DNA from: Bacteroidota bacterium
GTDB taxonomy: Bacteria; Bacteroidota; Bacteroidia; Bacteroidales; WCHB1-69
Direction: 5' to 3'
DNA length: 64,000 nt
Assembly: GCA_017860455.1 (NCBI GenBank)
Contig: JAGDMF010000010.1
Span: forward strand, 40,223 to 104,222
The translations under genes were made by a program, and so were the position numbers. Positions 1 to 64,000 of this stretch are shown piece after piece. The stretch's first letter is position 1; every line of letters begins with the position of its first letter. Below the pieces are notes generated by a model. That model searched no databases and was not told the origin of the DNA. It worked only from the letters and a program-made list of their open reading frames with translations.

Positions 1-2
1 GA

Positions 3-533
3 ATCGCCCTTAATTATTCTACGGTAAAGCTCACTGCTTCGGATGTTTTTCTGATAATGTTTGACCTTCCACCGGGAAATGAGCGCAATAACTATGCGAT
101 CGAATATCTGAATGCCAAAGAGGAACGCTCCTTTTTTGATTTGTCAGTTAGCCGGTTATTTCATGTGAATTCTGTTCTTAAACCGTTTGTAGAATTGGGA
201 CTTCAGTTTAACTATTTGAAAGTGAAAAGTTTCCAGGCTGTCATTGAGGATCGCCCTTTCGATATGCTCTCTTCTGTTTCATCCAATTATATTCCGGGAC
301 AAACCAATCCTCCCAACTACAGAAACTGGGCAGCTCCTGGCTATGGACTCTCCCTGACAGGTGGACTTAAAATTGTTTTCAATGAATCTTTTTCATTAGA
401 TCCTGCCATTAACTTTTCCATAAGCTCTTTCGGACATTCCGATAATTTATATGGTTTCTTTACCGGTTTTACTTTTAACTATAATCTCATGATTCGCTTA
501 GTTATGAGTGATTTATATTTTAATAAAAAATAA
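3..533 (+). CDS. Outer-membrane beta-barrel-like protein, 5' truncated by window edge
   Basis: Frame is open from nt 3 through the listed ORF (57..533). Alternating hydrophobic/aromatic beta-strand-like C-terminus ending in a short F/Y-rich strand. Confidence 0.5.
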   Translation: MALNYSTVKLTASDVFLIMFDLPPGNERNNYAIEYLNAKEERSFFDLSVSRLFHVNSVLKPFVELGLQFNYLKVKSFQAVIEDRPFDMLSSVSSNYIPGQTNPPNYRNWAAPGYGLSLTGGLKIVFNESFSLDPAINFSISSFGHSDNLYGFFTGFTFNYNLMIRLVMSDLYFNKK

Positions 534-560
534 AATTTTATTTATTTAAAATTACACCTG

Positions 561-1640
561 ATGAAAATTGAATCAAAACTGTTTTTCTATACTACATTTT
601 TGATTTTTTCCATTCTTTTTTGTTTTAATATAAAAATGGAGGCACAACCAATGCCTTATGTTGAAAAAAAGGGTGAATCTTTTATTCTTCCTCTTTCAAA
701 CTCAAAAATGTGCCACGCTTCAACGATCGTGGAACTTTCAAATGGAGATCTTATGGCAGCCTGGTTTCAGGGAAGTTATGAAGGAGCTAATGATGTAAAG
801 ATCTGGGGTTCCTTTTTTCATGAAAATCAATGGAGTGCCCCACAACAATTGGTTGTAGGATTCAACAGAATCGGTACAAATCCTGATTTTTCCGACACAT
901 TAGCTTGCTGGAATCCTGTTTTATTCAAATCTCCGGATAACATCATCTTTCTGTACTACAAAGTGGGAAAATCTCCCCGGGAATGGTGGGGTGAATATAT
1001 TTCTTCAACAGATAATGGAAAAACCTGGAGTTCTCCGAATTTATGCAATCCTTCATTAGGACCTGTTAAAAACAAACCACTTATCACCTCTACCGGAACA
1101 TGGTTGTTTCCAACCAGTACTGAAACTCTGGAAGACTGGAATGTTTTTATTGAACGATCAACAAACGAGGGTAAAACCTGGAGAACCATAGCCATTGATA
1201 GCGTGAACCCAGCAAAAGTGATTCAGCCTACCCTGCTTCAATATCCGGATGGTTCAATCCATGCCTTTTGTAGAAGCAATCAGAATTGTGTTATGGAGTC
1301 GGTTTCAAAAAATGATGGAAAAACCTGGTCTCCATTGAGTAAAACCAATTTAGTGAATCCCAATTCCGGAATTGATGCCATTGTCCAAAAAAATGGGGTT
1401 ATCTATCTGGTTTATAATCCTATGGAAAGTGGAAAAGAGTGGGTCAATGGTCGCAATGTTCTGACAATTGCCATCTCTTTTGACGGAAAAGAGTGGTTTG
1501 ACGTTTATCATTTAGAAAAAGAAGAAAACGGTGAATTTAGTTATCCGGCTATTATTCAAACTTCAGATGGATTAATCCATATCACTTACACCTATAACCG
1601 AAAAAACATAAAACATATCATATTCAAAAGTAACTTTTAA
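561..1640 (+). CDS. Exo-alpha-sialidase / BNR-repeat family secreted protein
   Basis: N-terminal signal-like segment; repeated S/T-x-D-x-G-x-T-W Asp-box motifs (SSTDNGKTWSS, STNEGKTWRT, SKNDGKTWSP); CHASTIVELSNGDLMAAWFQGSYEG typical of the sialidase fold. Confidence 0.85.
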   Translation: MKIESKLFFYTTFLIFSILFCFNIKMEAQPMPYVEKKGESFILPLSNSKMCHASTIVELSNGDLMAAWFQGSYEGANDVKIWGSFFHENQWSAPQQLVVGFNRIGTNPDFSDTLACWNPVLFKSPDNIIFLYYKVGKSPREWWGEYISSTDNGKTWSSPNLCNPSLGPVKNKPLITSTGTWLFPTSTETLEDWNVFIERSTNEGKTWRTIAIDSVNPAKVIQPTLLQYPDGSIHAFCRSNQNCVMESVSKNDGKTWSPLSKTNLVNPNSGIDAIVQKNGVIYLVYNPMESGKEWVNGRNVLTIAISFDGKEWFDVYHLEKEENGEFSYPAIIQTSDGLIHITYTYNRKNIKHIIFKSNF

Positions 1641-1651
1641 AACAAAATAGT

Positions 1652-2575
1652 ATGAAACAAGGACCAGTAGCCGCAATATTAGGCTTAACACTACTCTCTT
1701 TTCCTTTAATGTATCTCTTTTTAGGCACACCTCTCGGTGAAACGGAATTAAACGCTTTAAAACCCCTTTTATGGGTCTTAGGAGCCTCTATTCTTTTAAC
1801 GTTCATCGTTGGTGAACTTACCCGTAATAATAGCCAGGTGGACAAAATATGGAGTATTTTGCCATTGGTTTACGCATGGATTGTAACCTACTATGGTGAT
1901 TTTTCAACCCGATTGGTTGTAATGAGCATTTTGGTCACAATTTGGGGATTAAGATTGAGTATAAATTTCGGATTAAAAGGCGCCTATCAATGGAAATTCT
2001 GGGGTGGTGAAGAAGATTACCGATGGAAATATTTAAGAACTCAACCGGAGTTTCAGGCCAAATGGAAATGGAGTTTGTTTAATTTCGGATTTATCTGTGG
2101 ATATCAGAATCTCCTCATTTTCTTATTTACCATGCCCATCATGATTGCATTACAATTCAATAGTGAGCCATTTGGAACTTTAGATCTCATTTTTGCGATA
2201 CTTATGTTCTTTTTTATCCTTTACGAAACGATTGCTGACATTCAACAATTTCGTTTTCAAACCGCAAAACATGCATTACTCAAACAAGGTTTACCTTTAG
2301 ATGAAAAATACAGCAAGGGATTCTTAGACAGAGGATTATGGAAATACAGCCGCCATCCCAACTACTTTGCCGAGCAAGCGATCTGGTTCATGTTTTACGG
2401 ATTCAGTATCGCTGCAAGTGGACAATGGTTTAACTGGAGTATCGCAGGATCAATCTTATTAATCGCTTTATTTTTAGGCAGTTCCAACTTTAGCGAACAC
2501 ATCAGTGCCTCCAAATATCCCGAATACAAAAACTACCAAAAAAAAGTATCCAGGTTTATTCCATTTCTAAAATAG
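1652..2575 (+). CDS. DUF1295 / steroid 5-alpha-reductase-like membrane protein
   Basis: Multi-TM; motifs DKIWSILPLVYAW, WGLRLSINF, GLWKYSRHPNYFAEQAIW typical of DUF1295. Confidence 0.85.
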   Translation: MKQGPVAAILGLTLLSFPLMYLFLGTPLGETELNALKPLLWVLGASILLTFIVGELTRNNSQVDKIWSILPLVYAWIVTYYGDFSTRLVVMSILVTIWGLRLSINFGLKGAYQWKFWGGEEDYRWKYLRTQPEFQAKWKWSLFNFGFICGYQNLLIFLFTMPIMIALQFNSEPFGTLDLIFAILMFFFILYETIADIQQFRFQTAKHALLKQGLPLDEKYSKGFLDRGLWKYSRHPNYFAEQAIWFMFYGFSIAASGQWFNWSIAGSILLIALFLGSSNFSEHISASKYPEYKNYQKKVSRFIPFLK

Positions 2576-2626
2576 GCAAAGGGCGAAAGGCAAAGGGCGA
2601 ATTTTGGGTTTTGGTTATTAGTTCTT

Positions 2627-2724
2627 ACTTTTTACCTATTACTTTTTACCTATTACTTTTTACCTATTACTTTTTACCTATTACTTTTTACCTATTACTT
2701 TTTACCTATTACTTTTTACCTATT
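2627..2724. repeat. Tandem repeat, 7 copies of 14-bp unit ACTTTTTACCTATT
   Basis: Read directly; copies start at 2627, 2641, 2655, 2669, 2683, 2697 and 2711. Confidence 0.97.
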
Positions 2725-3403
2725 TTCTGTTCACCAAACTTCCTGTCCAATCCGATTCGTTGTACTCAATTCTTTTTGTCCAGTTCCCTAGGGAATCCCA
2801 TTCTAAATACACCACTTTATAAATAGTAAATGGATCATTTTTAAGATTTCTTGATTTGATGATGGTATCAAAACCGTTGGAATCAAATTCAAATAGTTGC
2901 TCATAATATGATGAGCCTAGTTTCGATTCCCACTTTGACCATACAATCTTCGAGTTTTCCCATTTTTCTTCCGTTTTTGAATGGTATCCTAATACAGGGG
3001 CATAGTTTTTAGTATAAAGGATATTGTTTTTGTACTTTGAAATTTTTGTTTCCAATTCAATCACCCCTTTCATCGTATAAGTTGAGGAAAACATTTGGCT
3101 TGTTTTACTTGTTTTGAAATAAAACCTTTTACCAAAAAAAATAGTGTCCATTTTTGCAAATAATGTAGAATCCAATTCTAATAAAGGGCTGAAATAGAAA
3201 TATTTGGTTATTCCATTAAATCGGTTCGTATCTATGGTGTAATTCAATAAGGAATCCACATGGATGGCTTGACTTTTTTCAATCATAAGTTTCACATTTC
3301 CTTTTAAATAAAACGTTTGCGTATTATAAACCGGGAAGGTTTCGATTTTCTTACTGCTACACAACAACGTAACTAAACAGATTACAAAAAACAGGTGTTT
3401 CAT
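2720..3403 (-). CDS. Hypothetical secreted protein
   Basis: 227-aa ORF with N-terminal hydrophobic segment; no recognised domain; stop codon lies inside the 14-bp tandem array. Confidence 0.6.
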   Translation of the reverse strand: MKHLFFVICLVTLLCSSKKIETFPVYNTQTFYLKGNVKLMIEKSQAIHVDSLLNYTIDTNRFNGITKYFYFSPLLELDSTLFAKMDTIFFGKRFYFKTSKTSQMFSSTYTMKGVIELETKISKYKNNILYTKNYAPVLGYHSKTEEKWENSKIVWSKWESKLGSSYYEQLFEFDSNGFDTIIKSRNLKNDPFTIYKVVYLEWDSLGNWTKRIEYNESDWTGSLVNRK

Positions 3404-3579
3404 AAGGATACTATTTTATTTCTTGAATATTTGAATTAATGAAAGACAAAAGTAATCATTTTTTTAATAAAACCTAAGAAATGTAAATTAGCAAATTTGT
3501 GAATTTGTGAATAAGCAAATTTAAAATTTGGTTTTTGGGTTTAAAAAACTAATAACCAAAACCTTATAGCTAATAACTT

Positions 3580-3830
3580 TTTGGGCATTCCGGCAGCAGC
3601 CGACCCACACTCCTACCCTGCTGCCGTCGGGCTCCGGTCTAATGCTGATAGCTGAGAGTTCGCTGCGTTAGGGCGGAGCCGAGAAAGCCCGCAAAGCAAA
3701 AAGCCGCTATGATGCAGGGAGTAAAAGAGCGAGCTTGTGAGCTCCTTTTACGACCATGCAGTCATACGGCTGTTTGGTGCGGACTTGAAGGCGGAGACCG
3801 ACGGCGAGCTTGCGAGCCGGAACGCCCAAA
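3580..3830. repeat. GC-rich intergenic multi-hairpin element with terminal inverted repeats
   Basis: TTTGGGCATTCCGG (3580-3593) versus CCGGAACGCCCAAA (3817-3830), 13/14 complementary; internal hairpins 3592-3625, 3630-3680 and 3689-3782. Confidence 0.75.
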
Positions 3831-3831
3831 T

Positions 3832-3868
3832 AGTGAATAGTGAAGAGTGAATAATGAATAGTGAATAA
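3832..3868. repeat. Short degenerate tandem repeat (GTGAATA / ATGAATA units)
   Basis: agtgaatagtgaagagtgaataatgaatagtgaataac directly visible. Confidence 0.85.
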
Positions 3869-3869
3869 C

Positions 3870-4775
3870 TTATTTCTTAATCACTTTCTTAGCAACAGTT
3901 CCTTCTGGCGTTGTTACTTTTACAAAGTAGGTTCCTGAAGCATAAGGTTCAATATTGATGCTGTTTTCTGTTCCGGAATAGATCTTTTGTCCTACAATAT
4001 TAAACATTTCAATCCATTGGATATTATCTCCTGTAATATGAATTGTTTGAGTAGCAGGATTTGGATAGATTTTGAAACTTTCTGTGTTTTCAGTAACAGC
4101 TACATCATCCATTCTTAATTTAAAATTGTCAACATAGTAAGTCCCATTAGTTAAATCAGGTGGTGCAGCAGAAAAAAAGTTAACACCTCCTAATTGAACT
4201 AAACCTGTTGTATCATTTGCCTGATAATGATATGGCCATGTATGAATCTGATTATTGTTAATCTCCATTTTAGCTTCATCTTCAGTTAAATCAATTTTAA
4301 TATACATGTGAAAAAACTGATTAGAAGGATAAGTAAAGGAAATTTCTCCATCTGCAGCTTTTCCAACTTTCAGATACCCTGTTCCGGTATTGGAAAAATA
4401 GCATTCTAAGGCCCATTCAGAGCTTGTTCCGGCAAAGTTGTGCAATACATTAAAATAAGCTCCGGTGCCGGTAGAGGGCACATAATAGTCAAATTCGATC
4501 ACATATTCACCTGTTGTGAAATTGGCAATCGGGAAAACGCAATCATTTCCGGATACAATCTTTAATGAATTGGATGGAGATGCTGCTTGTTCCGCTGAAA
4601 TAGTCGCATCTTCTGATCCACCCGGGGCGGCACTCCAAGTCGTGAAATTCGTGTTCACGACAGCAATCTTGTCTCCGGCTGTATAGGTATCAAAATTTTC
4701 CTGAAAAATAATGGTTTGGGCTTGCATTGCGACACACGCAAAGAGCATACCCGTAAAGAGTAAGATTTTTTTCAT
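3870..4775 (-). CDS. T9SS type A sorting domain-containing secreted protein
   Basis: Signal peptide; C-terminal FKIYPNPATQTIHI...GTYFVKVTTPEGTVAKKVIKK sorting domain. Confidence 0.85.
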   Translation of the reverse strand: MKKILLFTGMLFACVAMQAQTIIFQENFDTYTAGDKIAVVNTNFTTWSAAPGGSEDATISAEQAASPSNSLKIVSGNDCVFPIANFTTGEYVIEFDYYVPSTGTGAYFNVLHNFAGTSSEWALECYFSNTGTGYLKVGKAADGEISFTYPSNQFFHMYIKIDLTEDEAKMEINNNQIHTWPYHYQANDTTGLVQLGGVNFFSAAPPDLTNGTYYVDNFKLRMDDVAVTENTESFKIYPNPATQTIHITGDNIQWIEMFNIVGQKIYSGTENSINIEPYASGTYFVKVTTPEGTVAKKVIKK

Positions 4776-4802
4776 AGCCTTGTTTTTTTAATTAATAACG
4801 CC

Positions 4803-4810
4803 CAAATTTA
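4803..4810 (-). promoter_or_regulatory. Bacteroidota -7 promoter element (TAAATTTG on minus strand)
   Basis: Matches TAnnTTTG, 28-35 nt upstream of the 3870..4775 start codon. Confidence 0.45.
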
Positions 4811-4852
4811 CAACAATTTTTTAAAAAACAATGGCTTTTTAATTTTTTTTAA

Positions 4853-4886
4853 TAAAAAAGGCACATTTGATAAAATGCGCCTTTTC
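4853..4886 (-). terminator. Rho-independent terminator-like hairpin downstream of the EF-G-like gene
   Basis: aaaaaaGGCaCATTTgataAAATGcGCCtttt inverted repeat flanked by A/T tracts, just after the 4914 gene end. Confidence 0.65.
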
Positions 4887-4913
4887 TGATATGTTGAAAA
4901 TTTAAACGTAAGA

Positions 4914-7043
4914 CTATTCGTCTTCTTTGTTTTCTTCTTCGTATTTTTTGATAATTTCGCTTTGAACATCTGCTGGAACTTGTTGATATTCAGCAAATTT
5001 CATTCCGTAAGAAGCACGTCCAGATGTGATAGAACTTAGTGTTGTAGAATATTTATTCATTTCTGCTAATGGTATTTTAGCACGAATGATTTGGAATTCT
5101 CCTTCACTGTCCATTCCCATTACCACCCCTCTACGTCCCTGAAGGTCAGTCATAACATCACCCATTCTGTCAGAAGGTACGAATACTTCCACATCATAAA
5201 TAGGTTCCAAAATTTTAGGACCTGCATTTTTGAATGCTTCACGGAAAGCCTGACGACCGGCTAATTTGAAAGCCAACTCATTAGAGTCAACAGGGTGCAT
5301 TTTTCCATCATAAATGTTGATCACGATATCACGTGCATAAGAACCTGTAAGTGGACCCTCTTCAATTCTTTCATTGATCCCTTTTAAAATAGCTGGTAAA
5401 AATCTGGCATCAATAGCACCTCCAACGATACAGTTATTGAAAATCAATTTTCCGCCCCATGGTAAATCATAGGTATCAGTTCCACGAATCGGATATTTGG
5501 TTTGATTTGACATTCCTTCATAATAAGGTTCTACAAGCATGTGAACTTCACCGAATTGTCCGGCTCCACCTGATTGTTTTTTATGACGATACATCGCTTC
5601 AGCAGATTTTGTGATGGTTTCACGATAAGGAATTTTTGGAGCATAATACTCAATTTCTACCTTATTCAACTTTTCAATGATCCATTTAACGATATTCAAG
5701 TGTTGTTCCCCTTGTCCGGAGATGATCACTTGTTTTAACTCTTTAGATTGTTCTGAAAGGAAAGTTAGGTCCGTTTTGCGGAATTCGTTTAAAATAGCAC
5801 CTAATTTTTCATCATCAGAGCTGTTTTTAGCTTTTACTGCAGTACGGAATTTTGGTTCAGGATATTCGGTAGGTACAATCATTTCATCACCTGATTTAAC
5901 TAAGGTGTGAGAAGATTGAGTTCCTTTTAATTTGATAGTAGCTACGATATCACCGGCAACAGCTTTTTCCACTTTCTCTCTGTTTTTTCCTGCTACACAA
6001 AGAAGTGAAGTTAATCTTTCCTTTGAATTGGTTTTATTGTTCACCATATCCATAGCTTCTGTAATCTCACCGCCATAAATTTTCATGATGGAAAGTTCTC
6101 CAATGTGTTGTTCTATAGATGTTTTGAACACATAAGCAGTTGGAGTATCAGTTGTTTTACAAGCTAATGTTTTTCCGGAAATTGTTTGTACTCCAGCCAT
6201 TTCATCAGGTGCTGGACAACTTGATTTGATGATATCCATAACTCTGGTAACACCTTGATCTGTTTTTGCAGCTACACATAAAACTGGGAAAGTTCCACGG
6301 TTGATGATTCCTAATTTTAATCCTCTGGCCATCTCCTCTTCTGTAAGTGTTCCCTCTTCAAAGAATTTGTCCATTAGCGCTTCATCATTTTCAGCAGCAG
6401 CTTCAACTAATGCATTGTACATCTCTTCTGCTTTATCTTTTTCAGAAGCAGGGATATCTTCAACGATAGCTTTTCCACCCCCAACAGGGAATTTTAAAAG
6501 TTTCATCTGAAGTAAATCGATTACACTGTCAAAACCTATACCAGCGTTTATCGGATATTGGAATGGCATTACACTGTTTCCAAAAAAATGTTTTAATTGT
6601 CTGATTGTTTCATCAAAATTTGCTTTTTCATGATCCAATTCATTAACAACGAAAAATACAGGAACATTCATTCTTTTAGTCCATCTCCATTGAATTTCAG
6701 CACCAACGTCCACCCCATTTTGAGCGTTGATAACCATCATTGCTGTATCAGCAACTCTTAATGAACCTACAACTTCACCAATAAAGTCATCAAAACCTGG
6801 ACAATCAATCATATTGATTTTACAACCATCGTGTTCAGCATACATTACTGTAGCCTGGATAGATTGTTGTCTTTCTAATTCTACATCACGATAATCTGAA
6901 ATGGTATTTTTATCTTCAACAGTTCCTCTTCTGCTAATTACTCCGCCATGAAAAGCCATAGCTTCGGCAAGGGTCGTTTTTCCAACACGGTTACCACCGA
7001 TAAGGGCGACATTTCTAATTTCTTTGGTTTGATAAACTTTCAT
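4914..7043 (-). CDS. Elongation factor G-like paralog (EF-G2 type)
   Basis: Full-length EF-G architecture; P-loop GGNRVGKTT; switch region ELERQQSIQATV; DCPGFDDF; NELD in place of NKxD. Confidence 0.9.
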   Translation of the reverse strand: MKVYQTKEIRNVALIGGNRVGKTTLAEAMAFHGGVISRRGTVEDKNTISDYRDVELERQQSIQATVMYAEHDGCKINMIDCPGFDDFIGEVVGSLRVADTAMMVINAQNGVDVGAEIQWRWTKRMNVPVFFVVNELDHEKANFDETIRQLKHFFGNSVMPFQYPINAGIGFDSVIDLLQMKLLKFPVGGGKAIVEDIPASEKDKAEEMYNALVEAAAENDEALMDKFFEEGTLTEEEMARGLKLGIINRGTFPVLCVAAKTDQGVTRVMDIIKSSCPAPDEMAGVQTISGKTLACKTTDTPTAYVFKTSIEQHIGELSIMKIYGGEITEAMDMVNNKTNSKERLTSLLCVAGKNREKVEKAVAGDIVATIKLKGTQSSHTLVKSGDEMIVPTEYPEPKFRTAVKAKNSSDDEKLGAILNEFRKTDLTFLSEQSKELKQVIISGQGEQHLNIVKWIIEKLNKVEIEYYAPKIPYRETITKSAEAMYRHKKQSGGAGQFGEVHMLVEPYYEGMSNQTKYPIRGTDTYDLPWGGKLIFNNCIVGGAIDARFLPAILKGINERIEEGPLTGSYARDIVINIYDGKMHPVDSNELAFKLAGRQAFREAFKNAGPKILEPIYDVEVFVPSDRMGDVMTDLQGRRGVVMGMDSEGEFQIIRAKIPLAEMNKYSTTLSSITSGRASYGMKFAEYQQVPADVQSEIIKKYEEENKEDE

Positions 7044-7098
7044 TGTGGTCTTAAATTATTATTAAATCTTAATTTTTTTATATTTTAATTTGAGGGCG

Positions 7099-7106
7099 CA
7101 AATATA
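7099..7106 (-). promoter_or_regulatory. Bacteroidota -7 promoter element (TATATTTG on minus strand)
   Basis: CAAATATA on + strand, ~56 nt upstream of the EF-G-like start. Confidence 0.45.
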
Positions 7107-7144
7107 GTGAAAAAATCGTTTGGTTTGGCTCCGAATTTGTGTGA

Positions 7145-8431
7145 TTAAGATTTCACTATCTTTTTTACAACATATTGATTTTTAGAGTTTTGTATTTTTA
7201 ACAAATAGAGAGATGGGGGATATTCAAATTTTTGATTCCATCTTGAGCTTCCACTTTCAAAATAATTGGTTGTTTTTTCAAGCAATTGCCCACTTAAAGA
7301 ATAGATCTCAAACGTTAACTGATCGGGTTGATCTAGTTGTATTTCCATACTAATCTGATCCTGAACAGGATTGTTCACATTAACCTGAATAACAGAGGCA
7401 AAATCCTGAACAGAAACGGTATAGTCAATAGCAAATTGCAAAATAACAGGTAAGTGATCGGACAAATTATATAATGCATTGGCGATAGAATCAGGTACAG
7501 ATGTATTGGTAGGGTTATTGATAGATCCATTGAATCTTTGCCCATCTTGTCCTAATGCCATATAAGAGTCATTGATAGATCTCACTTTCTTGCTTCCGTA
7601 GTAAATGTATGGGGAAACCAATATGAAATCAAAACGATCATCCATTCCTCCGGTTGAAAAGCAACCATTATCAGATGATGTATGGGTTGATTGAGTATGA
7701 ATATTTGCAAATTGGGAAGAATTATTCCAATTTCCGGATTGGTTGATGGGATCATAAAAGCGATAAAGTGTATTGGAATAATTGATCAGATTCTGGTATG
7801 CGATTTCTGAAGAGGAGTAGAGGTTAAAATCCCCGGAAAAAACATAATTGCTGGCTGCGCCCATTTGTTCTAATTTCGTCATTAAAGCCTGGGTTTGTTG
7901 TCCTCTGACAATGGCTTCTGCATCTGAACTACCTGCTTTTAAATGCGTTACAATAAAAGTGATAAAAATGGTATCCCCATTGGCTAACTGAGGGGTTTTA
8001 TAATACATTTTGTATGCATTAATATCTCTAACACTGGTTGTTACATAAAAAAAGGAGTGATACCCCAATTTTCTGGAATCGTAGTAAACCATATTGGCAA
8101 TCGATCCACCTGAGAAATTGGTTAGGGGACAATTTTGATAATAGGTTACTCCATCTGTATTCAATGCATTATTTTTGATTCGATCCACATAGGTTGACTG
8201 ACTTCCTATTTCATTGACACTTAAAATATCGGGTTGAACATATTTGATGATTTTTTTAAGGTTCATATCCTTATCGTTCAGATAGGAGGAAGTCACGGTA
8301 CATCCGGATGGAACTGCCGTTGTATAATACATCAGATTATACTGCATCATTTTAATAGTATCTACTTGACTATATGAATTATAAAAAAATAAAGCGATGA
8401 AAGCCAGTGTTAAAAATTTTTGTTTTTTCAT
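7145..8431 (-). CDS. Endonuclease/exonuclease/phosphatase-family protein with T9SS sorting domain
   Basis: Signal peptide; MQYNLMYY, DILSVNEIGS, VTHLKAGSS, FSGDFNLYSSSE, LSDHLPVIL motifs of the EEP superfamily; C-terminal sorting-like tail ending KKIVKS. Confidence 0.85.
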   Translation of the reverse strand: MKKQKFLTLAFIALFFYNSYSQVDTIKMMQYNLMYYTTAVPSGCTVTSSYLNDKDMNLKKIIKYVQPDILSVNEIGSQSTYVDRIKNNALNTDGVTYYQNCPLTNFSGGSIANMVYYDSRKLGYHSFFYVTTSVRDINAYKMYYKTPQLANGDTIFITFIVTHLKAGSSDAEAIVRGQQTQALMTKLEQMGAASNYVFSGDFNLYSSSEIAYQNLINYSNTLYRFYDPINQSGNWNNSSQFANIHTQSTHTSSDNGCFSTGGMDDRFDFILVSPYIYYGSKKVRSINDSYMALGQDGQRFNGSINNPTNTSVPDSIANALYNLSDHLPVILQFAIDYTVSVQDFASVIQVNVNNPVQDQISMEIQLDQPDQLTFEIYSLSGQLLEKTTNYFESGSSRWNQKFEYPPSLYLLKIQNSKNQYVVKKIVKS

Positions 8432-8460
8432 GTTTTTTTTTGGTGATTTTTTTTTGTTAA

Positions 8461-8487
8461 AAAAAGAGGAGAAAAACTCCTCTTTTT
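8461..8487 (-). terminator. Rho-independent terminator for ssb
   Basis: AAAAAGAGGAG-aaaaa-CTCCTCTTTTT perfect inverted repeat immediately after ssb. Confidence 0.85.
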
Positions 8488-8493
8488 GATGAT

Positions 8494-8931
8494 TTAGAAT
8501 GGTAGGTCATCTGAGACGAAATCGGTTTCCACATTGACAGGACTCGGTTCTGCATGTGGTGCATTGACCACTTTTTCAGCAGTAGGTTTATCCGCATCGT
8601 CTTGTTTAGAGCCCAACATAGTGAATGTTGTTGCTTCGATTTCGGTTACATACTTTTTCACTCCGTTATCTTCCCAGGATCTGGTTCGGAGTCTTCCTTC
8701 CAGGTAAATGAGTTTACCTTTCGTAAGAAATTTTTCAGCAATTTCAGCTAAATTCCGCCAGCACACAATGTTGTGCCATTCGGTTTGTTCCACTTTCTTG
8801 CCCTCCTTGTCTTTGTAGATTTCGGATGTTGCTAATGAGAAGGAGGCTTTCTTTGTTCCACCTTCGAAGGCTCTGACTTCAGGATCTTTTCCTAGTCGGC
8901 CAATGAGAATAACTTTGTTAATACCAGACAT
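8494..8931 (-). CDS. ssb: Single-stranded DNA-binding protein
   Basis: MSGINKVILIGRLGKDPEVR; WHNIVCW; C-terminal acidic tip DDLPF. Confidence 0.97.
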   Translation of the reverse strand: MSGINKVILIGRLGKDPEVRAFEGGTKKASFSLATSEIYKDKEGKKVEQTEWHNIVCWRNLAEIAEKFLTKGKLIYLEGRLRTRSWEDNGVKKYVTEIEATTFTMLGSKQDDADKPTAEKVVNAPHAEPSPVNVETDFVSDDLPF

Positions 8932-8954
8932 AGTAGTTTGTTTTTAGTACGCGA

Positions 8955-8962
8955 CAAAGATA
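8955..8962 (-). promoter_or_regulatory. Bacteroidota -7 promoter element (TATCTTTG on minus strand)
   Basis: CAAAGATA on + strand, 24 nt upstream of the ssb start. Confidence 0.5.
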
Positions 8963-9004
8963 ATAATTATTCTGAAAATAGGAGTGTGGTTTGTGCAAAA
9001 TTTT

Positions 9005-10072
9005 TTATTTTTTTACAACCGGTTTAAATGCTGATTTATTCAGGATCATTTGAAGATCTGTGGTTTGCATTAACTGCTCGAGTGTAATATTAGGATTGTT
9101 GTCCATATATGCTTTCACAATTTTCCATCCTAAAAACTGGCCAAATCTTCCGGGTGAAACATTTCCGAAAGGTTTTGTAAAAGGGGATTCCTGAATATAG
9201 TTTCTGAAAACACTCTCTTCCTGAGAAAAGAGTAAATTATTTTCAATCATATAAGTCCACACATTGGGATAGAATTGTTCTGCCCATTGATATTTTTCTT
9301 CTGAATAACCAATAATATCTTTTTGTGATTTTTGAGGTAACATCATTTCAGTAAAATAGAGTTTTTTTCCTTCAATAATCATACTTTCCATCACATTTGA
9401 AGGTGTTTGGTCAGGCAGATGTTTATACACTATTGCTTTTTTAAAAAGGTCCACCTCCATATAACTGCTATCCATTCTTTCAGAAATATATTTAGGGACA
9501 CCCAATTGATTATACTTGGAAAAATCTTTCCCTAAATAGTGATCTAAATTCAGAATAACATGTTGGTCATAGATATAAACCGAAGGAGTTTGAAAATCAA
9601 GACCGGTAATCAGTGTGATGATTTTAGGAATAGATTCTTTAGGAAAATAGACTAAGTAGTGGGCAAAAGCTTCTTTAAAACTATTTTCATAGGTTTCAAA
9701 ATTTCCATATTTTTTTTGTGTAAGATTATAAAGTTCAATAATTTTAGGATCTTTTAAATAATCTAAAAACTTTTGAACGAATAGGGTATCTGAAAAAAGC
9801 TGGGGATCAATTAAAAAGGAGGGATATTTTTGAGAAAGCATGGAAATACCTTGTGCAAAATGATCCGGATTCACTTTAAAAACATCCTGATCATATCTCA
9901 GAATATGGAGATGAACTTGCTTTTTGGCTTCTTTCAATTCAGAGGCTGAGATTTGAAGTTTTCTCTCTTTTGGTGTTCTAAAAACAAAAAACAGAACACC
10001 GGTTACCAAAAGGGCAACAACTACGACACTAATAATTATCTTTTTTTTACTCATACTACTGGTTATTTCCAC
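9005..10072 (-). CDS. gldB: Gliding motility lipoprotein GldB-like
   Basis: VHLHILRYDQDVFK; YLGKDFSKYNQLGVPKYI; FGNVSPGRFGQFLGWKIVKAYMDNNP, GldB/DUF2268-like; adjacent to gldD. Confidence 0.85.
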   Translation of the reverse strand: MEITSSMSKKKIIISVVVVALLVTGVLFFVFRTPKERKLQISASELKEAKKQVHLHILRYDQDVFKVNPDHFAQGISMLSQKYPSFLIDPQLFSDTLFVQKFLDYLKDPKIIELYNLTQKKYGNFETYENSFKEAFAHYLVYFPKESIPKIITLITGLDFQTPSVYIYDQHVILNLDHYLGKDFSKYNQLGVPKYISERMDSSYMEVDLFKKAIVYKHLPDQTPSNVMESMIIEGKKLYFTEMMLPQKSQKDIIGYSEEKYQWAEQFYPNVWTYMIENNLLFSQEESVFRNYIQESPFTKPFGNVSPGRFGQFLGWKIVKAYMDNNPNITLEQLMQTTDLQMILNKSAFKPVVKK

Positions 10073-10650
10073 TTCCAGGTTTCAATTAAATGTAAAACAT
10101 CTGTTTTTAAATAATTGATAACGGGTTGAAGGGAGTCATTATTGGGTGGAAAATTAAAATAAAGGGAAGCACTCACAAAATAACGGGTACTGTCTGTGAT
10201 CCAGAATTTGAGAGGAGTAGCAGCTCCTTTGCCAACCAATTCATACATTTGTCCATACACTTTTTCTTTGGTATCGCTGATATCCGAGTAAAGAATATCA
10301 TCCGCTTTTCTGCTCTCCACGTGGAACATCAGCATTTTCTCCTCATTTACAATGAGTTTCCGAAGATTATCTTTTAGGGGAAAAATGGACATTTTCAAAG
10401 ACACATTATATTGGGGATATTGAAGATCCATCCAGTATATTTTAGGTTCTTTTTCCTCAAAAGAAAACTGAGCATATTTGGAATATTCAAATGAAAAGGG
10501 TAGGAGAGAGTCCCATTTTTGATACTCCGGTTTTGGGGTTTCAATTCGAAAATATCCTTTTGGTTTTGCTGAAGTTGGTTGTTCTTTATGAATACAGGCA
10601 ACCACTAAGATTGCCTGTAATATGATTACTAAAATGATGATTTTTTTCAT
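10063..10650 (-). CDS. gldD: Gliding motility lipoprotein GldD-like
   Basis: PKGYFRIETPKPEYQKWDSLLPFSFEYSKYA; FWITDSTRYFVSASLYFN; signature of the GldD family. Confidence 0.9.
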   Translation of the reverse strand: MKKIIILVIILQAILVVACIHKEQPTSAKPKGYFRIETPKPEYQKWDSLLPFSFEYSKYAQFSFEEKEPKIYWMDLQYPQYNVSLKMSIFPLKDNLRKLIVNEEKMLMFHVESRKADDILYSDISDTKEKVYGQMYELVGKGAATPLKFWITDSTRYFVSASLYFNFPPNNDSLQPVINYLKTDVLHLIETWKWK

Positions 10651-13070
10651 TATTCCTGTTCGTTTTTTATTCTCATGGAATAGAAAGATCTATAGGCAAA
10701 AACAAGACCAACCGCTAAAAACAGAATCCCAATTATAGGGGTAAAATCGAATGAATCTGTTGCCTTAGCTTCCTGTTTCATTAAAACGGCTATTTCTACC
10801 GCTAAAAGTCCAAATAAAGTAGAAAATTTGATGATTGGGTTAATAGAAACCGCTGTTGTGTCTTTATAAGGATCCCCAACGGTATCACCCACAACACAAG
10901 CTTCATGTAAAGGTGTGTTTTTCTCTTTCAAATCAACTTCTACCACTTTTTTGGCATTATCCCATGCACCACCTGCATTGGCCATATATAATGCCTGAAA
11001 TAATCCAAAAATGGCAATTGAAATCAAGTAGGATACAAAGAAATTCGGATCAAAGAAAGCAAAAGCTAAAGTCAAAGTAAAAATAACAATAAAAATATTC
11101 CACATCCCCTTAAGTGCGTACTGTGTACATATTTTCACCACTTTCTTCGAATCTTCAATATCTGCTTCCGTTTTATTAAGATTGATGTTTTTCTTGATAA
11201 ATTCAACGGCTCTGTAGGCACCAGCTGTAACAGCCTGCATGGAAGCTCCGCTGAACCAAAAAATCACGGCACCACCGGTTATAAAACCAAGAAGAACCGG
11301 GGCATCTGTAAGACTTAGTTTTAAAAGTCCCTGCGTTTTCAACATTAAAATAATAGCAAAAATCATGGTAGTAGCGCCCACAACAGCAGTACCTATTAAT
11401 ACCGGTTTTGCGGTTGCTTTGAATGTATTTCCGGCACCATCATTGGCTTCTAAGAAATGTTTTCCTCTTTCAAAATCAGGCGTAAATCCATAATCTCTTT
11501 CTATCTCCTCTTGTATTCCGGGGATTTTTTCCATTTGGGACAATTCAAAAACAGATTGTGCATTGTCGGTAACAGGTCCATAACTATCCACAGCAATGGT
11601 AACCGGGCCCATCCCTAAGAATCCGAAAGCAACGAGTCCAAAGGCAAAAATGGAGGAATATTCCCCAAAAAGTTCGAGTCCGTTTAAAGAAACAAAAAAT
11701 CCAAACACCATGAGGGCTACCATCAGCATACCGATCCAGAAAGCACTAAAGTTTCCGGCCACCATACCCGATAAAATATTGAGAGAAGGACCCCCTTCTC
11801 TAGAGGAGATAACCACTTCATTAACGTGGGCTGACTGGGAACTGGTAAATATTTTGGTAAATTCAGGAATAATGGCAGCAGCAAATGTTCCCAAACTGAT
11901 GATTGTAGCTAATTTCCACCACAGATCAGGCGTGTATTGTTCCTCAATACCCACCAAAGAGTTGTTGCTCAATAGTAAATAACTGATGATATAAGTAACA
12001 ATGATAGAAACAATGGAGGTTACCCAAACTAAAGCGGTTAATGGTCCTTCAAAATTAAAACGATCCACATTTTCGTAGCGGGCTTTGGCAACAATCTGAT
12101 TAATTTTATAGGAAAAAATGGAGGTAAACACCATTAAAATACGCATAGCAAATATCCAGACAATCAATAAACTTTGAAATTCAATCATAGTAGGCATCAC
12201 CAAAATGATGAAAGTGATAAGAGCAACACCGGTTACACCATACGTTTCGAAACCGTCAGCTGTTGGGCCAACACTATCACCGGCATTATCTCCGGTACAA
12301 TCGGCAATTACACCCGGATTTCTGGGATCATCTTCTCCGATTTTAAAAACAACTTTCATTAAATCGGCACCAATATCGGCAATTTTGGTAAAAATACCAC
12401 CTGCAATTCTTAATGCACTTGCTCCTAATGATTCCCCTATGGCAAAGCCTATTAAACAGGCACCTGCACTAGTTGCAGGCATGAATAACAAAATAACCAA
12501 CATTAATAGTAACTCTATGGTTATCAATAATAAACCAACACTCATCCCTGATTGTAATGGTAATGAGACCACATTCCAGGGTTTCCCCTTTAATGAAGCA
12601 AATGCTGTTCTACAATTTGCTAAAGTATTGATTCTAATACCAAACCAGGCAACCGCATAAGAACCTGAGATTCCCAGAATAGTCCACATTAGAATTAAAA
12701 ATACTTCCGGGATTGTCTTATGACTCAGAACGCCAAAATAAAAAACGATGGCAACCCCAATAATGACAAAAAGGATCATCAAAAATTTTCCTTGTTGAAC
12801 CAGATAGGTTTTACAAGTTTCATATATGATTTTGGCAATATTTTTCATTGATCCGTGAACCGGATGTTTTCTGATTTGTACTGCCTGATAGAGACCAAAA
12901 AATAAACCTAAAAACACAATGATGGAACCCCATAAGAGCAAATCCCAACCTGTAAATAGTTCATTAAAAAACTTTATATTTCTTAAATTCGGCAATACCA
13001 TATCCGCTTCGCTCGCTCGGACAAAAAAAGGAGTCAATAATCCTCCTAGAAGGAATAGCTTTTTCTTCAT
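10650..13070 (-). CDS. hppA: Membrane-bound (ion-pumping) inorganic pyrophosphatase
   Basis: Multi-TM; FTKIADIGADLMKVVFKIGEDDPRNPGVIADCTGDNAGDSVGPTADGFETYG; NAGGAWDNAKK; VGDTVGDPYKDTTAVSINP. Confidence 0.97.
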   Translation of the reverse strand: MKKKLFLLGGLLTPFFVRASEADMVLPNLRNIKFFNELFTGWDLLLWGSIIVFLGLFFGLYQAVQIRKHPVHGSMKNIAKIIYETCKTYLVQQGKFLMILFVIIGVAIVFYFGVLSHKTIPEVFLILMWTILGISGSYAVAWFGIRINTLANCRTAFASLKGKPWNVVSLPLQSGMSVGLLLITIELLLMLVILLFMPATSAGACLIGFAIGESLGASALRIAGGIFTKIADIGADLMKVVFKIGEDDPRNPGVIADCTGDNAGDSVGPTADGFETYGVTGVALITFIILVMPTMIEFQSLLIVWIFAMRILMVFTSIFSYKINQIVAKARYENVDRFNFEGPLTALVWVTSIVSIIVTYIISYLLLSNNSLVGIEEQYTPDLWWKLATIISLGTFAAAIIPEFTKIFTSSQSAHVNEVVISSREGGPSLNILSGMVAGNFSAFWIGMLMVALMVFGFFVSLNGLELFGEYSSIFAFGLVAFGFLGMGPVTIAVDSYGPVTDNAQSVFELSQMEKIPGIQEEIERDYGFTPDFERGKHFLEANDGAGNTFKATAKPVLIGTAVVGATTMIFAIILMLKTQGLLKLSLTDAPVLLGFITGGAVIFWFSGASMQAVTAGAYRAVEFIKKNINLNKTEADIEDSKKVVKICTQYALKGMWNIFIVIFTLTLAFAFFDPNFFVSYLISIAIFGLFQALYMANAGGAWDNAKKVVEVDLKEKNTPLHEACVVGDTVGDPYKDTTAVSINPIIKFSTLFGLLAVEIAVLMKQEAKATDSFDFTPIIGILFLAVGLVFAYRSFYSMRIKNEQE

Positions 13071-13118
13071 AGATTTCTGTTTTACATGTTTAATATTTGT
13101 TTTTCGTATTTATAGACA

Positions 13119-13126
13119 CAAAGTTA
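13119..13126 (-). promoter_or_regulatory. Bacteroidota -7 promoter element (TAACTTTG on minus strand)
   Basis: CAAAGTTA on + strand, ~49 nt upstream of the pyrophosphatase start. Confidence 0.4.
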
Positions 13127-13180
13127 CACTATAAATTTCTAAATTTTTGTTAAAATTTTATAATAAAAATTTAACAGGAA

Positions 13181-13209
13181 AAAAAAGGAGCAAAATTTGC
13201 TCCTTTTTT
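13181..13209 (-). terminator. Rho-independent terminator downstream of MFS gene
   Basis: AAAAAAGGAGCAAAATTTGCTCCTTTTTT near-perfect palindrome 15 nt after the MFS stop. Confidence 0.85.
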
Positions 13210-13223
13210 AAAATATTTTGGTT

Positions 13224-15077
13224 TTAACTTTTCTTATTTGGTAATTCCAATCCATACCCTTTTTTCTTATCTTCCACTTTCAGCCATAAACCTAAAAGTA
13301 AAGCAAGAACACCAAATGATGCAAATATTAACATCGGCGTTCTGTAGTTATAAAGTGTAGAACCTTCTACTGCAGCAATTTTATCAAGTCTTTGATTCAT
13401 ATCATTTAATTGAGCAACAGATTGTTTGTTCATATTTTCAACCATAGGTACAATAATTACTTCACTAGAAGCTGTTGAATCTTCATCACTTTTGCGATTA
13501 ACATATTTTTTTGCTTCATTTAGAGCTAAATAAGTATCAATTTCTGTTTGAAATTTAGAAATTCTATTGGTTCTTTTATCAATATTTCTATAGATAAGAT
13601 TTAAATCTGATAAGTTAATTGCAATTGAGTCATTTAGTCTTTTAGTGTAATTAACAACCAAAGCATCTTCTTTATGTTTGTAAGAAAATTCTTTTGTTTT
13701 AAATTGATCTTCATATTTTACCAAAGAGGAATCCATAGATTTTAAACTTAAACTATAATCCACCGAAATGTTTTTAATGGTATCCAATTCTGATTTAATC
13801 AAGGTTAAGTTTTTATTAACACCGGGATTTGTTGAGTCTAATGTAGTACCAATAATAATTGGAACAGCTAATAAACCAATATTTTGAATCCAGAAAATTA
13901 CAGAATATGCTGAACCTAAAACTTTATTATCCACTAATTTTGGAACGGATGGCCAAAGAGCTGCTGGTACCAATGAGAATGAAACACCTAATACTACAAT
14001 AGCTGCAATTGCAATAGGATAGGTAAAGTGTTCTGCTGGAGTTAAAGCAAAAATTAAGTGACATATGGTCATTAAAATGGCACCAATTATTAACATAGTT
14101 GCACCTTTTCCTTTAGTATCTAAAAAATATCCTAAAAGAGGTGTTAAAATCATTGCACCGATTGGGAAGTAAGAAAATAATGCACTTGCATCTTTAGATG
14201 AAATTTCCAATCTGGATGAAAGCATATCGGAGGCAAATTTTTGGAATGGGAAAATAGCAGAATAGTATAAAACACACAAACCTGCTACAATTAAAAATGT
14301 TTTAGAAGTGAAAATTTGACCTAAATCTTTAATGTGGAATGGATCCTCTTTTTCTAGTTCAATCTTTTCTTGTTTATCTAATTTAACATCAAGAAAATAA
14401 TAAATAATAAATGACAATAAACCAATCAAAAGAAAAGCTGTCATAATTAAAACTGGTCTTGCAACAAATTGTCCATCAGCAAAATATGGAGATAAACGGA
14501 AAACAGCAAATACGCCTAATCTTGCAATTGCCATCTCTAATCCCATGGCTAAAGCCATCTCTCTTCCTTTAAACCATTTTACAATTGTTTTGGAAACAGT
14601 GATACCGGCCATTTCAACACCAACCCCGAAAATAGCAAAACCTATACAAGCCAAAGTTGCAGATGCTGGAAGTGGTCCTATTTTAAATAAACCAAAAAAA
14701 TTAATTTTGAAACCATCTAATGCTTGGTATAAACCTGATTCCGGTTTGAACATATCAGATATACCGTACATTTTGATAGATGCACCTAATACCATTAATA
14801 ATCCTGCAATAATTGCTGTTCTTCTAACCCCAATTTTGTCCAAAATAATTCCGGAGAAAATCAACATAAAAGCAAAAACATTGAGGAAAAACTCTGATCC
14901 ACCTACTGTTCCGAAATCTTCAGAAGTCCAACCTTTTTTTGTTTCCAAAAGATCTTTTAATGGTGATAAAACATCAACAAACATGTATGCAAAAAACATG
15001 GTTAATGAAACAAGAATCAAGGCAAACCATCTCGCTGTTGCCGATTCTCTTAATGATTTAGTAATTTTTTCTGTCAT
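13224..15077 (-). CDS. MFS transporter with large C-terminal extracytoplasmic insertion
   Basis: 12-TM MFS-like sequence; hydrophilic coiled segment (~150 aa) before the final TM helix. Confidence 0.85.
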   Translation of the reverse strand: MTEKITKSLRESATARWFALILVSLTMFFAYMFVDVLSPLKDLLETKKGWTSEDFGTVGGSEFFLNVFAFMLIFSGIILDKIGVRRTAIIAGLLMVLGASIKMYGISDMFKPESGLYQALDGFKINFFGLFKIGPLPASATLACIGFAIFGVGVEMAGITVSKTIVKWFKGREMALAMGLEMAIARLGVFAVFRLSPYFADGQFVARPVLIMTAFLLIGLLSFIIYYFLDVKLDKQEKIELEKEDPFHIKDLGQIFTSKTFLIVAGLCVLYYSAIFPFQKFASDMLSSRLEISSKDASALFSYFPIGAMILTPLLGYFLDTKGKGATMLIIGAILMTICHLIFALTPAEHFTYPIAIAAIVVLGVSFSLVPAALWPSVPKLVDNKVLGSAYSVIFWIQNIGLLAVPIIIGTTLDSTNPGVNKNLTLIKSELDTIKNISVDYSLSLKSMDSSLVKYEDQFKTKEFSYKHKEDALVVNYTKRLNDSIAINLSDLNLIYRNIDKRTNRISKFQTEIDTYLALNEAKKYVNRKSDEDSTASSEVIIVPMVENMNKQSVAQLNDMNQRLDKIAAVEGSTLYNYRTPMLIFASFGVLALLLGLWLKVEDKKKGYGLELPNKKS

Positions 15078-15134
15078 ATTATATAGTTTTATTTAATAAT
15101 TTTTTAAATAACCTGCAAACTTAATCATTTTATT

Positions 15135-15359
15135 TCAATCTTTTTTGTTCTCTCTGTTTTTTCTTATTGAGTTGATTATCAAATCAAAAGAAATGTATCC
15201 AACTAAAATTCCAAAAATTGAAATGATAAAAATGTTGTTTTTTAGAAAATAATCGTCAAATCTTCCCACTTTCCACCAATAAATATCAGATAAAACAAGT
15301 CCTGATACAATTCCAATTATATGATAAATGGTCACATTTTTTTTAATAAATTCTTTCAT
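15135..15359 (-). CDS. Small two-TM hypothetical membrane protein
   Basis: 74-aa ORF with two hydrophobic stretches; start overlaps stop of 15356..16147. Confidence 0.6.
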   Translation of the reverse strand: MKEFIKKNVTIYHIIGIVSGLVLSDIYWWKVGRFDDYFLKNNIFIISIFGILVGYISFDLIINSIRKNRENKKD

Positions 15360-16147
15360 TTTTTCTTCTCCTCTTCTAAAATTTTATAATATTCATAATC
15401 ACTATATTTTTTTCTAATCGCCATTATAATCTCTTCTGAAGACATTTTGATTATGTCATAATAACTAAATCTACAAAACATCATAAATTCCAATAATGGA
15501 GCACCTGTTAATCCTGTTATTTCTGATACCAGATCCCTGTTATATTTTGCCGGAACTTTATCCACTTCATCTTGTAATTCGTTTAACTCTCTGGCTAATT
15601 GAATATTCTGATACTTTTTATTGTATTTCTGATACAAATAAGTGATAGGTGATCCGGCAGGAGTGCCACTTAACATATTGGGTGGTCCTTGCGCATACTT
15701 GATATTCATCAGATCCATTTCTGATAATTTTGATCCTTCGACATATGTGTAAATTTCAGGTAATGGTGTATGAACAACATCTTTAACAAATTGTTTATAA
15801 TTAGGTGTTAATGCATATACGGTTACCTCTTTTAACATTATAGCTTTATAGTACAATGGTATATCTATTTGTCCAATTTTAATATCTTTACCTGATATAT
15901 AAATAATTAACTGTTTATAAATTGATTTAGAAATAATTATGGTATCATTTTGATGAACATCTAATTTAAAATTTCCATTTTTATCAGAATAGGTAAATTT
16001 TTTGGAAGTAAAGTTAAATATATTAACATCTTCAACAGGATAAAATGTTAAACCATCATAAACATTTCCTGAAATAGAGACTTGTTGTCCTTTTAATGAT
16101 AAAAAAACAATTGAAAAAAATAGAATAAATAGAGTTGCCTTTTTCAT
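15356..16147 (-). CDS. Carboxypeptidase-like regulatory domain protein
   Basis: Signal peptide then VSISGNVYDGLTFYPVEDVNIFNFTSKKFTYSDKNGNFKLDVHQNDTIIIS, CarboxypepD_reg-like. Confidence 0.75.
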   Translation of the reverse strand: MKKATLFILFFSIVFLSLKGQQVSISGNVYDGLTFYPVEDVNIFNFTSKKFTYSDKNGNFKLDVHQNDTIIISKSIYKQLIIYISGKDIKIGQIDIPLYYKAIMLKEVTVYALTPNYKQFVKDVVHTPLPEIYTYVEGSKLSEMDLMNIKYAQGPPNMLSGTPAGSPITYLYQKYNKKYQNIQLARELNELQDEVDKVPAKYNRDLVSEITGLTGAPLLEFMMFCRFSYYDIIKMSSEEIIMAIRKKYSDYEYYKILEEEKKK

Positions 16148-16618
16148 TTTGCAAAATTAATAAATCAATTCATATATTTTTTTAAATTAATAAAAAAGAA
16201 AAAATAAGAATAATATAATCATGTTTAAACTGTGAATAACTTTTTTATAAAAAGAAAAAATAATTTATAAATATCTATGATTCAATTCATATAAATGATT
16301 ATTTTGTTTTTAGTTATTCTGTTTTTAGTATAAAAAATGTTCATAAAACTACAACAAAAAGGTAATAACTTCTCATAAATTTTTTTTATTTTTTTGTAGT
16401 CTTAAAAATGACAAGTTTATTAACAACGATTAACATCAAAATAAATTGTTTATGTATACTTATCAACAATTAAATGTTAATGAATTGAAAACTAAGTATC
16501 ATATTTTATAGGTCATTGTGAATTTATTGATTTTAAATTGGTTATAAAAATCTTTGTTTTTAGAAAAATATATAAAATAATTCTTTTATTATATTGATTT
16601 ATATTTATAAATAATTGG

Positions 16619-16626
16619 TATTTTTG
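16619..16626 (+). promoter_or_regulatory. Bacteroidota -7 promoter element TATTTTTG
   Basis: TAnnTTTG match 23 nt upstream of the rpiB start codon. Confidence 0.5.
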
Positions 16627-16649
16627 CAAGTTGTCTAAATAGTATCATT

Positions 16650-17078
16650 ATGAAAATAGTTATTGGATCGGATCATGCCGGTTTTTCTTTAAAAGAGTTT
16701 ATTAAAGAACATTTTAGAAATAGTTTTGAATTTGAAGATGTTGGAACTTTTTCAGAAAAAAGTGTTGATTATCCGGATTTTGCCCACCAATTAGCTACTT
16801 TAATTTCTAATGGAACTTATGAAAAAGCCATTTTAATGTGTGGATCCGGTAATGGTGTTGCGATGTCTGCTAATAAACATCCTAATGTAAGAGCTGCATT
16901 GTGCTGGAATGAAGAGATTGCACAATTAGCAAGACTACATAATGATGCCAATGTTTTAGTTTTACCCGCCAGATATTTGAATCATGATGAAACAGATAAA
17001 ATTATAACTATTTTTTTCAATACCCTTTTTGAAGGGGGACGACATACGAACAGAGTAAACAAAATTAATATTCACTAA
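16650..17078 (+). CDS. rpiB: Ribose-5-phosphate isomerase B
   Basis: MKIVIGSDHAGFSLKEFI; CGSGNGVAMSANKHPNVRAALCWN. Confidence 0.95.
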   Translation: MKIVIGSDHAGFSLKEFIKEHFRNSFEFEDVGTFSEKSVDYPDFAHQLATLISNGTYEKAILMCGSGNGVAMSANKHPNVRAALCWNEEIAQLARLHNDANVLVLPARYLNHDETDKIITIFFNTLFEGGRHTNRVNKINIH

Positions 17079-17079
17079 T

Positions 17080-18165
17080 ATGTTCCAAGATATTCAGTAT
17101 ATTAAAACAAGGGCAAACCTGATTCGCCAATCTTATATTGAAGATATGGAAAAACATTTATTGGCCTTTGAACAAAAATTGATCAATAATGGAATTCAGG
17201 TTGTTTGGATCAAAGAGGAAAAAGAGCTAAGTGAAACTATTTTAAAAAGCTTTTCTAAACCAAACAATAATAAAATTGCTTTTGATTTACCATCAATACC
17301 TAAAGATTTTCAAGAAAAAAATGCCTTTTTTAAACAAATTTCAATAAAAGAGTTTGAAGATTTTAAAGATCAGGTGGAGCATTTAGTGGTTAAAGCCAAT
17401 TTTGGTGTTGTTGAAAACGGTACTCTAGTTTTAGTTGATAAAGAATCAAAATCTTGTTTTAATAAAGTAGAATATCTTCATATTATACTGGATTTGAATA
17501 ATTTAGTTATTAAACAATCTGATCTGGAACCTCTTTTGTATCTTTTAAAAGGGGATAATAATAACTTTTCATTTCCAAAAGACATCAAATTTATTTCCGG
17601 ACCCATCTCACAAATCATCAATAGTACCAATTTTGGGTTTGATGAAAAATTTACAACAAAACCAGTTAAAACGATTGTTTATTTTTATGATAATGGAATC
17701 ACAACTATTTTAGAGGATACGGTTCTAAGAGAATCTTTATATTGTATTGACTGTGGAAAATGTAAAAATGTGTGTCCCGTTTATAAACATACACAAAACT
17801 TTACACCTATCGAATTGGTTTATAACAATTGTTTTGATGAGAACAGAAAAACGACACAAATTTTTGAGAATACTACTTTGTGTGGAAATTGTAATGAAGT
17901 TTGTCCGGTTTTAATTCCCTTTACAGATCTTTTAATCTTTGAAATGCAAAAGGCTAAAAACAAGCATTCCAGAGAAAGAAATATTGATCTGTATAAATAT
18001 TTCTCGAAACGTGTAAGAATGAATAAACTATATACCTGGTACAATAAATATTTTTTCATCAAAAAACAGTATCCTAAAAATAAAAAATTAGCCAACTATT
18101 TCAAAGAACAAAAACTGCCCTTTTTTAATATAAAAATGTCTCATAAAAACGAATCAAATGACTAA
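17080..18165 (+). CDS. LutB-like LUD domain / 4Fe-4S iron-sulfur protein
   Basis: CIDCGKCKNVCPVYKHT and CGNCNEVCPVLIPF ferredoxin-type motifs; LutB-like N-terminal domain. Confidence 0.8.
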   Translation: MFQDIQYIKTRANLIRQSYIEDMEKHLLAFEQKLINNGIQVVWIKEEKELSETILKSFSKPNNNKIAFDLPSIPKDFQEKNAFFKQISIKEFEDFKDQVEHLVVKANFGVVENGTLVLVDKESKSCFNKVEYLHIILDLNNLVIKQSDLEPLLYLLKGDNNNFSFPKDIKFISGPISQIINSTNFGFDEKFTTKPVKTIVYFYDNGITTILEDTVLRESLYCIDCGKCKNVCPVYKHTQNFTPIELVYNNCFDENRKTTQIFENTTLCGNCNEVCPVLIPFTDLLIFEMQKAKNKHSRERNIDLYKYFSKRVRMNKLYTWYNKYFFIKKQYPKNKKLANYFKEQKLPFFNIKMSHKNESND

Positions 18166-21100
18166 TAATCAAGAATTTATTAAACATAAAATTCACGAAT
18201 TTGTAAAGAAATATTATTTAAATAAACTTTACAAAGGGGTCGTTTTTTTTATTTTAATAACTTTAATTGTTTTTATCCTTTATACAACACTTGAATATTT
18301 TTCCTATTTAAATTCAACAGGAAGAGTTATTCTGTTTTATTCTTATCTCATTTTACTTTTACTAACCACAGGATTTTATTTGGTTTATCCACTAATTAAA
18401 TTGATAGGTTTAGGTGATCAAATCAATAAAGAAACGATTGCCAAATTAATCGGTACCTATTTTCCACAAATTGATGATAAGCTTCTAAACATATTTCAAC
18501 TTCAGGATTTAAAAGATCAAGGGAAATATAAAAGCTATGATCTTCTTTTATCAGCTATTGATACAAAAATTGAAGATATAAAACCATTCCCGTTTGTAAA
18601 GGCAATCCCATTTAAAAAAACTGGGAAATATGCGAAATGGGCTATTATCCCGGTCTTACTTTTGATTGCCATTTTTTCAATAAAAAGTGAAATCATAACA
18701 GAATCTACAAAAAGAATTGTACAGTATAATACTCATTTTGAGAAACCGGCACCCTATCAATTTGTTATTCAAAATAAAGAACTTATAACTTTTCAAAACG
18801 AAGATTATATTTTAAGTATTAAAGTTTCAGGAGATGAAACACCTAAAGAACTCTATATCAAATATAACGACAAAACTTTTAGATGTGTAAAAGTGAACAC
18901 CACCACTTTTAATTACACATTTTCAAATCTACAATGTTCTATTGATTTTCAAATGTTAACGGATGAAGTTACTTCTAAAGTTCAACAAATCAGAGTCTTA
19001 CCTAAACCAATAACTATAAGTTATACATTAGATTTAAAATACCCATCTTACTTAAATAAGAACAACGAACAGGTTGAAAATAATGGAGATATTACAATAC
19101 CGGAAGGCACTAAAGTTACCTGGACCGTTTATTCCAAAAACACTGAAAAACTCTATATTGTTCAAGATCAAGTTGTTAAACAGTTTGCTTCTGAAAAAGA
19201 TAAGTTTAGTTTTACAAAAGTGATTCAAAACAATTCAACTCTAACTTTTATAAATTCTAATCGTTTTTATACCAGTAAAGATAGTTTAACACATCACATT
19301 ACGGTCATAAAAGATCTTTTTCCTGAAATTTATACAGAAAATCAACAAGATTCACTATTTGCAGACCGTGTTTATTTTAAAGGAACCATCAAGGATGATT
19401 ATGGATTTTCACAGTTAAAATTTGTCTATACAAAAAGAAATAAAGAGGGTAATCTTTTAGAGCAAAACAAAGAGATTCAGATTCCACTTAACAAACAACA
19501 AAACATTCAGGATTTTTATTTTTATTTTGATGCTCCGTTATTACTATTAAATCCGGGAGATCAGATTGAATATTATTTTGAGATTAAGGATAATGATGGT
19601 GTAAATGGAGCAAAGGCTACCAAAACCGGTATTACAAAATTTGCGCTTAAAACGGCTGAAGAGATACAACAAGAGATTTCAGAGACTAGCAAAGAGACCA
19701 AAAGTGAGATTGAAAAATTGGTAAAAGAGTCTGAAGAATTAGTGAAAAACATCACGAAGTTTCAACAGCAAATGATCCAAAACAAGGATATTTCATGGCA
19801 AGACAAGAAGAAACTTGAATCTTTGATTAATCAATACAACGACATTAAACAACAAATCCAGGATATCAAAGAAAAACAGCAAAACAACAACATCAAAGAG
19901 GAGCGATACAAAGAGGTTAAAGATGAGATTTTAAAGAAACAGCAAGAGTTATTGAAAAGATTTGATGATATTCTTTCAGATGAAGTAAAAGAATTGTTGA
20001 AAAAAATGCAGGATTTAATGAATCAGATGAACAAAGAATCGGTTCAGCAGGCGATGGATAAGTTCAAAATGAATGCAGAAGAGATCAATAAACAATTGGA
20101 TCAGCAGCTTGAATTGTATAAATTATTAGAATTTGAGAAGAAATATCAAGATATTATAGACCAAACAAGAACCCTTTCAGAAGAACAGAAACAATTATCT
20201 CAACAAGTGGAACAAAAAGCAATATCCAAAGAGGAGTTGGCAAAGAAACAAGATGAGATCAATCAAAAGTTTGAAGCTTTACAAAAAGAGATGAATCAGC
20301 TTCAACAGATGAATAAAGGGATGGAAGATCCCATTAAGATGGAAGATAGGAAAGCTCAACAGCAAGATATTTCCAATGATTTGAATAATTCTAAGCAACA
20401 ATTAAACAAGAATAACAGATCAAAAGCAAAAGAGAGCCAACAATCTGCTGCAGAAAAGATGAATCAAATGGCTGATGAGATGGAACAAGAGAAAAATCAG
20501 CAGGAAAATGAAGATATTGCTGAAGATATTGAATCCCTTAGACAAATCATGGATAATTTGATGAAAGTATCATTTATGCAAGAGAATGTTTTGAAAAAGA
20601 CGCAAAGTACTTCACCAAAATCACCACAAGTATCCGATATTGTCAGAAATCAAAAAGAGATCAACGATTACATTAAAATGATTGAAGATTCTCTGTCAGC
20701 ACTAGCAAAAAGGCAAACATCTGTAAAGCCTTTTATTCAGAAAGAGCTTCAGAAAATCAAGGAGTACATCAGTACCTCCCAGCAACAATTGAATGATCGG
20801 TTTATGCAACAAGCCTCAAGTGGTCAGCAATTCACATTAACCTCCATAAACAATCTCACATTAATGCTAGCGGAATCCATGAAAGAGATGAAACAAAAGC
20901 AGAAGGAGAGCAATGGCAAATGTAATAAATCAGGGGGAAAATCTTCTTGTAGTAAGCCAGGAGGGAATAAGAGCAAACCGAAATCTGCGAGGGAAATGCA
21001 ACAACAGTTGAATAGACAAATGGAGGCTTTGAAGAGATCCATGGAAAATCCAAACCAACAAGGTCAAACAGGCAAACCAAACAATATCAGTGAACAATTT

Positions 21101-21508
21101 GCAAAAATGGCAGCACAACAGGAAGCGATCAGAAGAATGTTGCAGGAGTACAACGAAGAGTATAAAAGAGCAAATGGGGTAGGGGACAAAGCTGTTGAAC
21201 AAACGATTCGGGATATGGAAGCTACGGAGAAAGAATTAGTAAATCGTGTCATCAATCAACAAACGATAAACCGGCAAAAAAACATAGAAACGCGCTTACT
21301 GGAAAGTGAAAGAGCCGAGATGAAGAGAGAAAAAGAGGAGAAGAGGGAATCGACGGAAGCCCAACAAAAAACAAATCCAAATCCACCTAAAGAATGGAAT
21401 TTTGAAAAAGAAAAACAAAATCAAACAGAAATGTTAAAAACGATACCACCATCACTACAGTACTACTATAAAGAAAAAGCCAATCAATATTTTCATAATA
21501 TAGAATAG
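18158..21508 (+). CDS. DUF4175-family membrane protein
   Basis: N-terminal TM pair plus third TM; PITISYTLDLKYPSYLNK...; long Q/K/E-rich coiled-coil C-terminus; upstream of ATP-binding protein and ybeY as in other Bacteroidota. Confidence 0.8.
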   Translation: MTNNQEFIKHKIHEFVKKYYLNKLYKGVVFFILITLIVFILYTTLEYFSYLNSTGRVILFYSYLILLLLTTGFYLVYPLIKLIGLGDQINKETIAKLIGTYFPQIDDKLLNIFQLQDLKDQGKYKSYDLLLSAIDTKIEDIKPFPFVKAIPFKKTGKYAKWAIIPVLLLIAIFSIKSEIITESTKRIVQYNTHFEKPAPYQFVIQNKELITFQNEDYILSIKVSGDETPKELYIKYNDKTFRCVKVNTTTFNYTFSNLQCSIDFQMLTDEVTSKVQQIRVLPKPITISYTLDLKYPSYLNKNNEQVENNGDITIPEGTKVTWTVYSKNTEKLYIVQDQVVKQFASEKDKFSFTKVIQNNSTLTFINSNRFYTSKDSLTHHITVIKDLFPEIYTENQQDSLFADRVYFKGTIKDDYGFSQLKFVYTKRNKEGNLLEQNKEIQIPLNKQQNIQDFYFYFDAPLLLLNPGDQIEYYFEIKDNDGVNGAKATKTGITKFALKTAEEIQQEISETSKETKSEIEKLVKESEELVKNITKFQQQMIQNKDISWQDKKKLESLINQYNDIKQQIQDIKEKQQNNNIKEERYKEVKDEILKKQQELLKRFDDILSDEVKELLKKMQDLMNQMNKESVQQAMDKFKMNAEEINKQLDQQLELYKLLEFEKKYQDIIDQTRTLSEEQKQLSQQVEQKAISKEELAKKQDEINQKFEALQKEMNQLQQMNKGMEDPIKMEDRKAQQQDISNDLNNSKQQLNKNNRSKAKESQQSAAEKMNQMADEMEQEKNQQENEDIAEDIESLRQIMDNLMKVSFMQENVLKKTQSTSPKSPQVSDIVRNQKEINDYIKMIEDSLSALAKRQTSVKPFIQKELQKIKEYISTSQQQLNDRFMQQASSGQQFTLTSINNLTLMLAESMKEMKQKQKESNGKCNKSGGKSSCSKPGGNKSKPKSAREMQQQLNRQMEALKRSMENPNQQGQTGKPNNISEQFAKMAAQQEAIRRMLQEYNEEYKRANGVGDKAVEQTIRDMEATEKELVNRVINQQTINRQKNIETRLLESERAEMKREKEEKRESTEAQQKTNPNPPKEWNFEKEKQNQTEMLKTIPPSLQYYYKEKANQYFHNIE

Positions 21509-21510
21509 AT

Positions 21511-21945
21511 ATGTATTATTTTGAATTACCTGAAATGTCCCTAAGTGAAGCTTTTCAAGCAAACTTAGCATTAATTGAAGAGATCACTCAACAGTACTCT
21601 TTAGAAAATTATTTTGGAACGATTAGTACAGCGACGCATGAGTTTCTGAATATCATTTCAAAAACAACAAAAGGGGAACACGTATCCTTATCAGCGGGTT
21701 ACATTTTGGAAAATGACACATTTTTTGCTCATTTTGAAGTATCCGGAACGTTGTTATCTTTACCAACCCTTTTTGAAGAGGGAAAGGAGTTTTCTTCAAT
21801 TAAGATCGTATTAATGTTAATTGATGAAGTTTCCTATACACAGGACAAGAAAGGGATATCCTTTGCGTTCCACGTGAAACAGGAAACACAAACACATACT
21901 ATTCAAACAAATAAAGAGATATCCTACCATAAATCTACCAAATGA
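21511..21945 (+). CDS. ATP-binding (GHKL-like) regulatory protein
   Basis: 144-aa; position between DUF4175 and ybeY; HEFLNIISKTTKGEHVSLSAGY similar to the histidine-kinase-like ATPase fold. Confidence 0.5.
   Translation: MYYFELPEMSLSEAFQANLALIEEITQQYSLENYFGTISTATHEFLNIISKTTKGEHVSLSAGYILENDTFFAHFEVSGTLLSLPTLFEEGKEFSSIKIVLMLIDEVSYTQDKKGISFAFHVKQETQTHTIQTNKEISYHKSTK
21866..21881. promoter_or_regulatory. parS-like site (14/16)
   Basis: CGTTCCACGTGAAACA versus parS consensus TGTTTCACGTGAAACA. Confidence 0.4.
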
Positions 21946-23195
21946 TAAAAAAAATATTTTTTAATTTTGTTCTATCCGTTTTCATTATTGGATTACAGGC
22001 ACAGGATGTAAAAGTTTTGTTTATTGGAAATAGTTATACAGCTGTAAACGATCTACCCAATCTATTTAAAAATCTGGCATTATCTACAGGCGATCACATT
22101 ACTATTAGTTCAAATACACCAGGTGGATCAACCTTTCAAAACCACTGCTCCAATCAATCTGCTACTTTAATTCAGCAAGGTGGCTGGGATTATGTGGTTT
22201 TGCAGGAACAAAGTCAACTTCCTTCGTTTCCCATTTCTCAGGTACAAACACAATGTTTTCCTTACGCTACTCAGTTAAATCAGATGGTAGAAACGAATAG
22301 TCCTTGTGGGGAAACTGTTTTTTATATGACATGGGGAAGAAAGTACGGAGATCCTGATAATGCAGGTTCATTTCCTCCCTTAGCGACTTATGAAGGGATG
22401 GACAGTTTGTTATATGAGAGATATATGCAAATGACACAGGATAACAATGCGATAGTATCGCCGGTTGGTAGAGTTTGGAGATACCTCAGAACAAATCATC
22501 CTGAAATTGAATTATATGATTCAGACAATAGTCATCCTTCGTTAGCCGGATCTTATGCTGCAGCATGCTCTTTTTATACAACCATTTTAAGAAAAGATCC
22601 CACTTTAACAACATATAACCCCGGAATCACCCCAAACGTTGCTCAAATCATTCAAAATGCGGTAAAAGCAGTTGTTTTCGATACCCTATCAATGTGGTAT
22701 ATTGGAGAACGAAATTTGACAGCTGATTTTAGTTATAATAATATCATCGGATTTTCCAATCTTTCACTAAACACAAATAATACGACAACGTATTATTGGG
22801 ATTTTGGTAATGGTGATTATTCGACAGACATGAATCCTACTTACAACTACAATTCAAACGGAGTTTATATGGTTCGATTAACAGCAACAGATTCATGTGG
22901 ACAAGAGAGTACCATTGAAAAGGAGATTACGGCTGAAGTCGTTCAGGTAAAAGATTTTGAATCGAATTTTCTGATCTATCCCAATCCGGTAATCACAAAT
23001 TTAAATGTTGAAAATAGAAGATCAGAAAATAGTTTTTATATTCAAATAATTGATATAGCAGGAAAGATTGTTTTCGAAAAAAGCTCAAAATCAAATATGG
23101 AAACAATAGAACTGTCCTATTTAAAACCGGGTATTTATATCATCAAATTTGAAGAAAACGGTAAAGTTACCTATTCAAAAATAATTAAACAATAG
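21942..23195 (+). CDS. Secreted SGNH/DUF4886-like protein with PKD domain and T9SS sorting domain
   Basis: VKVLFIGNSYTAVNDLPNLF; DYVVLQEQSQLP; DNSHPSLAGSYAAACSFY; PKD (YYWDFGNGDYSTDMNPTYNYNSNGVYMVRLTATD); C-terminal FLIYPNPV...SKIIKQ. Confidence 0.85.
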   Translation: MIKKIFFNFVLSVFIIGLQAQDVKVLFIGNSYTAVNDLPNLFKNLALSTGDHITISSNTPGGSTFQNHCSNQSATLIQQGGWDYVVLQEQSQLPSFPISQVQTQCFPYATQLNQMVETNSPCGETVFYMTWGRKYGDPDNAGSFPPLATYEGMDSLLYERYMQMTQDNNAIVSPVGRVWRYLRTNHPEIELYDSDNSHPSLAGSYAAACSFYTTILRKDPTLTTYNPGITPNVAQIIQNAVKAVVFDTLSMWYIGERNLTADFSYNNIIGFSNLSLNTNNTTTYYWDFGNGDYSTDMNPTYNYNSNGVYMVRLTATDSCGQESTIEKEITAEVVQVKDFESNFLIYPNPVITNLNVENRRSENSFYIQIIDIAGKIVFEKSSKSNMETIELSYLKPGIYIIKFEENGKVTYSKIIKQ

Positions 23196-23197
23196 AT

Positions 23198-23617
23198 ATG
23201 ATTTTATTCCATTTTGAAACAGATTTAAAATTACAAAATAAATTGTTATTCAAAAAATGGATTCAATTTTTCATTAGACAATTGGGTAAAAAGGTTGGAG
23301 AGGTGAACTATATTTTTTGTACGGATGAATATCTGCATGAGTTAAATGTAAAATATTTAAATCACGATACTTTGACCGATATTATCACTTTTGATTATTC
23401 TGAAAACAATCTGTTACATGGAGATATTTTTATAAGTATTGACAGGGTGAAGGAGAATAGTGAAAAATTTAAAATAAATTTTCAGGAAGAGTTGAAACGA
23501 GTAATAGCTCATGGCGTATTACATTTAGCAGGTTTTAAAGATAAGAAAAAAGAGGATAAGGCTATAATGAGAATCCAGGAAGATCGTGCTTTAGAACTGT
23601 TTAATAAAGTGCTTTAA
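23198..23617 (+). CDS. ybeY: Endoribonuclease YbeY
   Basis: LNHDTLTDIITFDYS; RVIAHGVLHLAGFKDKKKED (HGxLHLxGxxH-like motif). Confidence 0.93.
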   Translation: MILFHFETDLKLQNKLLFKKWIQFFIRQLGKKVGEVNYIFCTDEYLHELNVKYLNHDTLTDIITFDYSENNLLHGDIFISIDRVKENSEKFKINFQEELKRVIAHGVLHLAGFKDKKKEDKAIMRIQEDRALELFNKVL

Positions 23618-23654
23618 ATTTTGTAACTAATAGATAGAACGAAACATAGATACA

Positions 23655-23670
23655 TGTTTCACGGGAAACA
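23655..23670. promoter_or_regulatory. parS-like site (15/16)
   Basis: TGTTTCACGGGAAACA versus TGTTTCACGTGAAACA; ends 2 nt before the mnmG ATG. Confidence 0.55.
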
Positions 23671-23672
23671 AT

Positions 23673-25541
23673 ATGAAACTTGAATACGATATAGTGGTTG
23701 TTGGTGCCGGTCATGCCGGATGTGAAGCTGCAATGGCTGCAGCCAAAATGGGTTCAAAAACTTTACTTATCACAATGAACCTGGCATTGGTTGCACAAAT
23801 GTCATGTAATCCCGCTATGGGAGGGATAGCAAAAGGACAAATTGTGAGAGAGATTGATGCTTTGGGAGGGTTTTCCGGGATCGTTACAGATCATACAATG
23901 GTACAATTTAGAATGCTGAATAGATCTAAAGGTCCTGCAATGTGGAGTCCAAGAGCTCAAAATGATAAATATGCTTTTTCTTTTTATTGGAAACAGATTC
24001 TAGAAAATCAAGAAAATCTCGATTTAAGACAAGATATTGTTGATCAAATATTGATAAAAAATCAAAAAGTTTATGGGGTCAAAACGGTGCAAGGATTAGA
24101 AGTTTTAACCCAAAAACTGATATTAACCAACGGAACATTTCTAAATGGAAAGATTCATATTGGAGAAATAAATTTTCCGGGAGGAAGAATGGGAGAACAA
24201 AATGCTCCTAAAATTTCCGATCAACTGAAAGAGGAAGGCTTAACTGTAAAACAACTTAAAACAGGCACTCCTGTAAGAATTGATGGAAGAACTATTGATT
24301 TTTCTCAATTGATTGAACAACCGGGAGATGATCATCCTGCGAAATTTTCGTTTACTGAAACACCAAAATTGACCAATCAATTAAGTTGCTGGATCACTTA
24401 TACCGATCAGGAAGTTCATGATATCCTTAGAACAGGATTTTATGCATCGCCTATGTTCCAGGGAAGAATAAAAGGTGTTGGACCCAGATATTGTCCATCC
24501 ATTGAAGATAAAATTGAACGGTTTTCGGATAGAGATCGGCATCAGTTGTTTATAGAGCCGGAAGGAAGATCAACCAACGAATATTACTTAAACGGTTTCT
24601 CATCATCACTCCCAGAAGATGTTCAGATAAAAGCATTAAAACGAATTAAAGGTTTAGAAAATGCTAAAGTACTCAGACCCGGTTATGCCATTGAATATGA
24701 TTATTTTGATCCAACGGAACTTTATAACACACTGGAATCCAAAATGTTAGCAAATTTGTATTTAGCTGGCCAAATAAATGGAACAACTGGATATGAAGAA
24801 GCAGCTTGTCAAGGACTCATGGCAGGAATCAATGCACATTTAGCTTTGCAAGAAAAAGATCCACTTGTATTAAGTAGATCGGAAGCGTATATAGGAGTAC
24901 TGATAGATGACCTGACAACAAAAGGAGTTGAAGATCCCTATAGAATGTTTACATCAAGAGCAGAATACCGTATTTTATTAAGACAAGACAATGCTGATTT
25001 TCGTTTGACACCGGTTGGACATAAAATAGGGTTAATCACTAATGACAGATTAGTAAAATTGGATCAAAAATATTCCAAACAAAATGAGTTGATTCAGTTT
25101 TTAAACAACACTCCAATTGGACCTGTAGAAGTGAATGACTATTTAAATGAAAGGGAAACACCTCTTTTAACTCAAAAAGTCAAAATAGCCTCATTACTTT
25201 TACGACCACAGGTTGAGCTTAAAAATTTAATAGAAATATCTGATTCAGCAAAAAGTTTTATCCAATCTCAAAATATAGAACAAGAGATTATTGAAAATGT
25301 GGAGATTGCTATCAAGTACGAAAGTTATATCAAAAAAGAGGAGGAGCTGGCCAACAAGATGCAATTGTTGGATCATATAAAAATTCCCAAACAAATCAAT
25401 TATAAAGAGATCTCATCTTTGTCATTGGAAGCTCGAGACAAACTCACAAAAGTTCAACCACAAAATTTGGGACAAGCATCCAGAATTAGTGGAGTAAACC
25501 CATCAGATATTGCAATTTTAATGGTTTTAATCAATAAATAG
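23673..25541 (+). CDS. mnmG: tRNA uridine-5-carboxymethylaminomethyl modification enzyme MnmG
   Basis: [61 protein letters not shown]. Confidence 0.98.
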
Positions 25542-26133
25542 TGTAAGTATCTAATTAACAAATAGATACAAAAACACGATTTAAGACACAAAAAATTTAT
25601 TTTAATATCGGGGTTCCACAATGGGTTAAAACCTCTTAAAATCGAAATTTTTAAGTTTTTTATATTTTGGGTAGGTTTTAAGGAGTGTTACGGGGAGATA
25701 ATTTTTAGTAGTTATGAAATAAACTTTCCGACGAAGCACAAAAATTATATTCTAATATTTGTAGGTTTTTATTTTTGATAAAATTTTGTATAAAACGATT
25801 ATATAAATTTTTTCATTTTTACATCATAACGAAAACCGTATTTTATTAGAATATAGTCCTTCGTCCTATATCTTAAATTAGGTCTATGATTTTTGTTCCC
25901 TGGAGATCAAGATTCGTTTATTAATAGTGAAATCAAAAGGGTTTCTAATGTATATTATGTCAAAAAAACGCAGAAAATGATACATTAAAATTCAAAAATG
26001 TAAAAAAATTTACAAAACTGATAAAGAATGAAATAACTTTTAACAATTATTAAAAGCTAAAATACAGTAATTCAGATAGATAAAAAATTATTAAAAAAAT
26101 TTTAAAAAATTAATTTTGAAATTAATTTTTTCT

Positions 26134-26141
26134 TATTTTTG
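26134..26141 (+). promoter_or_regulatory. Bacteroidota -7 promoter element TATTTTTG
   Basis: TAnnTTTG match 27 nt upstream of ATG at 26169. Confidence 0.45.
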
Positions 26142-26168
26142 TCCATAATCACACTAAAGATAAAGCAT

Positions 26169-26939
26169 ATGAAAGTAATCACTACATTTTTTTTCATTGA
26201 GAATAACGATTTAGAGAGAATTGTTATTGAAACAGTTAATAGTTTTAAAGGAATTGAAATTATGGAATGTGTTTCCGATAAATATTCCTTTTTAGAACGA
26301 ATAGGTGCCAAAATGCCTGATATTGTTTTTATGGAGATTAATGATCAGGTAGATCAAAAATTACAAATTTTTGATATGATCAACAAACCATTATTTCCAA
26401 TTGCCATTGCTTCTGATGAATCATTTGCACAACGATTGATGGATAAAGGTTTTTTTGATGTAATTTCAGGATCCATTACCAAAGAACTTTTGGCTAGTAA
26501 AATTTATAAAATTTTTAAAATGACAAAAGATATTGTAGAAAGGTTTAACACCAACTTAATAGTATCTTCTCCAAAAAATGAATATGTTAAAAAATATCTA
26601 ACAAAAAGTGTCCAATCAGAATATGTTTATTTAAAATACAAAATGACTCGGGTAAAAGTTCCCATTGAAGAGATCTTATATATTTCCAATATTAAAGAGT
26701 TTATAATCGTCGTAACAGAAAGTGGTAGGAAATTATTTCATCAGGGTTCTCTCAAAAGATTATTAGAGATTTTACCTGGTGATCAAATTATAAGAATCAA
26801 CAACACTACTGCCTTAAACTATAAAAAGGTGGAGCAAATTTATCACAACAGCGTAACTGTTGGATCACAAAAATTCAAAGTATCAAGACTTTACAGTAAT
26901 AAACTTAAAGAATTATTAAAGTTAAAGCAATTGGGTTAA
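26169..26939 (+). CDS. LytTR-domain response-regulator-like transcription factor
   Basis: C-terminal LKYKMTRVKVPIEEILYISNIKEFIIVVTESGRKLFHQGSLKRLLEILPGDQIIRINNTTALNYKKVEQI LytTR signature; N-terminal receiver-like. Start chosen at second Met, downstream of the -7 element. Confidence 0.85.
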   Translation: MKVITTFFFIENNDLERIVIETVNSFKGIEIMECVSDKYSFLERIGAKMPDIVFMEINDQVDQKLQIFDMINKPLFPIAIASDESFAQRLMDKGFFDVISGSITKELLASKIYKIFKMTKDIVERFNTNLIVSSPKNEYVKKYLTKSVQSEYVYLKYKMTRVKVPIEEILYISNIKEFIIVVTESGRKLFHQGSLKRLLEILPGDQIIRINNTTALNYKKVEQIYHNSVTVGSQKFKVSRLYSNKLKELLKLKQLG

Positions 26940-27298
26940 AATCGGGAAGTCACACTTACAGAATTTACTTTACCACCAATTGACGGATTTAATTTATATA
27001 CAGTCACTTCAGCATGAATTACGGTCGGGTATTGAGTTTGAATCATTTGAAGTATTTGTAAACAGATGGTTTCCAGAATATTAACAGGATGATTCATGAT
27101 TTTTTTAATATCCTGATATACAGACTGATAATTGATGGTTTTTTTCAGATCATCATTTTTTGCAGCTTCAAGGGTATCTGTTGTTAATTTTAAATCCACT
27201 TTAAAACGGGTACCAATGATTTTTTCTTCAGCAAAACAGCCATGAAGAGCATAAAACTCCATTCCGGTAAGTACGATTTCACTAACCAATTTATCCAT
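26936..27298 (-). CDS. folB: Dihydroneopterin aldolase
   Basis: IVLTGMEFYALHGCFAEEKIIGTRFKVDL; start chosen at MDKLVSEI (ORF opens upstream inside typA). Confidence 0.92.
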   Translation of the reverse strand: MDKLVSEIVLTGMEFYALHGCFAEEKIIGTRFKVDLKLTTDTLEAAKNDDLKKTINYQSVYQDIKKIMNHPVNILETICLQILQMIQTQYPTVIHAEVTVYKLNPSIGGKVNSVSVTSRF

Positions 27299-29105
27299 TA
27301 TTTTGTTGTTTATTAGCTCTTTTTCTTTCGTTTTCATCTAAGAGAATTTTTCTCAGACGAAGATTTCTGGGTGTTATTTCAAGATACTCATCTTTGTTAA
27401 TCAGTTCCATATATTCTTCTAACGATAATTTAATAGCGGGAGCTATTCTCATTTTTTCATCAGATCCGGAAGCTCTCATGTTTGATAATTTCTTTGATTT
27501 ACAAACATTTACAACTAAATCATCCTGACGAATCGATTCACCAATCACTTGACCGGCATAAACCTGATCACCCGGATCAATATAGAAAGCACCTCTATCT
27601 TGAAGTTTATCAATAGAATATGCATAAGCCTGACCTGTTTCCATTGCAATTAAAGCACCGGCGTGACGACCGGGAATATCACCTTTCCAGGGTTGGAATT
27701 CGATAAAACGATGAGACATAATAGCTTCCCCTTCTGTTGCGGTTAAAATTTGGTTTCTTAAACCAATTATCCCTCTGGAAGGAATCAAAAAATCTAAGTG
27801 AATTCTATCATTAATTGTTTCTAACGAGATCAGTTCACCTCTTTTTCTGGACACATAATCGATCACTCTACTTTGAAATTCTTCAGGTACAAGAACAGTT
27901 AATTGTTCAACAGGTTCATGAGTTACACCATCTACCTCTTTTAAAATAACCTGAGGTTGACCCACTTGTAATTCGTATCCTTCTCTTCTCATGGTTTCAA
28001 TCAGAATCGATAAGTGTAAAATACCACGACCATACACATTCATCATGTCAGGAGAATCTGTTTCCTGAATTCTCATTGCCAGGTTTTTCTCTAATTCTCC
28101 AAATAATCTATCTCTTAAGTGTCTGGAAGTAACATATTTACCATCTTGTCCAAAGAAAGGAGAAGTGTTGATTGTAAACAACATACTCATTGTTGGTTCA
28201 TCAATTTTAAGAGGGGTTAATTGTTCAGGAGTTTCATAATCAGCTACGGTATCACCAATTTCAAAATCATCCAAACCTAAAATGGCACAAATTTCACCGG
28301 GATAAACAGTCTCTTTCATTTTCTCTTTTCCCAACCCTTCAAAAACATACAGTTCTTTCACTTTGTTTGGAATGACTGTACCATCTCTTTTCACCAAAGA
28401 TACATTTTGACCCCAGGTCAATGTACCCCTTTTCAATTTTCCAATAGCAATCCGACCAACATAAGAGGAGTAATCAAGAGAGGAGATCATCATTTGTAAG
28501 TTGCCCTCTTCCGGATGCATGGAGGGAATATGTTCTACAATTTGATCTAATAAAAAAGCAATATCAGTGGTTGGATTTTTCCAGTCAGGTCCCATCCAGC
28601 CATTTTTAGCTGATCCATAAACAGTTGGGAAATCCAATTGATCATCATTAGCACCTAAGTTAAACATCAATTCAAAAACTGCTTCTTGAGTATAATCAGG
28701 ATTACAATTGGGTTTATCCACTTTATTGATAACTACGATTGGTTTTAATCCCAATTCGATCGCTTTTTGAGTAACAAAACGGGTTTGAGGCATGGGACCT
28801 TCAAAGGCATCTACTACCAGAAGAACACCATCTGCCATATTTAAAACTCTTTCCACTTCACCACCAAAGTCACTATGCCCGGGAGTGTCAATCACATTAA
28901 TTTTACAATCTTTGTATCTTACTGAAACATTTTTTGATAAAATAGTGATCCCTCTTTCCCTTTCTAAGTCATTGCTGTCCAATAACAAATCTTGAACTTG
29001 TTGATTCGCTCTAAATAGATTTGATTGATATAAAATTCTGTCAACCAATGTGGTTTTTCCATGGTCAACATGGGCAATAATGGCAATGTTTTTAATTTTT
29101 TGCAT
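27291..29105 (-). CDS. typA: Translational GTPase TypA/BipA
   Basis: IAIIAHVDHGKTTLVDRILYQS; DTPGHSDFGGEVERVL; NKVDKP; GRGILHLSILIETMRREGYE. Confidence 0.98.
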   Translation of the reverse strand: MQKIKNIAIIAHVDHGKTTLVDRILYQSNLFRANQQVQDLLLDSNDLERERGITILSKNVSVRYKDCKINVIDTPGHSDFGGEVERVLNMADGVLLVVDAFEGPMPQTRFVTQKAIELGLKPIVVINKVDKPNCNPDYTQEAVFELMFNLGANDDQLDFPTVYGSAKNGWMGPDWKNPTTDIAFLLDQIVEHIPSMHPEEGNLQMMISSLDYSSYVGRIAIGKLKRGTLTWGQNVSLVKRDGTVIPNKVKELYVFEGLGKEKMKETVYPGEICAILGLDDFEIGDTVADYETPEQLTPLKIDEPTMSMLFTINTSPFFGQDGKYVTSRHLRDRLFGELEKNLAMRIQETDSPDMMNVYGRGILHLSILIETMRREGYELQVGQPQVILKEVDGVTHEPVEQLTVLVPEEFQSRVIDYVSRKRGELISLETINDRIHLDFLIPSRGIIGLRNQILTATEGEAIMSHRFIEFQPWKGDIPGRHAGALIAMETGQAYAYSIDKLQDRGAFYIDPGDQVYAGQVIGESIRQDDLVVNVCKSKKLSNMRASGSDEKMRIAPAIKLSLEEYMELINKDEYLEITPRNLRLRKILLDENERKRANKQQNNG

Positions 29106-29121
29106 GTATATATATAATAAG

Positions 29122-30015
29122 TTAAACTCTTAATTTTAGTCCGGCAAACAAAGTATCCGGTTTTAGATTCATAACTGCTCTCATTTCACCGGACATACAG
29201 AATCCGCAAGAAGCACAAAGATTTAATGTTTTTCCTTCACATTCTCCTCTTTTTGTTCCATCAGGATGTATAAAATTGGACAAATGGCAATATTTATTTG
29301 AAATATCTTTTTTCATATATTTCAATCCGGAAATAGAATTCATAATAGGATATCCGGATCTTTTCATTTTAATAATCTGATCAATAATTTCGTTTCTTTG
29401 ATCGAGAGGGATTGATAGAGATTCAGTTCCCGGAAATGGAGTATGAAAATTTAAAGCAATCGATTTTAATTTTGGGTTGTTTTTAACCCATTGAATGGTG
29501 TCTTCAAAATTGGAATGGTTGAGATTGTTAATCACCATATTAGCATGAAGATTTGGATGATTACTTTCTAAAATATTTTTTTCTAACTTATCAAAAGCCC
29601 CTTCACCTCTAATCATATCGTGAAATTTGCCAATGCCATCCAATGAAATCCAGATAGAATCAGCTTTTGAGTCAATGATAGGCAATTGAGCATTAGTTGT
29701 TATGGTTGTAGAAAAGAACCCAATTTTTTTAGCCAAAAAAGTCAAATCGTTGATTGTTAAATCATTGTATTTCCATAAAAAAGGTTCACCACCTTCAAAA
29801 TCAACAAATCTGGAACCTAGATTATAAGAGTATTCCAACTCTTCTTTGATTTGTACATAAGGTTTAGTGATAATATGATCTTTGCTATACACACAGCAAT
29901 GACGACACTCTAAATTACATTCGTTAGTAATAAACAATACGGTTTGTAAGGGTTTGTTCTGTCCCAAAAACCGGGTTTTAAAAAACCATAATGGAAGGTA
30001 AATAAAGGGTTTCAT
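29122..30015 (-). CDS. Radical SAM protein with C-terminal Cys-rich extension
   Basis: CNLECRHC (CxxxCxxC); EGGEPFLW; C-terminal CEGKTLNLCASCGFC possible auxiliary cluster. Confidence 0.9.
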   Translation of the reverse strand: MKPFIYLPLWFFKTRFLGQNKPLQTVLFITNECNLECRHCCVYSKDHIITKPYVQIKEELEYSYNLGSRFVDFEGGEPFLWKYNDLTINDLTFLAKKIGFFSTTITTNAQLPIIDSKADSIWISLDGIGKFHDMIRGEGAFDKLEKNILESNHPNLHANMVINNLNHSNFEDTIQWVKNNPKLKSIALNFHTPFPGTESLSIPLDQRNEIIDQIIKMKRSGYPIMNSISGLKYMKKDISNKYCHLSNFIHPDGTKRGECEGKTLNLCASCGFCMSGEMRAVMNLKPDTLFAGLKLRV

Positions 30016-31016
30016 ATATTAAAAAATAAACCGATAAAGGCAGAAATTAAACAAAAAAGAATGATAATATTTCTTGCAGTGTACCATCTTAACATAAACC
30101 AACCGATTCCGGCTGCATTAACTTCCTTCCATTGTTCCATGGGAACATGAAACCATTTTTTTATGGGATCAAGATTTGGATTTTTTTGAAAAGAAAGTAT
30201 AGATTTAAAAAGCCAAAAAGATAATGGGAGTGGAATTAATGTCAAAAGATAAATAGGATGAAGAATATTAAAAATTACTCCCAATAATACGATTATATAG
30301 GGTGAAAAATTAAAGAGGAATGAAAAAAAGGAGTTTAGTTTTTTGTGATTCAGAACCACAGCAAAAGTTTTTTTATGAATCATTTTGTCGGGTTCATAAT
30401 CAAGAATAGCATGAGTATAAACAATATTTCCAACTAAAATTCCAATTGGAATTGATATAAAAAAGAGGGGAATGCTTATAGTTCCAGATGCACTTAAAAA
30501 TACACCTTGCATAAGAAGAGGACCGAATAACACGGCGATACTAAATTCACCTAAACCATGATAACTCAATCTGATAGGCCAGCCTGAATAAAAAACCCCG
30601 ATAATAATGGTAGTTAAAACGATCCATAAAAATTGATTCCATTGGTCAAATCTGAAGATCAAAATGATGGTTCCTAAAGCCAGTGCTGTAAGGCAAAATA
30701 GGGTAGCTGCTATAAACAATTGTTTAATTGTTGCACTTCCGTCTGTAAGGTAACTGCATTTTGCGATTCTGGCTCTGATCCCTTTTGATGCCAGGCGATC
30801 TTTATAGGAAGAATCGTTCATTTTAGCATCAAAATAATCATCTAAAAGATTGGATCCAAGGTGAGCAAAAACAACACCAATAACTGAAACAACACCAAGA
30901 ATTAAGGAAAATCCGGGTGTTTGAGAAGCAAAACAAAGTGCAACTAATGCCGGTAATAAGCTTTGAGGTATCGCTGCATATCTGGCATTTTTAAACCAAA
31001 TCAAAAATGTTTTCAT
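30012..31016 (-). CDS. UbiA-family prenyltransferase (MenA-like)
   Basis: NLLDDYFDAKMN aspartate-rich motif and HAILDYEPDKM second motif; multi-TM. Confidence 0.85.
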   Translation of the reverse strand: MKTFLIWFKNARYAAIPQSLLPALVALCFASQTPGFSLILGVVSVIGVVFAHLGSNLLDDYFDAKMNDSSYKDRLASKGIRARIAKCSYLTDGSATIKQLFIAATLFCLTALALGTIILIFRFDQWNQFLWIVLTTIIIGVFYSGWPIRLSYHGLGEFSIAVLFGPLLMQGVFLSASGTISIPLFFISIPIGILVGNIVYTHAILDYEPDKMIHKKTFAVVLNHKKLNSFFSFLFNFSPYIIVLLGVIFNILHPIYLLTLIPLPLSFWLFKSILSFQKNPNLDPIKKWFHVPMEQWKEVNAAGIGWFMLRWYTARNIIILFCLISAFIGLFFNI

Positions 31017-31027
31017 GGATTGAAAAA

Positions 31028-31282
31028 CTACTCTTGATTTGGTTTGACTTTGGGATGGTACATAATTGCTACAATACCAATAATCAAACCGATCAACATT
31101 ACTAATGGAGCAATGACGATACGTCTGGTATTAAAAATTTCAGGATTAAATACGCTTGGATCATCTGATCCACCTCCCGATAATAGAATATAACCAATGA
31201 TTAGACATACGATACCAATAATCATTAAAATATAGTTAAATCTTCTAAAAATAGGGGGAGAATTTTTGGCTGGAGTTGACAT
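31028..31282 (-). CDS. DUF3098 small membrane protein
   Basis: Two TM; LSGGGSDDPSVFNPEIFNTRRIVIAPLVMLIGL typical; follows ftsX. Confidence 0.85.
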   Translation of the reverse strand: MSTPAKNSPPIFRRFNYILMIIGIVCLIIGYILLSGGGSDDPSVFNPEIFNTRRIVIAPLVMLIGLIIGIVAIMYHPKVKPNQE

Positions 31283-31292
31283 GATAAAAAAA

Positions 31293-32177
31293 TTATAAAT
31301 ATAAACGATCTGTATTAATGCTAATATATTTATTTACTGATGTTAATGAAATAATAACGGTAAACAAAATTGAAAAAACAAATAAAGATCCTAATATTAA
31401 TGAAATATAAAAAATATTTGAAAAATCTACAAATTCAGGAATAATCAAATTACCCTGATACACAAAAAAGGCTAACAAAATGATGGAGATAAAACCGCCC
31501 CAAACACCTTGAACAAATCCTTTAAATAAGAAAGGTTTTCGTACAAATCTTTTGGTTGCACCTACCAATAACATGGAACGGATACTGAATCTTTTTGCAT
31601 AAATTGTTAAACGTAAATAATTGCCAATAAGCAACATAGAAATAACCATAAAAATGGTACAAATCACAAAAATGATGATTTGTATTTTAACAAAGTTATT
31701 GAGAACAGCTTTTACAATAGCGTCAGAATACTGCACATCCTGGACGGAGCTGTTTGTTTTAATTCTTTTTGAAATCATTTCCAAAGAATCGCTATTGGCG
31801 TAATCGGGGGAAACGCCAATGATAACAGAAGCATTGATTGGATTGGCAATGATTTCGGTATAGTCGTTTCCTATGGTCTTAATCGCTTCTTTGGTATTTT
31901 CAATTTGGGATGAAAAACGGGAAGCTGAAATATAGGGTTCTAACTTTAGTTTTTGCTCAAAAGCCATGATATCTGCCTCTTTTATATCGGGATAAAATAA
32001 TATTTCAATTTCAATTTTCTTAGAAATATTATTGATAAATTGATAAGAAAAGAAAGCAAAGAAAACCAAAGTTCCGATAAAAAACATGGTCAAAGCAAGA
32101 CTAAAAATAGATCCGAAAGCGGATAATTTTAATCTGGCTTTTGTGATTTTATCGATTGAATCTGAATATTTTGACAT
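31293..32177 (-). CDS. ftsX: Cell division protein FtsX-like permease
   Basis: 4-TM topology with large extracytoplasmic loop; position upstream of DUF3098. Confidence 0.88.
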   Translation of the reverse strand: MSKYSDSIDKITKARLKLSAFGSIFSLALTMFFIGTLVFFAFFSYQFINNISKKIEIEILFYPDIKEADIMAFEQKLKLEPYISASRFSSQIENTKEAIKTIGNDYTEIIANPINASVIIGVSPDYANSDSLEMISKRIKTNSSVQDVQYSDAIVKAVLNNFVKIQIIIFVICTIFMVISMLLIGNYLRLTIYAKRFSIRSMLLVGATKRFVRKPFLFKGFVQGVWGGFISIILLAFFVYQGNLIIPEFVDFSNIFYISLILGSLFVFSILFTVIISLTSVNKYISINTDRLYL

Positions 32178-32200
32178 AGGGTAATTTGGTTAGGGAAAAA

Positions 32201-33124
32201 CTATTTTAATTCAAATGAAGATTCTCCTAATAAAAGATTATCTGTATAAACCTGAATAATATATCTTCCTTTAACGGCTTTATCTTTTTCTTTCAAATCC
32301 CATAATAATGAAATAGTTTCAGCTGACCCATTATAATTGATTGTTTTTTTAACAGAATATTGAAGTTTTTGTTCTTGATAATTAAAAGTGAAGGCATCAC
32401 CGGAACCAGGAGTTAAAACTCTTCCTGTTTCAGGAATTGCTATTCTGCAATATACGTTAACCGGACCTGCAGGAATAAGAGAGTTCTCACTTAAAATAAA
32501 AGTTGTTTTGATTTGAGTAACACGGCTCGCTTTTTCAGTTATAACTTCTTCCCCTTTTCTTTTGAAATAGATAGGACGAGCGTAAATATTATACGCTTTT
32601 AAAACAGCTGCATTATTGATTTTTTTGTTCAGATTTTCTTTATCTTGTTGTAGATTAGCGGATTCAACTTTAGATTCAGCTAATTGAGTTTTTACTTGTG
32701 TATTTTCCTCTTTTAATCTCTTGTTTTCGGTGTACAACTGATCAATTTCTGTAACATACTCTTGTGCAATATTTTGAAGACGAGTTAATTGTTTTTTAAT
32801 TTTTCTATAGTCAGCCTGACTATTGATCAATTTTTTAATTTCAGCAGCATTAGCCAAAATGATACTATCTTTTTCAGTAAGTTGATTAGATAGATCACCA
32901 TATTCTAATTTGATTTTATTATGTTCGCTAATTAATGCGTCTAATTCCGATTGAAGATTATCTTTTTCCTTAACGGTTTGAATATACTGAGTATTGAAAA
33001 CCGGTTTTGAAAAGAACCCAAAATAGAGTGTAGTACAAAGAAAAACACCGGCTAAAATTCCTAATAAAACGACCCATTTTTTTAAAGGATTTTTTTCTTC
33101 ATTTTTTGAATTATACATTTCCAT
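32201..33124 (-). CDS. Coiled-coil membrane-anchored hypothetical protein
   Basis: Single N-terminal TM, long heptad region, C-terminal beta domain. Confidence 0.6.
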   Translation of the reverse strand: MEMYNSKNEEKNPLKKWVVLLGILAGVFLCTTLYFGFFSKPVFNTQYIQTVKEKDNLQSELDALISEHNKIKLEYGDLSNQLTEKDSIILANAAEIKKLINSQADYRKIKKQLTRLQNIAQEYVTEIDQLYTENKRLKEENTQVKTQLAESKVESANLQQDKENLNKKINNAAVLKAYNIYARPIYFKRKGEEVITEKASRVTQIKTTFILSENSLIPAGPVNVYCRIAIPETGRVLTPGSGDAFTFNYQEQKLQYSVKKTINYNGSAETISLLWDLKEKDKAVKGRYIIQVYTDNLLLGESSFELK

Positions 33125-33194
33125 AATATTATATTTTTATATTTTTGTTATCTAAAATAATGAACTGCAAAAATACTAATAAAATTGTATTGAA

Positions 33195-33893
33195 ATGAAA
33201 AAAATCTTACACCTACTCGAAAACATTTTAGCCTTCTTTTACCCACATATTTGCGTATCTTGTTTACGTGCTTTAAAACAAAAAGAGCAATTTTTTTGTT
33301 TGAAATGTTTGCATCAGCTACCCGAAACACATTACCATGAATTGGAGCATAACCCATTGATTTATAATTTTATGGGTAGAGTAAATGTTGAAAACATTTA
33401 TAGTTTTTTATTTTACCGAAAAGGGAATAGTGTGCAATCTATTTTGCATCAAATCAAGTACAAAGGAGGAAAGGAGTTGGCTTCCTTTTTAGGTAGTTAC
33501 TATGGAAAGCAATTGATAGATCACCAAAATTTGGAAGATATTGATTTTTTAATTCCCATTCCATTACATAAGAAGAAAGAGAAAAAGAGAGGATACAATC
33601 AAAGTGAATGGTTGGTTAAAGGGTTTAGTGAAGCTATTAACAAGCCTTATTTAAATACTGTTTTAATAAGGAAAGAGTTTACAGAAACACAGACTAAAAA
33701 GGGGAGATTTAATCGTTGGGAAAATGTGAAAGATGTTTTTGAGGTAATTCAACCGGAACAAATTAAGAACAAACACATTTTAATCTGCGATGATGTATTA
33801 ACTACAGGAGCGACTTTAGAGGCTGCGATTGTAAAATTAAAGGAAGTGGAAGGGGTGAGAGTAAGCGTAATTACTCTGGCTGTTGCGGGTTAG
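33195..33893 (+). CDS. comF: ComF family phosphoribosyltransferase-like protein
   Basis: CVSCLRALKQKEQFFCLKC zinc finger; HILICDDVLTTGATLEAA PRTase motif. Confidence 0.92.
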   Translation: MKKILHLLENILAFFYPHICVSCLRALKQKEQFFCLKCLHQLPETHYHELEHNPLIYNFMGRVNVENIYSFLFYRKGNSVQSILHQIKYKGGKELASFLGSYYGKQLIDHQNLEDIDFLIPIPLHKKKEKKRGYNQSEWLVKGFSEAINKPYLNTVLIRKEFTETQTKKGRFNRWENVKDVFEVIQPEQIKNKHILICDDVLTTGATLEAAIVKLKEVEGVRVSVITLAVAG

Positions 33894-34491
33894 ATTCAGT
33901 TACAGGTTCAATAGTTTCAACTATAGGTTTGTGTGATGGAAAGAATCTTTTATTAAAAACTAAAACCGTCAAAACACCTATTGTAACGCAGGAATCTGCA
34001 ATGTTAAAAATGGCAGGAAAAAAATGGTTTCCGCCCCAAAGAGGAACCCAATTGGGTATTCTAAATAGTTGAAAATAAAACATATCCACAACTTTTCCCA
34101 ACATAAGGGGAGCGTAATTATAGAAAATGCCATAAAACAGGCTATCAATAATATTTCCAAAAGCACCGGCAATTATTAATGAAAACGATGTGACGATAAT
34201 AAAATCAGCTTTTGCCTGTTTTATGATTTTTACTAAATAGTAAATCAAAAAACTGGCAACACCAATTCGGATTAAGGTTAAAATGATTTTTCCAAATTTA
34301 GGACCAAAAGAGAGCCCAAAAGCCATCCCTTCATTTTCAACAAAAAAGAAATTGAACCAATGACCCAAAATAGGTTTAATTTCACCGATATGCATATTGG
34401 TCTTTACCCAAAGTTTTAAAACTTGGTCAGCAACAAGGACAAGAAAGATGATTAAAAAGGATACAAGGGTGTATTTATTCCACTTTTTCAC
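33871..34491 (-). CDS. lspA: Lipoprotein signal peptidase
   Basis: LVADQVLKLWVKTNM; ENEGMAFGLSF; AGAFGNIIDSLFYG; FNIADSCVTIGV. Confidence 0.95.
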   Translation of the reverse strand: MKKWNKYTLVSFLIIFLVLVADQVLKLWVKTNMHIGEIKPILGHWFNFFFVENEGMAFGLSFGPKFGKIILTLIRIGVASFLIYYLVKIIKQAKADFIIVTSFSLIIAGAFGNIIDSLFYGIFYNYAPLMLGKVVDMFYFQLFRIPNWVPLWGGNHFFPAIFNIADSCVTIGVLTVLVFNKRFFPSHKPIVETIEPVTESNPQQPE

Positions 34492-34492
34492 T

Positions 34493-34877
34493 TTATTTTT
34501 TTTCGTTTACCTTTGCATCAAAACTTAGGGTAGCATGAGGAACACTTTTAAGTCTCTCTTTAGGGATCAGATTTCCCGTAACTCTACAAATTCCATAAGT
34601 TTTATTTTCGATTCTAACTAAAGCGGCTTCAAGATTTTTGATATACTTATCCAAACGACTTGCCAGACGACTATTTTCTTCTTTAGACAATACCTGATTG
34701 CCTTCTTCAAGAATTTTGAAAGTGGGGGAAGTGTCTGTTGTGTCATTACCCGAGTTACTATACGCTTCGGAGTAAACATCTAAACCTTGTTTTGCTGCTA
34801 AAATTTTTCCCTCAATGAGAATACGGAATTCTTCCAATTCTTCATCTGAATATCTGTTTACAACATTTTCTGACATG
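34493..34877 (-). CDS. TraR/DksA family protein
   Basis: SNSGNDTTDTSPTFKILEEG; YGICRVTGNLIPKERLKSVPHATLS. Start set at MSENVVN (34877) because the longer ORF runs antisense through a tRNA. Confidence 0.9.
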
Positions 34878-34902
34878 GTAGTATATTTTATGATTAGGAT
34901 GC

Positions 34903-34910
34903 AAAGATAA
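34903..34910 (-). promoter_or_regulatory. -7 element TATCTTTG (minus) for the DksA-like gene
   Basis: CAAAGATA on + strand, 26 nt upstream of the start codon. Confidence 0.5.
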
Positions 34911-34932
34911 TAAAAAATTAAATACAAAATCG

Positions 34933-34940
34933 TATCTTTG
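34933..34940 (+). promoter_or_regulatory. -7 element TATCTTTG for tRNA-Arg
   Basis: TAnnTTTG, 13 nt upstream of the tRNA 5' end. Confidence 0.6.
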
Positions 34941-34953
34941 CAGACTGAAAAAG

Positions 34954-35027
34954 GGCTCCGTAGTTCAGCTGAATAGAACGTCAGATTCCGGTTCTGAAGG
35001 TCGTGGGTTTGAATCCCGCCGGAGTCA
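34954..35027 (+). tRNA. tRNA-Arg(CCG)
   Basis: Acceptor GGCTCCG/CGGAGTC; anticodon arm TCAGA-TTCCGGT-TCTGA (anticodon CCG); T-arm GTGGG-TTTGAAT-CCCGC. Confidence 0.95.
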
Positions 35028-35041
35028 CTAAATTTCAATCA

Positions 35042-35284
35042 ATGAAAAAGATCCTGAAAATAATTGCACAGTTTTTTACCCTTCTTTTTGTGGGGTTGAT
35101 TAAACTGTATCAGATCTTTTTATCCCCTCTGATGGGTAGAAGTTGTCGCTTTACACCCACCTGTTCGGTCTATGGTGTTGAAGCAATTAAGAAACATGGC
35201 CCCATTAAAGGGTTATGGTTAACTATTGTGAGAGTGATCCGATGTAACCCCTGGGGTGGAAGCGGGTATGATCCTGTTCCATAA
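35042..35284 (+). CDS. yidD: Membrane protein insertion efficiency factor YidD
   Basis: [48 protein letters not shown]. Confidence 0.95.
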
Positions 35285-35288
35285 GATT

Positions 35289-36179
35289 TTAGCCTTCAAA
35301 ATAGCCAAATCTTTTCATCATTAAATCCTGATTTCTCCAATCTTTTAACACTTTAACGGAAAGATCCAGGTAAACTTGTTTTTCTAAAAATGCTTCGATT
35401 GATTCTCTTGATTCTATTCCTAATTGTTTAATAGCAGAGCCTTTATTTCCAATAAGAATCCCTTTTTGAGTATCTCTTTCGCAATATAACATCGCACTGA
35501 TCCGAACAATATTATCACTCTCTTTAAAACTTTCAACCACAACTTCCACACTGTAAGGAATCTCTTTTTTATACAATAAAAGGATTTTTTCACGAATGAT
35601 TTCGGAAATGAAAAATCTCATCGGTTTATCCGTTAATTCATCTTTTGGGAAAAAAGGAGGAGATACCGGGAGTAATTCAATTACTCTGTTCAATAAAAGA
35701 TCCAGATTTAAGTTGTTTAATGCAGAGATCAGGAATTGTTCAGCCTGAGGCAATAATTGAGCCCAAACTTGTTTTGTTTCCTCAATAGTTTCAGTTGTAG
35801 CTTTGTCTATTTTATTAATAATAAGCAAAATAGGACTTTCGAAATTTTTAAGTCTTTCAATGATGGTTTCATTATAATTTTTTTCCCCACACTCTACCAT
35901 GTATAGAATAATATCTGCATCTTTTAATGCTTCATTAACGAATTTCATCATCAACTCCTGCATCTTGTAAGCTGGATTTAAAACTCCGGGAAGATCAGAA
36001 TACACAATTTGAAAATCATCACCATTGACAATCCCCTTGATTCGGTGTCTGGTTGTTTGAGCTTTATGTGTGATGATGGAGAGATTTTCACCCACCAATC
36101 TATTCATCAAAGTACTTTTACCAACGTTGGGATTTCCAATTAGATTTACGAATCCCGCTTTATGATTTGTTTCTGTCAT
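35289..36179 (-). CDS. era: GTPase Era
   Basis: GFVNLIGNPNVGKSTLMNRLVGENLSIITHKAQTTRHRI; KH domain GILIGNKGSAIKQLGIESRESIEAFL. Confidence 0.96.
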   Translation of the reverse strand: MTETNHKAGFVNLIGNPNVGKSTLMNRLVGENLSIITHKAQTTRHRIKGIVNGDDFQIVYSDLPGVLNPAYKMQELMMKFVNEALKDADIILYMVECGEKNYNETIIERLKNFESPILLIINKIDKATTETIEETKQVWAQLLPQAEQFLISALNNLNLDLLLNRVIELLPVSPPFFPKDELTDKPMRFFISEIIREKILLLYKKEIPYSVEVVVESFKESDNIVRISAMLYCERDTQKGILIGNKGSAIKQLGIESRESIEAFLEKQVYLDLSVKVLKDWRNQDLMMKRFGYFEG

Positions 36180-36189
36180 TTTTTCTTTG

Positions 36190-36639
36190 TTATTCATTAT
36201 CAACAGCATACCACTCTGCAAAAGAGTTTTCTGTTTCTTTTAATTTTATAGAATATAAACAAACACCCTGAGGAAGAAGTTGTATAATAGTTTCAGCTAA
36301 ATGGCATAACATGTTTTCTGTTGTGGGTTGAAATGGAACCAAAATGATCCTTTCATAACTCCTTTTTAATAAAGAGATCAACTCCGGATTGGTAGCTTCA
36401 TTGAGCATCAATGCATGATCCCATACATCTACAATATTCTGATTTATAATTCTTTTCAAATCTGAAAAGTCAATCAGCATCCCTTTTTTCGGAGAAGAAT
36501 TTTCGCTTACAGGGCTTCCAATCACAGTAACTTCCAGATGGTAATTGTGTCCGTGAATATTTTTGCAAAGTCCATCATAGTTTACAAGGGCATGTGCCAT
36601 TGCATAATTGAAGACTTTAGTTAATCTTAAAGTTGCCAT
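36190..36639 (-). CDS. queD: 6-carboxy-tetrahydropterin synthase-like
   Basis: FNYAMAHALVNYDGLCKNIHGHNYHLEVTV; DFSDLKRIINQ; DHALMLNE. Confidence 0.85.
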   Translation of the reverse strand: MATLRLTKVFNYAMAHALVNYDGLCKNIHGHNYHLEVTVIGSPVSENSSPKKGMLIDFSDLKRIINQNIVDVWDHALMLNEATNPELISLLKRSYERIILVPFQPTTENMLCHLAETIIQLLPQGVCLYSIKLKETENSFAEWYAVDNE

Positions 36640-36642
36640 AAT

Positions 36643-37734
36643 CTATTGTATTACTAACTTATACACTTTATTGTACTGAGGATAAACCAATTTCACAACA
36701 TAGATCCCATTTGGAATCTGATGAAGTGCAATTGTATTGGGTTTATCCGTTAATTTTTCCTGAAGTAGAAGTTTTCCCTGAATATCATATAAACAAAAAG
36801 AAACTTCATTATATCTTTCAAAATCACCGGAATAAAAGAGTTGAATCTCCTCATTGGAGGGATTAGAAAAAGATATATAATTCACATTGGAATATTCATC
36901 TATGGCATTTGGAAGAAAAACATTTACAGAGTCAGATCCATAAATTTTCCCCACCAATTCAGGATAATCAACAAATGGATTTCTGTTTCCCTGAAGCTGA
37001 TAAGCCGCATTGTTTCTGTTGATCTCTTTTTGGCTAACAGGATCCTGATTGCTCCACTGAATTAACATTGCCAGAGCCCAAGGTTCTAAGTTTCCAGTTC
37101 CATCAACGAACATTGAAGGATAGGAAGAAACACCCAAATTTTTATCCATATAACAAACAGACATATAAAAGTAGATTCTCGCAAAATCACCTTTGTACTC
37201 ATCTATCGGTTCAAATACGGTTCCGGTGTATCCCGAAACAGCGCTCGTACCCAATTTGGAGCCATTTTGACTAGTCCAACTTGGTGAAGCAACATCTCCA
37301 TAAGGATAATTACTCCTCATTCCATTAACTTTTCCATCAGTTGGAACAATATGCATTAGATCTGAAACCATTGGAGAAAGATCATTAAACCAACTTTTAG
37401 GAATACTGTGTTCTCTATTATAACAAACACCCTCATTACTACCAACATTTCCACATTGATCTGATCCATAAGTATATTCATAAGGGGGATTTTGTCCGGG
37501 TCTGTCAGAATACATATCCCATATTTTCCCATTTTCTTTTAAATCAGTTTGTTGATAGGCCTCCCATAAACCATTATAAGAGATTACCGTGTGATTTTTG
37601 ATAATATTGTATAAGGATACCCTCAAAGCGTACCCTTTTTTATTTTGTGCAGCAGTATAGTAATTGGCTGGAATTTGCGCAAAAATGTAAAGTGCAGAAA
37701 TAGAGAATATTACAAATAAAAATATTTTTTTCAT
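36643..37734 (-). CDS. Endonuclease I family protein with T9SS-type C-terminus
   Basis: YNREHSIPKSWFNDLSPMVSDLMHIVPTDGKVNGMRSNYPYGDV; C-terminal sorting-like region. Start chosen at MKKIFLFVIFS. Confidence 0.88.
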   Translation of the reverse strand: MKKIFLFVIFSISALYIFAQIPANYYTAAQNKKGYALRVSLYNIIKNHTVISYNGLWEAYQQTDLKENGKIWDMYSDRPGQNPPYEYTYGSDQCGNVGSNEGVCYNREHSIPKSWFNDLSPMVSDLMHIVPTDGKVNGMRSNYPYGDVASPSWTSQNGSKLGTSAVSGYTGTVFEPIDEYKGDFARIYFYMSVCYMDKNLGVSSYPSMFVDGTGNLEPWALAMLIQWSNQDPVSQKEINRNNAAYQLQGNRNPFVDYPELVGKIYGSDSVNVFLPNAIDEYSNVNYISFSNPSNEEIQLFYSGDFERYNEVSFCLYDIQGKLLLQEKLTDKPNTIALHQIPNGIYVVKLVYPQYNKVYKLVIQ

Positions 37735-37813
37735 TGAGATCAGTTTTGAACCTGCAAAGATACAAAATATTGAGCAATGAACCGTTTTCTCTTTTAAAAT
37801 CTGGATATGAGAC

Positions 37814-40099
37814 CTATCGACGGTTTTTAAAATAGAGTTCCAGATTTTCGCAGGAGGATAAATCATCGTAATATTCAGGAAATATTTTTTTTAGTTTTTT
37901 ATATTTCCTTTCAGGATCAGTAACATACTCTTCCATTCTCAAACAGAGCGCTTTAAAAGGTTTTGTTTTGGCATGCAGATAAGCTAAATGGTAAAAATGT
38001 TGTGCTAATGTTCCATTTCGGTATTCCTCCTCATCAATATAGGAGTCCCGACTCTCATCTTCATAGTTAGAGGTAGATTGAAACCGGCGCATCATCCATG
38101 AGTTTCCGTATTGAGACATGTTATAATAGCAATTAGCAACCAAAAAGTAATAGTAATCTCTGTTTTCAGACTTGGGATTGTTGGCTATTTCAATATATTT
38201 GATTAGGTGTTTGATTACGGATAACTTTGTTACAAAATATTTTTCTTCATGTGGAATAAAAGATTTAGTGTATTTAATATCATAAAAAGGGTTTTGTTCA
38301 AAATTATACGAATCACCAAAACGATCTCTTTCCCAGGGATTGTAATTATCTTCCCAATATTGATTTTCTAAAGATTCAAATATTTTTAATGCATCATATA
38401 ACCGGTTTTCTCTGATAAATTTGGTGCCCAGCAGATCGGTCAGATATTTTTTATCCATTATTAAAGTGCTGTAAATAATTTTGTCAAAATCGTCTTCTAT
38501 CGGTTTGTTTAGTTTCGTTACCATTTTTTGAAGTTCATCTGCACTGTAAACAAAATCCAGATAATCAAAATAGTCGTAAAAATAGACCAAATTTCCTGAC
38601 TTTTGTGATCTATTTCCTCTCCAGATAACATTTTTAACACTTAACCCATCATAATACTCATATAAATAGTAATAATTTTTCATATTGGTATTCTGATAAG
38701 CGATCAAAGCTATCCCATCAGAAAGATTGTCCAGATACTCCAACTCTCTGCCTATTGAAAACATAAACTGGGGTTCATTGATATATTTTAAGATGATCGG
38801 TTTTACCTGATCCTTGATGATAGCTTTCCCTTTTTCCTGATCGGAAATCAAACACAACGCCTTGATTTTTTCTACAATGGCAATCGCTTTTTCTTTAGAA
38901 TAGATTTTTTCAAAATCACGAATTTTAGTTAGGCAGGTTTTGTAATTTCTGGTAATAAACAATAATTGAATTTCAGCAGCTTTCCATAGGGGTACATCCT
39001 TTATTTTAGTGTTATCCACAGAAGAAACAAAATCAAGAAGTTTTTGAGCATAGCGTCTGTCTTTTTCAGATCGTTCTCTTAATAAATCGGTAGAAAGGCG
39101 ATTATTGATATCGTCATTCCACCAGATTTTAGAGGCAGTTGTTGATGGGCTGTAGTTTGTATAGTAAGGGGTAAATACCCAGTCCTCAATTTTATTGATT
39201 TCCCGAAACAACAAAAAATCTAATATTCTTAATTGATGGCTGTTTTCATAAATTTTGATCAGATAATCTAAGTTTGGAGCTAATCTTTGTACCGATGCAA
39301 AAGCGTAGAGAAGTGCTTTATCAGATGAATTTTTAGTTTTCGAAAGTGTTTGATTCAAATGAAATGATTCGTGAAAATGATAGTAGGTTGCATTTCTTTT
39401 CTCTTTTGAAAAAGCCATAATTTTTGCCAGATCCAGCTCATTATTGGGTTTTTCAAAACAGGAAAAATAGAGCGCCCAGTAGTACAAGTAATCTTTATTG
39501 CTTTTTGTAAAATAAGTGTTAAATAATTCTTTAATTAGTTTAGGATTTTCATTATAAAAGGCTGTTCGAATCGTTAAAAAAGCGTATTTTCTTTTCAACC
39601 AACCGATCTTTTCATGTTCCAGTTTTTGAGTCAATTCTTTGATAAATGCATCATATTTTAATTTTAAATGAACATCTTTTTCCCAGGGATCCTCCACTTC
39701 AAAACTATTAAAATCTTCACATTTTTTGGCCATTTTTAAGTACTCTATCACTTCCAAATGTTTGTTTTTATATAAATATTGTAGAAAAAGATTGGAAGAT
39801 TGCTCATGAATATCACTATATTTTAAATGATTCAAACATTGATTTATGTCTTCAATCGCTACTTTATTATGCGTAAACTGATACCAGTCATATACATTGG
39901 ATTCATATTGGTTTTCATATTCAGTATAAAAACCAAATAGATCAGCATTATAATAAAAATTTTCAAAATCCTGATAGTCAAAATATTCAGGTAGAAAAAG
40001 AGAATACCTCAATTGTTCCCCATAAGGTTCAAAACCACAAGGGAAAACCTTTATGAAACTACTCAGTAAAACGATTATAAAAACCGGAAATCTCTTCAT
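37814..40099 (-). CDS. Large helical hypothetical secreted protein, 761 aa
   Basis: Signal peptide then CGFEPYGEQLRYSLFLPEYF; repeated helical segments; no recognised catalytic motif. Confidence 0.7.
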   Translation of the reverse strand: MKRFPVFIIVLLSSFIKVFPCGFEPYGEQLRYSLFLPEYFDYQDFENFYYNADLFGFYTEYENQYESNVYDWYQFTHNKVAIEDINQCLNHLKYSDIHEQSSNLFLQYLYKNKHLEVIEYLKMAKKCEDFNSFEVEDPWEKDVHLKLKYDAFIKELTQKLEHEKIGWLKRKYAFLTIRTAFYNENPKLIKELFNTYFTKSNKDYLYYWALYFSCFEKPNNELDLAKIMAFSKEKRNATYYHFHESFHLNQTLSKTKNSSDKALLYAFASVQRLAPNLDYLIKIYENSHQLRILDFLLFREINKIEDWVFTPYYTNYSPSTTASKIWWNDDINNRLSTDLLRERSEKDRRYAQKLLDFVSSVDNTKIKDVPLWKAAEIQLLFITRNYKTCLTKIRDFEKIYSKEKAIAIVEKIKALCLISDQEKGKAIIKDQVKPIILKYINEPQFMFSIGRELEYLDNLSDGIALIAYQNTNMKNYYYLYEYYDGLSVKNVIWRGNRSQKSGNLVYFYDYFDYLDFVYSADELQKMVTKLNKPIEDDFDKIIYSTLIMDKKYLTDLLGTKFIRENRLYDALKIFESLENQYWEDNYNPWERDRFGDSYNFEQNPFYDIKYTKSFIPHEEKYFVTKLSVIKHLIKYIEIANNPKSENRDYYYFLVANCYYNMSQYGNSWMMRRFQSTSNYEDESRDSYIDEEEYRNGTLAQHFYHLAYLHAKTKPFKALCLRMEEYVTDPERKYKKLKKIFPEYYDDLSSCENLELYFKNRR

Positions 40100-41111
40100 G
40101 ACTATATTGTTTAAAGGTATTGTCGTCTAAATCAAATAAACTGATGGTTGTATTTTTATCTAAAGAAACCATTTTTTTAATCCAATCGATAGCCTGATTA
40201 ATGGTTTCAGCAGAAACCTCTTCACATTTCAGCTGATCTCCCATTTTAAAATACTCATAATTGATAACGGTATCTCTTTCCACTAAATACCAAAAAGGTT
40301 TCACTTGTTTGGTAAAAGTTTTGATCTCTTTAGGTGAATATTTTATTAATTTTACAAATCTATTATTTTGATACATCTGAGTCCAGTAAAAGGTAGGCAA
40401 AGCAATATCCAAATGGAGAGGATACGATCTTTTCTTATCCAGATATTTTTTCAGTTCCGGAATATCAAGAATGGAGTTTTTGTTATGTTCGGATAAAGGT
40501 TTAATAAGATTATAACACATTAGCATGGCTTTATCCACAGGTGGAACACCCATACTTTTCGGATATTTATAAGCATACAATCTTAAAGTACAGCTGATCT
40601 TTTTATGGGATAATTGTTTGATTTTTTTGAGTAAATAGAAGTATTGCTCTTTGGTTGATTTTGTCCAGTCACAATCAATTTGAATCTCTTTATAATCGAA
40701 TATTTTTTCTTTTTTATTATCGTAATAATCCGTATAATAGCTGTATTTTTCAATCAAATAAACAATATTATCGGCTAATTTATCGAGTGATTTTTCATCA
40801 TTATATTTAAAAATCTCATTTTTAATAAAAATGGTTGGAATCACCTCCAGGGAATCTTTTAGAAAATCTCTGTAATACCAGGGCTGATTTTTATTAAAAG
40901 GGTAATTTCCCATGGTTTCACTATAATCAATTTCAAAAAGTTTCATATAGATTTTTGAAATATTGTTTTTTTGCAGAAGATCCATATTTTCACGAGAAAC
41001 ATCAGGGTTTTTCCAGCAATAGAAAGCTCTTTCCACATGAATCACTTTGTCATTTTGGTTGCAGGAAACTAAAAGAAGTGATAAACAAAATAAAATCAGT
41101 GTTTTTTTCAT
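40059..41111 (-). CDS. Hypothetical lipoprotein, possible TIM-barrel (DUF3142-like)
   Basis: Lipobox-like LLLVSCNQ; KEIQIDCDWTKSTKEQYFYLLKKIKQ; overlaps the downstream gene by 41 nt. Confidence 0.65.
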   Translation of the reverse strand: MKKTLILFCLSLLLVSCNQNDKVIHVERAFYCWKNPDVSRENMDLLQKNNISKIYMKLFEIDYSETMGNYPFNKNQPWYYRDFLKDSLEVIPTIFIKNEIFKYNDEKSLDKLADNIVYLIEKYSYYTDYYDNKKEKIFDYKEIQIDCDWTKSTKEQYFYLLKKIKQLSHKKISCTLRLYAYKYPKSMGVPPVDKAMLMCYNLIKPLSEHNKNSILDIPELKKYLDKKRSYPLHLDIALPTFYWTQMYQNNRFVKLIKYSPKEIKTFTKQVKPFWYLVERDTVINYEYFKMGDQLKCEEVSAETINQAIDWIKKMVSLDKNTTISLFDLDDNTFKQYSHEEISGFYNRFTE

Positions 41112-41129
41112 AATTCCATTTTTTTATGA

Positions 41130-41792
41130 TTATTTTGCAAACTCCTGAAGAGAACGCCAACCGTTCCAGTTTTTTTCCAGAATCATCTCCTTTCGATGTT
41201 CCAGTTCTTGAAGTGTATTCTCTTTATTGCTCAAAAAGGGATTACAGGTTCCCTTTTCAGTGACGATATCAATCGCCTTTTGATTCGCATCGAGCGCTTC
41301 CTGAGTTTTATCACTGCAATACAGAAACCAACTATACTTATCCCAGAGACCATAAGCGCAAGGATTGGAATCTTCAGACATATAACGAGCATTTTTAATA
41401 TAGAAAATCTGGTCCCCTTTAACAAACACTAAAACACTAGAAAGTGTGAGTAAAACGATTACTATATAATGGATCCATTTTAAACGTGTTTTTGATGAAA
41501 TAAGAAAAATAAAAGTCAGACCAGAGCACCCCAATGCACTCCAAAACCATAAATAGGAGAAGGGGAGGAAAACCAATCGGAAAGTCACATAAATAGTGAA
41601 TAATGTGATCACCAGATAGGCTGTTTTTTCAGAATTTGAAGTAGTGTTGGGAATAAAAAAAAACAATCCAAAATGGATTAGTAAAAGAAGAGATCCAAAC
41701 AGCAGCATGATGTCACTTCCGGGCCAGTGCATTAATTGAAAAAACATGCCCAAGCCATAGAAAATCCAGGAAATAATGTAAAAGTTTTTCAT
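41130..41792 (-). CDS. Hypothetical polytopic membrane protein with C-terminal TPR-like helix
   Basis: Five or so hydrophobic segments, then SWFLYCSDKTQEALDANQKAIDIV. Confidence 0.6.
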   Translation of the reverse strand: MKNFYIISWIFYGLGMFFQLMHWPGSDIMLLFGSLLLLIHFGLFFFIPNTTSNSEKTAYLVITLFTIYVTFRLVFLPFSYLWFWSALGCSGLTFIFLISSKTRLKWIHYIVIVLLTLSSVLVFVKGDQIFYIKNARYMSEDSNPCAYGLWDKYSWFLYCSDKTQEALDANQKAIDIVTEKGTCNPFLSNKENTLQELEHRKEMILEKNWNGWRSLQEFAK

Positions 41793-42049
41793 TTTATTTA
41801 ATTTTTTATTAATAACGACAAAAGTAATAAAAAAGTGTGATCAGAAAGCTCGAGAATAACAGATTGGTGATGGGTGACAGGAGACTGGAGAAGTTCAACG
41901 TTAAACGTTCGCCGACTGCAGTCTAAAAAATATGTTAAAATCAGGCAACTCAGATAAGTTTTTTACCCGTAAAACCCGTGCTATTCTTAACATTTCTAAA
42001 TAATTGATAAAATCGTTGAATTGGAGTGGCTCACCTCGACAATTTTTAC

Positions 42050-42057
42050 TATTTTTG
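42050..42057 (+). promoter_or_regulatory. Bacteroidota -7 promoter element TATTTTTG upstream of apt
   Basis: TAnnTTTG 24 nt upstream of ATG at 42081. Confidence 0.5.
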
Positions 42058-42080
42058 CGGGCAATATTGATATTATTGTA

Positions 42081-42593
42081 ATGATAGATATAAACAAAAT
42101 TAGGGTTGTCCCCGATTTCCCTACGCCTGGTATTCAATTTTTCGACATTACCACCATTCTGAATGATGCCACTGAATACCAAAACGTATTCCAGGAGCTC
42201 TTGCAAAAAGCACAAATCTATAAACCTGATGTAATTATCGGATTAGAAGCCCGTGGGTACTATTTTGCGCCTGCTTTGGCTTTGGAGATGGGATTGCCTT
42301 TTGTTCCTATTAGAAAAAAAGGAAAACTTCCTTTTCATACTTTTACAGAATCTTACGACTTAGAATATGGATCTGCATCTATTGAGATACATCAGGATGC
42401 TTTTCCGAAACATCAAAAAGTGCTCCTTTTTGATGATATTCTGGCAACCGGCGGAACTGCTCAAGCTGCAGTTAAACTGATTCAGAAATTTGATCCGGAT
42501 TCGATACAGGCACTCTTTTTAATGGAACTCTCTTTCCTGAATGGTCGGGAAAAGTTACAAAACATCGCTATTGAATCTCTTTTAATCGTATAA
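42081..42593 (+). CDS. apt: Adenine phosphoribosyltransferase
   Basis: VPDFPTPGIQFFDITTIL; VIIGLEARGYYFAPALALEMGLPFVPIRKKGKLP; VLLFDDILATGGTAQAA. Confidence 0.96.
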   Translation: MIDINKIRVVPDFPTPGIQFFDITTILNDATEYQNVFQELLQKAQIYKPDVIIGLEARGYYFAPALALEMGLPFVPIRKKGKLPFHTFTESYDLEYGSASIEIHQDAFPKHQKVLLFDDILATGGTAQAAVKLIQKFDPDSIQALFLMELSFLNGREKLQNIAIESLLIV

Positions 42594-42622
42594 ATATTTT
42601 AAAAATCTATAAAAATTATATT

Positions 42623-43648
42623 ATGAAAAACATTGATTGGAAAAGTCTGGTTTTTGGTTATGTCAAAACCGATTATAACATTCGCTGCTATTACAAAAAC
42701 GGTAGCTGGGGACAACTGGAAGTGAGTTCATCTGAAATGGTTAGCATTCACATGGCTGCTACCGGACTTCACTACGGACAAGAAGCTTTTGAGGGATTAA
42801 AAGCGTATCGTGGCAAAGATGGGAAAGTTCGTTTATTCCGTTGGGAAGAAAACTGGAAACGAATGAATCGTTCTGCTGATGGTATTTTAATGCAACCTGT
42901 TCCAAAAGAAATTTTTGAAGCAGCCTGTATGAAAGTGATTGAACTCAATAGTGAGTTTATTCCTCCTTACGGAACCGGTGGTTCTCTTTATCTTCGTCCT
43001 TTACTTTTTGGTTCTGGTCCTAAAGTGGGTGTTAGTCCTGCAGATGAATATCTTTTTATGGTATTTGTTTCTCCTGTTGGACCTTACTTTAAAGAAGGTT
43101 TTAAACCTGTAAAAATGCAAATCGTTCGTGATTTTGACCGTGCCGCTCCAATGGGAACAGGCCATATTAAAGTGGGTGGAAACTATGCTGCAAGTCTAAA
43201 AGCTGGCGAGAGAGCTCATAAAGAGGGTTTCTCTGCTTCCATTTTTGCTGATTCAAAAACCAAACAATATATCGATGAAGCTGGCCCTGCTAACTTTTTC
43301 GGTATTAAAGACGGAAAATATATTACACCTGATTCAGGATCAATACTTCCTTCCATTACAAATATGAGTCTTCGTGAAATCGCTGAAGATCTTGGATTGG
43401 TTGTTGAAAGAAGACATGTTGCCATTGCTGAAATTCCCGGATTTGAAGAAGCAGGAGCTTGCGGTACTGCTGCTATCATTTCTCCTATTGGAATGATTCA
43501 GGATAGAGAATCAGGGGAAGAGTTTATCCTTTCTAAAAATGGAGAAGCCGGTCCTTGGTGTACTAAATTGTATAACTACTTAACCGGCGTTCAATACGGT
43601 GAAGTGGAAGATAAATTTAACTGGTGTACAATAGTAGATAACGTTTAG
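42623..43648 (+). CDS. ilvE: Branched-chain amino acid aminotransferase
   Basis: LHYGQEAFEGLKAYRGKDGKVRLFRWEENWKRMNRSA; PMGTGHIKVGGNYAASLKAGERAHKEG; EEAGACGTAAIISPIG. Confidence 0.96.
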   Translation: MKNIDWKSLVFGYVKTDYNIRCYYKNGSWGQLEVSSSEMVSIHMAATGLHYGQEAFEGLKAYRGKDGKVRLFRWEENWKRMNRSADGILMQPVPKEIFEAACMKVIELNSEFIPPYGTGGSLYLRPLLFGSGPKVGVSPADEYLFMVFVSPVGPYFKEGFKPVKMQIVRDFDRAAPMGTGHIKVGGNYAASLKAGERAHKEGFSASIFADSKTKQYIDEAGPANFFGIKDGKYITPDSGSILPSITNMSLREIAEDLGLVVERRHVAIAEIPGFEEAGACGTAAIISPIGMIQDRESGEEFILSKNGEAGPWCTKLYNYLTGVQYGEVEDKFNWCTIVDNV

Positions 43649-43659
43649 ACGTTATCTAC
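43634..43659. other. Perfect 11-bp hairpin centred on the ilvE stop codon
   Basis: GTAGATAACGT-ttag-ACGTTATCTAC. Confidence 0.9.
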
Positions 43660-43691
43660 TTTGCTATATTAATATTAAATAATAAACTATA

Positions 43692-45443
43692 ATGAAAACG
43701 AAATACTTCGTCCTTTCTTTTTTTGTCTTCTGTTGTGGCCTTTCTTATGGTCAAAATAGTACTTATCAAATTAATTACAATAAAATGAGTCAACTCCTTA
43801 GAGCTATTAATGAGCTCTATGTGGATACCGTAAATTTTAACGCCATTGTTGAAAATGCCACGGTAGAGATGTTAAAAGAGTTAGATCCTCATACCATCTA
43901 TATCCCGGTAAAAGATGTTCAACAAGCCAACGAACCACTTCAGGGTGCTTTTGATGGAATTGGAGTTACTTTTCAGCTGATTAAAGACACCATCAATGTG
44001 ATGGAAGTGATTGTAGGTGGTCCTTCTGATAAAGTTGGATTGATGGCCGGTGATAAAATTATTCAGGTTGATACTGCAGTTGCTTATGGAAAAGAGATTA
44101 ACAATCAATGGGTTATGACCCATTTGAGAGGGAAAAAAGGAACGAAAGTGGAGATTCATGTTAGAAGAGGAAATAATTCAGAGCCTTTGATTTTTACTAT
44201 TGTACGTGACAAAATCCCGATGAATAGTATTAACGTTTTCTTTATGGTGGATCAAAATACCGGCTATATCCGGTTGGAAAGATTTGCAGCCACTTCAAAA
44301 ACTGAATTTTCAGAAGCACTTCATAATCTTCAAAATCAAGGTATGAAAAATCTTATCTTTGACTTAAGAGGAAATGGAGGTGGCTATTTGAATACCGCAT
44401 TTGAGATAGCTGATGAGTTTATCGAAAATGAACGGGTTATTGTTTATACAGATAATTTCCGTAAAACCGGTGAAAATCTGTTAGCTACGAAAATTGGAGA
44501 TTTTGAAAAAGGAAAACTGATCATTTTGGTAGATGAGGGTTCAGCTTCAGCCAGTGAAATCGTTTCCGGTGCTGTTCAGGATTGGGATAGAGGTTTGATT
44601 ATGGGTAGAAGAACTTTTGGAAAAGGATTGGTTCAAAAACCTTTGAATTTAGCAGATCAATCACAAGTTAGATTAACCATCTCCCGTTATTATACACCAA
44701 CAGGCAGATGCATCCAAAAACCTTATAATGATGGATTAGATAGCTATCTGGAAGATATTCAATATCGTTCACAACATGGTGAATTATATACGGCCGACAG
44801 TATCCATTTTCCTGATTCTTTGAAATATAAGACCCCTAACGGTAAAATTGTTTACGGTGGTGGTGGTATTATGCCCGATATTTTTATCCCTTTAGATACT
44901 ACAAAATACTCATCACTCTACGGAGAGATGTTCAGAAAAGGGGTTTTTAGCGGTTTTACTTTAGATTATATGAATTCAAATCGCGAGCTTCTTAAAGCAA
45001 AATATCCAACCATTCAAGATTTTAAAAAGAACTTTGTTGTCTCTGATGATCTTTTGAAACAAGTGATGGATTATGCTCATAAAGAGGGAGTTGAAGATAG
45101 TGTTCCGCTCTATTTTTCCAGAAGAGCAGAAATCTTTTTTAATGAAAAGAAAGAGCTTTTAGATTCATTATACAAAGATCCATCTTCAATACAATCGATG
45201 GAACAATTTAATAAAATGTTTGCAGACTATATGAATCAGTCCTACTCAGAATCTATGCAACTTAGAAATTTGGCTAAAATAAACGAGTTTATCAAAGAAG
45301 CCATCATGTTCGAATTTGCCAGAAATCTATTCTCTTATGGAGAAGCTTATCAAATTTTCTTATTAAGTGATGAAACATTTCTAAAGGCGGTTCAGGTTAT
45401 TAATGATGATAAAGTTTTTAAGAAATTTAAAGTGAGCAGATAA
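43692..45443 (+). CDS. S41 family C-terminal processing peptidase
   Basis: PDZ DGIGVTFQLIKDTINVMEVIVGGPSDKVGLMAGDKII; NLIFDLRGNGGGYLNTA; LVDEGSASASEIVSGAVQDWDRGLIMGRRTFGKGLVQ. Confidence 0.95.
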   Translation: MKTKYFVLSFFVFCCGLSYGQNSTYQINYNKMSQLLRAINELYVDTVNFNAIVENATVEMLKELDPHTIYIPVKDVQQANEPLQGAFDGIGVTFQLIKDTINVMEVIVGGPSDKVGLMAGDKIIQVDTAVAYGKEINNQWVMTHLRGKKGTKVEIHVRRGNNSEPLIFTIVRDKIPMNSINVFFMVDQNTGYIRLERFAATSKTEFSEALHNLQNQGMKNLIFDLRGNGGGYLNTAFEIADEFIENERVIVYTDNFRKTGENLLATKIGDFEKGKLIILVDEGSASASEIVSGAVQDWDRGLIMGRRTFGKGLVQKPLNLADQSQVRLTISRYYTPTGRCIQKPYNDGLDSYLEDIQYRSQHGELYTADSIHFPDSLKYKTPNGKIVYGGGGIMPDIFIPLDTTKYSSLYGEMFRKGVFSGFTLDYMNSNRELLKAKYPTIQDFKKNFVVSDDLLKQVMDYAHKEGVEDSVPLYFSRRAEIFFNEKKELLDSLYKDPSSIQSMEQFNKMFADYMNQSYSESMQLRNLAKINEFIKEAIMFEFARNLFSYGEAYQIFLLSDETFLKAVQVINDDKVFKKFKVSR

Positions 45444-47440
45444 TGATCTCTAAGAGAACAATAGATGAAATTCTATTGGTCGCTAAAATCGAAGAGGTGG
45501 TTGGCGACTTCGTTTCTCTGAAAAAAAGAGGGCAGAACTGGGTTGGTCTTTGCCCTTTCCATGAAGATAAAAATCCATCCATGTATGTCAGTCCCAGGTT
45601 GGGAATTTACAAGTGTTTTGTCTGTGATGCCGGGGGTAACGCAGTCCAGTTTTTAATGAATCATGAGAAGATCTCCTATCCGGAATCATTAAAAATTCTG
45701 GCAAAAAAATTTAATGTTACGATTGAAGAAGATGTTGATAAAACGCAGGATGAGATTGTAGCTGATTCTGAAAAAGAGAGCTTATTCATATTAAATCGCT
45801 TTGCGGAAAATTATTTTATTGAGCAACTTTTTGAAACAGAAGAGGGTAAAACCATTGGCCTAACTTATTTTAAAGAACGGGGACTTCATGAAAATATCAT
45901 TAAAAAATTCAAATTAGGATATTCTCCGGAAGGGTGGGATTCATTTCTCAATTTTGCCAAAAAAAATGGATACAAAGAGGATCATTTGATAAAAACAGGT
46001 CTTATAAAAAAAAGCGAACAGGGTCGTTTGTTTGATTTTTTTCACGGTAGAGTGATGTTTCCTATTCACAATACGTTAGGGAAAACGGTAGGTTTTGGTG
46101 GACGTACTTTAAAAACGGGAGAAAAAATATCTAAATATTTCAATTCTCCTGAAAGTGAAATTTACCACAAAAGCGATATTTTATATGGCTTTCATTTAGC
46201 CAAAAAAGCGATCAGAACACTTGATAATGTCTATTTGGTAGAGGGTTATACTGATGTTATTTCCATGCATGCTTCAGGAATTGAGAATGTGGTTGCTTCA
46301 TCAGGAACTGCTTTGACAAAAGGTCAGATTAAGCTTATAGCATCTCAAACCAAAAATATTACGGTTGTTTATGATGGCGATACAGCAGGTATTAAAGCCT
46401 CAATGAGGGGGATCGATTTGTTGTTGGAAAGCGGACTTAATGTTCATATAGTGGCACTCCCTGATGGAGAGGATCCAGATTCATTTGCACGCAAAAACGA
46501 AGATGCACAACTAAAATTGTTTTTGGAAGAAAACAGTGTCAGCTTTTTGATTTTTAAAGCTAAGGTTTTATCTAAAGAGGCGGGTAAAGATCCCATGAAA
46601 CGCGCGGACATGGTAAATGAGATCATTAATAATATAGCCGAAATACCTGAAGTGATTGCACGGGCCATGTTTGTTAAAGAGTGCTCTCAACTTTTTGAAT
46701 TACCGGAAGAAACACTCAATATCCAGTTGCGAAAAGCAGTTTGGAAAAAGATGAATCAAAATAAAGCAGATTCTAAAGATCCAAATAATTCAGAGACTTC
46801 CTCTATAGAATCAGTTGCAACCAATGATTCATTTAAACTTCCCACTACTGTAGAATCCAGGTATGATGCTGTAGATGCCATGGAAGAAAAGATTATTCTT
46901 CTAATTCTGAAATATGGAATGTTTGAAATTGATATTGAAAAACAGGATAATGAAGGTGTTTATTATGATCAAATAAGGATTGATCAATATCTTTTTGATG
47001 AGTTTCATGACCAACAGATTAAATTTAAAAATCCGCTATATCAGGATATTTTCTTCGAGTATGCCGAAATTGCAAAAGTTGCAGAAAATCAGGATAAGAT
47101 AAAAAATTATTTTTCTTCCCATTCCAATACGGATATTTCCAATTTTTGCATCAAACATTTGATCAAAGAGGATCCGGATTATAGCCATTTATGGGAATCT
47201 AAATTTGAAATTATTACCAGATCAGTAAGAAATAATATCAACAAATTAAACAATAAGGTAGAGTCCACCATAAATAGTTTTAAATTAAGAAAACTAGAGG
47301 ATTATAGAGAGCTAATATTTCTTGTTTTAAAAGAGGAGTGTCCTGAAGAATTACTTCCTTCTGTTTCGAATAAATTAAGTCAGTTGAATACGAGGAGGGA
47401 AGAGATCGCAAAATTGCTAGGAATTGTAATTACAAAATAA
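45443..47440 (+). CDS. dnaG: DNA primase
   Basis: Zinc finger CPFHEDKNPSMYVSPRLGIYKCFVC; GRVMFPIHNTLGKTVGFGGR; YLVEGYTDVISMH; VYDGDTAGIKAS. Confidence 0.97.
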   Translation: MISKRTIDEILLVAKIEEVVGDFVSLKKRGQNWVGLCPFHEDKNPSMYVSPRLGIYKCFVCDAGGNAVQFLMNHEKISYPESLKILAKKFNVTIEEDVDKTQDEIVADSEKESLFILNRFAENYFIEQLFETEEGKTIGLTYFKERGLHENIIKKFKLGYSPEGWDSFLNFAKKNGYKEDHLIKTGLIKKSEQGRLFDFFHGRVMFPIHNTLGKTVGFGGRTLKTGEKISKYFNSPESEIYHKSDILYGFHLAKKAIRTLDNVYLVEGYTDVISMHASGIENVVASSGTALTKGQIKLIASQTKNITVVYDGDTAGIKASMRGIDLLLESGLNVHIVALPDGEDPDSFARKNEDAQLKLFLEENSVSFLIFKAKVLSKEAGKDPMKRADMVNEIINNIAEIPEVIARAMFVKECSQLFELPEETLNIQLRKAVWKKMNQNKADSKDPNNSETSSIESVATNDSFKLPTTVESRYDAVDAMEEKIILLILKYGMFEIDIEKQDNEGVYYDQIRIDQYLFDEFHDQQIKFKNPLYQDIFFEYAEIAKVAENQDKIKNYFSSHSNTDISNFCIKHLIKEDPDYSHLWESKFEIITRSVRNNINKLNNKVESTINSFKLRKLEDYRELIFLVLKEECPEELLPSVSNKLSQLNTRREEIAKLLGIVITK

Positions 47441-47470
47441 AAAAAAAGGCTGCCATAAGGCAGCCTTTTT
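47441..47470. terminator. Bidirectional rho-independent terminator between dnaG and adhesin gene
   Basis: AAAAAGGCTGCC-ataa-GGCAGCCTTTTT perfect inverted repeat between convergent genes. Confidence 0.92.
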
Positions 47471-47490
47471 AATAGGATTAAGATCTATTC

Positions 47491-50400
47491 TTATTTAGTA
47501 ATATGTACTTTGTAAGAAGCAGTTCCATTTGCCGTAGATAATCTTACTACATAAATACCTGTAGCAGCATTTAATGAAATGATGGTTGGATTTTCAATAA
47601 CGTTTCCGCTATAGATCAATTTGCCACACATATCAAAAATAGAAGCGTTGGTAATAGGTACGTTTTCTTTATTGACGATAAAGATGTCAGACGCATTGCT
47701 ATAAACTTGAACAGAAGTTAAATCAACATCATTAACACCTTCATGTCCTACAGGAAGAGTTGTGAATCCTCTTTCAGCAGACCAATCACTTGCGTTAGTT
47801 GCAGTACAATTTGCTTTCACTTGCCAGATGTAGTAAGTTTCAGCAGTTAAACCTGTTAGATCATATTCAGTAGCAGCTACATTATTAACTACAGTATAAT
47901 CAGTAGCATCAATAGCTTTATATTGAATGGTATAAGCAGCAGCCCCAGTATTGTTCCAATTCAATGTTGCAGTATTTTGTGCAATATTTGTAACATAAGC
48001 ATTGATAGGAGCTTCGCAATTAATTAATTGGAAAGTAACATCAATAGTTTTGTTTGCTGTAACATTTACAAATTGATAAGAAGCAGCAACGCCAACAGAA
48101 ACGCCATTAACAGCAACATCAGCCACTTCATAACCTGAAGCAGGAGTGAATGTGTATACAGCAGAGTTAGCGCCATAATTTAATGTAGCAACACCTGATG
48201 GAGTGATTGTTCCATTAGCACCTGCAGTTGCAGTAATGGTGAAAGTTTTAACGGCCATTGTAGCGGTTACAGTTGCATTAGCAGCTACTGCTGGTAATGT
48301 AATAACTGCTGTTCCGGCTGAATTAGGAGTGAAAGCAACAGGAGTACTATTTACTGTGATAGTGGAAATGTTATATCCGGTATTTGGTGTAATAGTGAAT
48401 GAAGGGGTAGCACCATAAGTCACCACTTGTGTACCTGGAGTGATGGATCCGTTTGCAGGTTGATTAACAGTAATGGTATATGAAGCAGAATTTGTAATAG
48501 CTTGAATAGTATGGTTTGCTGTTACATTAGAGAATGTATAGGTAGTAATTGCACCTTGAGCAACACCATCAACAAATAGATTTACAAGAACTGAACCGGT
48601 TGCAGGAGCAATGGTATAAGTTTGATTTGCACCATAATTAACAGTTGTAACACCAGCAGGTGTAATTGTTCCATTACCATTGATTGAAGCTGTTAATGTA
48701 TAGGTATTAATAGCAAAAGTAGCAGCAATAGTATGATTTGCCATTACGTTAGCAAAAGTATATGTACCAATTGGACCCATAGAAATTCCATCTACTAAAA
48801 CATTAAGAATGTGATATCCTGCAGCTGGAGTAACAGTATAAACCTGACTTCCATTATAATTAACGACTGTAGCATTGGCAGGTGTAATGGAGCCATTTGC
48901 ACCGGCAGTCGCTGTGATTGTAAATGTATTAATTGCAAATGTAGCAGCAATAGTATGATTTGCTGTAATATTATTGAAAGAATGAGTATAAGATGTAGCA
49001 TTTGCAGGAACAGTTACAGGAGAACCATCCACAACTACAGAAGCAATGGTATATCCGGTTGCAGCTGTAATTACATAGTTTTGAGATACACCATAGTTAT
49101 AGGTTGCACCACCATTTGGAAGAATTGTTCCACCAAGGCCACAAGTTGCAGTAATGTCAAATGTTAGAGGTTCAAAATATACTTTAATAGCTTTATCATC
49201 AGTGATATTAGTTAACTGACCGGTATAACTCATGGGATTAGCTACAGTAACTGGAACATCATTAACAAGAACTGCTGAAATATAATAACCTGTAGCAGGA
49301 ACTGCAGTGTAGTTATATACAAAAGCAGGATCATAAGAATATGATGTGCCAGCAGTTACAGTACCATTTCCGAATGTTTGAGTAGTAATATTGATGGTTT
49401 TAGGAGCATAAACAACGTAGATGAGTTGGGTTGTCATGATGTCATATAATTGATATTGAGTAGCAGCTCCTACATTTAGACCATTTACAGTTGTAGATAT
49501 ATTTTCATATCCAGGAGCAGCAGGCATAGTAGCCATTAAATCATCACCATAATTAACATAAGTAGAATGAACAGTAGGACCTAAAACAGTAACACCGTCT
49601 AAAATTCCGGCACCACCTGTAACGGTGTATTGAACAGCAATAGTGTCAATTTTAACAATCGCTTCAATGGTGTGGTTTGTAGTTACATTGCTAAATGTAT
49701 AAGTAAATGTATTATTACCTTGAGCAATAAATGGAGCACTTACACCATCAACCAACAATCTATATAAATGGAAATTTGGATTAACATTGATGGTAAATGT
49801 AGTTGCTTCACCATGAAGAACGATAGTTGGAGTACTTGGAGTAATAGTACCAGGCATGTTACCATTATCTAGGTAGTTAGCACCATGGAAGTTGGTGATA
49901 GAAGGAGTTATTGTGTAAGGTATTTTTTCATAAGTAGCATTTACAGCAAGTGTGTCTAACCCTACAGATAAAGTATATGCAAATGGTCTGGAATTTGTTA
50001 AATCAGAACCTTGAACCTCGTTACCATTGATAGTAATGGAAGCAACTCTATATCCAACAGCTGGAGTAAAGTTAATTAAACGGGTTGTTCCATTTAAGAT
50101 ACTTTGATAACCGGTAGGATTGGAAGTACCGTTTGGTCCATTTGTAATAACAACAGGAATGTAAACAGGTGTAGTAACTTCAATTTCATCAAAGAAAATA
50201 TTATTACCAAAAGCACTATAACCTTGGAAAATAACATAATTAAATCCAGCAGCCGGTACACGACCAATATATTGATACCAACCAGGAGCAGATACTATTG
50301 GAGATAAACCGGTACTTCTATGAACGTTGATAAGTTCAACACCTCCAATTGAGGATGCACTATCATTAACGAAAACTTTGATACCTTCATCATAAGAAAT

Positions 50401-53400
50401 ATAGGAAGAGTAGTCATCTCTGTAAACCCAGAATTTGATTAGTGATCCAACACCAATACCATAAATATTAGGAGTACTTAATTCAGCAACACCACCACCA
50501 TAAATACTATATGAATTAAATCTTGCCATGTAAGGTCCGGCTTGAGGAGTACAAGTTGGATTTGATCCAGATGTAACAAAATCAAAAACACCAGGAGTTG
50601 TGGTTCCTGCAGTTTTTTCATTCTTCCATGCAAATGGAGTTGTATTTGAAGTAAACCCTTGATAATAAAGAGTTTGATATTGTGTACGGAATGTAAATGT
50701 GGAAGACCAATCGCTACCACCACCACTACAATTAGCTTTTACTCTAAACTCATAAATATTGTTTTTAACCAATCCGGTTAAATTATAAGGTCTTGCTACA
50801 TTAGCTTTTACAATCCATGTAGTATCACCTACTAATCTGTAATTAACAGTATAGTTCGTTGGTAATGAAGTGGTTGGATATGCCCAGTTTAACATAGCAG
50901 AAGTAAATGCTGAAGAGTTAATTGATAAATTAATTGGCTCAAAACAAGCAGGTTGTGACATTAATGTTACACTGTCTAATCTTGCAGAATAACCGCTACC
51001 CATATTAAATACGATAGCCATTCTTTCTGTTCCGGTTAATGTATTTGAAGTAAATAAATCGTAATTATACCATCCTAAATTAGTTATACTATCTTCTTTT
51101 AAAGTAACAAAAGTTGAAGCATCATTAATATTTGTGATATATCCGAATTTGAATTTATGATTAGCACCACCATCATATTTGAATTTCAATCTTAATGTAT
51201 TTACATAAGCCTGAGTACGTGGTAAAATAAGCATGCTGGTTTCAATACCACCGGTGCTCATTTCAATACCTTTAGTTCCAGTCATTTGAACTACTTTAAT
51301 ATAAGCAGAACCTGTAGTTAGTTTGTTAAAACAATCTGGGAATCCATTTACTGCAACAGCTTCAAAATCTTCAACATAAGGTAAAGTTACAAGAGGATTA
51401 CATAAAGTTGTGAAAGTTTTACTAATATAACCACTATATTGTCCAGAACCACAGTTAGCTTTAACGCCTACTTCATAATTCATGGAAGGATTCAAATTAG
51501 ATATGATATATGATGGAGATGTAGTCGTAACTACATTCCAAGTAGTTGCACTAATTTCTTTATATCTAACAATCCAGGATGTTTCAGTTCCAACAGGAGT
51601 CCAAGTTAAATTAGCAGATGTTGTTCCAATATTGGAAACTGTGAGTAAGCTTGGAGCTTGACATCCAGTGCCGCTTGTTTGGATGATTGAAATATCATCA
51701 ATACTGATATAATAAGGATCACCATTCATATACCCTTTAATACCTACAGTATAAACACCTTCAGTAGTAATAGTAAAAGTACCTGTTAAATTTTGATAAT
51801 TACCCCAAGTAATACCGGTTTGAGGAACGATAAAAGATCCAGCATCCATTGCTGCCGTTGTTGCGGCTGTTCCAATTTTTACTGTAATATTTGAAAGACT
51901 GGTAGATTCATAATCTTGTCTTGCGTACATTGAAAATGAATATGTTCCGGGTTGTAAAGAAAGTTGTTTAAACAACCAAGTATCGCACGACCATTGTAAA
52001 GTTGCATTAAACGAACCTGTTCTTGGTGTTCTGTTATAATCTGTGTTTGTAGAATTATAAACCCAATTTCTTGATCCACTCACAATAGCTTGGGAGAAAC
52101 ATCCACCAATAGTAGAACCATTTGTGCCATCTTCAAAACCATAATTCCAAGGAGTTTGACTTAAACAAGCTGAATTTACAGTTACAGGTAATCCAAAAGT
52201 AACAGGAAGATAAGATGTCAAATCAGTTGGAGTAAAAGTAACATTAATAGTTTGCGCACCTGCAGTTGTTAAAATGGTACTTGGAGTTGTCCACGCAAAT
52301 GTTCCGGGAACAGGAGTGCTATTAAATGCTGCAGAACCTTCAAGAAGAATTACAGTTGATAATAATTGATTTTGAGTCATTGCATCAGGGATAGGATTTG
52401 TAACAATTGTTGGAGCATATCTATGTTGAACAATGTCAGCTGGATCTCTTGGCGCAATTTGACGAGTTGCATTAAATGTGATTGCAAAACCAACAACATC
52501 TTGAGGAATGGTTGGGGCAACAATACCGGTAAGTGTACCAAAATGATTTCTACAAACAGTTACATCTGTACCTTGAGTAATATTGATATTGGCTGCACTT
52601 CCTGTACCAAAAGTAGCAGCAGCAAAAGTTACTTCATTAACTTTAATCAATTGAGATTCATAATTGGCATAATTAGTAAGAAGTTCACTAACTGTGATTG
52701 TAATGGGTTGAACAGCTGTTCCGGGAGTACCCACTGCTGTTGGTTGGGTTGGAACTAATTCACTTAATCCGTTATAGAGCGTGTAAGTACCATAAACACC
52801 ACCAGAAATAACATCACCATTGTTGTAAGGATTTGCAATTACCGGTGTAGAGAAATCATAAATTAATAAACCTCCGGTAGCATCTTTTACAAATACGTTT
52901 CTTCCGGCTCTGTGAACGAAGGTAACATCTCCGGTAATTTTGTAAACAGTTGAATTGGTTGCAGTGTTAGCCGCTTTGAAAGCAGCAATATTGGCCACTT
53001 CAACAGGGAAAGTATAGGTTGCCGTAGCTATGTTACTTGGATTAAAACCGGTAGCCATAGCAATCGCTTTAATGGTTGTTGTTGCTGTAATATTAATTGG
53101 TGCAGTAAAAACATTTGAAGAAATATCTGGGGCTGTCCCATCAGTAGTGTAATAAATAGTTGATGCAGGTGTTGTACACTCAAGAGTAACGGTTGCAGGA
53201 GCATATAAAACGCCTGAAGGAAGAGTGAATGTTGGAGTAGCTGTATTGGAAACCACAGTTGGAACGGTTCCTGTAATAACCAAACTGTCAATTCTATTGT
53301 TTCCATTTGCAGCAGTTGCTCCGTTAACAGTTAATCGGATATATGCTGTAGAAATATTGTTTATGGCTGATACACTTGAAAAATCAACGATTTTTTCTAA

Positions 53401-53865
53401 CCAGGTTGAAGTGTTATTTGCAGTATTAATTGTAGTTAAATCTGTGAATGTAGTACCATCAGTACTATATCCCCATGTATGAGTGTTAAATCCTGCGGAT
53501 GTTCCTCTCGTTTTGAAAGCAATACTTATGTTTTCTAAACCAGTTGTTGGAACTAAAATAATAATACTATAACCGTTTGAAGAACTATTTGCAATGCTTA
53601 ATGCTTTACCTGAACTTGGTGTTCCTCCAAATGCTGTTAATTGTAAGTTTGTTGATGTGGTATCCCAGTTTGATGAACCATGAGTGCCATCTAGGTAAAT
53701 TGTTCCTGTTCCGGAATCAGAAGAGATCACATTAATTGTGTTTGATGCTGTCAATCCATCAAAGTTCCAGGATGCTATTGTTGTTTGCGCAAAAGTTGTG
53801 CAAACCATAGCAAAAAGAAGCATCATACTAAGAAATGCCCTCTTGAAAACGTCAATTTTTTTCAT
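47491..53865 (-). CDS. Giant multidomain secreted T9SS repeat protein (2124 aa): CHB_HEX_C-like, DUF5689-like, adhesin/MAM-like, FN3 and tandem InlB-B-like repeats
   Basis: Signal peptide; TPASTIYYTTDGTAP; FN3-type LTWTPVGTETSWIVRYKE; tandem ITATAGANGSITPANATVVNYNGSQVYTVTPAAGYHI repeats; C-terminal KVHITK sorting tail. Confidence 0.88.
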   Translation of the reverse strand: MKKIDVFKRAFLSMMLLFAMVCTTFAQTTIASWNFDGLTASNTINVISSDSGTGTIYLDGTHGSSNWDTTSTNLQLTAFGGTPSSGKALSIANSSSNGYSIIILVPTTGLENISIAFKTRGTSAGFNTHTWGYSTDGTTFTDLTTINTANNTSTWLEKIVDFSSVSAINNISTAYIRLTVNGATAANGNNRIDSLVITGTVPTVVSNTATPTFTLPSGVLYAPATVTLECTTPASTIYYTTDGTAPDISSNVFTAPINITATTTIKAIAMATGFNPSNIATATYTFPVEVANIAAFKAANTATNSTVYKITGDVTFVHRAGRNVFVKDATGGLLIYDFSTPVIANPYNNGDVISGGVYGTYTLYNGLSELVPTQPTAVGTPGTAVQPITITVSELLTNYANYESQLIKVNEVTFAAATFGTGSAANINITQGTDVTVCRNHFGTLTGIVAPTIPQDVVGFAITFNATRQIAPRDPADIVQHRYAPTIVTNPIPDAMTQNQLLSTVILLEGSAAFNSTPVPGTFAWTTPSTILTTAGAQTINVTFTPTDLTSYLPVTFGLPVTVNSACLSQTPWNYGFEDGTNGSTIGGCFSQAIVSGSRNWVYNSTNTDYNRTPRTGSFNATLQWSCDTWLFKQLSLQPGTYSFSMYARQDYESTSLSNITVKIGTAATTAAMDAGSFIVPQTGITWGNYQNLTGTFTITTEGVYTVGIKGYMNGDPYYISIDDISIIQTSGTGCQAPSLLTVSNIGTTSANLTWTPVGTETSWIVRYKEISATTWNVVTTTSPSYIISNLNPSMNYEVGVKANCGSGQYSGYISKTFTTLCNPLVTLPYVEDFEAVAVNGFPDCFNKLTTGSAYIKVVQMTGTKGIEMSTGGIETSMLILPRTQAYVNTLRLKFKYDGGANHKFKFGYITNINDASTFVTLKEDSITNLGWYNYDLFTSNTLTGTERMAIVFNMGSGYSARLDSVTLMSQPACFEPINLSINSSAFTSAMLNWAYPTTSLPTNYTVNYRLVGDTTWIVKANVARPYNLTGLVKNNIYEFRVKANCSGGGSDWSSTFTFRTQYQTLYYQGFTSNTTPFAWKNEKTAGTTTPGVFDFVTSGSNPTCTPQAGPYMARFNSYSIYGGGVAELSTPNIYGIGVGSLIKFWVYRDDYSSYISYDEGIKVFVNDSASSIGGVELINVHRSTGLSPIVSAPGWYQYIGRVPAAGFNYVIFQGYSAFGNNIFFDEIEVTTPVYIPVVITNGPNGTSNPTGYQSILNGTTRLINFTPAVGYRVASITINGNEVQGSDLTNSRPFAYTLSVGLDTLAVNATYEKIPYTITPSITNFHGANYLDNGNMPGTITPSTPTIVLHGEATTFTINVNPNFHLYRLLVDGVSAPFIAQGNNTFTYTFSNVTTNHTIEAIVKIDTIAVQYTVTGGAGILDGVTVLGPTVHSTYVNYGDDLMATMPAAPGYENISTTVNGLNVGAATQYQLYDIMTTQLIYVVYAPKTINITTQTFGNGTVTAGTSYSYDPAFVYNYTAVPATGYYISAVLVNDVPVTVANPMSYTGQLTNITDDKAIKVYFEPLTFDITATCGLGGTILPNGGATYNYGVSQNYVITAATGYTIASVVVDGSPVTVPANATSYTHSFNNITANHTIAATFAINTFTITATAGANGSITPANATVVNYNGSQVYTVTPAAGYHILNVLVDGISMGPIGTYTFANVMANHTIAATFAINTYTLTASINGNGTITPAGVTTVNYGANQTYTIAPATGSVLVNLFVDGVAQGAITTYTFSNVTANHTIQAITNSASYTITVNQPANGSITPGTQVVTYGATPSFTITPNTGYNISTITVNSTPVAFTPNSAGTAVITLPAVAANATVTATMAVKTFTITATAGANGTITPSGVATLNYGANSAVYTFTPASGYEVADVAVNGVSVGVAASYQFVNVTANKTIDVTFQLINCEAPINAYVTNIAQNTATLNWNNTGAAAYTIQYKAIDATDYTVVNNVAATEYDLTGLTAETYYIWQVKANCTATNASDWSAERGFTTLPVGHEGVNDVDLTSVQVYSNASDIFIVNKENVPITNASIFDMCGKLIYSGNVIENPTIISLNAATGIYVVRLSTANGTASYKVHITK
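48030..50160 (-). repeat. Coding tandem repeats (~70-80 aa InlB-B/bacterial-repeat-like modules)
   Basis: Recurring 'ITATAGANG(S/T)ITP..G...VNYG..Q.YT.TPA.GY.I..V.VDG......TY.F.NV.ANHTI.ATF'. Near-identical DNA 'gtagcagcaatagtatgatttgc' occurs twice (~48719 and ~48938). Confidence 0.85.
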
Positions 53866-54365
53866 TTTTGAAATGTTTTAGTGAATAATATTTTTTTAAA
53901 TTTGTTTACTTTTTTTTTAGGTTTTGTTTAATATATTGATTTATAAACATTTAATCAATAAAATACGAAACAATAAATAAATTGTTACATATAATATGAT
54001 AAGCGGACAAATATACAAAACAATTTGCAATTATGTAGCGTTTTAGAAACTTTTTTTCATTTTTCTTCTTTATTGACCATTTTTTTTAACAAAATGACTA
54101 CGAAACAGGCTGGTTTTTAACAATTTTCAACGTAATTTTCAACAATTTTTACTTTTTTTTAAAATTTTAAAACATTGTAAATCAGTGCGATGTTTATAAT
54201 TCTAACAACTTTTTTAGATCTTAAAAAAAAGTTATAAAAAAAACCTATTTCTGATATTATTTTTGACTCATATCCGGTTGTCGGGGAGTCCCCCCTTTAT
54301 ATCTCATAAAATTCCCTTCACTTTTCTTTTTGGCAATTATCCACATGATCCCCGACCCAGATATT

Positions 54366-55466
54366 TTATCTTTTAATAATCCGATACACTTTGCCAGGGC
54401 CACACTCAATAATCCCCTGAAATTCCAGTTTTAAAAGTTGTGTTACAATTTGTGACGGAGTATTCGAAACAGATTGAGCTACAATTTCATCAATGGTTAG
54501 TTTACCTTTTTTTTGAATCATTCGTAGCAGTTTTTCCTCTTCTTCCGAAAAATCGAAAAAAAGGGAAGGCTGATAGGAATCTACTACCGGGTTATCCCAA
54601 AACAACATTTGCAAAATCTCTTTACCCGATGTAACCATTTTTGCCATCCCATTTTGAATCAATTCATTGCAACCGGATTGTCCCGATTCAAAAATAGATC
54701 CGGGAACTGCAAACAGTTTTTTTTGGTACGCATGTGCCATTTTTGCCGTAATGATACTTCCCCCCTTGGTTTTGGTTTCTACTACTAAAGTGGCATCAGA
54801 AATAGATGCAATAATCCGGTTCCTTTCCGGAAAATTGGTCTTATCAGGGGTTTGATGATACAAATATTCTGACATGACCGTGCTTCCGTTTTGTACCATT
54901 TTATGGATTAACTTTATATTAGATGCCGGGTAAATTTTTCCCAATCCTGATCCCAGTATTCCTATCGTTTTTAAGTTGTTTTTTAATGCAGCTTCGTGTG
55001 CTAACGTGTCAATTCCTAAAGCTAAACCACTTACAATTAATGGATTGGAAGGTGCAATTTCTGAAATTAATTTTTGAACAACGTCTGCACCATAATTGCT
55101 GGCTTCCCTTGTCCCAACAACAGATAAAACTTTGTCATGATTAAAAAGTGGTTCTCCCAGATAAAAGAAAAGATTTGGAAAACTTTTACAAACTTGAACT
55201 CTTTGAGGATATTCTGGCTGATCAAAAAAAGCCACTTTAATCCCATTTTTTTGAATGTGAATCCATTCTCTTTTAACCTCTTTTTCTATCGATGAGGTTA
55301 ATTCAATGGGTGGAATTTTTATTTTAAAATTTTTTTGAATCGTTCGGGAATCTGCTTCGTAAATGGATTTGGCTGACCCCAGTTTTTGAATCATTTTTTT
55401 GATCATTCCATTTGAAATTCCGGGTGTTACGAAAAGAGCAAGTCTATAAAATAGTTCATCATTCAT
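54366..55466 (-). CDS. dprA: DNA processing protein DprA
   Basis: VVGTREASNYGADVVQKLI; IVSGLALGIDTLAHEAAL; ERNRIIASISDATLVVETKTKGGSIITA; winged-helix C-terminus. Confidence 0.95.
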   Translation of the reverse strand: MNDELFYRLALFVTPGISNGMIKKMIQKLGSAKSIYEADSRTIQKNFKIKIPPIELTSSIEKEVKREWIHIQKNGIKVAFFDQPEYPQRVQVCKSFPNLFFYLGEPLFNHDKVLSVVGTREASNYGADVVQKLISEIAPSNPLIVSGLALGIDTLAHEAALKNNLKTIGILGSGLGKIYPASNIKLIHKMVQNGSTVMSEYLYHQTPDKTNFPERNRIIASISDATLVVETKTKGGSIITAKMAHAYQKKLFAVPGSIFESGQSGCNELIQNGMAKMVTSGKEILQMLFWDNPVVDSYQPSLFFDFSEEEEKLLRMIQKKGKLTIDEIVAQSVSNTPSQIVTQLLKLEFQGIIECGPGKVYRIIKR

Positions 55467-55706
55467 TTTAAAAAAGTTTAAAATGGGTTAAAAGAGAAAA
55501 AAGGATTTTAAAAATGTAATTCTGTGTTTTATAAGCGTTTCTGAGTTTCATTTGAGTCATTATTAGCGTTGATTTGAGGGAGCAAATATACAAATAATTC
55601 TACTAAAACAAAGAAAAAAATAATACATAAACCAGACAAACCAGAACAAAACTATTTTAAAAAAATAAAAAATTGATAAAAAAAATGGACTATCAAAGAA
55701 TTTTTA

Positions 55707-55714
55707 TATTTTTG
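55707..55714 (+). promoter_or_regulatory. Bacteroidota -7 promoter element TATTTTTG
   Basis: TAnnTTTG 19 nt upstream of the 55734 ATG. Confidence 0.5.
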
Positions 55715-55733
55715 CACTTTAAAATATATTAAA

Positions 55734-56120
55734 ATGGTAAAGAAAACTTTTGTATTCATTCCTGTAGTTATTGCAATTTTGTTGGTTCTACTTTTTTCAA
55801 GTTGTGATAAAGAGATAACCTATCCTGTAAAAATTGATTGTAATTTTTCACTTACCGGTATTGATACCGGCGATGTTGTGATTGGTGCTGTCGTTGAGAT
55901 TGGTAAAGAAAATTATGCTGCATTTGCACAGGCAAGCGGTGTTACTGATACAACCGGATCTTATTCTCATACTTTTACTTATGAAGCTCTTTTGGATGTA
56001 AAAGCTACCTATACCGTTGATGACGGGCTTGGAAACATTACTACCTATATCGGCGCCGGGCAAGTGAAACTGATGCCAAACGAATTAGTTGAGAAAACAA
56101 TTTTACTTATTGAACAATAA
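55734..56120 (+). CDS. Small hypothetical lipoprotein
   Basis: LLVLLFSSCDKE lipobox; ~128 aa beta-rich. Confidence 0.65.
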   Translation: MVKKTFVFIPVVIAILLVLLFSSCDKEITYPVKIDCNFSLTGIDTGDVVIGAVVEIGKENYAAFAQASGVTDTTGSYSHTFTYEALLDVKATYTVDDGLGNITTYIGAGQVKLMPNELVEKTILLIEQ

Positions 56121-56154
56121 CAATACGCCTATTTAGTAACCAACTTTAACCATT

Positions 56155-57513
56155 TTGAAGAGATTTTTTTCTTCATACTTAGTTGTAATAATAGCAACAT
56201 TCCTACTGCTATTGGTTCTTTATTTCATCTATCCTGTTTACTTTTTACCTAAAAATAATACTGAAAACACCTTTTTTAAAAAGAATGATTCAACCATTCG
56301 GGTGCTTTTGAATTTTCATGCTTCCGATTATTTCATTTATAAAGGAACCCCTATCGGATTTCAATATGATCTTTTGAAAGAGTTTGAAAAAACATCCGGA
56401 AAAAAAATTGATATAACCGTATGTTCGAGTTTTGACTCTATTTATAAAGAACTTTTTAAAAATAATTATGATATTATTGCTCTAGATTTCAGAAGATGGG
56501 GTTTGGTGACCCCATTTTTAGAGTTTTCTTTACCCCACTCCTTTAGTAAACCGGTTTTGATCTCCAGAAAAGATCTCGCCTTAAATAAAGATACACTCAA
56601 AAACGTTCATGTTCCAAACGATTATCACCATTTTCTTTATATCAAAGAGCTCAAACAACAAAAATTTAATTTGGTTTACCAAAAAGAGTATAGTAGCGAG
56701 GAATTATTTGATCTCCTGCAAGATAAAGAGATCGATTACCTGGTTTGTGACTATAACCTGGCTGTTACATTGCTTCCCTTTTATTCTACTTTAAAAATTA
56801 TTGATAAAGTAGGTCCGGAATACGAAAGAAGTTGGGTTCTCAATAAAAAAAACACAGAATTGAATCATCAGATTAATGACTGGTTATATAATTTTATGAA
56901 AACCAAAAGATATACCAGTATTATAAATAAATATTTTTCCTCCCGTTCCACTGTCATTAACGGAACATTTACCAAATCTAAAAGACATACGATATCACCC
57001 TACGATGCTATCATCAAGAAATATGCCACTCAATACAACATTGACTGGAGATTTATTGCGGCAATCATGTATCAGGAGAGTAAATTTGAAGCAGGCTTGT
57101 TAGGCTTAGGGGGAAGCTATGGTTTGATGCAAATGATGCCTGAAACGATGAATAATTTTGGTATTGATGAAAATTCAGGAGAGGAAGCGCAAATTGCAGC
57201 AGGAGTTAAATATGTTTACAGAATTGCTAAATCTTTTGATAATATTACTGATCTGAAAGAGAAATTACATTTTATTGCTGCTTCCTATAATGCCGGCCGG
57301 GGTCACATTTTGGATGCGCAAAGATTGTGTGAAAAATATCAGGAAAACTCCACGCAATGGACCTGTGTTTCCAAATATTTAATTCTAAAATCCAAAAAAG
57401 AGTATGCTAATGATCCTGTTGTTAAATCGGGATTTTTCCCCGGTAAACAAGCTGTTAAGTATGCAGCAGAAGTAGTGGAACGCTTTGAGGCATATTTGCT
57501 AATGTATCCCTGA
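56155..57513 (+). CDS. MltF-like membrane-bound lytic transglycosylase with N-terminal SBP_bac_3-like domain
   Basis: GTPIGFQYDLLKEFEKTSGKKIDI (SBP3); FIAAIMYQESKFEAGLLGLGGSYGLMQMMPETMNNFGI (SLT domain). Confidence 0.92.
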   Translation: MKRFFSSYLVVIIATFLLLLVLYFIYPVYFLPKNNTENTFFKKNDSTIRVLLNFHASDYFIYKGTPIGFQYDLLKEFEKTSGKKIDITVCSSFDSIYKELFKNNYDIIALDFRRWGLVTPFLEFSLPHSFSKPVLISRKDLALNKDTLKNVHVPNDYHHFLYIKELKQQKFNLVYQKEYSSEELFDLLQDKEIDYLVCDYNLAVTLLPFYSTLKIIDKVGPEYERSWVLNKKNTELNHQINDWLYNFMKTKRYTSIINKYFSSRSTVINGTFTKSKRHTISPYDAIIKKYATQYNIDWRFIAAIMYQESKFEAGLLGLGGSYGLMQMMPETMNNFGIDENSGEEAQIAAGVKYVYRIAKSFDNITDLKEKLHFIAASYNAGRGHILDAQRLCEKYQENSTQWTCVSKYLILKSKKEYANDPVVKSGFFPGKQAVKYAAEVVERFEAYLLMYP

Positions 57514-57531
57514 CAGAACCCCTTTTTTCAT

Positions 57532-57539
57532 TATATTTG
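57532..57539 (+). promoter_or_regulatory. Bacteroidota -7 promoter element TATATTTG upstream of mutS
   Basis: TAnnTTTG, 52 nt upstream of the mutS ATG. Confidence 0.45.
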
Positions 57540-57590
57540 CAGATTCATTCATCTTATAAGATGTGTGAATAAACTCAATATGATACCGGT

Positions 57591-60197
57591 ATGAACAAGA
57601 TTGCAGAAACTCCTTTAATGAAACAATACAATCAGTTTAAGGCGAAACATCCTGATGCTATTTTACTGTTTAGAGTCGGAGATTTTTACGAAACGTTTGG
57701 AGAAGATGCAGTGAAAGCATCGCAGGTTTTAGGAATTGTGTTGACCAAAAGAGCCAATGGATCAGCCCAGTTTATTGACCTTGCAGGATTTCCTCACCAT
57801 TCCATTGATGTCTATCTTCCTAAATTAGTCCGGGCCGGTTATAGAGTCGCTATTTGTGAGCAATTAGAGGATCCAAAACTCACTAAAACAATTGTAAAAA
57901 GGGGAATTACGGAACTGGTTACACCCGGTATCTCTATCAATGATAAGGTTTTAGAACAAAAAGAGAACAATTTCTTAGGCTCTCTGTATTTTGGAGATAA
58001 AATGATGGGGATCGCTTTTGTGGATATCTCCACCGGCGAGTTTTATGTGGCAGAAGGAAATCAGGAATATATTGATAAACTCTTGCAAAATTTCAGACCC
58101 TCTGAATTGGTTTTGTTGAAAAATAAAGTGTCCTCTTTTAAAGAACTTTTTGGAGACAAACTGTTGCTTACTACTTTTGAAGACTGGGTGTTTACTACCG
58201 ATTATACGTACGACCTACTTACTAAACATTTTCAAACCAATACGTTAAAAGGGTTTGGCGTAGAGATGTTAACGTTAGGAACCATAGCTGCCGGTGCAGC
58301 GCTTCATTATTTATATGAAACTCAAAATCATAAAATTGGACATATCAATAAGATCAACCGAATTGAAGAGGAGTTGTATGTTTGGCTGGATCGGTTTACG
58401 GTTCGGAATTTAGAGCTGATTCACTCTCCCAATGAAAATGCGGTGACGCTTCTTCAGATTCTGGACAAAACCCAAACTCCCATGGGATCAAGGATGTTAC
58501 GGAAATGGCTGGTGCTTCCTCTAAAAGAGAGAGTGATGATCGAAGAGCGCCTAGCCATTGTTAACTTTTTCATGGATCATGAGGAAAAATCTCGTCATAT
58601 TATTCAAATTATCAAGCAGATAGGAGATTTGGAAAGATTGGTTTCCAAAATAGCAACCGGTAAAATCAATCCGCGGGAGATGCTTCAACTGGGGCGTGCC
58701 CTAAGAGCTGTTGAGGCCCTTCAAAAAGAGTGTCTTCAGTTTCAATTTCCGGCATTGATCAAAATCGGAGAACAACTCAACCCGATCCTCTCCCTTTGTC
58801 AAACCATTGAAAACCAGATTCTGGAAGATGCTCCGGTGGTGCTCAATAAAGGTAGAATTTTCAAAAAAGGGGTTGATGCGGATTTGGATGAGTTAAACTC
58901 TTTAGCTCATAATAGTAAAACGGTATTAGCCGATATTCAACAACGGGAAGCGATTAAAACCGGAATCTCTTCATTGAAAATTGGATTCAACAATGTTTTT
59001 GGGTATTACCTTGAAGTGACCAATACTCACAAAAACAGAGTTCCGGAAGAGTGGATCCGGAAACAAACGTTAACGAATGGTGAGCGTTATATCACAGAAG
59101 AGTTAAAGGAATTAGAAACTAAAATTTTAGGGGCAGAAGATAAAATTCTGGACATCGAAGCCAGATTATTCAACGATTTGGTTTTGAGTTTATTGGATTA
59201 TATTCCTATGATTCAATTAGATGCCCGATTGGTTGCAAAAATGGATGTCTTGCTATGCTTTGCCATGGTTTCTATTGAAAATCATTATGTAAAACCGATT
59301 TTTGAAGAGGGGACTGCGATTAAAATTAAAAACGGACGACATCCGGTTATTGAAAAACAGTTGCCTCCGGGTGAAAAATATATTTCCAACGATCTCTATT
59401 TAGATAATGAGCGACAACAAATCATCATCATCACCGGCCCCAATATGTCCGGGAAATCTGCATTATTAAGGCAAACTGCGCTTATTGTGTTAATGGCACA
59501 GATGGGGTGTTTTGTCCCTGCGGAGGAAGCCACCATCAGCATTGTGGACAAGATTTTTACCCGTGTTGGGGCTTCCGACAACATCAGTACCGGAGAGTCC
59601 ACGTTTATGGTGGAGATGAATGAAACAGCGAGTATCCTAAATAATATTTCGGATCGAAGCTTGATTTTATTGGATGAGATTGGTCGTGGAACCAGCACTT
59701 ATGATGGGGTTTCCATTGCTTGGTCTATAGCGGAATATCTCCATGAGCATAAAAAATTCAAAGCCAAAGTGCTATTTGCTACCCATTACCATGAATTGAA
59801 CAACATGGCGGATCAATTTCCGAGGATTAAAAATTATCATGTGACGGTTAAAGAGATCAACAATAAAATTTTATTTTTACGCAAACTGGAGCCGGGCGGA
59901 AGTGAGCACAGCTTTGGGATTCATGTAGCCAGAATGGCCGGGATGCCGTATCAGGTTTTGCAACGGGCGGAAGAGGTTTTGCACACCCTTGAAAGCACCC
60001 GGGAGCATAAAGAGTTAAGATCGGCTAAAAAGGAGAAAAAGGAACCCGGTTATCAGTTGAGTTTTATTGCCCTCGATGATCCGTTGCTATTGGATGTCAA
60101 AGATCAGATTATGGATATCGACATCAACACCTTAACTCCGGTAGAGGCATTGATGAAGTTGAATGATATCAAAAGTTTGCTCACGAAAAAGAAGTAA
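57591..60197 (+). CDS. mutS: DNA mismatch repair protein MutS
   Basis: TPLMKQYNQFKAKHPDAILLFRVGDFYETFGEDA; ITGPNMSGKSALLRQTALIVLMAQMG; STFMVEMNETASILNN; LDEIGRGTSTYDG. Confidence 0.98.
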   Translation: MNKIAETPLMKQYNQFKAKHPDAILLFRVGDFYETFGEDAVKASQVLGIVLTKRANGSAQFIDLAGFPHHSIDVYLPKLVRAGYRVAICEQLEDPKLTKTIVKRGITELVTPGISINDKVLEQKENNFLGSLYFGDKMMGIAFVDISTGEFYVAEGNQEYIDKLLQNFRPSELVLLKNKVSSFKELFGDKLLLTTFEDWVFTTDYTYDLLTKHFQTNTLKGFGVEMLTLGTIAAGAALHYLYETQNHKIGHINKINRIEEELYVWLDRFTVRNLELIHSPNENAVTLLQILDKTQTPMGSRMLRKWLVLPLKERVMIEERLAIVNFFMDHEEKSRHIIQIIKQIGDLERLVSKIATGKINPREMLQLGRALRAVEALQKECLQFQFPALIKIGEQLNPILSLCQTIENQILEDAPVVLNKGRIFKKGVDADLDELNSLAHNSKTVLADIQQREAIKTGISSLKIGFNNVFGYYLEVTNTHKNRVPEEWIRKQTLTNGERYITEELKELETKILGAEDKILDIEARLFNDLVLSLLDYIPMIQLDARLVAKMDVLLCFAMVSIENHYVKPIFEEGTAIKIKNGRHPVIEKQLPPGEKYISNDLYLDNERQQIIIITGPNMSGKSALLRQTALIVLMAQMGCFVPAEEATISIVDKIFTRVGASDNISTGESTFMVEMNETASILNNISDRSLILLDEIGRGTSTYDGVSIAWSIAEYLHEHKKFKAKVLFATHYHELNNMADQFPRIKNYHVTVKEINNKILFLRKLEPGGSEHSFGIHVARMAGMPYQVLQRAEEVLHTLESTREHKELRSAKKEKKEPGYQLSFIALDDPLLLDVKDQIMDIDINTLTPVEALMKLNDIKSLLTKKK

Positions 60198-60207
60198 AAT
60201 TGAATTA

Positions 60208-60333
60208 GGCGAAGGGCGCAAGGCAAAGGGCGAAGGATTAAAGACAAAGGACAAAGGACTAATGTCTACCTTGAACCATTATTCATTATTCATTATTCAT
60301 TTATAATTAGCACATTAGCATATTTGCACATTA
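60208..60333. repeat. Cluster of degenerate short repeats (GGCGAAGGGCGCA, AAAGGACAAAGGAC, TTATTCATTATTC, ATTAGCACATTAGCA)
   Basis: Read directly downstream of mutS. Confidence 0.85.
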
Positions 60334-60499
60334 GCACATTAACTTGCGGGGTATTTGGCCTGCGCCCTAATGCAAGCAAAACCTGCGGTCAGGGTATATC
60401 TGCCATTCATCAATCAATCTTGGAGATTCCCCTGCTAACAGCATCCTGGGGTTTGTTGACATTATTATTGGAACCTGAATGTCTCGATCCATTTCCAAT

Positions 60500-60597
60500 A
60501 GACTTTTTATTGTGCAAAAATTAGACTTTTTATTGTGCAAAAATTAGACTTTTTATTGTGCAAAAATTAGACTTTTTATTGTGCAAAAATTAGACTT
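60500..60597. repeat. Tandem repeat, 4 full copies plus partial of 23-bp unit AGACTTTTTATTGTGCAAAAATT
   Basis: Copies start at 60500, 60523, 60546 and 60569; partial AGACTT at 60592. Confidence 0.97.
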
Positions 60598-60609
60598 GCA
60601 GGTAACGTA

Positions 60610-61644
60610 CTATTCACAATCCCACTCCGGGTTCGTTAAAGTGAAATACTTGTTTTTTTTATATTCATCCGGTTTATTCATTTTAAAATCATCATAGATA
60701 CTTTTTAATTTTAATTCGGCTTTTTCACTACAAGGAGAGCCGTATAAAGTAATTCTTGCCAAATTAAAATCTTTAGTTCCATGATAAAACTGATATATAT
60801 ATTTTTTCATTTCATCTTTAGGGGAATTCAAATAGAACGGTTTTCTCAGTTTAGGGGAATCCTTTTTTGGATATAATCCAAAAAATGTTTTATTGGCTAT
60901 AGCAGCAAAACAAAAAGGAATTTTTGCATACATTTCTTGTTGTTCAGTATTGCCAATTGTTCCAATATAAACACCATATATTTCTAAATAATCTCTCACA
61001 TCTAAATATCCATTTTGAACTTGTTCCCATAATATGTCTTCAGGAAATCTTTGAAATGGAATATTATGACGAAGTAGTAAAACAGGGGTATTAAAGAAAT
61101 AGATTCCCAAAGTTTGTTTTACTCTTTCATCATTAATGTTATAAAATCCCATCCAAATATTGTAATTTATTAAATCTAAAGAGTCAGTTACGTGGCGGTT
61201 TTCTATCTTGTATGCGAAGCCATTCTTCCGATACGACTGATCAATTATCGTAAGTGTATCCAGTTGTTTTAATAGGGAACGGTCGTAAATGATTTGAGTT
61301 GTATCCTGAATTTGTTTTATTTGTGCATACAATTTGAAGTCTTTAACAGAATCTATTAAAGGCGCAAAAAATCCTCGTTGAGCCAGTTTATGAGTATAAA
61401 TGAGTGCGTTACTTTCTTTTCCTGTAAATTTATAATCCACAGTAAAGGCATTTCTCAAGTCTTTCTGAAAGCAAATTCCTGTTTGAAATGCTTTTTGATA
61501 ATATTTAGAAGCCGCCTGATATTTTGATTTACAAATCGCTAATTCCGCTTTGTTCACATACTCATAATACTTTTTTACATTTTTTTGTCCTTGCGAAAAA
61601 GAGATACTAAAAAGGAGAGCGAAGATTAAGAAAAATCGGTTCAT
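60610..61644 (-). CDS. TPR-like hypothetical secreted protein
   Basis: Signal peptide; YYEYVNKAELAICKSKYQAASKYYQKAFQTG TPR-like start. Confidence 0.65.
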   Translation of the reverse strand: MNRFFLIFALLFSISFSQGQKNVKKYYEYVNKAELAICKSKYQAASKYYQKAFQTGICFQKDLRNAFTVDYKFTGKESNALIYTHKLAQRGFFAPLIDSVKDFKLYAQIKQIQDTTQIIYDRSLLKQLDTLTIIDQSYRKNGFAYKIENRHVTDSLDLINYNIWMGFYNINDERVKQTLGIYFFNTPVLLLRHNIPFQRFPEDILWEQVQNGYLDVRDYLEIYGVYIGTIGNTEQQEMYAKIPFCFAAIANKTFFGLYPKKDSPKLRKPFYLNSPKDEMKKYIYQFYHGTKDFNLARITLYGSPCSEKAELKLKSIYDDFKMNKPDEYKKNKYFTLTNPEWDCE

Positions 61645-61708
61645 TTTTGATAGTTTATTTAGAATTGCTAATGATTTATTACTAGTTTAATATGAAGATA
61701 CTATTTTT

Positions 61709-62692
61709 TTATTCAACCGAAAAATTAATGTATATCAACGGATTACCGGTGTTTAAATAACCCCAATTATATTGATCCCCAAAATATTTGAAATCCATAT
61801 TATATCCTGGTAACAACTTTCCAAAGGCAGTCCAGTGACTTGGTTTTTTCTTTGACTTTTTTGAATATAAAAGATGCAATGCTTTGTTTCTGATCTCTTG
61901 ATTTGATTTTGATACCAAACCACTAATCAAAGTACAGGAACCATCTAATGTCTTTATTTTATTTTTTATAACCGGTTTACATTCTATACTTTCTAAGAAT
62001 TCTAATGAAACAAAAATCCCGTTCGCTGGAATCTTTATTCCATATTTTTTGACATCCACTTGAATCCACCCTTCATACTCCGGATACTGAAGAATGATAT
62101 TTTCGGGTATTAATGCCTTTCCATGAGAGATCGTGCCATCACTGTTTGGAATCGCCTCATACACTTGAACTCTAAATGGAAATCCATTTTTGGATGGATC
62201 TATGATATAATAATTTAAAGTATCTATGTAAGTGGTTTCACCATTAAGAGAAGGATTTTTAATAAATAATGATACAAACATAGATGAAACGGTTCTGAAA
62301 AATCTCCGATTTCCTTTTCGTTTGATGATTTTTTGCGGATCATACTCACCTGCAATTTTTGGGGAAGAATTGGAATTATATACAAAAGGGGGCAATTGAT
62401 AAATTTTCGGGGTGCATTTGATGGCGCCCAATTCAGAATTTTGTTTTACAGAAAACTCTTTTAATTCATACTGAACATTACTGATTTGCAACTTTCCGGT
62501 TTTACTATATGATATTTCAAAGTATCCATTTTTATCGGATAACACGACATTCGAAGGATCTCCAAATGTAATTCTGCTATATTGAATGGGTTGATGGGAA
62601 ATCGAATCTTTCAATGTTCCGGTTACTTTTATTTGCGAAAAGCCGGATAAAACAATGAATAATAACAGAAGCAATAAAGACGATTTTTTCAT
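61709..62692 (-). CDS. Carboxypeptidase-like regulatory domain hypothetical protein
   Basis: Signal peptide; IKVTGTLKDSISHQPIQYSRITFGDPSNVVLSDKNGYFEISYS. Confidence 0.75.
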   Translation of the reverse strand: MKKSSLLLLLLFIVLSGFSQIKVTGTLKDSISHQPIQYSRITFGDPSNVVLSDKNGYFEISYSKTGKLQISNVQYELKEFSVKQNSELGAIKCTPKIYQLPPFVYNSNSSPKIAGEYDPQKIIKRKGNRRFFRTVSSMFVSLFIKNPSLNGETTYIDTLNYYIIDPSKNGFPFRVQVYEAIPNSDGTISHGKALIPENIILQYPEYEGWIQVDVKKYGIKIPANGIFVSLEFLESIECKPVIKNKIKTLDGSCTLISGLVSKSNQEIRNKALHLLYSKKSKKKPSHWTAFGKLLPGYNMDFKYFGDQYNWGYLNTGNPLIYINFSVE

Positions 62693-62704
62693 AAAATAAA
62701 ATTT

Positions 62705-62809
62705 TTAGTGGTCAACGCTTTTGATTTCGGATAAGTATTTTTTACAGTATTCGACTGTTTTGAAGCGTTCAGCAATCTCTAAGAGGTTTTGTCCTTTGAA
62801 TATTTCCAT
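62705..62809 (-). pseudogene. N-terminal relic of an IS1595/ISXO2-like transposase (34 codons then stop)
   Basis: Minus-strand translation MEIFKGQNLLEIAERFKTVEYCKKYLSEIKSVDH* resembles the conserved N-terminus of IS1595-family transposases of Bacteroidota. Confidence 0.65.
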
Positions 62810-62866
62810 AATTATTTCGTTTTTCTAAGTGCAAAGATATGAAATTAAATGGTGACCTCTATTTTT

Positions 62867-64000
62867 TTATTTCGTTTCAAAAATCAAATCGTAAGGTATG
62901 GAGCCGTAATAATCCACAGCATCTGCAAAATCCTCGATTACTCTGAATCCATATTTAGTATTGGGTTTCAGATTCTCACTCCAAGAAACGACATAGAGGT
63001 AATCATTAACCCAGTATGTTCTATACCCTTCATAAGGAAGTGGTGTAACTTCAGGGTCATCAACTCTCGATCTCACACCAACTTTTTGCATCGGTTTTGA
63101 GAATTGAATCATAATGAATTTCAAAGTGGTATCGACTACCTCATTGTTTCCCGGATAGGTTGCCACTGCACGTGGTCTGATTAAATCATACTTAGGACAA
63201 TAATAGTGTTCCATTAAGTCAACGGTTCTATTCAAGAACAATTTGAGAGATGGAAAGAAATGCTCAAAAGTTTTAAATTGTTCTCTGTTTTGGAAAAAGA
63301 CATCCAAATATCGTTGCATATCTTCGAACCAAAAAAATCCCTTATATATCTGAGACACGGACATTTCATGTAATATGCTATCACAGAATATCTTATGGCT
63401 CTTATAATAGGCAAATTCGCACAATTTATTGAAACCTTCATACATTATTGCTCCAGGATTTCCGTAATACTCTTTGATTAGTATTACATTGACAAATGTG
63501 TACAACGTGTCGCATACAGATTGAAATTCGGCTTCGTGTCGCATACAAATAGGATTATTGTAGTTGTGACATATTTCGTGAATAAGTGTTTGGAACGTGT
63601 GTTCATGGAAATATGGATTCCCTGAGGAATCTTCCATCATCCCTGATATAGCACAATTATGATGGTCCTTACCGTTACGATCAATACGGTTGATGGCAAA
63701 ATTAAAATATCCGTTCGCAGGAACCAACCATATATTGTCTAACTCAAATGGTGACCCAAAAAAGTTAAAGAACCATGTAGTGTCAATCTTAGTAACTATG
63801 GAAGAGAAAGCGATTTCTACTGTTTCATAAAAAGACTTATGCGCAAGATAAAATTGATGAAATTTGGAATCCTTATAGAATTTGTTCAATAAACGCAAAT
63901 ATTCATTCATCTCTTTTTTATTCCATATTTTGTTGTCCGGAAGTGTATCATACAACTCAAAAGTCGTAGTCCATTCGTCTGTCCACACGATACCTTTGGG
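62867..64000 (-). CDS. DUF4932-like (HExxH metalloprotease-like) protein, 5' truncated by window edge
   Basis: LIHEICHNYNNP HExxH motif; C-terminal Ig-like (MQKVGVRSRVDDPEVTPLPY...KPNTKYGFRV); frame open to nt 64000. Confidence 0.7.
   Translation of the reverse strand, partial: PKGIVWTDEWTTTFELYDTLPDNKIWNKKEMNEYLRLLNKFYKDSKFHQFYLAHKSFYETVEIAFSSIVTKIDTTWFFNFFGSPFELDNIWLVPANGYFNFAINRIDRNGKDHHNCAISGMMEDSSGNPYFHEHTFQTLIHEICHNYNNPICMRHEAEFQSVCDTLYTFVNVILIKEYYGNPGAIMYEGFNKLCEFAYYKSHKIFCDSILHEMSVSQIYKGFFWFEDMQRYLDVFFQNREQFKTFEHFFPSLKLFLNRTVDLMEHYYCPKYDLIRPRAVATYPGNNEVVDTTLKFIMIQFSKPMQKVGVRSRVDDPEVTPLPYEGYRTYWVNDYLYVVSWSENLKPNTKYGFRVIEDFADAVDYYGSIPYDLIFETK

Follow-up and report, generated by a model that had tools for sequence, protein, structure and literature searches.

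Two head-to-head copies of a dispersed, structured intergenic repeat in a Bacteroidota genome, and their apparent kinship to Flavo-1

The region 3580-3830 of the window (the whole 64-kb stretch of DNA analysed here, from a Bacteroidota genome, G000, of 2.01 Mb and 65% completeness) is overlapped by no ORF of at least 60 aa and has a GC content of 0.51-0.62, against about 0.20-0.35 in its surroundings. Its ends, TTTGGGCATTCCGG (3580-3593) and CCGGAACGCCCAAA (3817-3830), are complementary at 13 of 14 positions and enclose three apparent hairpins: H1, whose arms CGGCAGCAG and CTGCTGCCG (3592-3625) are exact complements; H2, with 81% complementarity across 16 nt; and H3, which is present in the predicted fold of the region. 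The RNA fold (-120.1 kcal/mol, z -6.0) beats 200 of 200 dinucleotide shuffles, and the DNA fold has a z of -7.0 relative to such shuffles. Searching the window against Rfam gave no match apart from a tRNA, and 3500-3900 gave weak miRNA and snoRNA matches only, far under threshold. The complementary ends, H1, H2, H3, the GC richness and the lack of an ORF had all been placed correctly by the first-pass annotation, which took them as parts of a single element of about 250 bp bounded by terminal inverted repeats (TIRs). This last point does not hold: the repeat unit is 60-210 nt long, its left and right ends differ, and it has no TIR.

We found that 3580-3830 is not one element but two adjoining copies of one repeat in opposite orientations. 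The apparent TIRs are two right ends and H2 is two left ends; of the three hairpins, H1 and H3 alone belong to the repeat as stems. The unit reads GC(A/G)TTAGGG...GAC-[hairpin]-GGAA(C/T)GCCC, usually followed by AAA, and its fold is a three-way junction made up of a closing stem (P1), an arm (P2) and a hairpin (P3). Element B (3665-3830, plus strand) is a full copy with the left end GCGTTAGGG and the right end GGAACGCCCAAA; its conserved part stops at about 3827, the AAA beyond being common, not constant. Its P1 is formed by GCGTT (3665-3669, plus strand) and AACGC (3821-3825, plus strand), and the base of P2 by GGG (3671-3673, plus strand) opposite ACC (3797-3799), giving two pairs and a G.A mismatch. 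Further in, AAGCCCGC (3685-3692, plus strand) lies opposite GCGGACTT (3779-3786), and H3 (3702-3771, plus strand; AGCCG...CGGCT) is the distal hairpin of the core, conserved in type-a copies. The GAC linker (3800-3802, plus strand) directly follows the ACC of the P2 base, and the P3 hairpin GGCGAGCTTGCGAGCC (3803-3818, plus strand) lies between GAC and GGAACGCCC. In BLAST comparisons, the core of B is 73-88% identical to about 14 other copies of the host genome.

Element A (3580-3645, minus strand) is an internally deleted copy of 66 nt, which reads GCATTAGACCGGAGCCCGAC-[hairpin]-GGAATGCCCAAA on the minus strand and whose ends agree with those of other copies in the alignment. Its P1 strand AATGC (3585-3589, minus strand) pairs with GCATT (3641-3645), and H1 (3592-3625, minus strand; GGCAGCAG/CTGCTGCC) is its P3 hairpin. 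The two left ends are separated by a spacer of 19 bp (3646-3664, TGATAGCTGAGAGTTCGCT), and an AGCTGA-type sequence resembling it also flanks other copies. The apparent hairpin H2 (3630-3680) results from the left end of A (3630-3645) facing that of B (3665-3680) and is no stem of the repeat. Among all fetched loci, such a head-to-head pair of left ends occurs only here, so neither the TIRs nor H2 can be kept as parts of one element. A covariance model built from 39 elements of other genomes, with the host genome excluded (R1), gave only two matches at E<=1 on the 64-kb window, at the intervals proposed for A and B: 3665-3827 on the plus strand (19.8 bits, E 0.0072) and 3645-3583 on the minus strand (16.0 bits, E 0.06), both modest scores with a rough calibration. 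These coordinates are those reached independently from the alignment of copies. The pair may have arisen by two insertions, or by an inversion, with a subsequent internal deletion within A.

The host genome holds dozens of copies of this repeat. BLAST of the region against it gave 67 matches (best non-self E 1.6e-52), in support of the dispersed, structured intergenic repeat that the first-pass annotation had proposed, and the end motif TTTGGGC(A/G)TTCCG, with one mismatch allowed, was found 50 times, as compared with 2 times for the reversed control. The copies are at most 97.6% identical and their flanks are mostly at the background identity of random pairs. Nearly all of them are intergenic (32 of 33), between genes in convergent (10), tandem (10) or divergent (7) arrangement, and within tandem gene pairs their orientation is the same as that of the genes in 4 cases and opposite in 6. 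Many copies are truncated or carry swapped cores. A short palindrome of the AAAACCGCTTGCGGTTTT type lies directly to the left of GC(A/G)TTAG in 9 of the 33 copies (C5, C19 twice, C21, C27, C33, C35, C38 and C43), which suggests insertion beside terminator-like hairpins. Other features were seen in this genome, namely a DUF805b RNA (RF02914, 39.3 bits) at L002:873-907 on the minus strand, and a group II intron remnant (L003:15-92; RF00029, 49.0 bits in L003) closely to the left of the copy C18, with a similar stretch also to the left of the copy C1 (L056).

We then compared the stems of the repeat among copies. P1 has the form GCxTy with y'Ax'GC and closes the unit. It is complementary in all 36 scorable copies of the host genome, in three compensating forms: GCATT/AATGC (25 copies), GCGTT/AACGC (9) and GCGTG/CACGC (2). 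The G:C form is present in core types a, b and c, and this interleaving of P1 types inside single core types argues for repeated compensation. Among all fetched loci, GCGTT/AACGC was found 81 times and GCATT/AATGC 23 times, while the mixed ends GCATT/AACGC or GCGTT/AATGC were never found; further variants are GCATG/CATGC at a locus of G295 and GCGCG/CGCGC at a locus of G487. P2 is an arm with a Flavo-1-type core and an exchangeable distal part. It starts with GGN and closes with N'CC ahead of the GAC linker (GGG/CCC, GGC/GCC, GGT/ACC or GCT/AGC among copies), many host-genome copies having a GGG/ACC base with two pairs and a mismatch, and its inner helix is ATACCCC/GGAGTAT in type-b copies and AAGCCC/GGACTT or TAGCCC/GGACTA in other genomes. 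P3 is a hairpin of free sequence adjoining the constant right end GGAA(C/T)GCCC, and its outer two bases pair in 60 of 68 foreign elements, where about 4 would be expected by chance. Among the host-genome copies, identical ends enclose cores of three types and hairpins of several types. In the foreign alignment A2, 96.1% of the cells are paired and the covariation score is 0.218, compared to 0.071 in shuffles, none of 500 of which scored as high, although relatedness inflates such tests. The covariation supports conservation of the stems of the repeat.

The phylum and the core of the repeat are those of Flavo-1 RNA (RF01705; Weinberg et al. 2010, PMC2864571). The common core is GAT(T/A)GnAGCGGAAATCC-hairpin-GATTGTAGCGGAAAGC and includes a 2-bp AGYG/ARYG helix that covaries. 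The Rfam model of Flavo-1, however, spans the P2 core alone, whereas the type found in the window adds P1 and P3, and its core is longer or variant. At the curated gathering score of RF01705 (42 bits), the Rfam search proposed by the first-pass annotation leaves the window copies uncalled. Of the 17 foreign loci examined in this way, 8 reach the score, the match being the element itself in 7 of them and, in L293, a separate Flavo-1 copy elsewhere in the locus. Foreign copies with ends identical to those of the window copies score 44.5-63.4 bits against RF01705, and intermediates from a related genome reach 33.1 bits under the Flavo-1 model. No copy of the host genome reaches the gathering score, and RF01705 gave no match over 3500-3900, where a cut-off as lax as E<=5 was used, nor in 20 loci (mostly of the host genome) or in the host genome as a whole. 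By Rfam's own criterion, the window copies are thus not members of Flavo-1. The type-c copies of the host genome have their ends and hairpins in common with the window types and reach up to 46.5 bits with R1. Taken together, the passing foreign copies, the 33.1-bit intermediates and the R1 matches to the window and type-c copies show that the window copies are homologous to Flavo-1, linked to it via intermediates, yet belong to a divergent branch, which the curated model leaves uncalled.

The recurrence of such repeats across Bacteroidota, which the first-pass annotation had put forward, was borne out by homologues in other genomes of the phylum. Searching GTDB genomes with the right-end pattern gave at least 118 stretches; among the matches listed are Flavobacterium, Polaribacter, Algibacter, Kordia, Pedobacter, Mucilaginibacter and Tannerella, as well as Lentimicrobiaceae, other Bacteroidales and some rumen Treponema assemblies. 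The matches in Treponema (Spirochaetota; L299, L315, L316, L339, L356, L359 and L360), several of which also share flanks, may reflect transfer or misbinned contigs. The consensus of the foreign copies is GCGTTAGGGAT(T/A)G.AGCGG.AWCC-[arm]-GATnnAGCGGAAAGCCCGAC-[hairpin]-GGAACGCCC. Among 105 genomes of the family, R1 detects between 1 and 16 copies per genome in 30, and RF01705 is detected in 44 of 298 genomes of the phylum, with counts of at least 15 in many genomes of the genus g9. Window-type copies are abundant in G399 and G415, which belong to another genus than the host, and were not detected in their genus mates G397 and G398. The window copy was unmatched in plasmid and phage collections, and a typical Flavo-1 sequence used as the query matched only twice, weakly and in part, to Paraclostridium plasmids; searching the literature for sequence strings of the repeat gave nothing relevant.

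The two ends of the unit behave differently in these genomes. A sharp right end is seen throughout, whereas in G730, G754 and the genus g247 lineage-specific modules or repeats adjoin the left end, and the moving unit therefore has no uniform left boundary. Three identical copies of 83 nt with differing right flanks are present in G754, and the target-site duplications that the first-pass annotation had suggested looking for are not visible at near-identical copies in G754 and G730. In G754 (L469, L470, L472 and L473), the left module is 45 nt long, starts with TTGAAA and ends with GTTGGTAAAGAG(C/T)(G/T)T. A left module of more than 150 nt, which has no Rfam match, is found on 4 of 6 copies in G730 (L475, L477, L478 and L479) and is partially duplicated in tandem in L479. 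In g247 (L401-L426), about 11 of 24 copies have another repeat (TTTGGCACA...ATCTATGTGTC...CACCTCACGTGCCA) about 12 nt to the left. An empty-site comparison of G586 and G653 gave a single long match (L420/L404), which carries the element in both.

The repeat is thus shown to be dispersed and patchy in its distribution, with covarying stems and a right end that is sharp; its cores and hairpins are interchangeable, and it has no fixed relation to genes. From these properties, we consider it probable that the repeat is a divergent Flavo-1 branch and a non-autonomous mobile DNA, which spreads by being recognised as a folded structure and moved in trans. The enzyme acting on the folded single strand would come from the host or from a different mobile element, in a mode that may be likened to that of REP or IS200/IS605-type elements, and such a trans-acting enzyme appears to be the most economical explanation. 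Evidence against this reading is that neither an insertion event nor an empty site was seen, that neither an autonomous element with these ends nor an enzyme tracking the repeat among genomes was found, that the R1 scores of the window copies are modest and RF01705 has no match in the host genome, and that the left boundary varies. An alternative is that the repeat is a functional structured RNA, either an sRNA or an mRNA-stabilising or 3'-end element, with many paralogous copies and a dispersal due to duplication only. This would be in line with the classification of Flavo-1 as an sRNA gene by Rfam, with the strong RNA fold of 3580-3830 and with the covariation, which includes pairs flanked by A.G/G.A, typical of an RNA internal loop; the maintenance of so intricate a fold with its G.A-flanked internal pairs also fits selection for RNA. 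Against it, there are dozens of copies per genome, many truncated or core-swapped, without orientation preference relative to genes, window-type copies are not detected in two genus mates, and the Flavo-1 matches in the F. psychrophilum transcriptome are indistinctly sense or antisense to transcribed regions, with many outside them, and so are not consistently in or in line with transcripts (PMC9723704). The near-identical copies in unrelated flanks, the patchiness, the intergenic siting, the lack of gene orientation and the F. psychrophilum data favour mobile DNA over an RNA gene, and we regard a functional RNA as distinctly unlikely. The two alternatives left by the first-pass annotation are each borne out in part, the mobile element by the mobile-DNA-like behaviour and the ncRNA by a kinship to the candidate RNA Flavo-1; the TIR-bounded MITE is discarded, and on the tests made the repeat is no REPIN. 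The 13/14 complementarity of the ends would fit a single MITE with 14-bp TIRs, but other copies have TTTGGGC on a single side and GC(A/G)TTAGGG on the opposite one, no second head-to-head pair is present among fetched loci, and no target duplication was seen at near-identical copies, which makes this explanation hardly conceivable; the TIRs that mark MITEs of DDE transposons are likewise absent from single copies. Like REP, BIME and REPIN sequences, the repeat is high-copy, intergenic, palindromic and found in either orientation, with an inverted pair in the window. It differs from them in having no GTAG/GTGG foot in the genomic and foreign alignments, in being a three-way junction of 60-210 nt rather than a hairpin of 20-40 nt, and in that the inverted pair, unique to the window, is not the replicating unit; in addition, no REP-associated tyrosine transposase above the curated cut-off of 80 was found in the host genome, which is 65% complete. 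Integron attC sites were also discarded, by reasoning, as the ends of the repeat have the opposite polarity to R''/R' sites.

As to the enzyme that would move the repeat, we found no autonomous element with the same ends: no arrangement of left end, ORF and right end over 0.36-4.5 kb was present in any fetched locus, and the only pair of ends found in this search has mismatched P1 ends. A more specific form of the mobile reading takes the repeat as a REP-like substrate of a Y1 transposase, either REP-associated or IS200-like. The repeat flanks a putative RAYT/Y1 gene in L265 and L256 only, without overall enrichment, the element starting 3 nt past the stop codon in G487 (L265) and 31 nt past it in G295 (L256). 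Two of the three Y1 genes of the host genome also have an element about 0.5 kb or less downstream on the same strand, and the same is seen in G541 and G482. Y1 loci are mostly without an element, however (10 scan matches in 0.52 Mb of such loci, several of them duplicate fetches of one copy, as compared with 6 for the reversed control); the Y1 gene of L265 has ordinary GTAG-type repeats instead; the three host-genome genes score 24-31 bits against the REP-associated cut-off of 80 (NF047646), all three being of the IS200 type by NCBIfam in this 65% complete genome; and Y1 was not detected in the element-bearing, near-complete genomes G445 and G450. Y1 as an obligatory partner is therefore not supported, given the lack of overall enrichment at Y1 loci and the failure to detect it in G445 and G450, and we consider a Y1 substrate possible but rather unlikely. 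MITEs derived from IS200/IS605 resemble the repeat in their asymmetric ends related by base pairing, the hairpin near the right end and the lack of TIRs and of a visible target duplication, and differ in that no autonomous parent with the same ends was found and that the repeat lacks a hairpin at its left end. There is also a likeness, compared by description, to the atypical REP-like structures of TnpA_Y1 subclass 2.6 (PMC6006769), which are also from Bacteroidota, folded without GTAG and found in part beside Y1 genes with copies elsewhere, whereas the copies of the present repeat are mostly not near a Y1 gene. Finally, a retrotransposed or group II intron-derived repeat with a fixed 3' end and a variable 5' end would account for the sharp right end and for the left extensions in G730, G754 and g247, and the group II intron remnant beside the copy in L003 could be seen in this light. 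However, GC(A/G)TT at the left end is likewise constant, and covariation ties it to the right end; the RVT_1 domain was not found in the copy-rich genomes G399, G408, G749, G483 and G754 (the last 72% complete), so a reverse transcriptase as an obligatory partner is not supported and retrotransposition appears very improbable.

Other palindromes were observed at the Y1 genes themselves. The coding sequence of the Y1 gene of G487 (L265:1978-2538) contains in-frame GTAG-type palindromes, e.g., GTAGGGACACGACATGTCGTGTCCCTAC near 2290; such palindromes within coding sequences have been described for Y1 subclass 2.4 (PMC6006769). In the host genome, about 8 near-tandem copies of the short palindrome CTCTGCTACGAAGATGTCAGGGCTAACGCCCC (L064:3590-4010, at C43) lie upstream of a subclass-1.2-like Y1 gene (L064:2898-3359, minus strand), a subclass listed as being without REP (PMC6006769), and similar GACCCC..GGGGTC palindromes are found around such Y1 genes in G541 (L173) and G482 (L184).

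In a bolder extension of the mobile DNA reading, Flavo-1 itself would be no RNA gene and would instead represent a conserved, folded end in a new class of mobile DNA, with a three-way junction, a fixed right end, exchangeable inner modules, lineage-specific additions on the left and a mover other than a Y1 transposase or a reverse transcriptase; we hold this to be doubtful. In a 2022 survey of small RNAs, Flavo-1 is among the most abundant bacterial families, with an unknown function (PMC9029176). The branch found in the window is a whole subfamily missed by Rfam, and the abundance of the family is consequently underestimated. Should members of the family spread as folded DNA, many of the "sRNA genes" annotated in Bacteroidota would be mobile repeats, and the copies within one genome would be a natural experiment on which folded DNA gets mobilised.
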